Below are positions 1 to 64,000 of a stretch of DNA of 64,000 nt, one piece after another (the stretch's first letter is position 1; each line of letters begins with the position of its first letter). A program made the translations under genes and the position numbers. The notes beneath the pieces are model-generated. The model did no database searches. It worked only from the letters and a program-made list of their open reading frames with translations, and was not told the origin of the DNA. This DNA is from Xestospongia bergquistia (taxonomy: Eukaryota > Porifera > Demospongiae > Haplosclerida > Petrosiidae), in assembly GCA_963965975.1 (NCBI GenBank), contig OZ014422.1, positions 6,179,701 to 6,243,700 on the forward strand, in the 5' to 3' direction.

Positions 1-245
1 TGCCAGTAAAATGAATCTAAAAAATCCTAGATGCCATTGAAGAGCAAGTTTGATGCCAGTAAAACTCAGGAAACTTAAAATCCTGATGCCAGTAAAATGA
101 ATCTAAAAAATCCTAGATGCCAGTGAAGAGCAAGGTTGATGCCAGTAAAACTCTGGAAACTTAAAATCCTGATGCCAGTAAAATGAATCTAAAAATCCTA
201 GATGCCAGTGAAGAACAAAGTCAATGCCAGTTAAGAAACATTTAA
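1..245. repeat. 105-bp satellite, left edge of window
   Basis: Two to three divergent copies of the satellite that dominates 4.3-10.8 kb. Each copy carries several GATGCCAGTRAA words separated by AAACTCTGGAAAC and AATCCTAGATGCC. The array runs off the left end of the window, so its true extent is unknown. No coding signal is seen. Confidence 0.85.
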
Positions 246-840
246 AGAAGGCTAAAAAATTGAGGATTATATGAAATATACAGGAGGTCAACAGGCAAGG
301 ATTACATGACAGACAAAGTAGGTTAACAGTTTAAGATTACATGACAAACATAGGAGGTAACAGTTAAGAATAACAGGATTACATGACGAACACAGGAGAT
401 TAAGAGTTGAAGATTACATGACAGATACAGAAGGTTAACAGATGTTAACAATTCAGGATTATATACAGACAAAGGCGGTTTAACAGTTAAGGAATTTATT
501 ATAGACAAAGTAGTTAACAATTTAGGGTTATTACATGACAAAAACAGGAGGTTAACAATTAGAATTACACAACAGATACCAAAGGTTAACAGATGTTAAC
601 AATTCAGGATTACATGACAGACAAAGGAGGTTAACAATTAGGATTACACAACAAACATAGGAGGTTAATAGTTAAAGATTACATGACATATACAGGAGGC
701 TAACAATTCAGGATTACATCACAGACGCAAGAGGTTAACAATGTAGGATTACACAAAACGCAGGAGTTTAACACAAGAATTACATGACGGGCACAGGAGA
801 GTAACAAGAAAATTAACATTTCAAAATTAGTTTTCGCAAG
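246..840. repeat. GTTAAC-rich short tandem repeat family (first array)
   Basis: Degenerate units of about 33-40 bp built on AGGATTACATGACAGACA followed by AGGAGGTTAACA. Spacing and sequence vary from unit to unit, so this is an old or rapidly diverging array. The same family recurs at 3.1-3.6 kb and 10.9-12.4 kb, each time directly after a block of the 105-bp satellite. Confidence 0.8.
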
Positions 841-876
841 TGACAAGAAAAGGCTAGAACTAACTTCAATATAACG

Positions 877-1015
877 AAGCTAGATGAACCCAGATGCCTG
901 TTTGACACCAATTGAGATTGCTAGAAGCTAGATGAACCCAGATGCCTGTTTGACACCAATTGAGATTGCTAGAAGCTAGATGAACCCAGATGCCTGAATA
1001 ACTGCAATATAACTT
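877..1015. repeat. 48-bp tandem repeat (GCTAGATGAACCCAGATGCC)
   Basis: About 2.5 near-identical 48-bp units that begin GCTAGATGAACCCAGATGCC and end with GAGATTGCTAGAA. Related, more diverged units recur at 12.43-12.72 kb in the same order relative to the GTTAAC arrays. A single-copy block follows at 1059-1113 and is nearly repeated at 12729-12783, which ties the two regions together as copies of one larger module. Confidence 0.8.
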
Positions 1016-1380
1016 GACACCTGTTGAGATTGCTAGACAGTAGTTACTAATAATATATATAGTACCAGTGTCATCATCGCAATCATAGAAGACGGTAACA
1101 TCAGAAATGTCAGGTAAACAAATTTAAGAATTTTGATGTCATTAAATGATACCAGAAAACAAACCAACATAAAGAGCTTTTGTTAGAACATGATACTCTA
1201 GATGGCAGAGGACTGAAGTACGAAAAAATCTTGGAGAATGAGTTAAAGATTGACAGAACATACAGTTCATAAGGTAAGTGTTCCAGACAACATGGAGGTA
1301 GTACTATAATTGCTGTAAAACAACAAATGTGATCACAATATCATTAATTTATTGAGCATTATTTTGTTTTAAATACAGAA

Positions 1381-1860
1381 CAAAAATACAGAACAAAACA
1401 AAACTTGCTTTACTAAAAAAAGTTTTAATACATCAGAATTATATGGAAAACACCAAGGGTTAAAATACATCAGGACTACATAAAAGGTTTTAATGAATTG
1501 TGACTATAATCAAGACACTATACAGACACAAGGGTTAATATTTCAGTATTTTTATGACACACACACAAAGGGTTAACTATTCAGGATCGCGTTATACAAC
1601 ACATACAATGGGTTGACAGTAATCAGGATTATATGATAAAACAGAAGTTAACTTAGTAATATACAACACACATAAGGGGTTAACACTTCAGGAATATATT
1701 ATATTTGTGAAAATTAGTTTTTAACATAATAGAATTTCACATAGACACAGGAAAACATTTCAAGATTATTATGACACAAAGGGCAAATGGTTTGAAGGTT
1801 AACAAAGGGTTTGACAGCTCAGACATTAGGTTTAATATAAAAAGGAAAAGTCACTGATAT
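1381..1860. repeat. Diverged GTTAAC-type repeats
   Basis: Loose, strongly diverged GGTTAACA and CAGGATTA words with AC-rich spacers. The segment leads into the low-copy D unit. I see no open frame or RNA gene. The stretch 1114-1380 before it is AT-rich and shows nothing recognisable. Confidence 0.6.
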
Positions 1861-2340
1861 ACATTCAATACAACATAGGAGGTTATATAATGTTAGTTTT
1901 ATAGAGCTATACAAAATTCAAAGATGAACAAGATGGCAGGTAATACAAGGCAAGAAGGAAGTACACAATATAATAACGACAAGACAACATACGACTTGTT
2001 GTTCCATGTGCCTGTTGATCCCCCAGACTTATCAACCTCCTACCATCACATTATGCTGTTCATATGCACAATCCACAAACTGATGCCAGACTATACTCAA
2101 GATATTAAGCCGCTCAACCTCAAAATCCAAGCAGATCAAGAACCAGTGAGTGATAAATGTTAAATAATTCTCCAGATCCTCAAGCAGTTACCTATGACCA
2201 GCATTAGTATTAGATAAACCTACTAAAAGAGACAAAAGTTGTTAGTAGTATATATAGTATAGTACAAGTATTAGTATACAACCATTATCACCTCCAGAAG
2301 TTGAAGGATACTCAACTAGAACATCACAACTATATAATGA
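1660..2340. repeat. D unit, copy 1 (low-copy block with short ORF)
   Basis: A 680-bp block repeated with high identity at 3620-4310 and in truncated form at about 12840-13135. It starts with a GGGGTTAACA word, passes through TTTCACATAGACACAGG and TACATTCAATACAACATAGG, and contains the 79-codon frame at 1924-2163. It closes each composite module. It could be the remains of a transcription unit carried along by the satellites or of a non-autonomous element; no terminal repeats were identified. Confidence 0.7.
1924..2163 (+). CDS. Hypothetical 79-codon frame in D unit
   Basis: An ATG-initiated frame of 79 codons inside the D unit, rich in His, Asp, Pro and Lys (for example HVPVDPPDLSTSYHH). I recognise no family. 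A GTGAGT donor-like word lies just before the stop, so this could be a relic exon rather than a complete gene. The duplicated copy at 3895-4122 has a 13-bp deletion that breaks the same frame, which argues against strong protein-level constraint. It may be non-coding. Confidence 0.2.
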   Translation: MNKMAGNTRQEGSTQYNNDKTTYDLLFHVPVDPPDLSTSYHHIMLFICTIHKLMPDYTQDIKPLNLKIQADQEPVSDKC

Positions 2341-2384
2341 AAAGTTAAATATAATTATAAAAGTATATATAAGTAAAATCTAAA

Positions 2385-3080
2385 GAATTCTAGATGCCAG
2401 TAAAGAACAAAGTCGATGCCAGTGAAAAAACAGATGCTTGTAAAACTCTGGAAACTTAAAATCCTGATGCCAGTAAAATCAATCTGCAAAATTCTAGATG
2501 CCAGTGAAGAGCAAAGTCGATGCCAATGAAGAAAAACTCTGGAAACTTAAAATCCTGATGCCAGTAAAATCAATCTAAAGAATCCTAGATGCCAGTAAAG
2601 AACAAAGTCGATGCCAGTGAAGAAAAAGATGCTTGTAAAACTCTGGAAACTTAAAATCCTGATGCCAGTAAAATCAATCTAAAAAAATCCTTGATGCCAA
2701 CGAAGAGCAAGGTCGATGCCAGTGAAGAAACAGATGCTTGTAAAACTCTGGAAACTGTAGATGTCATAGCAATAAATCCTGATGCCAGTAAAATCAATCT
2801 GAAAAATTCTAGATGCCAGTGAAGAGCAAAGTCAATGCCAATGAAGAGACAAACGGTTGTAAACTCTGGAAACTTGAAATCCTGATGACAGTAAAATGAT
2901 TCTTAAGAATCCTAGATGCCAGTAAGGAACAAAGTCGATGCCAGTGAAGAAACAGAACTGTAGATGTCATAGCAATAAATCATGATGCCAATAAAATGAA
3001 TCTTGAAAAATTCCAGGTGCCAGTAAAGAAACAGATGCCAGTAAAACTTTGGAAACTATAGACTTCATGGCAGTAACATT
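2385..3080. repeat. 105-bp satellite, second block (diverged)
   Basis: About six to seven diverged monomers of the 105-bp satellite with several truncated units and ATGTCATAGCAATAAATC insertions. It starts directly after the first D unit and so opens the second composite module. Confidence 0.8.
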
Positions 3081-3615
3081 AATGATTACATAACAGACAA
3101 AGTTAACAATTCGGGACTACAGGACAGAAGCAAGAGGTTAAAAATTCAGATTACATGACAAACACTGTTAAGAATTCAAAATAACATAACAGACACAGGA
3201 GGTTAACACCTCAGGATTATATGACAGACACAAGAGGTAAACAATTAACCATTACATGACAGAATAAAAAGGTTAACAGTTAAGGATTACATAACAAAGA
3301 GGTTGTTAACCAGGATGAAATGTTAGAAAACAATTCAAGACAATTCAAGTTTACATGACAGAGGTTAACAATTTAGGACTACATCAGAAACAAAACGAAG
3401 TTAATTCAGAAATAGATGACAAACACAGGAGGTTAACAGTTAAAGATTTACCAGACAGACAATGGAGGTTAACAATTCAAGATTACATAATAGACAATGG
3501 GACTTAACAATTCAGGATTACATGGCAAACACAGGAGTTTAACATTTAAAAGGTTACATGACAGACAGCATAAGTTAACAGGATTATTCAGGATTAGAAC
3601 ATGATACTTTACATA
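3081..3615. repeat. GTTAAC-rich repeat family (second array)
   Basis: Same degenerate family as at 246-840, with AGGAGGTTAACA and GATTACATGACAGAC words. It precedes the second D unit. The 48-bp family is absent here, so the second module is internally deleted relative to the first and third. Confidence 0.75.
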
Positions 3616-3619
3616 CCAG

Positions 3620-4310
3620 AGAACTGCACTTAGTAATATACAACACACATAAGGGGTTAACATTTCAGGAATATATTATATTTGTGAAAATTAGTTTTAA
3701 CATAATAGAATTTCACATAGACACAGGAGAACATTTCAAGATTATTATGACACAAAGAGCAAATGGTTTGAAGGCTAACAAAGGGTTTGAAGTCTGACAT
3801 TAGTTTAATATAAAGAGGAAAAGTCACTGATATACATTCAATACAACATAGGAGGCTATATAATGTTAGTTTTATATAGCTATACAAAATTCAAAGATGA
3901 ACAAGATGGCAAGTAATACAAGGCAAGAAGGAAGTACACAAAGACAACATACGACTTGTTGTTCCATGTGCCTGTTGATCCCCCAGACTTATCAACCTCC
4001 TACCATCACATTATGCTGTCCATATGCACAATCCACAAACTGATGCCAGACTATACTCAAGACATTAAGCTGCTCAACCTCAAAATCCAAGCAGATCAAG
4101 AACCAGTAAGTGATAAATGTTAAATAATTCTCCAGACCCTCAAGCAGTTATCTATGACCTGCATTAGTATTAGATAAACCTACTAAAAGAGACAAAAGTT
4201 ATTAGCAGTATATATAGTATAGTACAAGTATTAGTATACAACAATTATCATCTCCAGAAGTTGAAGGACACTCAACTAGAACATCACAACTATAGAATGA
4301 AAAGTCAAGT
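3620..4310. repeat. D unit, copy 2
   Basis: Near-copy of 1660-2340, with scattered substitutions and small indels. It ends just before the start of the large satellite array. Confidence 0.75.
3895..4122 (+). pseudogene. Frame-broken copy of the D-unit ORF
   Basis: Matches the 79-codon frame at 1924-2163 from its ATG onward but lacks 13 bp after GAAGTACACAA, which shifts the reading frame. The downstream part remains highly similar at the nucleotide level. If the first copy is not a gene, this is simply duplicated non-coding DNA. Confidence 0.35.
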
Positions 4311-4324
4311 CAAATACAATTTTG

Positions 4325-7300
4325 TAATCTAAATGTATCTTAAATACCAGTAAAGAACAAAGTTGATGCCAGTGAAGAAACAGATGCCAGTAAAACTCTG
4401 AAAACTGTAGATTTCATAGCAATAAATCCCGATACCAGTAAAATCTAATAAACTCCAGATGCCAGTGAAGAGCAAGGTCGATGCCAGTGAAGAAACAGAT
4501 GCTTTGTAAAACTCTGGAAACTTTAAAATCTGATGCCAGTAAAATCAATCAAAAAAAATCCTAGATGCCAGTGAAGAGCAAGGTCAATGCCAGTGAAGAA
4601 ACAGATGCTTTGTAAAACTCTGGAAACTTAAAATCCTGATGACAGTAAATGAATGTAAAGAATCCTAGATGCCAGTGAAGGGCAAGGTCGATGCCAGTGA
4701 AGAAACAGATGCTTTGTAAAACTCTGGAAACTTAAAATCCTGATGACAGTAAAATGAATGTAAAGAATCCTAGATGCCAGTGAAGAGCAAGGTCGATGCC
4801 AGTGAAGAAACAGATGCTTTGTTAAACTCTGGAAACTTAAAATCCTGATGCCACTAAAATCAATCGAAAGAATCCTAGATGCCAGTGTAGAAACAGATGC
4901 CAGTAAAACTCTGAAAACTGTAGATGTCATAGCAATAAATCCTGATGCCAGTAAAATGAATCTGAAGAACTCCAGATGCCAGTGAAGAGCAAGGTCGATG
5001 CCAGTGAAGAAACAGATGCTTTGTAAAACTCTGGAAACTTAAAATCCTGATGCCAGTAAAATCAATCTAAAAAGTCCTAGATGCCAGTAAAGAGCAAGGT
5101 CGATGCCAGTGAAGAAACAGATGCTTTGTAAAACTCTGGAAACTTAGAATCCTGATGCCAGTAAAATCAATCTAAAGAATCCTAGATCACAGTGAAGAAA
5201 CAGATGCTTTGTAAAACTCTGGAAACTTTAAAACCTGATGCCAGTAAAAAGAATCTAAAAAATCCTAGATGCCAGTGAAGAGCAAGGTCGATGCCAGTGA
5301 AGAAACAGATGCTTTGTAAAACTCTGGAAACTTTAAAACCTGATGCCAGTAAAATGAATCTAAAGAATCCTAGATGCCAGTGAAGAGCAAGGTCGGATGC
5401 CAGTGAAGAAACAGATGCTTTGTAAAACTCTGGAAACTTAAAATCCTGATGCCAGTAAAAAGAAGCTAAAAAATCCTAGATGCCAGTGAAGAGCAAGGTC
5501 GATGCCAGTGAAGAAACAGATGCTTTGTAAAACTCTGGAAACTTAAAATCCTGATGCCAGTAAAAAAGAAGCTAAAGAATCCTAGATGCCAGTGAGGAGC
5601 AAGGTCAATGCCAGTGAAGAAACAGATGCTTTGTAAAACTCTGGAAACTTAAAATCCTGATGCCAGTAAAATGAATCTAAAAAATCCTAGATGCCAGTGA
5701 AGAGCAAGGTCGATGCCAGTGAAGAAACAGATGCTTTGTAAAACTCTGGAAACTTAAAATCCTGATGCCAGTAAAATGAATCTAAAGAATCCTAGATGCC
5801 AGTGAAGAGCAAGGTCGATGCCAGTGAAGAAACAGATGCTTTGTAAAACTCTGGAAACTTAAAATCCTGATGCCAGTAAAATGATCTAAAGCATCCTAGA
5901 TGCCAGTGAAGAGCAAGGTCGATGCCAGTGAAGAAACAGATGCTTTGTAAAACTCTGGAAACTTAAAAATCCTGATGCCAGTAAAAAGAAGCTAAAGAAT
6001 CCTAGATGCCAGTGAAGAGCAAGGTCGATGCCAGTGAAGAAACAGATGCTTTGTAAAACTCTGGAAACTTAAAATCCTGATGCCAGTAAAAAGAATCTAA
6101 AAAAATCCTAGATGCCAGTGAAGAGCAAGGTCGATGCCAGTTAAGAAACAGATGCTTTGTAAAACTCTGGAAACGTAAAATCCTGATGCCAGTAAAAAGA
6201 ATCTAAAAAATCCTAGATGCCAGTGAAGAGCAAGGTCGATGCCAGTGAAGAAACAGATGCTTTGTAAAACTCTGGAAACTTAAAATCCTGATGCCAGTAA
6301 AATGAATCTAAAGAATCCTAGATGCCAGTGAAGAGCAAGGTCGATGCCAGTGAAGAAACAGATGCCTTGTAAAACTCTGGAAACTTAAAATCCTGATGCC
6401 AGTAAAATGAATCTAAAAAAATCCTAGATGCCAGTGAAGAGCAAGGTCGATACCAGTGAAGAAACAGATGCTTTGTAAAACTCTGGAAACTTAAAGTCCT
6501 GATGCCAGTAAAATGAATCTAAAAAATCCTGGATGCCAGTGAAGTGCAAGGTCGATGCCAGTGAAGAAACAGATGCTTTGTAAAACTCTGGAAACTTAAA
6601 ATCCTGATGCCAGTAAAAAGAAGCTAAAGAATCCTAGATGCCAGTGAAGAGCAAGGTCGATGCCAGTGAAGAAACAGATGCTTTGAAAAACTCTGGAAAC
6701 TTAAAATCCTGATGCTAGTAAAAAGAATCTAAAAAATCCTAGATGCCAGTGAAGAGCAAGGTCGATGCCAGTGAAGAAACAGATGCTTTGTAAAACTCTG
6801 GAAACTTAAAATCCTGATGCCAGTAAAAAGAAGCTAAAGAATCCTAGATGCCAGTGAAGAGCAAGGTCGATGCCAGTGAAGAAACATGCTTTGTAAAACT
6901 CTGGAAACTTAAAATCCTGATGCCAGTAAAAAGAATCTAAAAAATCCTAGATGCCAGTGAAGAGCAAGGTCAATGCCAGTGAAGAAACAGATGCTTTGTA
7001 AAACTTTGGAAACTTAAAATCCTGATGCCAGTAAAATGAATCTAAAGAATCCTAGATGCCAGTGAAGAGCAAGGTCGATGCCAGTGAAGAAACAGATGCT
7101 TTGTAAAACTCTGGAAACTTAAAATCCTAATGCCAGTAAAAAGAATCTAAAAAATCCTAGATGCCAGTGAAGAGCAAGGTCGATGCCAGTGAAGAAACAG
7201 ATGCTTTGTAAAACTCTGGAAACTTAAAATCCTGATGCCAGTAAAAAGAAGCTAAAGAATCCTAGATGCCAGTGAAAAGCAAGGTCGATGCCAGTGAAGA

Positions 7301-10300
7301 AACAGATGCTTTGTAAAACTCTGGAAACTTAAAATCCTGATGCCAGTAAAAAGAATCTAAAAAATCCTAGATGCCAGTGAAGAGCAAGGTCGATGCCAGT
7401 GAAGAAACAGATGCTTTGTAAAACTCTGGAAACTTAAAATCCCGATGCCAGTAAAAAGAAGCTAAAGAATCCTAGATGCCAGTGAAAAGCAAGGTCGATG
7501 CCAGTGAAGAAACAGATGCTTTGTAAAACTCTGGAAACTTAAAATCCTGATGCCAGTAAAAAGAAGCTAAAGAATCCTAGATGCCAGTGAAGAGCAAGGT
7601 CGATGCCAGTGAAGAAACAGATGCTTTGTAAAACTCTGGAAGCTTAAAATTCTGATGCCAGTAAAATGAATCTAAAGAATCCTAGATGCCAGTGAAGAGC
7701 AAGGTCGATGCCAGTGAAGAAACAGATGCTTTGTAAAACTCTGGAAACTTAAAATCCTGATGCCAGTAAAAAGAGGCTACAGAATCCTAGATGCCAGTGA
7801 AGAGCAAGGTCGATGCCAGTGAAGAAACGGATGCTTTGTAAAACTCTGGAAACTTAAAATCCTGATGCCAGTAAAAAAGAAGCTAAAGAATCCTAGATGC
7901 CAGTGAACAGCAAGATCGATGCCAGTGAAGAAACAGATGCTTTGTAAAACTCTGGAAACTTAAAATCCTGATGCCAGTAAAAAGAAGCTAAAAAATCCTA
8001 GATGCCAGTGAAGAGCAAGGTCGATGCCAGTGAAGAAACAGATGCTTTGTAAAACTCTGGAAACTTAAAATCCTGATGCCAGTAAAATGAATCTAAAGAA
8101 TCCTAGATGCCAGTGAGGAGCAAGGTCAATGCCAGTGAAGAAACGGATGCTTTGTAAAACTCTGGAAACTTAAAATCCTGATGCCAGTAAAAAGAATCTA
8201 AAAAAATCCTAGATGCCAGTGAAGAGCAAGGTCGATGCCAGTGAAGAAAAAGATGCTTTGTAAAACTCTGGAAACTTAAAATCCTGATGCCAGTAAAATG
8301 AATCTAAAGAATCCTAGATGCCAGTGAAGAGCAAGGTCGATGCCAGTGAAGAGCAAGGTCGATGCCAGTGAAGAAACAGATGCTTTGTAAAACTCTGGAA
8401 ACTAAAATTCCTGATGCCAGTAAAATGAATCTAAAGAATCCTAGATGCCAGTGAAGAGCAAGGTCGATGCCAGTGAAGAAACAGATGCTTTGTAAAACTC
8501 TGGAAACTTAAAATCCTGATGCCAGTAAAAAAGAAGCTAAAGAATCCTAGATGCCAGTGAAGAGCAAGGTCGATGCCAGTGAAGAAACAGATGCTTTGTA
8601 AAACTCTGGAAACTTAAAATCCTGATGCCAGTAAAATGAATCTAAAGAATCCTAGATGCCATTGAAGAGCAAGGTCAATGCCAGTGAAGAAACAGATGCT
8701 TTGTAAAACTCTGGAAACTTAAAATCCTGACGCCAGTAAAAAGAATCTAAACAATCCTAGATGCCAGTGAAGAGCAAGGTCGATTGCCAGTAAAAAGAAT
8801 CTAAACAATCCTAGATGCCAGTGAAGAGCAAGGTCGATGCCAGTGAAGAAACAGATGCTTTGTAAAACTCTGGAAACTTAAAATCCTGATGCCAGTAAAA
8901 AGAAGCTAAAAAATCCTAGATGCCAGTGAAGAGCAAGGTCGATGCCAGTGAAGAAACAGATGCTTTGTAAAACTCTGTAAACTTAAAAATCCTGATGCCA
9001 GTAAAATGAATCTAAAGAATCCTAGATGCCAGTGAAGAGCAAGGTCAATACCAGTGAAGAAACAGATGCTTTGTAAAACTCTGGAAGCTTAAAATCCTGA
9101 TGCAAGTAAAATGAATCTAAAGAATCCTAGATGCCAGTGAAGAGCAAGGTCGATGCCAGTGAAGAAACAGATGCTTTGTAAAACTCTGGAAACTGAAAAT
9201 CCTGATGCCAGTAAAAAAGAAGCTAAAGAATCCTAGATGCCAGTGAACAGCAAGGTCGATGCCAGTGAAGAAACAGATGCTTTGTAAAACTCTGGAAACT
9301 TAAAATCCTGACGCCAGTAAAAAGAAGCTAAAAAATCCTAGATGCCAGTGAAGAGCAAGGTCGATGCCAGTGAAGAGCAAGGTCGATGCCAGTGAAGAAA
9401 CAGATGCTTTGTATCTAAAATGAATCTAAAGAATCCTAGATGCCAGTGAAGAGCAAGGTCGATGCCAGTGACTTAATCCTGATGCCAGTAAAAAGAAGCT
9501 AAAAAATCCTAGATGCCAGTGAAGAGCAAGGTCGATGCCAGTGAAGAAACAGATGCTTTGTAAAACTCTGGAAACTTAAAATCCTGATGCCAGTAAAATG
9601 AATCTAAAGAATCCTAGATGCCAGTGAAGAGCAAGGTCAATGCCAGTGAAGAAACAATGCTTTGTAAAACTCTGGAAACTTGAAATCCTGATGCCAGTAA
9701 AATGAATCTAAAAAATCCTAGATGCCAGTGAAGAGCAAGGTCGATGCCAGTGAAGAAAAAGATGCTTTGTAAAACTCTGGAAACTTAAAATCCTGATGCC
9801 AGTAAAATGAATCTAAAGAATCCTAGATGCCAGTGAAGAGCAAGGTCAATGCCAGTGAAGAAACAATGCTTTGTAAAACTCTGGAAACTTGAAATCCTGA
9901 TGCCAGTAAAATGAATCTAAAAAATCCTAGATGCCAGTGAAGAGCAAGGTCGATGCCAGTGAAGAAAAAGATGCATTGTAAAACTCTGGAAACTTAAAAT
10001 CCTGATGCCAGTAAAAAAGAAGCTAAAGAATCCTAGATGCCAGTGAAGAGCAAGGTCGATGCCAGTGAAGAAACAGATGCTTTGTAAAACTCTGGAAACT
10101 TAAAATCCTGATGCCAGTAAAAAGAAGCTAAAAAATCCTAGATGCCAGTGAAGAGCAAGGTCGATGCCAGTGAAGAAACAGATGCTTTGTAAAACTCTGG
10201 AAACTTAAAATCCTGATGCCAGTAAAATGAATCTAAAGAATCCTAGATGCCAGTGAAGAGCAAGGTCGATGCCAGTGAAGAAACGGATGCTTTGTAAAAC

Positions 10301-10850
10301 TCTGGAAACTTAAAATCCTGATGCCAGTAAAAAGAAGCTAAAGATTCCTAGATGCCAGTGAAGAGCAAGGTCGATGCCAGTGAAGAGCAAGGTCGATGCC
10401 AGTGAAGAAACAGATGCTTTGTAAAACTCTGGAAACTTAAAATCCTGATGCCAGTAAAATGAATCTAAAGAATCCTAGATGCCAGTGAAGAGCAAGGTTG
10501 ATGCCAGTGAAGAAACAGATGCTTTGTAAAACTCTGGAAACTTAAAATCCTGATGCCAGTAAAAAGAAGCTAAAGAATCCTAGATGCCAGTGAAGAGCAA
10601 GGTCGATACCAGTGAAGAAACAGATGCTTTGTAAAACTCTGGAAACTTAAAATCCTGATGCCAGTAAAATGAATCTAAAAAATCCTAGAGGCTAGTGAAG
10701 AGCAAGGTCGATGCCAGTGAAGAAACAGATGCTTTGTAAAACTCTGGAAACTTAAAATCCTGATGCCAGTAAAATGAATCTAAAAAATCCTAGATGCTAG
10801 TGAAGAGCAAGGTCGATGCCAGTGAAGAAACAGATGCTTTGTAAAACTTT
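4325..10850. repeat. Main 105-bp satellite array, about 60 copies
   Basis: A head-to-tail array of 105-bp monomers; the spacing was measured between successive CTGGAAACTT words (5641 and 5746). Each monomer contains GATGCCAGTGAAGAGCAAGG, then GATGCCAGTGAAGAAACA, then GATGCTTTGTAAAACTCTGG, then AATCCTGATGCCAGTAAAA. Variants differ mainly in the linker: ATGAATCTAAAGAATCC, AGAAGCTAAAGAATCC or AGAATCTAAAAAATCC. Variant order and local duplications (such as a dimer copied at about 9650 and 9860) show homogenisation by unequal exchange. The monomer length is a multiple of three, so chance minus-strand frames persist over two to three units, but indels interrupt them. Confidence 0.95.
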
Positions 10851-12410
10851 TCATGGCAGTAACATTATGATTACATAACAGACAGATTAAGTCAACAATT
10901 CGGGACTACAGGACAGACGCAAGAGGTTAACAATTCAGGATTACATGACGAACACTGTTAAGGATTACATGACAAACAAACAAAGTTAATAATTCAAAAT
11001 AACACAGACACAGGAGGTTAACGTTAAGGATTACAGACAAAGGAGGTTAACAACTCAGTATTATATGACAGACACGAGGTAAACAATTAATCATTACATG
11101 ACAGACTAAGAAGGTTAACAGTTAAGGATTACATGACAAACAGGTTGTTAACCAGGATGAAATGATAGAAGAGGTTATCAATTCATGTTTACATGACAAG
11201 AGATTAACAATTTAGAACTACATAAGAAACAAAGGAGATTAACAATTCATGACAAGAGATTAACAATTTAGAACTACATAAGAAACAAAGGAGATTAACA
11301 ATTCAGGAATTGATGACAGGATACAGGAGGTTAACAGTTTGATTTACCAGACAGGATACAGGAGGTTAACAATTCAAGATTACATAATAGACAATGGGGG
11401 TTAGGATTACATGACAAACATAGGAGGTTAACAGTTAAAAGATTACATGACAGACAACACAAGTTAACAATTCAGGATTAGATTATAAACGCAGTAAGAA
11501 ACACAGTAAGTTAACAATTCAAAAGAAGTTAACAATTCAGGATTACATTACGGACACAGTAAGTTAAGGAAGATGTCATTATTACATGACAGACAAAGAA
11601 GTTAACAAGTCAGGATTGCATTACAAACACAGTAAGTTTACAATTCAAAGAAGTTAACAATTCAGGATTACATTACAAACACAGTAAGTTAACTGTTCAA
11701 GTTAACAATTCAGGATTACATTACAAACACAGTTAAGTTAACAATTCAAAGAAGTTGACAATTCAGGATTACATTACAAATACAGTAAGTTAACTGTTCA
11801 AGTTAACAATTCAGGATTACATTACAAACACAGTAAGTTAACTGTTGAAGTTAACAGTTCAGGATTACATTACAAACACAGTAAGTTAACTGTTCTTAAC
11901 AATTCAGGATTACATTACAAACACAGTAAGTTAACAATTCAAATAAGTTAACAATTCTGGATTACATTACAAACTCAGTAAGTTAACTGTTCAAGTTAAT
12001 AATTCAGGATTACATTACAAACACAGTAAGTTAACAATTCAAAGAAGTTAACAATTCATGATTACATTACAGACACAGAAAGTTAAGATTTCATTATTAC
12101 ATGACAGACAAAGGAGGTTAACAATTCAGGATTACATTACAAACACAGTAAGTTAACAATTCAGGATTACATTACAGACACAGAGAGTTAAGAAAGATTT
12201 CATTATTACATGACAGACAAAGGAGGTTAACAATTCAGGATTATACAACAAACACAGGAGGTTAATGGTTAAAGATTACGTGATTATTAGACAGCAGAGG
12301 TTAACAAATTAAGAATGGGCACTGAAGATTAATAACAATTCAGGATTATATGAGAATTAACATTTGAAAATTTAAAACTTTTCAAAATTATAAGAGTTAC
12401 CAATTCAGGA
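10851..12410. repeat. GTTAAC-rich repeat family (third array)
   Basis: First part (to about 11460) is the degenerate family with AGGAGGTTAACA. From about 11480 to 12240 it becomes a more regular array of 35-60 bp units alternating GTTAACAATTCAGGATTACA and TTACAAACACAGTAA. The regular sub-array is the youngest-looking part. Confidence 0.85.
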
Positions 12411-12790
12411 AAAAAACAACAGACACAGAACTGAACTACAATATAACTTAACATCTGTTAAAATTGCTACATAAGCTAAATGAACTTAGTCGCCTGAAAA
12501 ACTGTGATGTATTGCCTGAAAAACCATGATGTAAGTTGACACCTGTGTAGATTGCTTGATGAAACCTAGATGCCTGAAAAACTGCAATGTAACTTGACAC
12601 CTGTTGAGATTGCTAAACGAAACCTTGATGCCTGAAAAACTATGCAACTTGACTGTGTAGATTACTAGATGAATCCAGATGCCTTAAAAACATCTGTTGA
12701 GATTGCTAGACAGTAGTTACTAATATTATAGTACCAGTGTCATCATCGCAATCATAGAAGATGGTAATATCAGAAATCTCAGATCAACAA
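12411..12790. repeat. 48-bp family, second block, plus conserved single-copy block
   Basis: Diverged units containing GATGCCTGAAAAACTG and AACTTGACACCTGTTGAGAT, related to 877-1015. The last 55 bp (12729-12783) are nearly identical to 1059-1113, so the two modules are homologous over a non-tandem segment as well. Confidence 0.7.
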
Positions 12791-12799
12791 AGTCGAAGA

Positions 12800-13135
12800 G
12801 TGTAGAAGATGAAACCAATGTTAGAACATGATACTTTACATACCAGAGAACTGAACTTCATATTTTAGGGGTTAACATTTCAGGAATATATTATATTTGT
12901 GAAAATTAGTTTTAACATAATAAAATTTCACATAGACACAGGAGAACATTTCAAAATTACTATGACACAAACAAAGGGCAAAGGATTTAAAGGCTAACAA
13001 AGGGTTTGAAGTCTGACATTAGATTTAATATAAAGAGTAAAAGTCACTGATATACATTCAATACAACATAGGAGGTTATATAATGTTAGTTTATATAGCT
13101 ATACAAAATTCAAAGATGAACAATATAGGAAGTAA
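12800..13135. repeat. D unit, copy 3 (truncated)
   Basis: Matches the first half of the D units (GGGGTTAACATTTCAGGAAT through ACAAAATTCAAAGATGAACA) and then diverges before most of the 79-codon frame. It marks the right edge of the satellite domain. Confidence 0.7.
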
Positions 13136-15260
13136 TAAACAGAGTTTGTTTTGTTCTTAAATTATAGTTAGTATATACTACTCACAACTGTTAGAACAAA
13201 AGATCACTATACTGACGTCATCAAATCATCTCTACTAGTTATGAATAGACCTACTAAAGGTAACTAGTTGGCTCTAAAATTATAGTTAGTGTAATACTTA
13301 CAACTTATAACAAATTTATATAATGTAGGGATTGTGCAATAAACAAAGCAGGACAAATAGAACAAGACTACATTACAATACATGAGCTTTGTGGGTTACA
13401 AGTCACAATGTTTGTGGTTTAAATAAGAAATCACCTAATTAATGCCAAATTGAAGGTCACTTAACTGACTCCAGTACTTGACATAAATTAACAACATTGA
13501 TGTTATACAGTTGATACTATTAATACAACATACAACAATATGACACAATAACATTACAAGAAGGTTGAGCATGTTCTAAAATTAGACTCTTTGACTCACA
13601 AATCTCATGTACTTACCTACATGACAGCCCTAATTAGCTAGACAGTAGCTACAAGCTTATTATGTCAAGGAACAATCTGTCACAAGTTTTATATTATAGG
13701 CAAGGAGGATAGCTTGTTTTCTCTAAAAATTATACAACTACTCCTCATTCTAGTAAAACTGTAGTCTGAATGTCCTTCAATGCATCAATCAGGCTCCCAG
13801 TCGAAAACACAGACGTCATGTGAGAAAAGTTTTCATGAAACACACTTTCATATTATATAATTATATGAATACACACCATATATGGTATTACATTAAGTCA
13901 ATCTCCAAAAAAAGTTATATGTTAGTACATATTATACACACAACTAGAACAACTTTGATATCATAAGACTCTATGAATGTAGTCATATTTATATAAGACA
14001 ATACATAATATATGTGTGTGCATTAATATAATTCAGTATTTATACACAAAAACTCTCTATTCAAGACGCTAGACCTAATGACTTCAATGCAGCTACGTAT
14101 ATATACATAAATCTGGATCTGACAAAAGTTACAAGACGCTTCGTTAGTATTCGTATTTTTACTACAAAAGCTTGACTACCAAATAGCTACAAGACTATGG
14201 ACGCAGTCACATAACATATAAGATAGAGACACAATACTATTTTAAATATACCTTAACTAGCTATAGGCCAAACACTACCAATATTGTTTTATAGTTACAA
14301 GAGTTAAGTTTTACATATATCTACATTGTGTACAATTACTCTGACCGGAGTAGTCTTCTCTCTCTTTTACTGCTAAAAGTTGGAGCCAGCATATATCGTT
14401 TCTTCGTCGCTGTCTTGATGATAATTTCTGATCGTTTTAACATTTTCTGTTCGTAAAGTGAGCGAGACTTGGCAAAGATAGCTTGACTGGATCCGACTAA
14501 CTGTAGACACTAGCAGCAGCTTCTCGTCAGCACTGCCAGACGTCGTCTGCCTTCGTCTTTGTTGAAATGAAGCGGTTCAACTAGAGTATAGTATTTTTAC
14601 TACTAAAAAATTGGCGCCACTAAGCGGGTTGTGATACTGAGCATGCTCAGTTTACGCAGCATGATAAGATGATAGGAAAAATAAATAAATATTGTAAAAT
14701 TAACCTCAACAGATAGTGAGCATTTAGTTTACTGAATGAGTTACACGATAACATGATAATAATATGATAAAGATCTTAAGAAATAATTAACCGATATTGC
14801 AAAATTGAATGCATTAAGGCGCGTTTTTTATTATCTATAATCTTGTACTATGGCTTACGATGAGGAGCTGCAGGTGGTCCAGGAAGATAAAGAGAATTAA
14901 AAGAGAAAGAGATGAGAAGATCTTAGTAGAGATAGTAATGTTGTTAAAATGATTAAACCTCTCACTATTCCATTCTAAATAAAGAAAATCATGTAAGTGC
15001 TTTCTGGCAGTCTCAGCATCGATTAGTATTGTATGATTATATATTGAAAAGCCATTACATAAGTTAAAATTTATACACCATTAATGTCAGATCTTCTTTA
15101 AAAAAGACAATAATACCACAAGAAGTTTATATAATTATGATAAACAAATAATCTATTATATAAAGCATTATTATAGCAATATATTTGAAGGAACATTAAA
15201 ATTAAATATTAAAACTGTTGGTAAAAGATTTACTATCTTATTAATTTGAGTATTTAGATA
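13136..15260. other. Intergenic AT-rich region
   Basis: No gene is supported here. It holds a TGACGTCA word at 13214, a 16-bp perfect palindrome at 14636-14651, and two copies of a 20-plus-bp word (TTTTACTRCTAAAAR then TTGGMGCC) near 14368 and 14592. A 16-codon ATG frame at about 14850 looks too short to call. The right part is the 3' flank of the minus-strand SRCR-1 gene. Confidence 0.6.
14636..14651. promoter_or_regulatory. 16-bp perfect palindrome ACTGAGCATGCTCAGT
   Basis: Each half is the exact reverse complement of the other. It could be a binding site for a dimeric factor, but no start codon or transcript is tied to it here. Function is inference only. Confidence 0.35.
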
Positions 15261-18200
15261 TCACAGAGGAGGAGGATAGGCCCAAGAAGGATCGTATGGA
15301 GGTGGTTCCTTTGTCCTAAAACCAAGTTCTTTATTCTCTTTGTCTACCACATCTGACTCAGGATATGGAACTGTTGATGGAGTAGGAGGATAAAGTGCAG
15401 GATTGTAAGGAGGAGGGGCGGGTATTGTTGGGTTAAAGGATGGAGGAGGTTCTTGAGCTGTGGTGGAAGGTGCTGGAGGTGTGTCTAGCGTTGCTAACGA
15501 GATGGGAGGATGGTTTGTAGTAGTAGTTGAGCTAGGACGATCTGATGGTGTCCAAGTTCGACCAACATTACGGAATGGATTTCTGATGTTACGGAATGGG
15601 TTTCTCACATTACGGAATGGATTTTCAGGTAAATTAATCTTTCCTTTTTTATGTTGGTCTCTAATAAATAGTACTACAACAATAACAATAATCACAAATC
15701 CAACAACACTTCCAATTGTAGCCCCAACAATAGTTCCAGTACGATCAATTGTGTCTAGAAATATTTTGTAATAATATCAATTAAAAAATAAACTTACAAG
15801 AACAAGATCTAATGGTGTTACTACTACCAGTAGTACTAGCTGAATCTGCAGGGTTAAAGAAAAGATGACTATTAAATTATCATATTGGATGGTAAGCTAG
15901 AACTATTAAAATGTGGCATGTTACTATAGCAACAGTGACTATATTATAATATATTGTTACTATGGCAACAGTGGCTATATAATGTATTGTTACAATAGCA
16001 ACAGTGACTATATAATGTATTGTTACTATGGCAACAGTGACTATATAATGTATTGTTACTATGGCAACAGTGGTTATATAATGTATTGTCATTATAGGTT
16101 AACTGTATTAAAACATCTACTTACAACAGGTAATGGTGACATCTTCATTATGTCCACAGTTATGATCTTCACTGCCAGGACATCTCTGACATGTTGTTAG
16201 ACAACTATCTCCAGAATCACAATCTAGATCATCCAACCAAATCGATTGAGAAGTGTTCCCTCGTCTATGAAAAGTATGGAGATAAGAACTGATCATGCAA
16301 TCCACTACTCACATGGACAAGTGGTCATATCGATAATAGGTATTATAACCTAATTGTTTACATGTTGCTATAGCTTCATACGATCCAAAAGAATCATCAC
16401 AAACTGTTCCCCATCGTCCATTACAGTACACTTCTATCAGTCCTTCATTGACATAACTGCCTCCAGTGAGACGTACCATACCATCATACGGGTTGTTCCA
16501 AATACGAGTAGAATCTGTAAGTTGACCAAAGCATTTAATATCTATCTATTTGTAGTTATTACCACATTATTCAACTTTCCATCCATACATTTCACAGTTC
16601 ATTCAAGCATTTTTCTAGCCAGCATTCTCTATCCGTCCATTCATCCACCCTTTTTATAAACTTACAGCAGGTCACAGAGATATCATTATTATCAGTACAA
16701 GAGCTACTGATAATACGACTCACAGTACATTGAAATATCATTTGATATTGACTATCAGAACATGACACATCATCAAGAAGAGCTGGTCTAACATCAATAC
16801 CAAACCTACAATCAAGAATGACATCAATCATTTAGTAATAACTAGTAGTTTATAAACTAACAAGTCTTGTTCTGTATAAGACCAAGAAGAAGCTCCAGAA
16901 TAAGTTAACTGATGACAAATGACATCAGCTTCAGTCATACTAAAAGAAGAATAACGACAGATATTACCCCAAAATCGTGAAGATGATGTCGGTGAACCAA
17001 CTCCATACATTACAACACGTCCAGAGGTATATGATTTAGAGTTTGTCCCATTTCTTGTTAATATAATTGCTCCAGATTGTGGTATACCTAATGAAAAGGA
17101 GCCAACAGGGAAACATTAACAATATATTTTACTACAATATCAATATGTATTATCATTTAAACAAAACATTTTATGAAAAAGGCATTCAATGTCTTACCTA
17201 AGAGAGTACCAGAGCCTGCACAACTGTTTTGAAATCCTGGAGCAGATGAGCTTGAGGTGATTGCTATAGAAGAAAGAACAAATCAAGTGTCTAAAAGAAA
17301 GCCTCACTTACTGCATCTTATAGTAACATCTTCATTATGATTACAGGCTGAAGTAGCTCTAGCAGGACATACTTGACAATCTGATATGCAGGTATCTCCA
17401 CTGGAACATAGCAGACTATTTAACCAAATAGGTTGACTAGTATTACCAGGACTATATAGAGTAAATAAAAATATGGATAGACAAAATAGAAATGGATATA
17501 TTCACACAACTACAACATGGATTACACATGTACCTCATTGACATATGTAATAACCAAATACTTTTTATTACACGTGTACATGTACTTACTTTATTTGGTA
17601 CTCATATCTATTATAAGTAGAATAGCCCAGTTGTTTACAGACAGCTATGGCATCAGAAGCTCCAAAAGTGTTATCACAAACTGTTCCCCATTGTCCATTA
17701 CAATAAACTTCTATACGTCCTTCATTGGCAAAGAGTCCATTAACCAAACGTACCATACTAGAGTATGGATTATCCCAAATTCTAGATTGATCTGTAAAGA
17801 GCAGAACAACATTGTCAGTATACAAATTGACAATCAAGTTTTGTTGTAATGTTCAATTACTTCTATTATTAGCAGATTAAATATAAACCAAACAAGTATC
17901 TTTATTAGCACAGTTTTAAAATGGGACCTGATTCATTAAAAAAGGACTATTTTTGTTAGTAACGTCTCAAAAAAGCATTTGTTGTCTATATAGTCACAGA
18001 CATTTCACTTTGTTTACTAAATTATATCTCAGTTAAAAAAAAACAATAGATAACTTGAATATAAAATTTAATAAGCATCCTACTAAAGGATTGGTTATAT
18101 ATATGCCAGTGTGTCTAAATGGTTTGATAGAAGTGGTCCCTATTGCAAAACAGGTCACATATTGTAGTGTAATGTAATCTCTTACAGCATGTAACAGAGA

Positions 18201-21200
18201 TGTCTTCATTATCAGAACAGAGATTATTAATACTACTACTAAAAGAACATTGGAGTAGAGTTAAGAAGTAATTGGATGAACAACTTATATCATCAAGAAC
18301 TATACTACGACTATCAAGACCAAAACTATAGAAAAAAACATAAACAAAATAAACATGTCATAACAAAAGAATGCAAATAGTTGTTAAGGATGGCAATACC
18401 AAAAACAAGGTGGGGACAAATGCACAAAATCAATACAAAAATCCCTATATCAGTAGGAACTAATGAGCTGGTCCTTCTAAGTCTTGAGGTTATTATATGC
18501 AATGTTTAATATATAGCAGCCATTTTGCCATAGTCACCCTCCATATTAAGCACAACCATGTTTAATGATATCAGGCAATTGTTTGCAACTTTTTTAAATT
18601 TATTAGATTTACTTGTCTACTTGATGGTAGGACCACGAGGAAGCCCCTGAATATCCCAGCTGATGACAAATGACATCACCAGCTGTCAATGTGAATGAGG
18701 CATAACGACATATATTACCCCATTGACTTCCATAACGTATTACAACACGTCCTGAATTAAATTCATTGGAGACAACACCATTTCTAGAGAGAATAATACT
18801 ACCAGAAACAGACACACCTGAAAGAAAGTATATAGATTAATGGATGTATTGATAAGGATTGTTTGGTGGATGGAAAGATCACTTGATGGATCACTTCATA
18901 TTACCTGTTCCTGTAGCTTGACAGCGATCTAAAGTTTGAGTCAACTTGGACAGAGAACTTGAGACATCTTTTTTAAAAAAGAAAATTAATAAATAAAAGA
19001 ATAAGAAACTCACAGCATTGTACAGTCACATCGTTGTCATGACTACATATTACTGAGCTTGCTATTGGACAAGGGTTACATTCTGTCATGCAGGCATCAG
19101 AAGTGGAACAAGCAGTATTGTCGTACCATATCGGCATTGATGCATTACCAGGCCTGAGTATTGACGATATGAGTTAACAATATTCTCTTGAATAATTCAA
19201 TCATGCTTACATTTGAGGTAAATTTGAAGAAGAAAAAACTGAATCATAACCTAACTGTTGGCAGATTGTGTCTGCATCAGTAGAACCAAAGTTATTGCTA
19301 CAAACAGTTCCCCATTCTTCATTACAGTAAACCTCCACACGTCCTTCATTGACAAACTCTCCATTTATAAGTCGTACCATGCCAGGATAAGGATTATCAG
19401 TAAGTCTAGTAGTAGCTATAAAGAGTGACAAAGTAAATAAATATATAGTTGTTGAAGCTTATAAAACTCACAGCAGTTTACAGAGATGTCATCATTATCT
19501 GTACACAGTGTATTAATAACAGTACTGAAGACACATTGTTGTAGTACAGACAGACCTGAAGTTGAACATGAAATATCATCAAAATTTGTAACAGAGCCAT
19601 CTACTCCATAACTAAAAAACAATAAAACTTGATATAACTCTGACACATTCTTCATATTCCTACCTATCTATTGCTGCATAACTCCATGAGACTGCTCCAA
19701 TAAATCCTAACTGATGACATATGACATTAGCAGCTGTCATTGAGAATGATACCCTCCTACAAATGTTACCCCATTTTCTCTTATAATAAACTTGTACTCT
19801 ACCCGAGTTGTAATCAAGGGAAGAGACACCATTATGTAATAATCTCACAGCTCCATCACCTCGTGGGTATGACCCTGTAATTATAAATACACAGAGACAT
19901 AAGTACACGAGTAATATATGTGGAAGGGAGGGGGAGCTAGGACTGGCCCGCAAAGCAAGGCTTGAAATTTCCAGGGTAACTAACTATTCGTAGTAGGCAT
20001 GGTCAATAAAACTGTCAAATGGGACCTCAAATCAACTTAGTACAATGGTTTTTAAGTTTTGTAGTTTTAAAGACTTTTGTACGATTGTTATTAGTATAGT
20101 ATGAAGGTGTTATTGCTATAAATAAGAAAAAATACTGAATAATAAAGATCAGTTTACAGGATGCTAAGGCCTTGCATCTTATATATCATTTGGAAGAGTT
20201 AATACCCTCTCTAGTCCATATTCTTATACAAATGTATATAACATACTTGGGGAGGAAGAAATTACCATTAATAATAATATTATCCCTTACTTGAATCACA
20301 TGTTGCTAAATTTGTAGAGGATCCCAAGTTGTCAGTAGCTAATAAGAGAAATAGTAGATTAACACTTTAACACTTTAATAACCATATCACTTTTGAAGCA
20401 TGAGCAGATGAATGGTAGCCTTTCTTTAATTTCACAATATACTTACCACAATAAATGTAAGCATCAGTATTAGATGAACAATTCACTGTTGAGTAATTTG
20501 ATGGACATCCATTACATAAATTAATACAAGATTGTGAAGATGAACAGGACAGATCATTAAACCATTGTCTTTCGCTAGGTATACGAGATCTACAAAGATA
20601 GTTAAAGAGAAAAATTTTCATGAGTATATATATATATTACTACTGGGTATATAATTTATTAGTATATTTGAACTATATTTAATAAAACTAATACTGCATG
20701 TTGTACTGTGTAGTACTAATATATCATATAGTTCCATATATAGGAAATGTGATATAAGAATGTGACAAATGTGATAAGAATGAGTCAGCACTTCCTAACA
20801 CATGTACATGTATTAAATGTATTAAAGTATTTCAAATATTCTATTAACTATAATTATTGATAGGAATTCCTACTAAGTTATAGTGATACATCAGTCATTG
20901 AGTTGCATTTTTTTCAAAGAATAATGTATATTTTATACTTCTGTACTTCATAACTTGCAACTATAGAAGTATCAGTATGCAATTTTAAGTAAAAATATCA
21001 GGAAATAAGTATAACATGATCAATTTATGGATTATTGGGTAAACATTATAAGGTGTCAAATAATACCATATATGGAGTTATAAAGACCCCACTATGTTTA
21101 CACATATATGTATACAGTCCCACTTACATTGTAGTGACATTAGGAGAATATTTATATCCTAGTTGTCGACATATTGTTCTAGCATCATAATTTATAGATA

Positions 21201-21925
21201 AAGTTCCACCACATATTGTACCCCATTGTCCATTACAATAGACCTCTGCACGTCCTTCATTGGGGTATTGACCACCTGTAAGACGTATCATACCAGGATA
21301 AGGATCAAACCAAATCCTAGTTGGATCTAAAGGAAAAGAAAATAAGACATTGTACACTCTTCTGTGACCTTACGGCAGTTCACTCCTACATTATCATTAG
21401 CTGAACAACTCAAATCAGGAACTGTTGAAAAGGAACAACTCCATATAACTAGATAGTCAGTATTGGTTGGACAGGAAAGATCATAGAGGAGTGTTGGACT
21501 GTTAGTAGTACCATAACTGGAGAGAGAGAGAATCAAACTTCCCAAGAATTAATAGCTGTAAACACATACTTATCGTTAGCTGCTCTTGTAAAACTATATG
21601 CACCAATGTATCCTAAGTTACGACAAACAACATCAGCTTCCTCTTGATGAAATGGAGAGTCAGTGACATGTCCACATATATCTCCCCACTGGCCATTATA
21701 ATAGATCTGCACTCTACCATAAGTGTAAGAAGGGGAGGTAGCTCCATTAAGCCATAATCTGATAGAGCCTTGATACTGACCTGTGGAAAGTAGAAAGACA
21801 TTTTATGAAATCATTCAGCCTTAGATTTTAATTCTAGTAATAATTCTATGAACACTTAAATATTTACCTCTAGCAGACAAGAACAAAGTTAGGTATAGAA
21901 GAAGACAAGTTACAAATTGACACAT
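15261..21925 (-). CDS. SRCR-1: eight-SRCR-domain single-pass receptor
   Basis: Single-pass scavenger receptor cysteine-rich protein, 1187 residues in my model. Exons (5' to 3'): 21925-21868, 21780-21570, 21516-21374, 21326-21128, 20589-20447, 20338-20291, 19874-19664, 19611-19472, 19415-19211, 19153-19014, 18967-18905, 18817-18613, 18325-18186, 17791-17590, 17451-17312, 17263-17198, 17087-16862, 16805-16666, 16514-16313, 16264-16125, 15845-15798, 15754-15261. All phases join. Exon 1 encodes a signal peptide (starts MCQFVTCLLLYL). Eight SRCR domains follow as four pairs. The first of each pair has six Cys (group A-like); the second has extra Cys and resembles group B. Each domain is two exons. 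Short Ser/Thr linker exons separate the pairs. The last exon has a membrane helix (IVGATIGSVVGFVIIVIVVV), three NPFRNVR-type heptads and two PPPY motifs, suggesting EH-domain and WW-domain partners. Ligand is unknown. Confidence 0.88.
15906..16090. repeat. 33-bp intronic minisatellite carrying X-box-like palindromes
   Basis: Five units lie in the intron between SRCR-1 exons 20 and 21. The core words start at 15920, 15956, 15989, 16022 and 16055. Three of them (15956, 16022, 16055) read GTTACTATGGCAAC, whose reverse complement GTTGCCATAGTAAC fits the RFX X-box consensus GTNRCC-N2-RGYAAC exactly. The matching intron of SRCR-2 (22930-23048) lacks the array. Confidence 0.75.
20590..21127. other. 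SRCR-1 intron 4, no other feature seen
   Basis: A 538-bp AT-rich intron between the two halves of the second SRCR domain. The corresponding SRCR-2 intron (27127-28088) is 962 bp. I see no RNA gene, no additional in-phase SRCR exon and no obvious repeat in it. Confidence 0.6.
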
Positions 21926-21951
21926 CTTGTTAGATTGCGACAATTGGCAAT

Positions 21952-21965
21952 TGGGTGTGGCTGTA
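21952..21965 (-). promoter_or_regulatory. CACCC-type box upstream of SRCR-1
   Basis: Reads CAGCCACACCC on the minus strand, about 30 bp upstream of the start codon at 21925. The same core (CAGCCACRCC) stands upstream of the other three SRCR genes, so it is probably a shared promoter element. The family of binding factor (KLF/Sp type) is inferred from the motif. Confidence 0.5.
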
Positions 21966-22222
21966 TGATCTAGCCCACTCATTTAATTTGTTAATTAAAC
22001 TCTAATTATAGCTGAAACATAACTATTTTTAATCTCCATGTAATATGGCAATTGTGATGGCATTTAATGAAGAAAGTTATAAATAATTTGTATAATTATG
22101 CATATATAGTATATCTTACAAGTCTTATATAAGTCTTATTGAGTGACATTTTACCACTTGCTGCTATGCAAAACAAAAAAAACAAAAAAAACAATATTTA
22201 ATAATTAAAAATATTGATGATA

Positions 22223-25200
22223 TTACAGTGGAGGAGGGTATGCAGCCCATGATTCATTGTACGGTGGAGGTTCCTTTGTACGAAAGCCAATATCCTGTTT
22301 CTCTTTGCCTGTTTCATGTGTATCAAGATATTCAACCATAGATGGTACAGGAGGATAAAGTCCAGGAGTATAGGGTGGAGGAGGGCTAGACATTGGATTG
22401 AGGGGAGGTAGAGGTTCTTGAGCCATAGTAGTCGTAGTTGACTGTCCGTTATGAGAGTCTGTTGAAGGTGTCTCTATTGTTGCTAATGTTATATTGGCAT
22501 CATTATTAACAGCTACTGTGTCAGAAGTAACATTATTTGTTTGATGAGTTCGATTTCGTCTCACATTACGGAATGGATTCCTTACATTACGGAATGGATT
22601 CCTCACATTATGGAATGGATTTCTCACATTATGGAGTCGAGTTCTCACATTACGGAGTCGATTTTGCACATTAGGGAATGGATTCGCAGGACATTTAAGT
22701 TTTCCCTCTTTATGTTTGCCATGAAGGATTGCTATAGTGATACCAACAATGACCACAACTGCAGCAATAGTGCCTCCAACTATTGCCCCAACATTTGGAC
22801 CAGAATCATGTTCACTCAGAGTATTATTAGGAGCTAAAGAGAATTAAATATAAACAACACTCTAGATATGGAACAGCTTACAAGAACATGAAGTGATAGT
22901 ATGAATACTACCAGTAGTACTTATTGAATCTGTGAAGTAAAATAAACAGAACTAACATTAGAAAGTAAAGTAGTAGTACTAAAGCGTTACTTATAAAGTA
23001 TATGCATATTATCACTGATGAAGTGACTGTATTGCACTATCTACTTACAACAGGTAACAGTGACATCCTGACTATGTCCACAGCTATGATCTTCACTGCC
23101 AGGACATCTCTGACATGATGTAAGACAACTATCTCCAGATCTGCAATCTAAACTATTCAACCAAATTGATTGAGAAGTGTTCCCTCGTCTATGAGAAGTA
23201 TAGAGATAAGAACTGATCATGTAGTCTGTTACTCACATAGACAGGTGCTCATATCGATAATAGGTATTATAACCTAATTGTTTACATGTTCCTATAGCTT
23301 CATATGATCCAAAAGTGTTTGCACAAACTGTTCCCCATCGTCCATTACAATATACTTCTATCAGTCCTTCATTGACATAGTTGCCTCCAGTGAGACGTAC
23401 CATACCATTATACGGGTTGTTCCAAATACGAGTAGAATCTGTAAGCAAAGTTAGACATCCATCCATAATTATGACACTCTATTCATCATCAATCAAAGTA
23501 TCCATTCAGCTGTTGATTAATCCATCATCCATCCATTCTTAAACTTACAACATGTCACAGAGATATCATTATTATTATCAGTACAAGAGCTACTGATAAT
23601 ACGACTCACAGTACATTGAAATATCATTTGATATTGACTATTAGAACATGACACATCATCAAGAAGAGCTGGTCTAAAATCAATACCAAACCTACAATCA
23701 AGGATAATATTTATGATTTAGTAATAACTAGTAGTTTATAAACTGACAAGTCTTGTTCTGTATAAGACCAAGAAGAAGCTCCCGAATAAGTTAACTGATG
23801 ACAAATGACATCAGCTTCAGTGGCATTAAAAGAAGAATAACGACAGATGTTACCCCAAAATCGTGAAGATGATGTCGATGAGCCAACTCCATACATTACA
23901 ACACGTTCAGAGGTATATGATTTAGGGTATATTCCATTTCTTGTTAATAAAATAGTTCCAGATTGTGGTATACCTATAATTTTAATTATTAAGAGATAAA
24001 TGGTTTAATAACTTCGTTAAATATACAAAACAATAATCAATAAATAAGAACAATAGATTACTTACCAGGGAAAGTACCAGCACCAATACAACTGTTTTGA
24101 AATCTTGGAGCAGATATACTTGAAGTGATTGCTTTAAAAAAGCAAATAATTCAAATGCCCAAAAAAGGATTTACTTACTGCATCTTATAGTAACATCTTC
24201 ATTATGATTACAAAGTCCATCTGAGCTACCAGGACAAAGTTGACAGTCTGATATGCAGACATCTCCATTAGAACATTGTAGACTATTTAACCAAATAGGC
24301 TGACTAATAGTACCAGGACTATAAAGAAAAAGGTTTGGACAAACAGATCAGTGAGGATAGATACATGAAAAAATGATAAATAGATAGAGAGACAAGCATA
24401 GCTACTTATTAACAGTGTCAATAGAAACACAGCATAATGATGTGTTTCTATTGACTATTAATGACTAAAGATGTGTTCAACTTGAGTCTATTAGTCTAAC
24501 AAACAGTATAAATCTAATACAACTACTGACAATAAGGAGCATGAAAGTGATATCAATTAATTTCTAATTACTTGATTTGATAGCTATAATAATTATCATA
24601 AGTAGAATAGCCCAGTTGTTTACAGACAGCTATGGCATCAGGAGGTCCAAAAGTGTTATCACAAACAGTTCCCCATTTTCCATTACAATAAACTTCTATA
24701 CGTCCTTCATTGGCAAAGAGTCCATTGACCAATCGTACCATACCAGAGTATGGATTATCCCAAATTCTAGATTGATCTGTAAAGAACAGAACAACATTGT
24801 CAGTATACAAATTGACAGTCAAGTTTTGTTGTAATACATTTAGTATTAAGTGATTGATATGTATTTTACAAAATTATCTATAAAGATACAATTTTATTGT
24901 ATATAAAATACTTACAACAAGAAACAGATACATCATTGTTATCAGAGCAGGCTATACTAGTAGAGGTACTATAAGAACATTGGAGTAGCGTTAAGAAGTG
25001 ATTAGATGAACAAAATATATCTTTTAATAGCATAGGGAGACTATCAAGACCAAAACTGTAAAAAGAAAGGCATTAATAACAATAAGAAATGTATTAAATA
25101 TCAACTCTTATTCAAACATCAGTCAATTTTTGTCTTCTAAATATGTACTCTATAAAATTTACTTGTCTACTTGATGGTATGACCACGAGGAAGCCCCTGA

Positions 25201-28200
25201 ATATCCCAGCTGATGACAAATGACATTACCAGCTGTCAATGTGAATGAGGCATAACGACAGATATTACCCCATTGACTTCCATAACGTATTACAACACGT
25301 CCTGAATTAAATTCATTGGAGACAACACCATTTCTAGAGAGAATAATACTACCAGAAACAGCCACACCTGGAAGAAAGTATATAGATTAATAGATGTATA
25401 GATAAGGATTTTTTGGTGGATGGAAAAATCACTTGATGGATCACTTTATATTACCTGTTACAATAGGTTGACAGCGATCTAAAGTTTGAGTCAACTTGGA
25501 CAGAGAACTTGAGACATCTTTTTAAGAAAGAAAATTAATAAATAAAAGAATAAGAAACTCACAGCATTGTACAGTCACATCGTTGTCATGACTACATATT
25601 ACTGAGCTTGCTATTGGACAAGGGTTACATTCTGTCATGCAGGCATCAGAAGTGGAACAAGCAGTATTGTCGTACCATATTGGCATTGATGCATTACCAG
25701 GCCTGAGTATTGACAAGATGAGTTAACAACATTCTCTTGAATAATTCAATCATGCTTACATTTGAGGTAAACTTGAAATTGAAAAAGCTGAATCATAACC
25801 TAACTGTTGGCAGATTGTGTCACTATCGGTAGAACCAAAGTTATTGCTACAAACAGTTCCCCATTCTCCATTACAGTAAACCTCCACACGTCCTTCATTG
25901 ACAAACTCTCCATTTATAAGTCGTACCATGCCAGGATAAGGATTATCAGTAAGTCTAGTAGAAGCTATAAAGAATGACAAAGTAAATAAATATATAGTTG
26001 TTGAAGAAGTTCATAAAACTCACAGCAGTTTACAGAGATGTCATCATTATCTGTACACAGTGTATTAATAACAGTACTGAAAGCACATTGTTGTAGTACA
26101 GTCAGACTTGAAGTTGAGCATGAAATATCATCAAAATTTGTAACAGAGCCATCTATTCCATAACTAAAAAAACAATAAAACTTGATACAATAACTCTGAC
26201 ACATTCTTCATATTACCTATCTACTGCTGCATAACTCCATGAGACTGCTCCAATAAATCCTAACTGATGACATATGACATTAGCAGCTGTCATTGAGAAT
26301 GATACCCTCCTACAAATGTTACCCTATTTTCTCTTATAATAAACTTGTACTCTACCCGAGTTGTAATCAAGAGAAGAGACACTATTACGTAATAACCTCA
26401 CAGTTCCATCACCTCGTGGGTATGACCCTATAATTTTAAAAATAGACATAAACAAGTTTATTACTTAAAGGAGTCAGTATATGACTAAGTACAAGAGTTA
26501 TATTATTTGATTTCAAAGAGTGCACAAAGAGCTGGTCAAGTTGTTTCACTTGTTTAGTTGTGGTTTTTGACATTATCTGCATAGTAGGGTCATTAAAAAT
26601 TGTCTGTTCTGTTTCAAATCTTGAATGAAAGCTTACTTTTTTCCTAATGCTCTTTTAACTAAATGCCTTTCATTTCTGCTAGCTACATTTCAACAAATGT
26701 ATTTCCACATACAATTTAAATATGGAACTCAATAACCACACCATATTCAGTATTGTAGCTCTTTATCTTCATTTAAGTATCACTTCTTTAATTTTGCTAC
26801 ATAATATTTGCCTATTTATTAGACTACATTGCTACTTATGTACATGTTGTAAGCATAATGTTTTTCATAAAAATACATCCCTTACTTGGATCACATGTTA
26901 AAGGATTTGAAGGTGATCCAGAGCCATCAGAAGCTAAGGAAAAATTGAGTAGACTAACACTTCAATATACCTCACAAACTTACCACAATAGATGTAAGCA
27001 TCAGTATTAGATGAACAGTTCATTGTTGAGTAATTTGATGGACATCTATTACATATATTAATACATGACTGTGAAGATGAACAGGACAGATCATTAAACC
27101 ATTGTCTTTCACTAGGTATACGAGCTCTGTAAAATAATATCAATACTAGTAGTACATGATCATGAGTTAGAGAAATGGTAGTGGATTAGACTATGTCCAC
27201 AATGATGGTTTAAAAATAATTTAGTCCAGAGTAGAGGCACCCTTACAATGAAGGCATTGTAAGAGTATTTACTTGTATAGTATACAGTACTTTACTGTAC
27301 TGTTATGTTACATTATTTCTATAGCAATAACATAGGAGGTACTTAAGGACACCAATAGTACAGTATGGCTACTCCTTATTATCTTCTAATGCATATGTGA
27401 CATTTGACTTTGAGTTGCATTCCTAGTAAAACAAAGCATGCCATCTGAAGTGCTCATATTTCAGTTGACACAGTAACAAGGACATAAATAGGAAAACTGT
27501 GTAGATTTTTTGGCAGCTATTTTAAGATATAATGTCTCCATTTACTTTAGGGGCAGCTTCCTCAATTTGTTGCATTAATGAAATTCAATGCTCTATCAAT
27601 GAAGTTGAAAGATGTTTAGTTTATAAAAACAACTTAAAATGTCAGGGCCCTTTGAGAAAAACTCTGCTTTTGATGCATATGTAGTATGGATTTTAAGTAC
27701 AACAATGGTACAATGGTATTATTGCCAGAATTAGTGATAAAACAGGTAAGTTCAATTGAGATACAAGAATGTAACAAAGTTGATAGTAGCTGTTGAATAA
27801 ACTGGCTCAGTTCTCTGAGGATTAAAAGTATTCATGACAGCAAACTTGTGTTTGCATAATTTGGAAAAATGCCCACACATACATTCCTACATTGAATATT
27901 ATTGTACAAAGTGAATGTTGAATGATATTCATTACTTCCTATACACTTTGCAATTGGATTTATTACAATGTGACACCAAATACTTCTATATATAGTGACA
28001 CCAGATACTTCTATATATAGTAATCTGATATTTATGCAGTCATAAAACACTACCATATTTGGGTGTATATGTATACAGTCCCACTTACATTGTAGTGACA
28101 TTAGGAGAATATTTATATCCTAGTTGTCGACATATTGTTCTAGCATCATAATTTATAGATAAAGTCCCGCCACATATTGCACCCCATTGTCCATTACAAT

Positions 28201-28907
28201 AGACCTCTACACGTCCTTCATTGGGGTATTGACCACCTGTAAGACGTATCATACCAGGATAAGGATCAAACCAAATCCTAGTTGGATCTAAAGGGAAAGA
28301 AAATAAGACACTGTACACTCTTCTGTGACCTTACGGCAGTTCACTCCTACATTATCATTAGTTGAACAACTCAAATTAGGAACAAATGAAAAGTAACAGC
28401 TCCATATGACTAGATAGTCAGTATTAGTTGGACAGGAAAGATCATAGAGGAGTGTTGGACTGTTAGTAGTACCATAACTGGAGAGAGAGAGAGAAAATCA
28501 AACTTCCCAAGAATTAATAGCTGTAAACACGTACTTATCTTCAGCTGCTCTTGTAAAACTAGATGCACCAATGTATCCTAAGTTACGACAAACAACATCA
28601 GCTTCCTCTTGATGAAATGGAGAGTTAGTGACATGTCCACATATATCTCCCCACTGGCCATTATAATAGATCTGCACTCTACCATAAGTGTAAGAAGGGG
28701 AGGTAGCTCCATTAAGCCATAATCTGATAGAGCCTTGATACTGACCTGTAAGAAGAAACAAGTAGTTACATATTGGCAATGATCAAAAGTGAATTGTGTT
28801 AAGGAATAATTATAATAAAGCAACATCTTTGTACCAAAGCTACAAATAGTCTACTTACCTTTGACATAGACGAAGAAAGCTAAAAAACAAAGTAAGAAAT
28901 TCATCAT
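22223..28907 (-). CDS. SRCR-2: tandem paralog of SRCR-1 with an in-frame TAG
   Basis: Same exon plan as SRCR-1: 28907-28859, 28745-28535, 28477-28335, 28287-28089, 27126-26984, 26933-26886, 26427-26217, 26163-26024, 25964-25760, 25702-25563, 25517-25455, 25367-25163, 25055-24916, 24776-24572, 24318-24179, 24131-24066, 23973-23748, 23691-23549, 23438-23237, 23188-23049, 22929-22882, 22833-22223. It totals 1226 codons in phase. Signal peptide starts MMNFLLCFLAFFVY; then eight SRCR domains in four pairs, a membrane helix and a tail with six NPFRNVR-type heptads and two PPPY motifs. Codon 299, in the third SRCR domain (26324-26326), is TAG where SRCR-1 has TGG for the conserved Trp before the GNIC motif. 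No other lesion was found, so the stop is either recent, a polymorphism or sequencing error, or bypassed by skipping that domain (exons 7 and 8 total 351 nt and are jointly in phase). Confidence 0.8.
27127..28088. other. SRCR-2 intron 4, no other feature seen
   Basis: Long AT-rich intron. It includes an immediate tandem duplication near 27970-28020 (ACACCAAATACTTCTATATA and ACACCAGATACTTCTATATA). I see no coding exon or RNA gene. Confidence 0.55.
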
Positions 28908-28913
28908 GCAATG

Positions 28914-28955
28914 TTTAGGCGTGGCTGGAATGATCTCAAAATTAAGTTGTGGTTA
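28914..28955 (-). promoter_or_regulatory. CACCC-type box and flank upstream of SRCR-2
   Basis: CCAGCCACGCCTAAAC on the minus strand lies some 10 bp upstream of the start at 28907, preceded by an AACTTAATTTTGAGATCA block. The same two blocks in the same order occur before SRCR-3, so this is a duplicated promoter segment. Confidence 0.5.
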
Positions 28956-29153
28956 ACTTACCGTGAAATAATTTTAGTAATAACACACTAACATGTACAA
29001 AACAATTATAAAAAAAATAATACATATTAAATAGACATACATAAATAACCACTTGGTACATACGTGTACCAACTGAAAAGATAAAAACAAATTTACGACA
29101 ATTTTAGTAATATAGCAATAATTAATAATATATTTAGATGTAGTGTATGTCTT

Positions 29154-31521
29154 TCAAAGTTCATCATAACTTGGAGGAGAAGGTTCTATCATTGTGCTTA
29201 CTTCTCTGCTTTGATTTAGTTGGAGAGTATTAATTGTAGGATTGTCATATGGGTGTGGTGGAGCTGATGGTTGAGATAAATTTGAAAGTGGTGCCAGAGA
29301 ATCAGCTGATTGTTGATAATAATGAGGATTGTAGGGTGGGGGAGGTCCAAAGTTATGTTCTGATTCTGTTACATAACAAGGGTTCCAAGCTTGTGGTATA
29401 GTAATCCCGGATCGACTTCTTGTTTCTGTTTGAATAGTTCTAGGAGATCTAGTAGTCTCTAATCCAATTTGTTCGGGATTAACACTTCTTCGACTTTTGT
29501 TACATTTTCTAACAATAACAACAGTCATGTAGGAAATTATAGAAATAATAATTATTAACAAAATAGAACCAATTATCAAACTAATTACAATAACTGCTCC
29601 TAATATGTTTGATGTGGTTGATGCTAGAAAATCAATAAGTAATCATAAGTATATAAAAATATATAATTATTAAAATTAGTTGATTAATTAAATATTAAAA
29701 ATTAATTATTTAATTAATTATGATATACTTTATTACAATTAATTATATTAATATATTAAAATTATCACTACATCAAAAGTGTACAACACAAAAAAAAGAT
29801 TAAAACATTACATTAGGACCATAGGGATAGGAAAGGGGGGGACAAGGGAGCTAAGCCCCTCTCCCCCTGATTTGCACTCAAGACTATGTACACAATAACC
29901 TCTTGATTGAAGTGGTAATTGTGTTAATTTGTGTACATTAACAATCAATCACCACATTATTGTGTGCTCATGTTACCTTCTGTAAAATTAATTGCTTTAA
30001 CAAAAGTATTAATAGAACGGAACGCACTTTTTCAACCATACACCAACTAAAAAATTACCTATGAAGTACTATGACCCAAGAACAACTAAACCATGTCATG
30101 CTGTTACATACACATAAGAACCGTATTGATAACAAACTTATTAGAAATAGCTAAAGAGTTTTTTCCTTTAATGACAGATGAATTAATTTTTTTGGTCATT
30201 TTTGATGTTTAATAATATAACGCAACTAAATATAAGGTCAGCCCTCCCAACTTAAACTTCATTCCTACCCCTCTGATTAGGACTGTGCTAAATACTTATC
30301 ATAATAAATACATTATATTTAAATTACCTTCAAGACAAACAACTCCAGCATCCTCACTATGACGACAATCATGTGACCCAATACTGCTATGATAACAAGA
30401 GAAGATAGATGTTTCATTACCAGTACATTGAACATCATCTAGTAATATTGAGCCATTCCCCTGACCAAAGTAAGCATTACCTCTAGCAATAGCACCTGAA
30501 GTAAAATATAATTACATAATATATGGAGTATATATACTTACCATAACTAGAATAGTTCAACATTCTACATACAACTTTAGCATTATTATTATCCCAGTAA
30601 TCATCACATACTGTACCCCACTGATTATTAGCACATACTTCTACACGACCTGATGTACTATTAGGACCACCAACTAGACGAACATCACCATAAGTACAAA
30701 TTGCTGTGTATTAAATAAAATAAATTAAAATTATCATATGAATAACACATGCTATACACAAGTGAAACATAAAAAGGGTATTATACATCATTACCAATGG
30801 TACATTATAACTACTGTATTATCAAAGACACTGCTGTGTCACTATTGAGGACAACATAATTCCTTTATGTAGAAGCTAGTCCCAACATAATAAATAAATT
30901 TAATAGAACTTGAAACTTCCTTTATGAAACATCAGTTGTAAAATGCATATAGACCTGCTAGCATGTTAATATTTGAAAATATAGCACCTGAGAGCTCAAT
31001 AACTACTTCCTTCAATAAAAAACAGCATGTCATTATTCTGTCATTGTTAATGGTCATATGTGTCATATAAAAGTACTCATGATTTCAAAAGAATATTGCT
31101 TGACAATCACATAAGTGATGATAGTGGCAGCTTATTATGAATCTCATGATAAGTTCAAGAGCCTGTAGCCTCACAAAAGAGGAGGGAAAGTGCAACTACA
31201 TACACTGTAATACAGGGAGCATCCAAATATGGTCATGAGCTATGGGCCTGGCTAGTTCTCTGTCAGCAGGTTCTTCCTTCTTTAATTTGCAAGCTATATG
31301 GTCTCCTAAAAGTTATTTCATTCATATGTGTCATATTAACCTGTCAAATTTGGATTCTTTTGAAAAACAAAAACAAATCACTAGCTCTTGGGCCAACTGC
31401 CTTCAGGCAATATCTTATTGATTTATATATAGACCTCTGAAGCACGACAATATCTATCACACTTACCTCTGACATAAGAGAAGAAAGTCAATAAAAGTAA
31501 AACTGTGATAAATCTATCCAT
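29154..31521 (-). CDS. SRCR-3: single-SRCR-domain transmembrane protein
   Basis: Four exons: 31521-31467, 30703-30542, 30495-30328 and 29623-29154, 284 residues in phase. Exon 1 is a signal peptide ([18 protein letters not shown]). Exons 2 and 3 make one complete SRCR domain (starts [19 protein letters not shown]; contains [22 protein letters not shown] and a final GVVCLE). The last exon has a strongly hydrophobic helix ([19 protein letters not shown]), a basic stop-transfer stretch and a Pro-rich tail with PPPPYNPHY and PPSYDEL, that is PPxY motifs for WW domains. The signal exon is almost identical to that of SRCR-4, and its first intron is homologous to SRCR-4 introns 1 and 2, which flank a somatomedin-B exon missing here. 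Confidence 0.85.
29624..30327. other. SRCR-3 intron 3, no other feature seen
   Basis: AT-rich intron of 704 bp. A G/C-rich patch near 29833-29870 (GGGGGGGACAAGGGAGC then CCCCTCTCCCCCTG) stands out from the background and may be a mobile-element fragment. No exon or RNA gene was recognised. Confidence 0.45.
30704..31466. repeat. SRCR-3 intron 1, duplicated in SRCR-4
   Basis: This intron aligns with SRCR-4 intronic DNA in two parts: about 30740-30910 with 35340-35520, and about 30925-31466 with 36055-36737. Between these parts SRCR-4 carries about 535 bp, including the somatomedin-B exon, that SRCR-3 lacks. The SRCR-4 copy also has small extra insertions in its second part. Confidence 0.75.
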
Positions 31522-31562
31522 GACAACTCACTAAGTTGTGATCACTGACATACAATTCAAAT

Positions 31563-31610
31563 ATTTAGGCGTGGCTGAAATGTGATCCTAGCTCAAAATT
31601 AAGTTGTGAT
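31563..31610 (-). promoter_or_regulatory. CACCC-type box and flank upstream of SRCR-3
   Basis: TCAGCCACGCCTAAATAT on the minus strand with an AACTTAATTTTGAGCT block just upstream, matching SRCR-2. The start codon at 31521 is about 45 bp downstream. Confidence 0.5.
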
Positions 31611-31714
31611 AACTTACTGTGAATAATTTTAATAATAACACACTAACATGAACAAAACAATTATAACAAAAATAATACATATTAAATATACAATATTCAG
31701 ATGTAGTGTGTCTT

Positions 31715-34700
31715 TCAATTTTCAAAAAGTTCAGCATAACTTGGTGGAGGAGGTTCTATCATTGTGCTTGCTTCTCTGCTTTGATTTGATTGGAGAGTAT
31801 TAACTGTAGGATTTCTATATGAATGTGGTGGAGCTGATGGTTGAGATAAATTTGAAAATGGTGCCAGATAATCAGCTGATTGTTGATGATAATGAGGATT
31901 GTAGGGTGGGGGAGGTCTAATATTCCCTTCTGGATAATGTTCTGATTCTGTTACATAACTAGAGTATTGGTTCCAAGTTTGTGGTATAGTATTAAAGGTT
32001 GTGTTAGGAAGTGGTCTTGATGGAGTTCTATTTGTTGTTTGAGTAGTTCTAGGAGATCTAGTAGTCTGTAATTCAAATTGTTGGATATTAGCATTTCTTC
32101 GTCTTTTGTGATATTTTCTACTAATAATAACAGTTATACAGCAAATTACAGACAAAATAATTATTAACAAAATAGAACCAATTATCCAACCAATTCCAAC
32201 AAATCCTCCTAATATGTTTGATGGGGTTGATGCTAGAAAATCATAAGTAATCATAAAATATATAATTAGTTGATTAATTAAATATTAAAAATTAATTACA
32301 GTTAACTAATTATATTATATTATTAAAATATATTAAAATTATCAATACAACAAAAGCGGCCACTAACATTTAAAATACCACAACTACTAAATATTTACAA
32401 TTATAAAAGATAAATCTATAATCAGTGACTAGTTTTTGCAATTATTATGATATTAACTATAGTTATAAGAAATGGCTATATATTTTAATCACTTACAAAT
32501 GACTTTACTAGTTACTTACAAATTAATTCAGAACAAGTGGTCTGTGTAACAGATGATTTGGTATATGAATTGCTATAAACTTAAAGAAATAAAAAAATTA
32601 GTAATCTTATTATTATTAATATTAATATATTATGCTAAATATATAATAAATATAATAAAGGTTGGTTGCCTTAAAGTGTCATCAAATATAATTAATTATA
32701 ACTATCAGATCATAACAGATATCATTAGCTTAATAAAATTTTCTAAATACTACATGATCATTGTCTTAAAATACTTGTAAATGTACTATAGATATTTCAG
32801 TGAAAGACTTAAATCTGTCAAACATATCAATCAGAAAATATATTGTAAATATAATCACTTACTACATTCAACAGTGACATCTTCAATGTGGGTACAGCTA
32901 GTCACTGAAGTTGATGGACAGGAATTACTAGTACCATAACATGTGTCAGAGGAAGAACTAGACATGTATCTACTCCAAATTGCTTGACTGGAGCTACCAG
33001 ATCTATATTATGATAACGCTTAGTAAATAGTAAAATATATCATTAATTTTAATTGATCATCTTTAAATTAAACATTTTATATATTCCTTTTGGTTCATGA
33101 TCTTAATATTGACTCTATAAATTTCATTAGTATATTATTGTATTACTCACAGACTAAGGTGATCATAATTATAGTAATAGTTATATCCCAGTTGTTTACA
33201 GATAGTTTGAGCTTCAGTAGAACTAAATCCATCATCACATATTGTTCCCCACTGTCCATTACAGTAGACCTCAACACGTCCTTGATTAGAAAATTACCTC
33301 CTTGAAGACGTATCATACCAGAGTAAGGATTACTGTTCCAGATCCTTGTAGTATCTATAATAAACATAATAATAGTTGTTAAGGAAACATTTAACTCACA
33401 GCAGTACACAGTAGCATCATAAGAGTTAGTGTTAGTACATCCACTATCAATGTATGTAGAGAAAGAACACTGAAAGATAGTGAGGTAGTTGCTACTAGCA
33501 CAGTTTAGATCATCTATCTTCATAGATAGAGTATCAATGCCATAACTGGATAGAAAAATGAGTTAACAAGGAATTAAACTATCTCTTACTAACCTCACTA
33601 ATCCAGCTCTAGAGTAACTAGAGGCTCCAGTATATCCTAACTGATGACAAATGACATCAGCTTCAGTAGAACTGTAGTAGTAATCATCACAGATATTACC
33701 CCATCCATTATTGTAATAGACCCTCACAATACCATAGTAATAGGATGATGAAGTATATCCATTACGATATAGAATAATAGCACCATTTTGAGCACTATCA
33801 GCTAGATAGAAATAGATTAACATGTTCTAATAGCTGACTAAAAGAATTATCTACAAATTTATTGTCAATATACACATTAATGTACATGTATATATTGTTA
33901 AGGATAAATTATAAAACTGAGAGTAGTTCATTTTAGCAATTGAAGTGAATAAAACCTTGTAAAACCTGCCATACTTCAATATACTAACATATCCTGACGT
34001 AGTCTGTTTTTTTATTGCAATTTAAAACTTAAATTAATGAATAAATTGAATACATGTTATACATCAATTTATATTACTCACAAATTAGTCCAGAACAAGT
34101 AGTCTTTATGTTATAATTATTAGAATATGAACTGCTATAAACTATAGGAATAGAAAAAAGACTGAGAGTGTCACAAAATTAATTAATGTAATGTATTATT
34201 ATTGAGAATAAGTACTTCTAGGGAACTAAGAACAAACATGACTCACTCAAGACAATAATATCATGACCACATGTCATGCTATGATTGTATTATGATCACT
34301 TACTACATTCTACAGTGATATCTTCTGAGTGAGAACAACTAGTCACTGAAGTTAATGGACAGGAATTTCTAGTACCATAACATGTATCAGAGGAAGTACT
34401 AGACATGTATGTATTCCAAATAGGTTGACTATAATATCCAGATCTGTATCATGATAAAATTAACACTTATGTATAGTTAATCAAATGTAGCTACTTTCTT
34501 GATAAGTCAAATGACTATGCTAATTATTAATGATTATGTTAATAAGGAAGGAATTATTATTGTATTACTCACAGACTAAGATGATCATAATTATAGTAAT
34601 AGTTATATCCCAATTGTTTACAAACAGTTTGTGCATCAGTAGAACCAAATCCATTATCACATATTGTTCCCCACTGTCCATTACAGTAGACCTCAACACG

Positions 34701-36792
34701 TCCAGCATTAGGATAACTACCTCCTTGAAGACGTATCATACCAGGATAAGGATTACTGTTCCATATCCTTGTAGTATCTACAATAAACATAATAATAGTT
34801 GTTAAGGAAAATATTTAACTCACAGCAATACACAGTAGCATCATAAGAGTTAGTGTTAATACATCCATAATCAATGTATGTATCAAAAGAACACTGAAAG
34901 ATAGTGAGGTAGTTGCTACTAGCACAGTTTAGGTCATCTATCTTCATAGATAGAGTATCTGTGCCATAACTGTTTAGAAAAATGAGTAAACAAGGAATTA
35001 AACTAACTCCTACTAACCTCACTAATCCAGCTCTAGAGTGACTAGAGGCTCCAGTATATCCTAACTGATGACAAATGACATCAGCTTCAGTAGAACTGTA
35101 GTAGTAATCATCACAGATATTACCCCATTTATTATTGTAATAGACCCTCACAATACCATAGTAATAGGATGATGAAGTATATCCATTACGAGATAGAATT
35201 AAAGCACCATTTTTAGCATCATTAGCTAAAGAGAAATTATTTTTATCATATTAATTAATTGTGATTAGCTTGAGCATTGCTTATAATAGAGCTTGTATAA
35301 ACCATGTGATCAACACATGGCTACCAAGTTATTATCATATGGATAACACATGCTATACACTAAATGAACCATAAACGGGTATTATTACATCATTACCAAT
35401 GGTACATTATAACTACTGTATTATCAAAGGCACTGCTGTGTCACTATTGAGGACAACATAATTGTCAATTCCTTTATGTAGAAGCTAGTCCCAACATAAT
35501 AAATAAATTTAATAGAACTTTATATCATTATAATTACAAAAATTTTGCATAAAATTACAATGATATCTATCCTTGTTACATGAACATTGAAATATATCTT
35601 TCCTAACTGTTTTCAAATTAACCAACTATAATGCATCTTCTTAACAGGACTATGGTTATGTAGACTATAATTGGATGAATTATTAACTTACCTGGAGTTC
35701 CTGTTGGAGTAGGAGTAACAATTGTTGATGATGTGCTTGAAGTAACCAAAGAGGTAGTAGGAGTAGGAGTGGAAGTACTTAAAGTTGGAGAAGACGTGGG
35801 TATAGATGACGATGATGATGATGTAGTGGAGGTGTAACTTACTGGATAACAACCAATGCTACCCACATCACTGCAACAGTCTCCAATACTGTGACAGGCT
35901 TGATCACAATAACATCCATTATTACTGCAGGGAGAAATCACACAGCAGCCAGAGTAAGTGAGATTTAATGCAAGGCATGAACCTACAATAAAAATGACTT
36001 CAATATATGGATACATATATGTGTGTGTTGAAATACATAGCCATACATTTTGAATGGAAACATCAGTTCTAAAGTGCATATAGACCTGCTAGCATGTTAA
36101 TAATATTATAGCACCTGAGAGCTCAATAACTACTTCCTTCAATAAAAAACAGCATAGTGGTAGGTTTATATAGATCTCATGACAAGCCTCTCAGTTCTGT
36201 CATTGTTAATAGTCATAAGTATCATATAAACCTGCCAACTAGTACTCATGATTTCAAAAGAATATTGCTTGACAATCACATAAGTGATGATAGTGGCAGT
36301 TTATTATGAATCTTATGATAAGTTCAAGAGCCTGTAGCCTCACAAAAGAGGAGGGAAAGTGCAACTACATACACTGTAATACAAGGATCAAGATAATGTT
36401 TAATTATATTCACAGCAGTTAACTTATTTATTACTTAAGCATCCAAATATGGTCATGAGCTATGTGCCTGGCTAGTTCTCTATCAGTAGTTTCTTCCTTC
36501 TTTTAATTTGCAAGCTATATGGTCTCCTAAAAGTTATTTCATTCATACGTGTTATATAAACATTCTTTTGAAAAACAAAAACATATCATTAGCTCTTGGG
36601 CCAACTGCCTTCAGGCAACATCTTCAAATATTCCTTGGTAGATTTATAATTATATAGACCTCTGAAGTACATGTATGTACATAAATTATATATATGTAGA
36701 TTAATGGAGTCACAATATCTATCACACGCACACTTACCTCTGACATAAGAGAAGAAAGTTAATAAAAGTAAAACTGTGATAAACCGATCCAT
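31715..36792 (-). CDS. SRCR-4: somatomedin-B plus four-SRCR receptor with a frameshift
   Basis: Exons: 36792-36738, 35982-35692, 35225-35018, 34969-34824, 34777-34573, 34443-34304, 34141-34082, 33801-33594, 33545-33400, 33354-33151, 33002-32866, 32579-32520, 32232-31715. Signal peptide ([14 protein letters not shown]), then a somatomedin-B-like domain ([14 protein letters not shown] core), a Ser/Thr/Pro-rich mucin-like stretch, two SRCR pairs each followed by a 60-nt linker exon with one Cys, a membrane helix and a tail with PPPPYNPHY and PPPPSYAEL. The two SRCR pairs are tandem duplicates. The exon at 33354-33151 is 204 nt, whereas its duplicate at 34777-34573 is 205 nt; a single base is missing near 33289-33292, which shifts the frame in the fourth SRCR domain. 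All other exons join in phase. The allele may be non-functional, may skip the domain, or the base may be a sequencing error. Confidence 0.78.
35983..36737. repeat. SRCR-4 intron 1, duplicated in SRCR-3
   Basis: Homologous to 30925-31466, sharing words such as GACCTGCTAGCATGTTAAT and CAAGCTATATGGTCTCC. No coding exon other than the flanking ones was found. Confidence 0.7.
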
Positions 36793-37008
36793 GACAATTC
36801 TCTAAGTTGCAATCACTGACAATTCATCGTAACATAATGTTTACTAATTGAAAACTGGACACATTATACTAAGGAACCATTGTCACACCCCCTAAATCAT
36901 TTATACATTAATTAATATAATATTCACACTTACGTTGGGCTGAATCACGTTTAATTTGATTTGTGAATGCTAGCGTGTACAAACTTTAATAGTAGATTAT
37001 TGCAGTAA

Positions 37009-37032
37009 TTGTAGGTGTGGCTGGAATCTCAA
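37009..37032 (-). promoter_or_regulatory. CACCC-type box upstream of SRCR-4
   Basis: GATTCCAGCCACACCTAC on the minus strand, about 220 bp upstream of the start at 36792. The greater distance than in SRCR-1 to SRCR-3 may mean a longer 5' UTR. It lies inside the gap before the SECIS element of the next gene. Confidence 0.4.
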
Positions 37033-37083
37033 AAAGTTAATTAATTTATAATAAATTGACAACACGCACACAATAAGAACATA

Positions 37084-37154
37084 CAATACTTTAGATACAT
37101 CAATGTCCATTTAGAAATATATCCTTTAAAATAGACATGTCATTAAAAGTATTG
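37084..37154 (-). ncRNA. SECIS element of selenoprotein M
   Basis: On the minus strand, 56 nt after the stop codon. A 9-bp basal helix pairs CAATACTTT (37154-37146) with AAAGTATTG (37092-37084). The core follows: ATGA at 37143-37140 opposite TGAT at 37102-37099, which is the non-Watson-Crick quartet typical of SECIS. Above it a 10-bp helix pairs ATGTCTATTT (37138-37129) with AAATGGACAT (37112-37103), one pair being G-U. The apical loop begins with TAAA, giving the conserved unpaired adenines. This is the RNA signal that recodes UGA as selenocysteine through SBP2. Confidence 0.9.
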
Positions 37155-37210
37155 ATGACTTATTGTGAGTGAGAAAAATCTATGAAAAGCACTTATGTAT
37201 AAAAAGCGAG

Positions 37211-37873
37211 TTACAAATCTTGGTGCTCATTTGGGTTGTTGTCATCATCAGAAGGTGGATCTGCAGTCTTCTTAAAAAAACCTTTAGAATTAAGAAGTGC
37301 ATTGATGTCATCTTCTGACATTTTCATTACATCAACTCGCTAGAGAAAGAGAGAGAGAATTAAATATATACAAAGACTACACACATATAAACCTTACCTC
37401 AATGACTTCATCACCCTCTCCTAAAAATACCATCTCTGGATCTTTACCCCCAATATACTTGATGTCAACATTAGGACTGTTTGGTTAAGATCAACAATTA
37501 AACTTACTATAAACAAAACTACTCTGATTGAACTATTACGTAATTAACTATAGCCTTAATTAATACTTATCATTGGATACTATTCGGGAAGATGGTTATT
37601 AATGAAACTCTTCACCTATTGTAGTAAAAGCAATCATAATGATAAAAAACAAATAAGAAACAATATAACAATGTATACTGCAATGATCTTTATCTACATA
37701 CCTTTGGAAGAGAGTTCAATCGTCATCCGCCACACGTCTAATATTAACAGATATTATTCAGTATATTACATTTTTAAAATCTTACTGACCTCTAATCGAG
37801 CTTTTTTGATGTCTTGACTGCTCACTAGAGCAGCAAAAAGACATACAACTAGCAGAGAAATGAAGAACCTCAT
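37211..37873 (-). CDS. SELENOM: Selenoprotein M, with in-frame TGA for selenocysteine
   Basis: Five exons: 37873-37790, 37737-37702, 37615-37581, 37476-37398, 37339-37211; 120 residues. Exon 1 encodes a signal peptide (MRFFISLLVVCLFAALVSS). Exon 2 holds the redox motif CGGU, with U encoded by TGA at 37723-37725, in a TCGGURLN context matching SELENOM. The core (FINNHLPEYPN then GGKDPEMVFL) and the C-terminal helix (MSEDDINALL) align with vertebrate SELENOM without gaps. The end HQDL is an ER-retention signal. The family is a thioredoxin-like ER oxidoreductase. The third intron starts GTATCCAAT and has TCTTAACC near its 3' end, a U12-type pattern. A SECIS lies downstream. Ordinary gene callers would end this gene at the TGA. 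Confidence 0.92.
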
Positions 37874-37906
37874 AACACAACGTGCATAAAAGAACACGCC
37901 TACAAA
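37874..37906. promoter_or_regulatory. 33-bp divergent promoter gap, SELENOM / ABHD11-like
   Basis: Only 33 bp separate the two start codons of these head-to-head genes. Both 5' UTRs and both core promoters must therefore be extremely short, or the transcripts overlap. No TATA word is present in the gap. Confidence 0.7.
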
Positions 37907-38967
37907 ATGGCAGTGACACTTGCTTTTCAAAGGTTTCCATATTCTGATGATGGAGTACCTCTGGTAATTTTACATGGCGTACTTGTCTCGAAAACCAACT
38001 GGACAACGTTAGCAGAAATGATCATGAAGGACTTAAAAAGAACTGTAAATAATTCATAGTCACTCGTCGAGTCGTGTTCATCAGCAAATGTTTCATTTAA
38101 TAGGTTATTGTAGTGGATGTTCGTAACCATGGTAACAGTCCATCTACTCCTAATATGTCATATGAATTAATGAGTGATGATATAGTTCAGTTACTTCAAA
38201 CAGAACACATCAAGACTTGTATTGTTATTGGTAATTAAGCCAATGTATGATGTATTCTGTTAACTATACATATTTAGGCCATAGTATGGGAGGCAAGATC
38301 GCTATGGCATTAGCCCTGAGATATCCAGACTTAATAGAGCAGTTAGTTGTATTAGATGTTGCTCCAGTAAATAATGGTCCAGGAAAAGATTCTGTACTAC
38401 AACTCATTGAGTGAGTTATTATTAAATGGCATTATATTGATCACTAATGTTAAGAGAAATCTAACATAGATTGTTGCAGTCTCTTAATTTAGCATCAGTG
38501 AAAGATGAAGTTGAAGTTAGCAAAGAGCTTGAGAAATTGCTACTAGTAAAATATTATTTCCATACATTCTGTGATACATTTGGATCTACAGGATAGTGAT
38601 ATTAGAGATTGTACCCTGTCAAATTTATCAAAGAGTTGCACAGGAGAACTATTCTGGATGGTAAATTTTGATGCTGTCAAAGCCAACATTGATCTCCTAT
38701 TTAACTTCCCTGTCTTTTCTGTACCTTATTTTGGTCTTACACTTGTTTTGTTAGGAGCCAATTCACCATCTGTACGGTACACAATATGTCTAATGGAACA
38801 TGTTATGCTGTTATGTCTTTTATAGTTTAGAAATGTATGCAGATATTGTTCAGTTATTTCCTAAAGCAAAAATAGTTACTATTGAAGGAGCTGGCCATTG
38901 GATTCATTATGATAAGCCTTATGAATTGATAAAAGCTTTAAAAGAATTCATTGAGCAAAAAAATTGA
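37907..38967 (+). CDS. ABHD11-like alpha/beta hydrolase (copy 1)
   Basis: Six exons: 37907-38044, 38104-38230, 38278-38410, 38470-38545, 38592-38776, 38826-38967; 266 residues, phases closed. Family marks: VVDVRNHGNSP after strand 4, the nucleophile elbow GHSMGGK, LDVAPV, and the C-terminal GAGHWIHYDKP with the catalytic His. ABHD11 is a mitochondrial serine hydrolase linked to acylglycerol hydrolysis and to 2-oxoglutarate dehydrogenase lipoylation. The usual HGLLGSK oxyanion segment reads HGVLVSK here, with Val in place of the second Gly, unlike copy 2 (HGILGSK). Activity may differ. No clear mitochondrial presequence is visible at the N-terminus. Confidence 0.85.
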
Positions 38968-39075
38968 TTTGAACTGTTAAAAATTAATGCTAAATTCTCA
39001 ATTTTACTTTATTAATTTTAGTCATTGTTTAATAAGGTTTCACCAATATCCACACCCTATGTAGAAGTGGCTGCC

Positions 39076-40902
39076 ATGTTTTGGATCTTTGTAGCAGTAG
39101 TTGTCATCTCTTTGCTGTTCTTCCTTTTAAAAAGGAGAGCTGTCTGTAAAGGAAGAAGTGCAGGAAAAATTAGACCACCAATTCAAGACATTCTTAGTCA
39201 AAATCCCAAAGATATCAAATATGATTTAAAGGACTTGAAATCACCCAAACTAACTGGATATCTATTTCATTTACTAGTCAAATTTGCATTCACACGTCTA
39301 GGAGGTATCACTTTGATACCTAACATCATACGAAACAGCAACCTCAATCTAATGGGAGGTGAGTACATACCTGAGAAACCAACCTTGTATCCTAAATTTA
39401 AGTCTACAACAAAGGATAATGGGAAGTTACTCAATGATAAAGTTTTACAGACCCTTGCTGATCAATACGTGGTTGATACCAGTGGTACCTTCCATCATTA
39501 CACTTCTCTTGACTATTATCAAGCTTATAATTCTTGTAAATGTACACCAAGTGATGTAATTCAAGCTGTTCTTGATGCTATTCAACTTTCTAACCAAACT
39601 AATCCACCACTACGAGCTATAATAGAAACAGACAAGGCTAGTGTATTAGCAATGGCTGAGGCTTCCACCGAACGATGGAAAAAAGGCCAACCATTATCTA
39701 TTCTAGATGGAGTTCCCATTGCTCTTAAACCTGAATTTAAACTCACTTACTATTCCTGTAAAGGTGGAGCTACTTTTGTACCAGCTTGCACCAAAGCTAT
39801 GCAAAACTCTCTTATTCTTCAGAGACTTCAAAATTCTGGTGCTATAATTATTGGTACTACTAATATGCAAGAATTTGGAACTGGAGTATTAGGGTCAAAT
39901 CCGCATAAAAAGTATTTGACACCTCGTAATCCTTATAATACCCTTCATTATCCTGGAGGAAGTTCATCTGGATCAGCTTGTAGTATATCAGCTGGTCTTT
40001 GTCCGATTACTTTAGGTGGAGATTCTGGAGGATCTATACGTATACCAGCTGGATTATGTGGTATATCTGGTTTAAAACCAACTTTGGGTCTTCTTGATAA
40101 AGCTGGATTTATGCCTTTAACATATTCTGTGGGTGTTGTAGGACCTTTAGGTGCATCAATATTTGATCTAGCTCTTACAATGAACATTATTGGTTCTGAT
40201 GAATCGAGAATTGATTTGGAAGACTTTGGTAAAGAAGATTTAAGTGGTATCAAAATAGGGATTTATACTGAGTACTTTAAACATGCTGATAATGAGATTG
40301 TTGCTCAATGTAAGAAAGCTGTGCAAGAAATGGTTGCACTTGGAGCTGAAGTTCATGAAATAGTCATACCAGAATTAGAAGAAATGAGAGTGTCTCATGC
40401 TCTTACCACAACTTCAGAATTTGGGAGTACTTTAGCTGTTGATCTAGATAAGAAATTTGAACAATTCAATGATGAGACTTTAGTGGTATTAGCTGCCAGC
40501 TATAATATTTCAGCTGTTGAGTATATCAATGCTCAGAAACAACGTACAAGATCACTGATCATCTTGGAAAAGATCTTTAAGGAAGTTGATGTAATAGTTA
40601 CTCCAGTAACAGCTTGTGTTGCTCCATTAATTCCTCCTGGAGCAGTGAAGTATGGCTATGGTGACTTGGAACTGACTGGTCATTTGATGCGATTTATTTA
40701 CCTAGCAAATTTAGCTGGTATTCCAGGCGTGACTATACCAGTTGGGGTGAACTCAGAGGGACTACCTATTGGTCTCCAGTTAATGGGTAATGGTAATTGT
40801 GATGGTCATCTACTTCGGGTTGCTTATTCCTTGGAAAAGCAAGTATCATCTAAAATGACTAAGCCCAAAATTTACTTTGACATTCTTGGAAAATTTTTGT
40901 AG
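39076..40902 (+). CDS. FAAH-like amidase, copy 1
   Basis: Intronless frame of 608 residues from the ATG at 39076 (context GCCATGT). The upstream part of the frame (from 39022) has no ATG and begins at an acceptor-like TTTTAG, so a 5' exon is possible. N-terminal membrane anchor (VAVVVISLLFFLL), then an amidase-signature domain. Catalytic triad by motif: Lys218 in GVPIALK, cis-Ser296 in GGSSSGSA, nucleophile Ser320 in GGDSGGSIRIP. The family hydrolyses fatty-acid amides such as N-acylethanolamines; substrate here is not known. It follows the ABHD11-like gene by 108 bp on the same strand. It differs from copies 2 and 3 around the catalytic Lys and the next 40 residues. Confidence 0.9.
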   Translation: MFWIFVAVVVISLLFFLLKRRAVCKGRSAGKIRPPIQDILSQNPKDIKYDLKDLKSPKLTGYLFHLLVKFAFTRLGGITLIPNIIRNSNLNLMGGEYIPEKPTLYPKFKSTTKDNGKLLNDKVLQTLADQYVVDTSGTFHHYTSLDYYQAYNSCKCTPSDVIQAVLDAIQLSNQTNPPLRAIIETDKASVLAMAEASTERWKKGQPLSILDGVPIALKPEFKLTYYSCKGGATFVPACTKAMQNSLILQRLQNSGAIIIGTTNMQEFGTGVLGSNPHKKYLTPRNPYNTLHYPGGSSSGSACSISAGLCPITLGGDSGGSIRIPAGLCGISGLKPTLGLLDKAGFMPLTYSVGVVGPLGASIFDLALTMNIIGSDESRIDLEDFGKEDLSGIKIGIYTEYFKHADNEIVAQCKKAVQEMVALGAEVHEIVIPELEEMRVSHALTTTSEFGSTLAVDLDKKFEQFNDETLVVLAASYNISAVEYINAQKQRTRSLIILEKIFKEVDVIVTPVTACVAPLIPPGAVKYGYGDLELTGHLMRFIYLANLAGIPGVTIPVGVNSEGLPIGLQLMGNGNCDGHLLRVAYSLEKQVSSKMTKPKIYFDILGKFL

Positions 40903-41015
40903 TTTGATTGACTTAGGAATTAATCAAGGAAATACATGTGTCTGCTATACATGTAATTTGTTAATATTATTAATTATTAACATGTAATTTGCTATTTGTT
41001 GTTATAATATAATGA

Positions 41016-41021
41016 AATAAA
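41016..41021 (+). terminator. AATAAA polyadenylation signal of FAAH copy 1
   Basis: AATAAA about 114 bp after the FAAH copy 1 stop. It lies only 24 bp before the stop codon of the convergent ABHD11-like copy 2, so the two 3' UTRs probably overlap. Confidence 0.55.
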
Positions 41022-41044
41022 TATTGTTAGATGATTGAATTTAC

Positions 41045-42160
41045 TCATGATGTTATAAATTCTTTCAAACGTTTCAATAGTTCAAGAGGTTTATCGTAAT
41101 GAATCCAATGGCCAGCCCCTTCAATAAAATCTATCACAGCTTTAGGAAATAATTGTTTAATGTCTGGATATACCTCGGATCTAAAAAGACGTCTTAAACA
41201 AATAATTTAAAATCTTGTTCACCTTATATACGATGAATTACTACCTCCCAAAAAGAGAGTTGGACCATGATATTGCTCAGATAGTGTTGGAAAATCTTGC
41301 AAGGAGTTGATGTTAGCTTCAATAGCGTCCAAATTACAAGCCCAGCGATGCCTTCCTGTATTTTGATCTCTGACTAAATTTGTAAGCAGAAATCCTCTGA
41401 CAACAGAGTCCTAGAAAAGACAACAAATTTATTATATTGTCTGATGTATACAGTATATATGTATACTGGTATAGTGGGTTGTAGTATTTTGCTAGCTTCT
41501 CTTCTGTTTGTAACAGAATCTAGATGAAGCAGTTTCAATAATCTACTGGAAAGAACAATGGTTGTTTTAATCATGAAAAACTTATTTTTCACTTGATGTA
41601 TTGCATAATATTTGAAGTGCCTTTAACAGGAGCAACATCAAGTACCACTAATCTTTCTACCAACTCTGGATATCTCAGAGCTAATGTCATACCAATCTTG
41701 CCTCCCATACTATGACCTAGATAGATTTAGGGTAACTAGTATAATAAAGACATTACAAGTTAGTTAAAAGTAGGTAATTAACTCTTTATAAAGATTGACA
41801 TTAAATTATATTAGCATGTACACAAGTAACAATACCAATTAAGATGCTGCTATTGATATTTTGTGATTGAAACAACTGAACTAAATCATCACTCATCAAC
41901 TCATATGACATGGTGGGCAAATGTGGACTGTCACCATGGTTTCGAACATCCACCACAACGACCTATATAATGTACATTATACTGTCCTTTCAGCTATTTG
42001 TACAAACATTTCGTTGTAGTTCATTGGTTAGTTTTTTTGCCATGGTTCTCCAGTTCATCTTAGATCCAAGTATGCCATGAATAATAGTCACAGGATTACC
42101 AGCAGTGATGCCAGCAGCTGCTAGTCTGTAGAATGCTAAATTAGCTATTTGATTAGCCAT
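41045..42160 (-). CDS. ABHD11-like alpha/beta hydrolase (copy 2)
   Basis: Six exons matching copy 1 in intron positions: 42160-42008, 41962-41836, 41716-41593, 41545-41467, 41410-41223, 41180-41045; 268 residues. Motifs: HGILGSK (intact oxyanion segment), VVDVRNHGDSP, GHSMGGK (nucleophile Ser), LDVAPV, and GAGHWIHYDKP with the catalytic His. Start ATG at 42160; no in-frame ATG lies just upstream. Together with copy 1 it brackets FAAH copy 1. It keeps all motifs expected of an active hydrolase and is the better candidate for the ancestral function. Confidence 0.87.
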
Positions 42161-42283
42161 TATGGGTGTAGTCTTAGTAGTAAACAATTTTAACCCTTTG
42201 TTTAATAAGCAGCTTAAGAAGTTAAATAATAATGATTTGTAATTATATGATTAAGTATAAAACTAAAAAAATCAAAGAATTTC

Positions 42284-42430
42284 AGAAGAGGTCTAATCTC
42301 AAAGTAGATCACCATTACGATCACTATTATCCATTAACTGGAGACCAGTAGGTAGTCCTCTGAGTTCACCCCCACTCAATGGTTACACCTGAAATGTCAA
42401 CTAAATTTTCTAGGTAAATAAATCACAAAG
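42284..42430 (-). pseudogene. FAAH fragment (C-terminal region)
   Basis: Nucleotide match to 43390-43540 of FAAH copy 2 (GGAGACCAGTAGGTAGTCC and TTTTCTAGGTAAATAAATC), with small deletions and substitutions that destroy the frame. Dead remnant of a further amidase copy. Confidence 0.75.
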
Positions 42431-42618
42431 ACCATTGGGCACCATTTCTATGGTGCCCAAAGGAAACGCCATTGGGCACCATATAAACAATTTCTATGGT
42501 GCCCAATGGAGTTTTTTCAGACACCATTGGGCACCATATAAACAATTTCTATGGTGCCCAATGGAGTTTTTTTAGACACCATTGGGCACCATATAAACCA
42601 TTTCTATGGTGTCCACAC
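42430..42618. repeat. 55-bp hairpin-forming minisatellite
   Basis: About 3.5 units. Each contains ATTGGGCACCAT and its exact reverse complement ATGGTGCCCAAT separated by about 13 bp. Full units start at 42471, 42526 and 42581. A diverged single unit lies at about 42850-42890. The array is flanked by broken amidase fragments. Confidence 0.85.
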
Positions 42619-42892
42619 TGTAAAAATTGATTGGTTGATTTAACCATTATTCGGTTATACAGGTTGTAATTACAAACTTATTTTTATTGAAAAGCAAGCA
42701 TAATATGTAACTGTTTTTATTACTAATGTACTATTGCTTATGTAGCTACATAACCATTAATTTCATAATAGTAACCAATATAGTATTATGTTTACTATTG
42801 CATATACAACCTATATAACTATCCATTGCTAAAACAACTAATCAAACAGACACCATTGGGTGCCACAGAAACCATTTATATAGTGCCCATTT
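42619..42892. other. Spacer, no gene
   Basis: AT-rich sequence between the minisatellite and the next amidase fragment. Apart from one diverged hairpin unit near 42850-42890 I see nothing in it. Confidence 0.5.
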
Positions 42893-42975
42893 GAATCTTC
42901 CATACCAAATTCTTCCGAATTAATTATCGATTCATTAGAACCAATAATATTTAAAGTAAGAGCATGAGATCATCT
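42893..42975 (-). pseudogene. FAAH fragment (middle region)
   Basis: Matches FAAH copy 2 at about 43970-44045 (CCAAATTCTTCC, then TCGATTCATTAGAACCAATA). Short, with substitutions and no retained frame. Confidence 0.65.
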
Positions 42976-43084
42976 TTGAAGAAATCCTATTATATTGGTA
43001 TATTTAACAATTGATTGTAATATATTCTAACTTGTGCCAAAACAGTCAAACAAAAAAAAAATGACTTGTAATAATTGTAAAAGT

Positions 43085-43195
43085 AAAAAATCAAAGAATT
43101 TTCACAAGAGGTTTAATTTTAACATAGACAGGAAAATAAGACCTTGTATTAAATTTTCCAAGAATGTCAAAATAAACTTATCAGTTTGGGACAGA
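43085..43195 (-). pseudogene. FAAH 3'-end fragment
   Basis: Contains AAATTTTCCAAGAATGTCAA, matching the last codons of FAAH copies 2 and 3. The preceding 40 bp (TCAAAGAATTTTCACAAGAG) repeat the 42281 region, so the debris was itself duplicated. Confidence 0.6.
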
Positions 43196-43307
43196 ACATA
43201 CTAGCTACAAACTAAGGGCATTTATTATTATCTAATTATCATAAAGCATTAACAAGTTATTTCCTAAATTAGTATCAAATTTGTAATTTTTTAGCTCAAT
43301 CTGCAAA

Positions 43308-45140
43308 CTACAAAAATTTTCCGAGAATGTCAAAGTAAATTTTGGGCTTAGTCATTTTAGACAATACTTGCTTTTCCAAGGAATAAGCAACCCGAAGTAG
43401 ATGACCATCACAATTACCATTACCTATTAACTGGAGACCAATAGGTAGTCCCTCTGAATTCATCCCAACTGGTACAGTCACGCCTGGAATACCAGCTAAA
43501 TTTGCTAGGTAAACAAATCGCATCAAATGACCCATCAGTTTGGCATCACCATAACCATACTTCTCTGCTCCAGGAGGAATTAATGGAGCAACACAGGCTG
43601 TTAGTGGAGTAATAATTACATCAACTTTCTCAAAGATCTTTTCCAAGATGATCAATGATCTTGTACGTTGTTTCTGAGCATTGATATACTCAGTAGCTGA
43701 AAACTTATAGCCAAAAGCTAAGACAAACAAAGACTCATCATTAAATTGTTCAGATTTCTTATCCATATCAACTGCTAAAGAACTACACATTTCTGATGAT
43801 ATAGTTATAGCATGAGACACTTTCATTTCTTCTAATTCTGGTATGACTATTTCATGAACTTCAGCTCCAAGTGCAACCATTTCTTGCACAGCTTTCTTAC
43901 ATTGAGCAACAATCTCCTTATCAGCATGTTCAAAATACTCAGTATAAATCCCTATCTTGATACCATTTAAATCTTCCTTACCAAATTCTTCCAAATCAAT
44001 TCTCGATTCATCAGAACCAATAATGTTCATTGTAAGAGCTAGATCAAATATTGACGCACCTAAAGGACCAGGAACACCCACTGAATATGTTAAAGGGACA
44101 ATTCCATGATTATCAAAAAGACCAGCCGTTGGTTTGAGGCCAGACACTCCACATAGACCAGCTGGTATACGTATAGATCCCCCTCCATCTACTCCCATAG
44201 CAATAGGACAAAGACCAGCTGCTACACTACAAGCTGATCCAGATGAACTCCCTCCAGGATAATGAAGAGTATTATAAGGATTACGAGGTGTCAGGTACTC
44301 TTTATGTGGGTTTGACCCAAGTGTTCCAGTTCCAAATTCTTGCATATTAGTAATACCAATAATTATAGCACCAGCATCTTGAAACTTTTTAACAAAAGGA
44401 GATTCAGGTAGTCCCTTGCAACAACTTGGTATAAATGTTGCTCCGCCTTTAAAAGAATAAGGTTTAACCTTGAACTCAGCTTTAAAAGCAATGGGAACTC
44501 CATCTAGAATAGATAATGGTTGGCCTTTTTTCCATCGTTCAGTGGAGGCCTCCGCTGTTGCTAATACACTAGCCTTGTCTGTTTCTATTACAGCTCGTAG
44601 TGGTGGATTAGTTTGGTTAGAAAGTTGAATAGCATCAAGAACAGCTTGAATTACATCACTTGGTGTACATTTACAAGAATTATAAGCTTGATAATAGTCA
44701 AGAGAAGTGTAATGATGGAAGGTACCACTGGTATCAGCCACATATTGATCAGCAAGGATCTGTAAAACTTTATCATTGAGTAACTTTCCATTATCCTTTG
44801 TTGTAGACTTAAATTTAGGATACAAGGTTGGTTTCTCAGGTATGTACTCACCACCCATTAGATAGAGGTTGCTCTTTCGTGCAATATCGGGCATCAAAGT
44901 GATACTTCCTAGACGTGTCAATCCAAATTTGACTAGTAAATGAAATAGATATCCAGTTAGTTTGGGTGATTTCAAGTCCTTTAAATCATATTTGATATCT
45001 TTGAGATTTTGACTAAGAATATCTTGAATTGGTGGTCTAACTTTTCCTGCACTTCTTCCTTTACAGACATTTCTCCTTTTTAGGAGGAAGAACAGCAAAG
45101 AGATGACAACTACTGCTACAGAAATCCACAACTGTATCAT
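43308..45140 (-). CDS. FAAH-like amidase, copy 2
   Basis: Intronless frame of 610 residues from the ATG at 45140; an in-frame TAA lies shortly upstream. Membrane anchor (ISVAVVVISLLFFLL), then the amidase-signature domain with Lys in GVPIAFK, cis-Ser in GGSSSGSA and nucleophile Ser in GVDGGGSIRIP. The N-terminal third differs from copies 1 and 3 (KFGLTRLGSITLMPDIARK), whereas the middle resembles copy 3. Probably membrane-bound and facing lipid substrates like animal FAAH; substrate unknown. Confidence 0.9.
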   Translation of the reverse strand: MIQLWISVAVVVISLLFFLLKRRNVCKGRSAGKVRPPIQDILSQNLKDIKYDLKDLKSPKLTGYLFHLLVKFGLTRLGSITLMPDIARKSNLYLMGGEYIPEKPTLYPKFKSTTKDNGKLLNDKVLQILADQYVADTSGTFHHYTSLDYYQAYNSCKCTPSDVIQAVLDAIQLSNQTNPPLRAVIETDKASVLATAEASTERWKKGQPLSILDGVPIAFKAEFKVKPYSFKGGATFIPSCCKGLPESPFVKKFQDAGAIIIGITNMQEFGTGTLGSNPHKEYLTPRNPYNTLHYPGGSSSGSACSVAAGLCPIAMGVDGGGSIRIPAGLCGVSGLKPTAGLFDNHGIVPLTYSVGVPGPLGASIFDLALTMNIIGSDESRIDLEEFGKEDLNGIKIGIYTEYFEHADKEIVAQCKKAVQEMVALGAEVHEIVIPELEEMKVSHAITISSEMCSSLAVDMDKKSEQFNDESLFVLAFGYKFSATEYINAQKQRTRSLIILEKIFEKVDVIITPLTACVAPLIPPGAEKYGYGDAKLMGHLMRFVYLANLAGIPGVTVPVGMNSEGLPIGLQLIGNGNCDGHLLRVAYSLEKQVLSKMTKPKIYFDILGKFL

Positions 45141-45365
45141 TGTCCCAGCCACAAAGTTTTAACTTATTATAAAAAACGGGAATAAACGGAACACTATAAA
45201 AACTTGTGTCTATATTTAATAAACACACACATTAGGAATAAGTTTACAAAACTTAGACAGAACGTACTGGCTACAAAACAAGGGTATTTATTATTATCTA
45301 ATTATCAAAAGCATTAACAAGTTATTAAATATCAAATCTGTAATTTCTTTAGTTCAATCTGCAAA

Positions 45366-47198
45366 CTACAAAAATTTTCCGAGAATGTCAAAGTAAATTT
45401 TGGGCTTAGTCATTTTAGATGATACTTGCTTTTCCAAGGAATAAGCAACCCGAAGTAGATGACCATCACAATTACCATTACCCATTAACTGGAGACCAAT
45501 AGGTAGTCCCTCTGAATTCATCCCAACTGGTACAGTCACACCTGGAATACCAGCTAAATTTGCTAGGTAAACAAATCGCATCAAACGACCAGCCAGCTCT
45601 ATGTCACCATAACCATACTTCTCTGCTCCAGGAGGAATTATTGGAGCAACACAAGCTGTTACTGGAGTGACTATTACATCAACTCCCTTAAAGATCTTTT
45701 CCAAGATGATCAGTGATCTTGTACGTTGTTTCTGAGCATTGATATAGTCAACAGCTGAAAACTTATAGCACAAAGCCAAGACCACTAAAGCCTCATCATT
45801 GAATTGTTCAAATTTCTTATCCATATCAACTGCTAAAGAACTACACATTTCTGATCCTACAGTGAGAACATGAGACACTTTCATTTCTTCTAATTCTGGT
45901 ATGACTATTTCATGAACTTCAGCTCCAAGTGCAACCATTTCTTGCACAGCTTTCTTACATTGAGCAACAATCTCATTATCAGCATGTTCAAAATACTCAG
46001 TATAAATCCCTATCTTGATACCATTTAAATCTTCTTTACCAAAGTCTTCCAAATCAATTCTTGATTCATCAGAACCAATAATGTTCATTGTAAGAGCTAA
46101 ATCAAATATTGACGCACCTAAAGGACCAGGAACCAGCAATGAATGTGCTATAGGAGCACGTCCATGATTATCAAGAAGATTAGTTGTCGGCTTGAGACCA
46201 GAAACTCCACATAATCCAGCTGGTATACGTATAGATCCTCCTGCATCTCCACCCATAGCAATAGGACAAAGACCAGCTGCTACACTACAAGCTGATCCAG
46301 ATGAACTCCCTCCAGGATAATGAAGAGTATTATAAGGATTACGAGGTGTCAGGTACTCTTTATGTGGGTTTGACCCAAGTGTTCCAGTTCCAAATTCTTG
46401 CATATTAGTAATACCAATAATTATAGCACCAGCATCTTGAAACTTTTTAACAAGAGGAGATTCAGGTAGTCCCTTGCAACAACTTAGTATAAATGTTGTT
46501 CCACCTATTAAAGAATAAGGTTCAACCTTGAATGAAGCTTTAAAAGCAACAGGAACTCCATCTAGAATAGATAATGGTTGGCCTTTTTTCCATCGTTCAG
46601 TGGAAGCCTTCGCCATTGCTAATACACTAGCCTTGTCTGTTTCTATTATAGCTCGTAGTGGTGGATTAGTTTGGTTAGAAAGTTGAATAGCATCAAGAAT
46701 TGCTTGAATTACATCACTTGGTGTACATTTACAAGAATTATAAGCTTGATAATAGTCAAGAGAAGTGTAATGATGGAAGGTACCACTGGTATCAGCCACA
46801 TATTGATCAGCAAGGATCTGTAAAACTTTATCATTGAGTAACTTCCCATTATCCTTTGTTGTAGACTTAAATTTAGGATACAAGGTTGGTTTCTCAGGTA
46901 TGTACTCACCTCCCATTAGATTGAGGTTGCTGTTTCGTATGATGTTAGGTATCAAAGTGATACCTCCTAGACGTGTAAATGCAAATTTGACTAGTAAATG
47001 AAATAGATATCCAGTTAGTTTGGGTGATTTCAAGTCCTTTAAATCATATTTGATATCTTTGGGATTTTGACTAAGAATGTCTTGAATTGGTGGTCTAACT
47101 TTTCCTGCACTTCTTCCTTTACAGACAACTCTCCTTTTTAAAAGGAAGAACACCAAAGAGATGACAACTACTGCTACAGAGACCCACAAATGCATCAT
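45366..47198 (-). CDS. FAAH-like amidase, copy 3
   Basis: Intronless frame of 610 residues from the ATG at 47198 (a second ATG follows directly). Membrane anchor (VSVAVVVISLVFFLLKRR), Lys in GVPVAFK, cis-Ser in GGSSSGSA, nucleophile Ser in GGDAGGSIRIP. It is a mosaic: its first 120 residues match copy 1 (KFAFTRLGGITLIPNIIR) but the stretch around the active site matches copy 2 (CCKGLPES, SVAAGLCPIAMG). This suggests gene conversion. It lies 226 bp upstream of copy 2 on the same strand. Confidence 0.9.
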   Translation of the reverse strand: MMHLWVSVAVVVISLVFFLLKRRVVCKGRSAGKVRPPIQDILSQNPKDIKYDLKDLKSPKLTGYLFHLLVKFAFTRLGGITLIPNIIRNSNLNLMGGEYIPEKPTLYPKFKSTTKDNGKLLNDKVLQILADQYVADTSGTFHHYTSLDYYQAYNSCKCTPSDVIQAILDAIQLSNQTNPPLRAIIETDKASVLAMAKASTERWKKGQPLSILDGVPVAFKASFKVEPYSLIGGTTFILSCCKGLPESPLVKKFQDAGAIIIGITNMQEFGTGTLGSNPHKEYLTPRNPYNTLHYPGGSSSGSACSVAAGLCPIAMGGDAGGSIRIPAGLCGVSGLKPTTNLLDNHGRAPIAHSLLVPGPLGASIFDLALTMNIIGSDESRIDLEDFGKEDLNGIKIGIYTEYFEHADNEIVAQCKKAVQEMVALGAEVHEIVIPELEEMKVSHVLTVGSEMCSSLAVDMDKKFEQFNDEALVVLALCYKFSAVDYINAQKQRTRSLIILEKIFKGVDVIVTPVTACVAPIIPPGAEKYGYGDIELAGRLMRFVYLANLAGIPGVTVPVGMNSEGLPIGLQLMGNGNCDGHLLRVAYSLEKQVSSKMTKPKIYFDILGKFL

Positions 47199-47475
47199 TG
47201 GCTCTCCAAACAATTTTTAATTTTAATCAATGGTGTCACTAAGAAAACTCTGTACTTTAATGTGAAATCAATACATATAGGTTCTGGTGTTGTATAGGGT
47301 CTAGGTTACTATTAAATTCCATTGTTCTATTATTATATTATGTAATTTATTTTTGACACTATCTTTAATGTATCCTCTCTAATACGGGAATAAACGGAAA
47401 TTTGTACATTCCGTACACCTCATTAACGATTTGGTACGAAACGAGACATAGGTTTGGCACTAGTACTAAAACGAC
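47199..47475. promoter_or_regulatory. Divergent promoter region, FAAH copy 3 / CDK11
   Basis: 277 bp between two head-to-head start codons. It must hold both promoters. It includes an ACGGGAATAAACGG word that also stands upstream of FAAH copy 2 near 45180, so part of the FAAH promoter was duplicated with the gene. Confidence 0.5.
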
Positions 47476-49050
47476 ATGGATCACGATTCCACTCCTGAAA
47501 TTGATATTCACACTTCACATGACGAATTTAGACCTGAACAAGGTGAGCTATTCATCTCATAATTTATCATAATTTGTAATGTCTTTGCATTTCTTAAAGA
47601 TGAGGAGGAGGGGATATTCAGTGAGGACTCCAAAGAGAGCTTCCAGCTTTCCAAAGGATCTCTTAATAAGACAGCTAGTAGAGCATATCGTAAGAGAGAT
47701 AAAGAAAGTTATGGTGACAGTCGACTGGGAGAAATTGATCACCACAGACGAGAATCGAGAAAGAACATTCAATCAGAAGAAAGAAAGCCTCATCATGGTA
47801 ATAGCCGCCAGTTGTCAAAGAAACAGGAGAGTAGGGATGATAGACATAGACGATATGAGAGTGATCGTAAGAATTTAAGTAAACATCGTGATCACAGAGA
47901 AAGAGAAGGCACTCGATTGAAACCTGATGAACGTAGACGCCATGTTGAGAAGCGGTCTAGATCCAGATCACCACGACAGTATAACGTAAGAAGCCAAGAG
48001 TACTTGGATCATGGTAAATATCCCAGAAAATCGTCTTCTCATGGTTCTATACCACCATCTTTAATGTCACGTCTGGGTGATCTTCCAAGTGGATCAGATG
48101 AGAGAGGAAGAATGAAGCGGACCTATACTCAAAGACATAGAGAGATTGATGAAGACAGATCTCGAGGTAGAGACCCTGTAAGCAGTGACAGTGATACTGA
48201 GCTTTCAGCAAAAACAAAGAAGAGATCAAACGATAGAGACATTAATATTCTTATAAATGATCTTAAGAAATCATCTACATCATCCTCAGATAGTGAATCA
48301 GAAGGAGAGATAAAAGACGTTACTCCAGTATCTTCTAAGAGTGAGACCACTACTGGAGGAGATGAGAAGAGTGAGGTTAAAATTAAAAGAACTTGGAAAG
48401 ATGTTAGTTCTGAGTCTGAGTCAGATGAATATAATGATGATCAATATGATAATGATGAGGACATCCCCCCAGCAGAAAGCATCATGGAGGAAGAACCTGT
48501 TCAACCTAGTATAGAACCTGAGACATCAAGTCATGATGATGAAGTGATAAAAGAACCAAGTCCTTCTACATCTCTACCAATGGAGACAGTAGAAGAGAAT
48601 AAAGAATCACACATATCTCCTATAGAAACAAAACCAGATACACCAGAATCTCCTGAAGATAAATTACCATTGTATTTGCCAGCATTAATGGGTTGCCGTA
48701 GTGTTGAATCTTATGAGTGGTTGAATCGTATTGAGGAGGGTACATATGGTGTTGTATTTAGAGCCAAAGACAAAAGAACAGGTCAGTACTGTAATGCATT
48801 GAGAACTTGTCTTACTGATATCTTGGTATTTGTATTATATATATATTATTGTAATTGTAGATATGTCTCTCTCTCTCTCTCTCTTAGGTGAAATTGTGGC
48901 TTTAAAGAAACTTAAAATGGAGAAGGAAAGAGAAGGTTTTCCTATTACTTCACTGAGAGAAATTAACATGTTGTTAAAAGCTAAACATGACAATATTGTG
49001 TTTGTTAGGGTAAGCACTCACTGTCGTATATATCTCATAACATATCATTT

Positions 49051-49097
<47 letters not shown>

Positions 49098-50339
49098 GAG
49101 ATTGTTGTTGGCAGTAACATGGACAAAATATTTATTGTTATGGATTATGTTGAACATGATCTGAAATCACTTATGGAAACCATGAAACAACCTTTTTTAG
49201 AAGGTATCAAACTAGTTTTCACTATAAAGTTTACACACACACACGCTCTCTCCCTCCAGGTGAAGTCAAAACATTACTAATTCAATTACTAAGAGCTGTA
49301 CATCATCTTCACGACAATTGGATTCTTCATCGTGATCTTAAAACATCAAACTTATTACTAAGTCATAAAGGAATATTAAAGGTCTGTTTAATATAATGAT
49401 ATAATAATTTAATATAATATGTTTAATATATTATTGTTATACTGATTCTGCTCTTTTAAATAGGTTGCTGACTTTGGTTTAGCACGTGAGTATGGTTCTC
49501 CACTCAAGAAATATACTCCTATTGTTGTGACTCTTTGGTATAGAGCTCCTGAACTATTACTTGGAGCAAAAGTAAGAAAATAGTTCCCATATTCCTCACT
49601 TCTCTCTCTCTTTCTTGTAGGAGTATTCTACAGCAGTGGATGTGTGGTCTGTGGGCTGTATTTTTGCTGAGTTATTACAGCATAAACCACTTTTTATGGG
49701 CAAATCTGAAATTGACCAACTTAATCAAATTTTCAAGGAACTAGGCACACCAAATGACTCGATATGGCCTGGTTTCTCTGAACTACCTATAGCTAAAAAA
49801 GTAGTGATATATAACATACTGTAGTATTATAATATTTGTACTATTATTAGGTTGAGTTTACTAAGCAACCTCTGAATAATCTCAGAAAACGATTCCCTAT
49901 GATTACTAAGTGTGGGTTTAACTTACTTAACAAGTTTCTTGCATATGATCCCAAAAGAAGAATAGTGGCTGAAGAAGCATTAAAACATGAATACTTTGAG
50001 GTAAGTTAAGTTTGTGAAAGTACAAAGAAATAGCTATATTATGACATGCATAATGAAATTCAATGTATGATACCCAGGAGTCTCCTCTTCCTGTTGATCC
50101 AAGTATGTTCCCAACATGGCCAGCAAAAAGTGAAATGGTTAAGAAGTCTGCCAGACATCGTAGTCCTACTGCACCAGAAGGAGGTGCCTTCTTACTTCAA
50201 CAAAAGGTATTTAGTGTTTTCAAGTGCTCTCTCTCTCTAATCTGTCATATAGGGTAAAGAAGATGAAGAAAAGTTTCATTTGACAACAGCACAAGAAGGA
50301 AAAGCATCTGTTGGACCAGGATTTACTCTAAAATTTTAA
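47476..50339 (+). CDS. CDK11: CDK11 (PITSLRE) protein kinase
   Basis: Ten exons: 47476-47542, 47600-48781, 48888-49009, 49098-49203, 49260-49381, 49464-49571, 49621-49800, 49851-50000, 50078-50206, 50253-50339; 750 residues, all phases closed. The first 390 residues are charged and RS-rich (KRSRSRSPR, long acidic stretches), as in animal CDK11. The kinase domain follows: [16 protein letters not shown], the exact PITSLRE helix, [17 protein letters not shown], and the activation segment ending [13 protein letters not shown]11 is a nuclear cyclin-L-dependent kinase acting in transcription and splicing. Several introns end in pure CT repeats before AG. No lesion seen. Confidence 0.95.
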
Positions 50340-50833
50340 TTCTTCTTCTAAACTCATATCACATGTATAATTGTCATGAATTTACTGATTTGCATTGGTT
50401 ATTTATAATTTATGATACATCAAATAAATGTAATATAATTGACTCATAGATCACAAGTACTACTACTGTCGTTGTTAAAAGCCATTGAAATAAGACTTGG
50501 ATAGCTCATGTGAAAATATCTTTCTGTGTAAATTAATCTTTATAAGACATCTACTTTTGTAGTTCTTGTTGCTTAAATGAAAGAATAATAGTAAGAAGAA
50601 AAGGAATGAACATAGTACCATCCTACATAAATAGCACTACCATTTTGTCTGATTGATACTCAGATCAAAAGCGTTAAAGTAATAAGTTACAGCATAAGTA
50701 CTGTTGGTCTTAAATTTGTACATAGCTTAAGTAAAAATGGTTATTAAAATTAACCAGTATATAATATCAATTAATTATAACTGAACATATACAGAGATGA
50801 CTTTAAAACAATTGTAGTGATAATATTGTACAC
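50340..50833. other. Tail-to-tail intergenic region
   Basis: 494 bp between the stops of CDK11 (+) and the PH-PTB gene (-). An AATAAA at 50423-50428 is the likely CDK11 polyadenylation signal. No other feature is seen. Confidence 0.6.
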
Positions 50834-53800
50834 TTAACTATTACATAAACCCTTCTCTAATTCTCTCTCTTCTCTCATTGTCTGGACATGACGTGTCAAA
50901 AAGTGATTAATATCAGTGTATTTAACATGACTGTCCTTTTCTCTCTTTTGACTTGAAAATCTCTGCAAATCTACATTATATTTGCGTGTTACAGCTGGTA
51001 ATGTAGGATTAACAAATACTGGAATGTAATTGAGAGCTTCCTCTTTCTTTAATTTGGGGGGAATAGCTGGTTTTCTCTCGTATGTGCTACTATTAGGTAC
51101 GAGAATTTCATCACTTGAGGCACTCCTATGATCAGGTTTCAATAGTCGAGAGCGAAATTGATGTGAGGACTGGTCTACAGACTTCTTTTTTGGAGGAATA
51201 TGTGGACGATGCGTGGATGGTTCATCTTGTACATTACGAAAAGGAGATACTCTGACTCCGCCCATAGATTTAGAGTCATTTAATTTTGGTGAGTGTGCTG
51301 GAGAGCTATGATGTTGTTGGATGTGATTATTGATAAGATATTGCTCTCCAGTATTGCTTGTCTCATCAAATGTGTAACTCTTATTTCGTTCTGATAAACG
51401 TGGACTACTCTCGTCAACACTTCGACCCTTATTAATTTTACGAGGAGTTGGAACTGGTTTCTTGAGCCTATGGCGAGGTGATCCCTCACTGGTGGGTCCA
51501 CCCTGTAAAAATCCAGCTTCTTCTTTGGTACCTTCATCCAATGATGATTCTTGCATAGGAAGTGGTGGTCGAGAAAAACTTAAAGAATGAACAGAATTTT
51601 TAGCAGCAGATACTGCAAAATTTCTAGATGGTGATGGTGCTCTTTGATTCTGTTGAGATAATAAATCAGGTGATGAACTGGTAGAACATAAATTTGACTG
51701 TTTTGAGAGCTCGACATACTCATAAGAGTGACCATGACCTAAAAGAGACACTTTTCGGTTGTATTCAGTCATCTTGTAGACTTGATGTTCAGGGGTGTTT
51801 CCACTTGATTCTGGACTAGAGGAAGATGATCTGTCATCTTCATCATGGAGATCAACATCTTCGTATGTATGTTGTCTTCTGGTGATATGTACTTTACGAT
51901 TATATGTACTGTCCTGTTCAGGATCTACTAATATTAAGCCAGGATCATCTTTAAAGGTATCAGGTTTTGATGAAGTGGAGAAATTAAACTCTATGATTGG
52001 TGATTCAGATCTTTGAAGTGGTACCAAATGATCATAAGGGGATACCCGAGGGGACTTTCTGCCACTTCTGTTTTGAAATGTGGGAGGAAAATTTGCTGGA
52101 AAGATCTCTTCTTCTTTATCAGTCTTCTCCTTACTATAAATACTAATAAAATTTGAGTCAGAGTAAAGGGCTTCAGCCAAGTTCTCCATTTCGCTCCATG
52201 AGGAGTGTTCAATTTTGGAAAGATCTTCACATGATCGTGAATTATGATCAGCTGAAATCATTAAATTACCGACAATGCTAGTTGTGCGACGTCGCAATGT
52301 CGAGTCATCAATTTCTGGATCGCTCTGGGTGCCAATATCCTCTTTATGATACAAGGTTAAAGATCCATTGCTACCAGCAGTTGTAGTAGTAATAACAGCT
52401 GCTGGAGGTGGACTACAGGGTGATGTAGTCACCACAAACAATGGAGATGAATTAGTTACGTCACTACAAAATGAAATAAGGAAAAAGTCTTATTATACAA
52501 GTAAACAGGATTATTTACATCACACAAACTCTAACTCTCATATAATAGAAGTTTGAAGCCTAATTATAGTCTTAGACTCATGTCATTGAGGTTTGAAGCC
52601 TAATTATGGTCTCAGACTCTTGTCATAGGTGCAGTGGCTAGTTTCTTACTTGTCTTTAATTGGTAAAGTTACATTAGTATAAAGATGACTCAAACTTTCC
52701 TCTGAACTAGAAGTACCATGAGAAGACCTGTAAGAAGAAAGGTGCATTGTAAGTAACAGAGAAACTAACTATAGTCAACAAATGAATGAATGCAATTGTA
52801 AACTGTCAACATACACACATGTTATGGTACAAAATATATCACTAAAAACAACACCTATAGCTGCCAATTAGTAACACAATTAAAACATTATGAAAACTCA
52901 ATACAGATATTTTATATATTAATATGAAATTGACTGAGTGCACAAAATCCTCAATCTAGGATATTAGAGAAAATATACCTGCTTCCAGAGTGATGGGTTG
53001 GAGTAACATTTTCATAGTTTGACTGAGGTAAACTCTCAACTCTACTATTGTTTCGGTCCTCTTTATTACTTTTGAGAGAATCTCTCAAATTATAATAAAT
53101 AACTTGCTCAGGATCACTACTGGTACTGCTAGTGATAGCAGCAACATCAACAAAATCATCATCAGATTCTTCTCCACTGTCTGCAGCAGAATGATTAGTC
53201 TTTTGTATTGAAGGTCTCATTTCTTTCTTTGTAGCCAATTTAAAAGAAATACCAAGTCTCAAAGCAGTCTCTTGGTTATAATAAATGTGATCTTCAGGAG
53301 GGTCTGAACTAGCTCGAGTGGACATTGTCGAAAGTTGATGTAATCGTGACTTGTCTGCAGAGTTTATCACTTCATGAAAGTTGTAGTAACTACGTTCTGA
53401 GATATGTGGAAGACTAGGAGAAGCTTGTAGGGTACGGGAGCTCGTTTCATCTCCGTGAATTGCATTTGAACGTGGTCGAGATGACTCATGTTGGACCGAA
53501 ATGCGTCTTGCAGCATTAATGTTAGATTGATTCTCATAGCTATGAGGATCAGCAGTGTTCAAACTAAGTCGAGGACCTAGACGTTGTTTATGATGAGGTC
53601 CGTTGGAATCCATTTTACTCCTTATTCGTCTCAAAATTTCGTGTTCTTGTGTCATTCTTCGTCCCATACGATCATCTTTGAATATTGGTTTGTGAAGTGA
53701 GAGATCATTGAAGACGGTCTTCATCTTTTCATTGTCCTCTGTATTGATAACATACAAGAACTCTCCTGTAGGACACTTTGAACCTGTGAATATAAAACAG

Positions 53801-56800
53801 ACAAGATGACTTAATAGGGACCAATAAAAAATTGATATTTCCAGTAGACATTACACAAAGTATGTATTTGTTTCTCATTTTATCTTTATTTATATATTTT
53901 ATTTCTTTACCTGTTTCAAATCTGAACTGGTCGCTACCACCAAATTTCCTTATGTGAAGTATTTGCCAAGAGCCTTGACATCGTGGTGGTATTTCTGAAT
54001 TTGTGATTGTGAAACCAGTATTGCGTATTCTAATCTGTCCTCGACCTGGTTTCAACATGTTCTGTTTGTAAGGGATAGTTATATTGAGGACCAGTTCTGT
54101 GTGAAGGAGAAAAAATAGGAAGTGATGAGAAGGAGAGAAAAGGAAAGGAAGAGGACAAGAAGAAGAGAGGGGAGAGAAAAGAAAAGGAGGAGGACAAGAA
54201 GAGGAGAGGGGGAGAGAAAAGAAAAGGAGGAGGACAAGAAGAAGAGAGGGGGAGAGAAAAGGAAAGGAGGAGGACAAGAAGAGGAGAGGGGGAGAGAAAA
54301 GAAAAGGAGGAGGACAAGAAGAAGAGAGGGGGAGAGAAAAGAAAAGGAGGAGGACAAGAAGAAGAGAGGGGGAGAGAAAAGGAAAGGAGGAGGACAAGAA
54401 GAGGAGAGGGGGAGAGAAAAGAAAAGGAGGAGGACAAGAAGAAGAGAGGGGGAGAGAAAAGGAAAGGAGGAGGACAAGAAGAGGAGAGGGGGAGAGAAAG
54501 AGTGAAGGAGAGGGAGATGAAGGAGGGTGAGAAGAAAGAAGGAGGAAGAGTGGGAGTAGAAAAAATGAGAGTGGGGAGACTGATATACAAACTGAAGAAC
54601 TGAATTATATAGTAATGTTATTGATTGATATATTGTAATAACAATTTTAAGCACTATTTGTTGGTTTAGTACTATCACATTACTTTTCAATTACCATTTT
54701 GAGCTCTAGTTTATTTTCATATTAAAGATAAGGGACTTATTCTCTATCATATGTAGTAAACTTTAAATCTGACAATATTAAATGTCAGCAGATTCAATAA
54801 AGAACTATAAGTTAACATAATAAAAACAAAGGGAAATAACAATGATAGCTTTTAGTATGGGTAGTAAAGGCATTAGTTTTTTGTCTCCAAATGTGTTCTA
54901 ATACATTTTAACAAATTCCAGACTACACCATCATACATTAGTAAAGCTCTTAAAATACAGCTGCATTATTATGTAATCACAGCATGATATGTGTATCAAC
55001 ACTATGGTTAGTACTTCAAAGGTAGTCATATTATAAAGCCTTACAAGTCATTGGCAATGGATATCTGTGCATTATAACATTATTATAGTGACTTCTAAAG
55101 CCAAATTTAGTTCTATCATATAATTCTGCCAAAATGCCCTAAGCCAATACAAATGTATGATATCATACATGTAGACATATAAGAGCTTCCGGATGTCAAT
55201 GTCATTTGACTTAGTTCTGACAAAAAATTGAGGAAATAATTCCAAAATTTAACTTTTTTTATTAGCAAAAATATTAACCTTTTCCTAAGAAATCTTGTAT
55301 TGATTTTGTCCATTCTTGTAATGATTCAGCACTGTCTGTAGCAAAACAATCTGTCCAGTTTGTTGATATAATAGCAAATACATGTTTCTCGCCATCTAGT
55401 TTCAAAGTGGAGTCTAAACCACCAAATTCTTCAATTGGTATTTCTGATAATTCATTGGTAGGTATAGCCGGTTGATCTTTGTAGATAGTAAATGTTAGGC
55501 GACCAGCATTAGCTATTTTGAAGACCACATAACGATGGCGCCACTACAAAAAGAGAGAAAGAGAGAGATTAAAAGAAAGAAAGAGGGAGATGACATAGTC
55601 ACCATATGTTTGTACTACACAATAATTGTATAGTATTCTTAAGTCCATACTAAGACAACTGCTAAATACACAACACCTAAGGTCAACAGTAGGAGTCATG
55701 TTAATATACCCATATGGCATAATAAAAGACTAAACAAGACACATGTTTGGGAGGAGTACAGGAATAGTTTGGCTGTGAATAGATATGTCTATATTGACTC
55801 TAAAAATTACAGAAAACCACGAAGCAATTAAAACAGATTACCTTCAATATATACAGACTATATATAATCAACCGATGTAAAGTACACAAAAATCAAAAAT
55901 GACTAAGTATGATATTCGTAATATCTACAATATATTAGAATATTGTACTATTACAGTCAACAAACTGCTACAAGTACATAATTATATTAAACAAATCTAA
56001 GTGCAATATCTAACAAACAAACTTGGTATTAAACATGATAAATTTCTGAAAGCTTGAATAATATAGATAATTCTGTAGTAAAGATTGTAAAGAAAGTTGT
56101 TCAGATGTTTTCATAGCTAGTCAGCTATTTAAGTGGTTGTTCTTAACAACTCATGACTCTTGTTTTTATAAGTTGTGTATCACCACCAACCCAAAAAGAT
56201 ACTATTTCATATCACCAGCAATCAAAAAAGACACTATTTCATATCACCAGCAATCAAAAAAGACACTATTTCATATCACCAGCAATCAAAAAAGACACTA
56301 TTTCATATCACCAGTAATCAAAACGATGTCACTACAACTTATAAAAGCAGTAGTCGTGACTTGTAAAGAACAACCATTTAAGAAGATAGCTAACCTAGCT
56401 ATTAAAATGTCTGGTCATATTTCTTTCCTTCCCAGCATGGTGAAATGTTTGCTAGTACAGAATTATTTACATGTTATAATTACTTATTGACATACACAGA
56501 TATCAGGTGATAGTCATGTGCTAATAGTATGATGGTACAACATTGGAAAGGGTCCAGAGGATATCATAGGAACACCTGAAGACTAAATTCTTTAAATACT
56601 TTAAATACTTTGAAACCACACTTCAATAGTTTTGACAGTTAATAAAGAACAAGTTAATATGATTATTAAGAAAATGAACTAATTCAAACTGAAAAACTAG
56701 TTTGTCCAAAAAGAGTATACTAAACTAATATGTACTGGTTTAACTGTTAAACTACTATTACTCTATTCTCCTAAATCACCATCTACTCTAATCAAATATT

Positions 56801-59800
56801 TCAGATACTTAGCTAATGATTCAATGAAACAGATGTTACTATGTGATGTTTCAGCTCTACTAGTGTTTATGTAACGAGAGATGGGAGACAGCAGTGAAGG
56901 AAATACCTAATAGACATGTGGTGGGTTGTAAACAATGATTTGCCTTTGTTAACTACATGACTGACATAGCAACCTCTGACCACATTGCAAATTAGGGAAA
57001 GGAGTGAAAAAACACAAAACTTTGTAGTGTACTGATGCTTGTAGCACAGCATCTGTTAGTGATGTCTGTAAAGTACAAATCCCACACAATATCATCATGA
57101 AATTGTAACTATTAAAATACTATTATATTGATCCAATAGAAATGGCTACCTATATCCAGCTGTCTTCTACGTAACACATTGTTTGTTTTACTACATTTAG
57201 CACATCCAATTTTGCTTTATACAGTTGTACTAACAATGACATGTATTTGAGCGTGAAATGATGTTACTCCATAAAATTCAGTGTAGTCTGAATTCCTTAG
57301 GTTGAGTTTATTTAAGAACAGTCCAGCACTTCTGTATTAAAGCCAAATTATTTCACAATGTTGGAATGGTTCCACATTATGTAATGACCACATATCCAAT
57401 TTTGACATATTGCTGTGGTTACTCGCTAGCACCCATATCATAGACATTACTACAATATAACAACTAGGGGGAATTTGTGTATGTTTGTATGTATGTATGT
57501 ATGTGTACATATCATGTTACCACTTTGTAATCCTATTAAGGTATGTATTTTTGTCTAATTGGTAGGTGTGTTTCACCAGTAAAGGAATAGGTTTGGTCAA
57601 GGAAAGTCATATTATATGACTTCCAGTGTAACTTAAGAATTATATAACAGACAGACAATGTTTGCTAACTAAAATTAGCTTGTGTAATGTTAGGAACAAA
57701 AATAGTTTGCAAAGATAATGGTTACAAATAACATAGAATAGTAATGAACTAATCAGTCAATACAGTATATCCAATTACAATTGATAAAAGTAGACTACTA
57801 TTATCATAACTAGATTTACTACTACAACTATCTCATATCTACTAGCAATGTATCAAATATCAACAGTGCACCAGTCAATGAATTATATTATGATTAAGAT
57901 ATTACAGTCACAGTCAACAATGCAATGATAACTGTGATATCTTTGCTGATATGTACAAGCTATGCTGAATGATAACTATTATGTCATTGCATTTGTAAGA
58001 GAGATAACTACTACGTCACTGGACTACATTCATCAGGAATGATAGCCACTATATTATTACATTAACGAGGAATGATTATTATGTTGTGTGAATTAAGTCT
58101 AAGGAAAAGGGAAACTTTTGTGTCTGATTACTCAGCAAAAAACAGCTATAATCCCATATAGTAGTATCATATAATATAGGTTCACTGTTATTATCAGTTC
58201 ACTGAATACTAATCTAATATATTACCTGTTCTTATCCCATTCATTTAAAAAATCCCCACTTAGTAAAATGATTTACTAATTCAGCTTAACATTTGTTTAT
58301 TTAATGATCTTATAAATCTTTTTAATGTACTTTCTCGTACGATTGTGCAAACACACATGAACAGATCAATTAATACTACAATTTAGTATATCATAGTTGA
58401 GTTAATTAAGCACTATACTACACTCATTTAAACTTATTACTGTATGGCCTACTGAACAATAATCACTCAACAGTAACAATACATGAACACAAAGACAAGA
58501 AAATGTGACCGGGGATCAAATCACAGGTCTCTCTGCCTTGGCAGGTGATTGGTTTATCACTGAGCTGTTAGGTGTCCCATTTCCATGAATGATATTCTAA
58601 TTTCCTTTTCTCTATGAGTATAAATTATGAACACAAAACAGTCATTTCTTTAATTATTATCAAGATTCACAAAGCTGAGGGCATATGTTTGTCTGCATTA
58701 TTCAAGGACACATTACATTTAAGTCCATCAGTTTAATAAGACATGATACTGTGGTAAAGAAACTAAATAAATGTTTCCCGACACTTCATAGCTTTCATGA
58801 AATGTTAACCAGTATAGTATACAACCATGATCATCTAATTATGATAGTCTTAACATTTAATTATGATTATATTTCATTTTTTATCAAGGTAATCGTCTCA
58901 ATTTGTGTTAATAGAATCACTATATGTACATGTGTTGAATTATGAGCCATGTAAGAGAGTCAGTTAGATCTCAAAAAGGAAGTCTCATCAGCAACAAAGA
59001 AACCTACTAGATCATTATTTCAATCTTTAAATTCTCAACTGTCTATCTTAATATGGTGATTCTAACAACCTGTTTGACCTTTACCTTTAGATATACATGT
59101 ACATGTAAGGAGAGACCTCCTAGATTATCACTGGTAACATGTGACAAACATAAATTAATTTTAATGTGTACACAAAATATGATATCAACTATTCTCTTTA
59201 ATGGTATCCTTCAAATCAACTGTAGCTATATGGTGTCATCCTACTCAAAGGTGAGAAATACTATTGAACATCAGTACTTACCACAGTGACCTAAGATGGT
59301 AAGCTTTAGAACAGTAAACATCATTACTTACCCCAGTAACCTAAGATAACTAGTGAACATCAGTACTTACCACAGTAACTTAAGATAACTAGTGAACATC
59401 AGTAAATACCCTAGGAAAACTACCATTAGCTGATGCTATTAACAATATCTCATATTAGGTAAACAGTTAATTACATTATCATGTTACATTCCTCAACAAT
59501 CAACCAACAGACTATTCTGGAGAGAAGCCAATACATAAAAGTGTCATTAACAACACAGAAACAACACACACTTCCATTGTAGTCACACTCAAAAAAAATT
59601 ACTAACTACCCGAGAACAAAGAACACACATACATAGGGAGACAACTCTGCTATTACAACACACAACAGAACTACCAGTGACATGACACATGATGAGAAAT
59701 GCATTTGTAAAGTGAAATAGACGCATACCAGTAATATCAAGCTAGCGAGACTAGAGAGTAATTTGAGATGGATAGTTGGGTTATGCTTAATAGAAATTTT

Positions 59801-60436
59801 AATTGCTGACTACATACATACCATATTTCTTTAGGTAGACTAAAACAATTAAGCTGAAGACCACACACTATTTACTTCTAATAAAATTATCAAATTCATG
59901 ACTTTTAAAGTAATAATTAAGAGTTTTTATAAGAAACATCTAGAATAAGATCAAAGCTGATGACAAATTGTTAATATATAAACTTTGCAAATGCTTTTTT
60001 CCTGTGAGAAGCACTAACAGTTGATAAATAGGGATGTGTTACTATTAAACAATTTTAGCAGTATGCCACTGTTAAAACTACATGACTGTAAGAAGTATTG
60101 CTTATTATTTGATAAGTTGTATATATAATAATACAAGTCTAGAGGCAATACTGTGAAAGAGAAATATTCATTTTCTTTAACATTATCTTTTATAATATTG
60201 CAACCATTTCAACAATACAATCTATATTTCTTTGAGTTAGCCTACAGTTATAACATGATGAAAAATATCACAATACAATTGCTATTGTGTTTCCAGCAAT
60301 GCAGAACAAAAACAAATACAATAAATACAAGATTTCGACTTACTCGAGTTACAATTCCAGTTTCTCTGTGCTTCAGGAAACCATCAACGATTACTTGTTC
60401 TCGGCTAAATTCACCTGTCCCTTTCATTTGAGCCAT
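50834..60436 (-). CDS. PH-PTB docking protein (DOK/IRS-like)
   Basis: Six exons: 60436-60344, 55543-55279, 54096-53911, 53783-52979, 52727-52650, 52463-50834; 1018 residues, phases closed. Residues about 18-117 form a PH domain (VDGFLKHRETG, WRHRYVVFKI, ending WTKSIQDFLG). Residues about 120-215 form an IRS-type PTB domain (GQIRIRNTGFTI, GSWQILHIRKFG, CPTGEFLYVI). The long tail is predicted disordered and contains many Tyr motifs of YxN type (YENQ, YYNF, YYNQ, YYNL, YENV, YTNV) that suit the Grb2 SH2 domain, plus YEDVDL, YEYVEL and Pro-rich stretches. No YxxM was noticed. The domain order is that of DOK and IRS adaptors downstream of receptor tyrosine kinases; I cannot place it in one subfamily. 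Intron 1 is 4.8 kb, by far the largest here. Confidence 0.88.
54115..54560. repeat. 40-bp polypurine minisatellite in intron
   Basis: About nine units built on GAGAGGGGGAGAGAAAAG and AAGGAGGAGGACAAGAA. The repeat is pure purine on the plus strand apart from one C per unit, and hence a giant pyrimidine tract on the gene's own strand. It starts about 20 nt upstream of the acceptor of docking-protein exon 3. Long frames across it on both strands are by-products of composition. Confidence 0.9.
56196..56330. repeat. 32-bp tandem repeat
   Basis: Four copies of a 32-bp unit containing GACACTATTTCATATCACCA; the word ACACTATT starts at 56231, 56263 and 56295. The first copy is slightly diverged. Lies in intron 1 of the docking-protein gene. 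Confidence 0.85.
58503..58582 (-). pseudogene. tRNA-like fragment
   Basis: On the minus strand an A-box-like AGCTCAGTGATAAA and a B-box-like GATTTGATCCCC are correctly spaced, with CCTGCCAAG where a Gly(GCC) anticodon would be. The acceptor and T stems pair poorly, so this is more likely a tRNA-derived pseudogene or short interspersed element head than a working tRNA. Confidence 0.3.
59262..59420. repeat. Short tandem repeat, units of about 40-46 bp
   Basis: Three to four imperfect units containing AACATCAGTACTTACCACAG and AAGATAACTAGTG. Intronic. Confidence 0.65.
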
Positions 60437-60712
60437 TACCAATACGATATAGAACAGCTCTTTCAGCGGTGGTGTGTTCTACGAGGTACTAAATGAATTA
60501 TTTCACATCTCCACCCTTAATATTTAAATTGTTGCTTCATATCCTGTGTGGGGGTGGTAAGTTATTTGAACTTTGAGGTAAAGTTAGCCTGTTATAATCA
60601 TCAAGCAAAAATAAAGCCCTGCAGACAAACATATTAATGCCATTAAAAAGATCATAATCATGTAGTTCATTCCTTGATATTATATTTGTTTATTTTATTA
60701 TTTAAAAAAACT

Positions 60713-63629
60713 CTAATTGTTTATTCTTTCACTGATGCTACATGGCTCACTAATATCCATTACATCATCATGATGTAATGCTAAATGAACTGTCTCGGGT
60801 GTAGAACTCAACAATAATACAAATTGTTGATGACGTTTTTGCATCTGAAATCAATAACAATAGCAATAACATTGATTAACTATTAAATATAGCTAACTGT
60901 TTGTAATTGCTTTCGAAGACTTCTTTTGTCTTCATCAGCTGCTCTTCTATGCACAATAAAAAACAGATTAGCTCTATGCTGTATATTCTATTGTAACATA
61001 CTTTATTCTTTCCTTTTCTACAAGTGCTTCTTTCTCGTTACTTGCTGTTAAATCTAGCAACTTCTGTATTTCTTCTAAACTTTTTTGATGTTGTTTCTTT
61101 AACTAAACAATTAAAGGAACAAAAGTCGAAGGATTCTTTAATGTTCTATACACTATTACAATTATTATTATTATTATACTATATGTTATTTATAAACCTT
61201 GTCTTTCTTTTTCTTAAAAAGTTTAAGTTGCTCTTCATTTTTAGAGAGCTTTGATACAAGGTCGTTTTGTGTCTGTTGCCAGTTAGTTTGAGCTTCTTCA
61301 AAGTCACATCTATAGCAATACAAATGCATATATATACATGAGACCCTACTCATATTACACATGAATTAGACTATTACAACATGAACTTGCTGTATAAATT
61401 AGTAGTAATAATATATGTATTTTATATCAAGTAAATTTACTGACTTGAGTTTCTCCATCTTTTGTTGATGTTCTTCTTGCTTGGCCCTCATTTCTGACTG
61501 ACTAGTTTGTAGTTTATGCTCTAATAACTGAACTTGTGCTCTCTTTCTCTCAAGCTCTTCCTCTAATTGTTGGTTAGATTCCTCAAGACTATTATAAGGA
61601 TGCCTAAACTAAGTATGATAGACATACAAAGATACCTTGCTTTTTCCATGGTGAGAGTGGTAGCTAATGACTTCACTTCTTTTAGTTCACCTGTGTCCTA
61701 AATATTATAAATACCTTTATATCAATAGCAGTACATGATTGTAAAAAATTTTGCTGTATGAAAAATGGTTTCTTCTCGTCGAGTAATGACTCACTTTTGT
61801 TGCTTTCAAAAGAGAAGCTTTTTTCTGCTCCAATTCTTTCTTCAATAGTTTACATTCATCCTCTAATGATGCCTATATTATAAACAGAATAGATAATTGA
61901 GGACTAACTAAAAATACAATGTTAGCTAGCAGATTGTTGAACAAATATATGTAATAGTCACCTTATTAGCTTCCAATGTAGTTAGTTGATCTTGAAGATC
62001 AGTGAGAGTCTGATCATACTCTTGAGTTTTTGATAAAAAAATGCTACAAAAAATCATTATATATATCCTAAATATATATCTACTTAGACGGACCTCTGAG
62101 CAGTAGTCAGTTGATGTTCTAACTCTCCTTTCTCTTTGTCTGCTATCATTTGCTTTTCCCATTCTACTCTTTTAGCCTCTTCAGCAGAAGTTGCCAACTG
62201 TTGAGTCTACAAGACAGATATCCAACATTATAATAATATCTTGTTACAACATGATGGACTTTGTCCTGTAGGATGTTGTAATATGAGAGTGTTAAGGAGT
62301 GGTAATTGTGATATCTTAGTTTATGAAATCCTACACAGGTAATCATTAAATAATTATCACATCTTCTTAATGAATAACACAGACATGTAGTTATAAAAAC
62401 AACATGAGATCATTTAACAACTTCATACTAACATGATGAACATGATAATAGCAAGCATTGTGAGCATAATATTTGCTTTTATTATTCTACATTTTTTATA
62501 AGAGTCCCTTACTTTATTTGCAAGTGAGGTTTCCAATTGTTTTACAGACTGTTCCAATGTCTCACATAGTGACTTGTATTGTTCAATCTCATGCAAAAAT
62601 TTTAACTTCTCTTCTTGAACTCTTTGAACTTCCACTAAATTCCTATGATATTGAATAACATTCAAAATAGAGCCATTATTAAATTAGAATACTATGCAGA
62701 CTTACTTCATATTTATTTCATCTTTTTCCTTAGCATGTTGATGAACCAAATCATCGTGTTGTCTATAACAAAAATTAATACAATAATTTAATAAGTTAAG
62801 ATACCTTTGACATTGATGTAATTCTCTTTGTAATTTGTGCAGTTCTTCAGTCAAAGATTGTTGCTCTTTCCCAGAGATCTCTAAGTCATTCTCCATATGT
62901 TTCAAGTGACTTTCAAGACTGACTTTTTCAGATGTTAATTGTTCTATGATGTTCTCAGATTGAATGTTCTGCTGTCGTAATGTCATTATTTCCTAAAGAC
63001 ACAAGTATAATTGAAGCTACCCTTCCAGTTATTCACCAATCCATGCATTCAGACTACCTGTCCTTTCTGGGTCTCAATAACTTCTATTTGACTTCTGAGC
63101 TCTTTATTTTCAGTTAGCAAATGTTTAATTCTTTCATCAAGCTATTAGTAAAAGAGATAGAGTCATTATACTTCGTACTCTATATGTCTCATTTGAAGTA
63201 CTTGAGTATTATCTCGTTGTAGTTGACGGACACGTTGTATTTCAGTGGGGATGTCCCTCTCCAAACGAGATGCTAACTCTTTACACTGCTGCTTGTACTC
63301 AGTTATCTAGGAGGGAGTATGATACCATACCAGTAATATAGAATGAACTACACACCTGACTAAGATATTGGTTATTTAATTCCTTTAGTTTTGCCTCATG
63401 TACAGACTATAAAGATACATAGAGTAGATAGATAAAATCATTACTTATATTACACATAATCACAATATGTACCTGAACTGTTTCAAATTCAGACTTTAAA
63501 AACTCATAATTTCTCTTAATTTTACCATGATCGCTACAAGAGTTTATATGACATGTAATGTTATTATAAATGTCATAAGTACACACACCTTTTTAAAACA
63601 TGCAGTTCCATTTCTAATGCTTCAATATG
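60713..63629 (-). CDS. Coiled-coil protein, CEP83-like (5' end not resolved)
   Basis: Seventeen exons in phase: 63629-63589, 63533-63473, 63406-63356, 63306-63202, 63141-63058, 62992-62805, 62762-62706, 62642-62513, 62206-62094, 62043-61962, 61872-61795, 61697-61636, 61588-61445, 61309-61198, 61102-61002, 60943-60898, 60844-60713; 528 residues plus a missing N-terminus. Almost entirely heptad-rich coiled coil. The segment NYEFLKSEFE near the start and KRHQQFVLLLSS near the end resemble the corresponding parts of CEP83 (CCDC41), the centriolar distal-appendage protein. The junction at 63202 is the least certain, because later donors would leave an intron of only 30-36 nt. The first listed exon begins in phase 0 at an acceptor, so at least one upstream exon exists; it may lie beyond the window. 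Confidence 0.65.
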
Positions 63630-64000
63630 CTATAAAGAAGAGTTAAAAATAATTGTCATATTACCCAATGAGAAATTCTAACTACAAGAAAGTTGACAAA
63701 GTGGATGACAATACTAGCCTCCTTGGTAATATTCATTTGATTTTGAAGCCATGCCTACCATGTGTTAATTGCTTTTGATTGGTCGGCCATATTGTAGATA
63801 AAAGATCATAAATTGCCTCATTATTTATGATGTAACATATGGTATATTGTGGTAATGTAGCTAGCTAGAAATTCATTAATAATTTACAGAATTAAAGAAA
63901 AGTACAAAATTAATGATGTAGGTGGTTGTGGAAAAATCAAACCATGCTGAATTTTATGTACTTAACTGTGTGTAGCAATATAGTACTAATATCATTTTAT
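63630..64000. other. Upstream sequence of the coiled-coil gene
   Basis: A short minus-strand frame starts at an ATG at 63790 (MADQSKAINTW) and meets a stop after 11 codons. Its possible GT donor does not match the phase of the next exon. I cannot decide whether this is the first exon, a 5' UTR or unrelated DNA. Confidence 0.35.

What the first reader, a model, noticed from the sequence alone, without database searches (positions are those of the whole stretch)
37084..37873. Sponge selenoprotein M with UGA codon and matching SECIS
The TGA at 37723-37725 sits exactly where SELENOM has Sec (CGGU). A SECIS with AUGA/UGAU core, a 10-bp perfect upper helix and loop adenines lies 56 nt after the stop. 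Two independent signals agree, so recoding is well supported. Standard annotation would split or truncate the gene.
Basis: partly seen in the sequence, partly recalled or inferred. Interest (0 to 1): 0.72.

Follow-up and report, generated by a model that had tools for sequence, protein, structure and literature searches.

The report
Ordinary sponge selenoprotein M gene
The sequence holds an intact selenoprotein M gene of a sponge-like animal, in which one stop codon is most likely read as selenocysteine with the help of an RNA hairpin after the gene; this is real, but selenoprotein M is already reported from sponges, so it is ordinary.

Summary
On the minus strand, 37873-37211, five exons with GT-AG borders splice to a 120-codon frame whose only internal stop is TGA at 37725-37723, exactly at the Sec of CGGU. 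The protein matches Pfam Sep15_SelM (E 2.7e-22) and the solved selenoprotein M 2a2p (E 7.8e-20; 34 of 84 aligned residues identical). The hairpin 37154-37084 has the form-2 SECIS layout: Rfam SECIS_1 aligns AUGA, AAA and UGAU in register at 27.7 bits, E 0.00035. That is below the gathering score of 35, but level with the SELENOW and SELENOF elements of the same genome (28.0, 29.6). The genome also encodes tRNA-Sec, SBP2, eEFSec, SepSecS and an SPS2 with its own TGA, and SELENOF, SELENOW and SELENOS with TGA at the Sec place. Selenoprotein M is in print for the sponges Amphimedon and, as cited by others, Suberites. Verdict: correctly identified, well supported, ordinary. The species was not identified; transcription and Sec insertion were not tested.

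The parts
37790..37873 (-). SELENOM exon 1: MRFFISLLVVCLFAALVSSQDIKKARLE, signal-peptide-like N-terminus
   Evidence: donor GTCAGTAAG; signal peptide judged by eye
37702..37737 (-). SELENOM exon 2, 36 nt, TCGGURLNSLPK, holds the Sec codon
   Evidence: acceptor AG, donor GTATGT
37723..37725 (-). In-frame TGA, U of the CGGU redox motif
   Evidence: aligned to the CGGC of the solved SelM chain 2a2p
37581..37615 (-). SELENOM exon 3
37398..37476 (-). SELENOM exon 4
   Evidence: overlaps the sub-threshold Pfam stretch
37211..37339 (-). SELENOM exon 5 with stop TAA 37213-37211; C-terminus NEHQDL, ER-retention-like
   Evidence: retention role is inference from the KDEL-like ending
37084..37154 (-). 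SECIS element, form-2 layout: lower helix CAAUACUUU/AAAGUAUUG, core AUGA 37143-37140 and UGA 37102-37100, 10-bp upper helix, AAA plus mini-helix at the apex

Best explanation
This is an intact SELENOM gene. Its mRNA carries a UGA at the Sec position. SBP2 binds the SECIS in the 3' UTR and brings eEFSec with Sec-tRNA(UCA), so that the ribosome inserts selenocysteine instead of stopping. The product is a small secretory-pathway protein with a thioredoxin-like fold and a CGGU redox centre, held in the ER by its HQDL tail, where it acts as an oxidoreductase. Gene, codon, hairpin and machinery genes are shown by sequence. Recoding, ER location and redox activity are inferred from homology.
For: Spliced frame with one internal TGA and clean splice sites. 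PF08806 E 2.7e-22 over positions 2-75 of 75. PDB: SelM 2a2p E 7.8e-20, then Sep15 2a4h E 1.4e-7, the only two distinct sequences at E up to 10. SECIS_1 27.7 bits, E 0.00035, core in register; fold z -3.93. Same-genome elements: SELENOF 29.6 bits, SELENOW 28.0, SELENOS 40.3. tRNA-Sec 78 bits, over the family's cut-off, anticodon tca. SBP2 exons, best solved match SBP2 7zjw E 4.3e-11. eEFSec exon over Pfam's cut-off, PDB eEFSec E 0.0044. SepSecS, five stretches on C13, all over the cut-off. SPS2 exon LKGUGCKVPQEELLKLLEG with TGA. SELENOF YAGAILEVCGUKLGRFPDIQ, SELENOW MSVLVKVIYCGGUGYKR, SELENOS GGGGUG*.
Against: The SECIS is below Rfam's gathering score of 35 bits, is not listed in the whole-window scan, nor at E up to 10 when 311 bases were given, nor in the genome-wide SECIS_1 search, which scores only the best candidates and also misses SELENOF. 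The minimum-energy fold does not show the core quartet. The exon-by-exon Pfam search of the genome gave only sub-threshold matches. No transcript, protein or selenium data, and no SELENOM from another sponge was available to test conservation.
Confidence: 0.95

Rival explanations
1. Pseudogene or truncated gene: the TGA is a true nonsense mutation and the product ends after 32 residues.
For: TGA is a standard stop. No second SelM-type locus was seen at E up to 10 (an exon-by-exon search of low power, whose other two matches lie at the SELENOF locus).
Against: No other defect: the 87 codons after the TGA are open and the splice borders intact, the family match covers the whole domain, the TGA is exactly at the Sec position, and a SECIS follows.
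Confidence: 0.02
2. The 36-nt TGA exon is skipped. It is a multiple of three, so the frame is kept and a protein without the redox motif is made.
For: Exon length is 36 nt and skipping would preserve the frame.
Against: The exon encodes a stretch that is closely matched in solved SelM (ETCGGC-LN-L) and has normal splice borders; the SECIS would then have no purpose. Skipping as a minor isoform cannot be excluded.
Confidence: 0.02
3. The hairpin is a chance AT-rich stem-loop and Sec insertion depends on another element or does not occur.
For: Below Rfam's gathering score. Looser scan settings give 3 to 7 hits in the window against replicate means of 0.6 to 2.95.
Against: Right strand and place, E 0.00035 for 71 bases against all 4227 families, and a score like those of two other selenoprotein SECIS elements in this genome.
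Confidence: 0.02

Closest known systems
Selenoprotein M (SELENOM/SelM), solved chain 2a2p (mouse, recalled)
   Same: Sep15/SelM redox domain, CGGU motif (CGGC in the solved chain)
   Different: 34 of 84 aligned residues identical, with Cys read at the TGA. Recalled, not tested here: mammalian SELENOM SECIS carries CC in place of the apical AA (Korotkov 2002; not held; part of its title stands in a reference list), while this one has AAA
Amphimedon queenslandica SelM (Jiang et al. 2012, PMC3473315, Table 1)
   Same: A sponge genome with one SelM selenoprotein gene
   Different: Its sequence was not seen (the paper points to an additional file; no supplement look-ups were allowed), so identity to this gene is unknown; this genome's species is not identified
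Suberites domuncula selenoprotein M (Mueller et al. 2005, FEBS J)
   Same: Sponge selenoprotein M, linked to spicule formation as cited in PMC3997428 and PMC3751301
   Different: Original paper not seen; no sequence compared
Selenoprotein F (Sep15)
   Same: Same Pfam family (one search lists Sep15 second); the genome has its own SELENOF with CGU and a SECIS
   Different: SELENOF has CGU, the window gene CGGU; the window gene matches SelM far better

Membership tests
SELENOM | Sep15/SelM thioredoxin-like domain | tested here: met
   PF08806 E 2.7e-22, profile 2-75 of 75; better match to SelM than to Sep15
SELENOM | CGGU motif with Sec encoded by in-frame TGA | tested here: met
   CGGU as the SELENOM motif from passages of PMC10668967
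SELENOM | N-terminal ER signal peptide | tested here: inconclusive
   MRFFISLLVVCLFAALVSS reads as one by eye; no predictor was available
SELENOM | C-terminal ER-retention-like tetrapeptide (recalled) | tested here: inconclusive
   Ends HQDL; function not testable
Eukaryotic SECIS (form 2; form names recalled) | AUGA/UGA core, upper helix of about 10 bp, apical AA followed by a mini-helix | tested here: met
   helices and mini-helix; core in register with the Rfam consensus; positions. The quartet itself is not formed in the energy-based fold
Eukaryotic SECIS | Rfam SECIS_1 gathering score of 35 bits (a curators' cut-off, not a biological requirement) | tested here: not met
   27.7 bits; same-genome SELENOW 28.0 and SELENOF 29.6 also fall below it
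Sec-encoding organism | tRNA-Sec, SBP2, eEFSec, SepSecS and SPS2 in the genome | tested here: met
   55, 57, 62; 13, 69, 70; 51; 14, 40. PSTK was not searched
Selenoprotein | Selenocysteine present in the protein | not testable with these tools
   needs mass spectrometry or 75Se labelling

The most novel reading that the evidence does not exclude
The sponge SELENOM mRNA uses an AA-type form-2 SECIS, which would make the CC-type apex of mammalian SELENOM (recalled) a derived state within animals. In addition, the gene is packed head to head with an alpha/beta-hydrolase gene, 33 nt between start codons, so that expression of the two may be linked.
Probability: 0.4. Interest if true: 0.2.

Novelty: new member of a known kind. 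Interest (0 to 1): 0.15.

Why it matters
It is a clean example of a stop codon that is very probably recoded as selenocysteine, and of a gene that an annotation pipeline blind to Sec would cut after residue 32. It adds one well-supported gene to what is known of sponge selenoproteins, but changes no current view.

Tried and rejected
Rfam at gathering threshold over the whole window gave no match, and at E up to 10 over 311 bases it did not list SECIS_1; only the 71-base stretch given alone did. A first home-made SECIS scanner missed this element and those of SELENOF and SELENOS; it was widened, knowing the target. No SECIS was found for SPS2: L020 gave no hit and one, at the loosest setting and on the other strand, and I saw none by eye in the 3' sequence. 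SBP2 was first sought through PF01248 (nine matches). I read only three of the nine loci on the strand of their match (L024, L026, L030), and these look by eye like RPL7A, NHP2 and RPS12; one search printed the plus strand only, so the other minus-strand loci were not read. The SBP2 locus found later is not among the nine. One search found 14 papers and listed 13, 12 of them on sponges; none of those 12 pairs about 146.5 Mb with about 19.0 kb (Xestospongia muta: 18.99 kb but 158.52 Mb). Primer-based identification was considered, but the paper listing was not followed up. Paper searches for sponge selenoproteins; PMC9925728 (passages) deals with peroxidases and gave nothing on SELENOM. A structure prediction was not run: the spliced protein is not read letter for letter from the window, and a solved homologue exists.

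Full report
Observation. On the minus strand the window holds a five-exon gene, 37873-37790, 37737-37702, 37615-37581, 37476-37398 and 37339-37211, with GT-AG introns and 363 bases in frame including the stop. The frame has one internal stop, TGA at 37725-37723, inside the 36-nt second exon. The translation is MRFFISLLVVCLFAALVSSQDIKKARLETCGG-U-RLNSLPKVKSFINNHLPEYPNVDIKYIGGKDPEMVFLGEGDEVIERVDVMKMSEDDINALLNSKGFFKKTADPPSDDDNNPNEHQDL.

Family. Read with Cys at the TGA, the protein matches Pfam Sep15_SelM over almost the whole profile (E 2.7e-22). In the PDB it matches two distinct sequences at E up to 10: selenoprotein M (2a2p, E 7.8e-20; mouse, recalled) and Sep15 (2a4h, E 1.4e-7). It shares 34 of 84 aligned residues with 2a2p (the Cys read at the TGA is one of them). 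The TGA falls on the Sec position of CGGU, the SELENOM motif according to passages of PMC10668967. The hydrophobic start and the HQDL end fit an ER-resident protein; this is inference. In the genome-wide, exon-by-exon Pfam search only sub-threshold matches appear: one in this gene and two at the SELENOF locus. No second SELENOM was seen, but that search has low power.

SECIS. The stretch 37154-37084 folds with z -3.93 against 200 shuffles, 1 of which folds as well. In the 184-base 3' context z is -4.11 and 0 of 200 shuffles fold as well. For comparison, SELENOF, SELENOS and SELENOW elements of this genome give z -4.99, -2.42 and -1.91. The layout is a 9-bp lower helix, AUGA opposite UGAU, a 10-bp upper helix (one G-U), an apical AAA and a 4-bp mini-helix: a form-2 SECIS (form names recalled). 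Rfam SECIS_1 matches its full length, 1-64, at 27.7 bits, E 0.00035, when these 71 bases are searched alone. It is under the gathering score of 35 and is not listed in wider searches. The elements of SELENOF (29.6 bits) and SELENOW (28.0 bits) in the same genome are also below 35, while SELENOS reaches 40.3. So the score is not unusual for this genome. The thermodynamic fold does not show the non-canonical quartet, which its energy rules cannot represent; it pairs part of the core differently. A home-made pattern scan at its strictest setting finds this hairpin alone in the window and 1 hit in 20 Markov replicates; at that setting it recovers SELENOF but not SELENOS or SELENOW. At looser settings it finds 3 or 7 places in the window, against means of 0.6 to 2.95 in replicates, so the pattern by itself is not decisive.

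Machinery. The genome in which the window lies (146,460,797 bases, 21 contigs) has one tRNA-Sec over the family's cut-off (78 bits; ARAGORN calls it tRNA-SeC with anticodon tca) and four weaker matches below the cut-off. It has an SBP2-like gene on contig 12 (two stretches; best solved-structure match SBP2, E 4.3e-11), an eEFSec exon on contig 1 (PF21208 over cut-off; PDB eEFSec E 0.0044), SepSecS in five stretches on contig 13 and SPS2 on contig 10 with its own in-frame TGA (LKGUGCKVPQE). The selD profile stayed below its curated cut-off exon by exon, and the same search rings in all 14 control genomes, over the cut-off in 2; the SPS2 call therefore rests on the motif together with those exons, and no SECIS was found for it. 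SELENOF, SELENOW and SELENOS carry TGA at their Sec positions (names by eye from the motifs). PSTK was not searched.

Mechanism. From established knowledge of eukaryotic Sec insertion (also summarised in passages of PMC10668967): SBP2 binds the SECIS core and eEFSec delivers Sec-tRNA at the UGA. The product would be a CGGU oxidoreductase of the ER. The sequence parts that this needs were found, PSTK apart (not searched); the events themselves were not observed.

What is known. Jiang et al. 2012 (PMC3473315; passages and section 5 read) list one SelM selenoprotein in Amphimedon queenslandica among 22 selenoproteins. PMC3997428 (passages) and PMC3751301 (passages) cite selenoprotein M of Suberites domuncula; the second names Mueller et al. 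2005, which I did not see. The finding is therefore a further example of a gene already reported from sponges. Whether this genome is one of those species is open: one contig is 18,997 bases long and holds a frame that I recognise as cox1 under code 4, and none of the 12 sponge assemblies listed fits both lengths.

Verdict. The interest is low because nothing in it departs from the known family.

Noticed in passing
37874-37906: SELENOM (minus, ATG at 37873) stands head to head with an alpha/beta-hydrolase gene (plus, ATG at 37907; Abhydrolase_1 E 2.8e-19 on three joined exons). Only 33 nt separate the start codons, so the 5' ends probably overlap or share a promoter.
   Followed up: partly
37870-37887, minus strand: A five-codon upstream frame (ATGCACGTTGTGTTATGA) ends overlapping the SELENOM start codon (ATGA); whether it is in the mRNA is unknown (sequence printed).
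   Followed up: no
within 39060-41500, plus strand: Open frame of 613 residues of an amidase-signature enzyme (PF01425 E 3.2e-77), resembling fatty-acid amide hydrolase; the FAAH name is by eye.
   Followed up: partly
L014, L015 (contig 10, 1729731-1729898 and 1739924-1740109): Two further weak selD-like stretches with four TAA each, about 6 to 16 kb from the SPS2 exons; possible partial copies or chance frames.
   Followed up: no
L023, L026, L027, L029 (contig 8, 2405171-2425009): Four L7Ae-domain matches close together. L026, the only one read on its own strand, looks like NHP2 by eye; L023 and L027 share similar stretches with it. Possible tandem copies.
   Followed up: no
L010:1501-1564 and window 37151-37087: The SELENOW and SELENOM SECIS elements share the apical UAAAGGAUA.
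   Followed up: no
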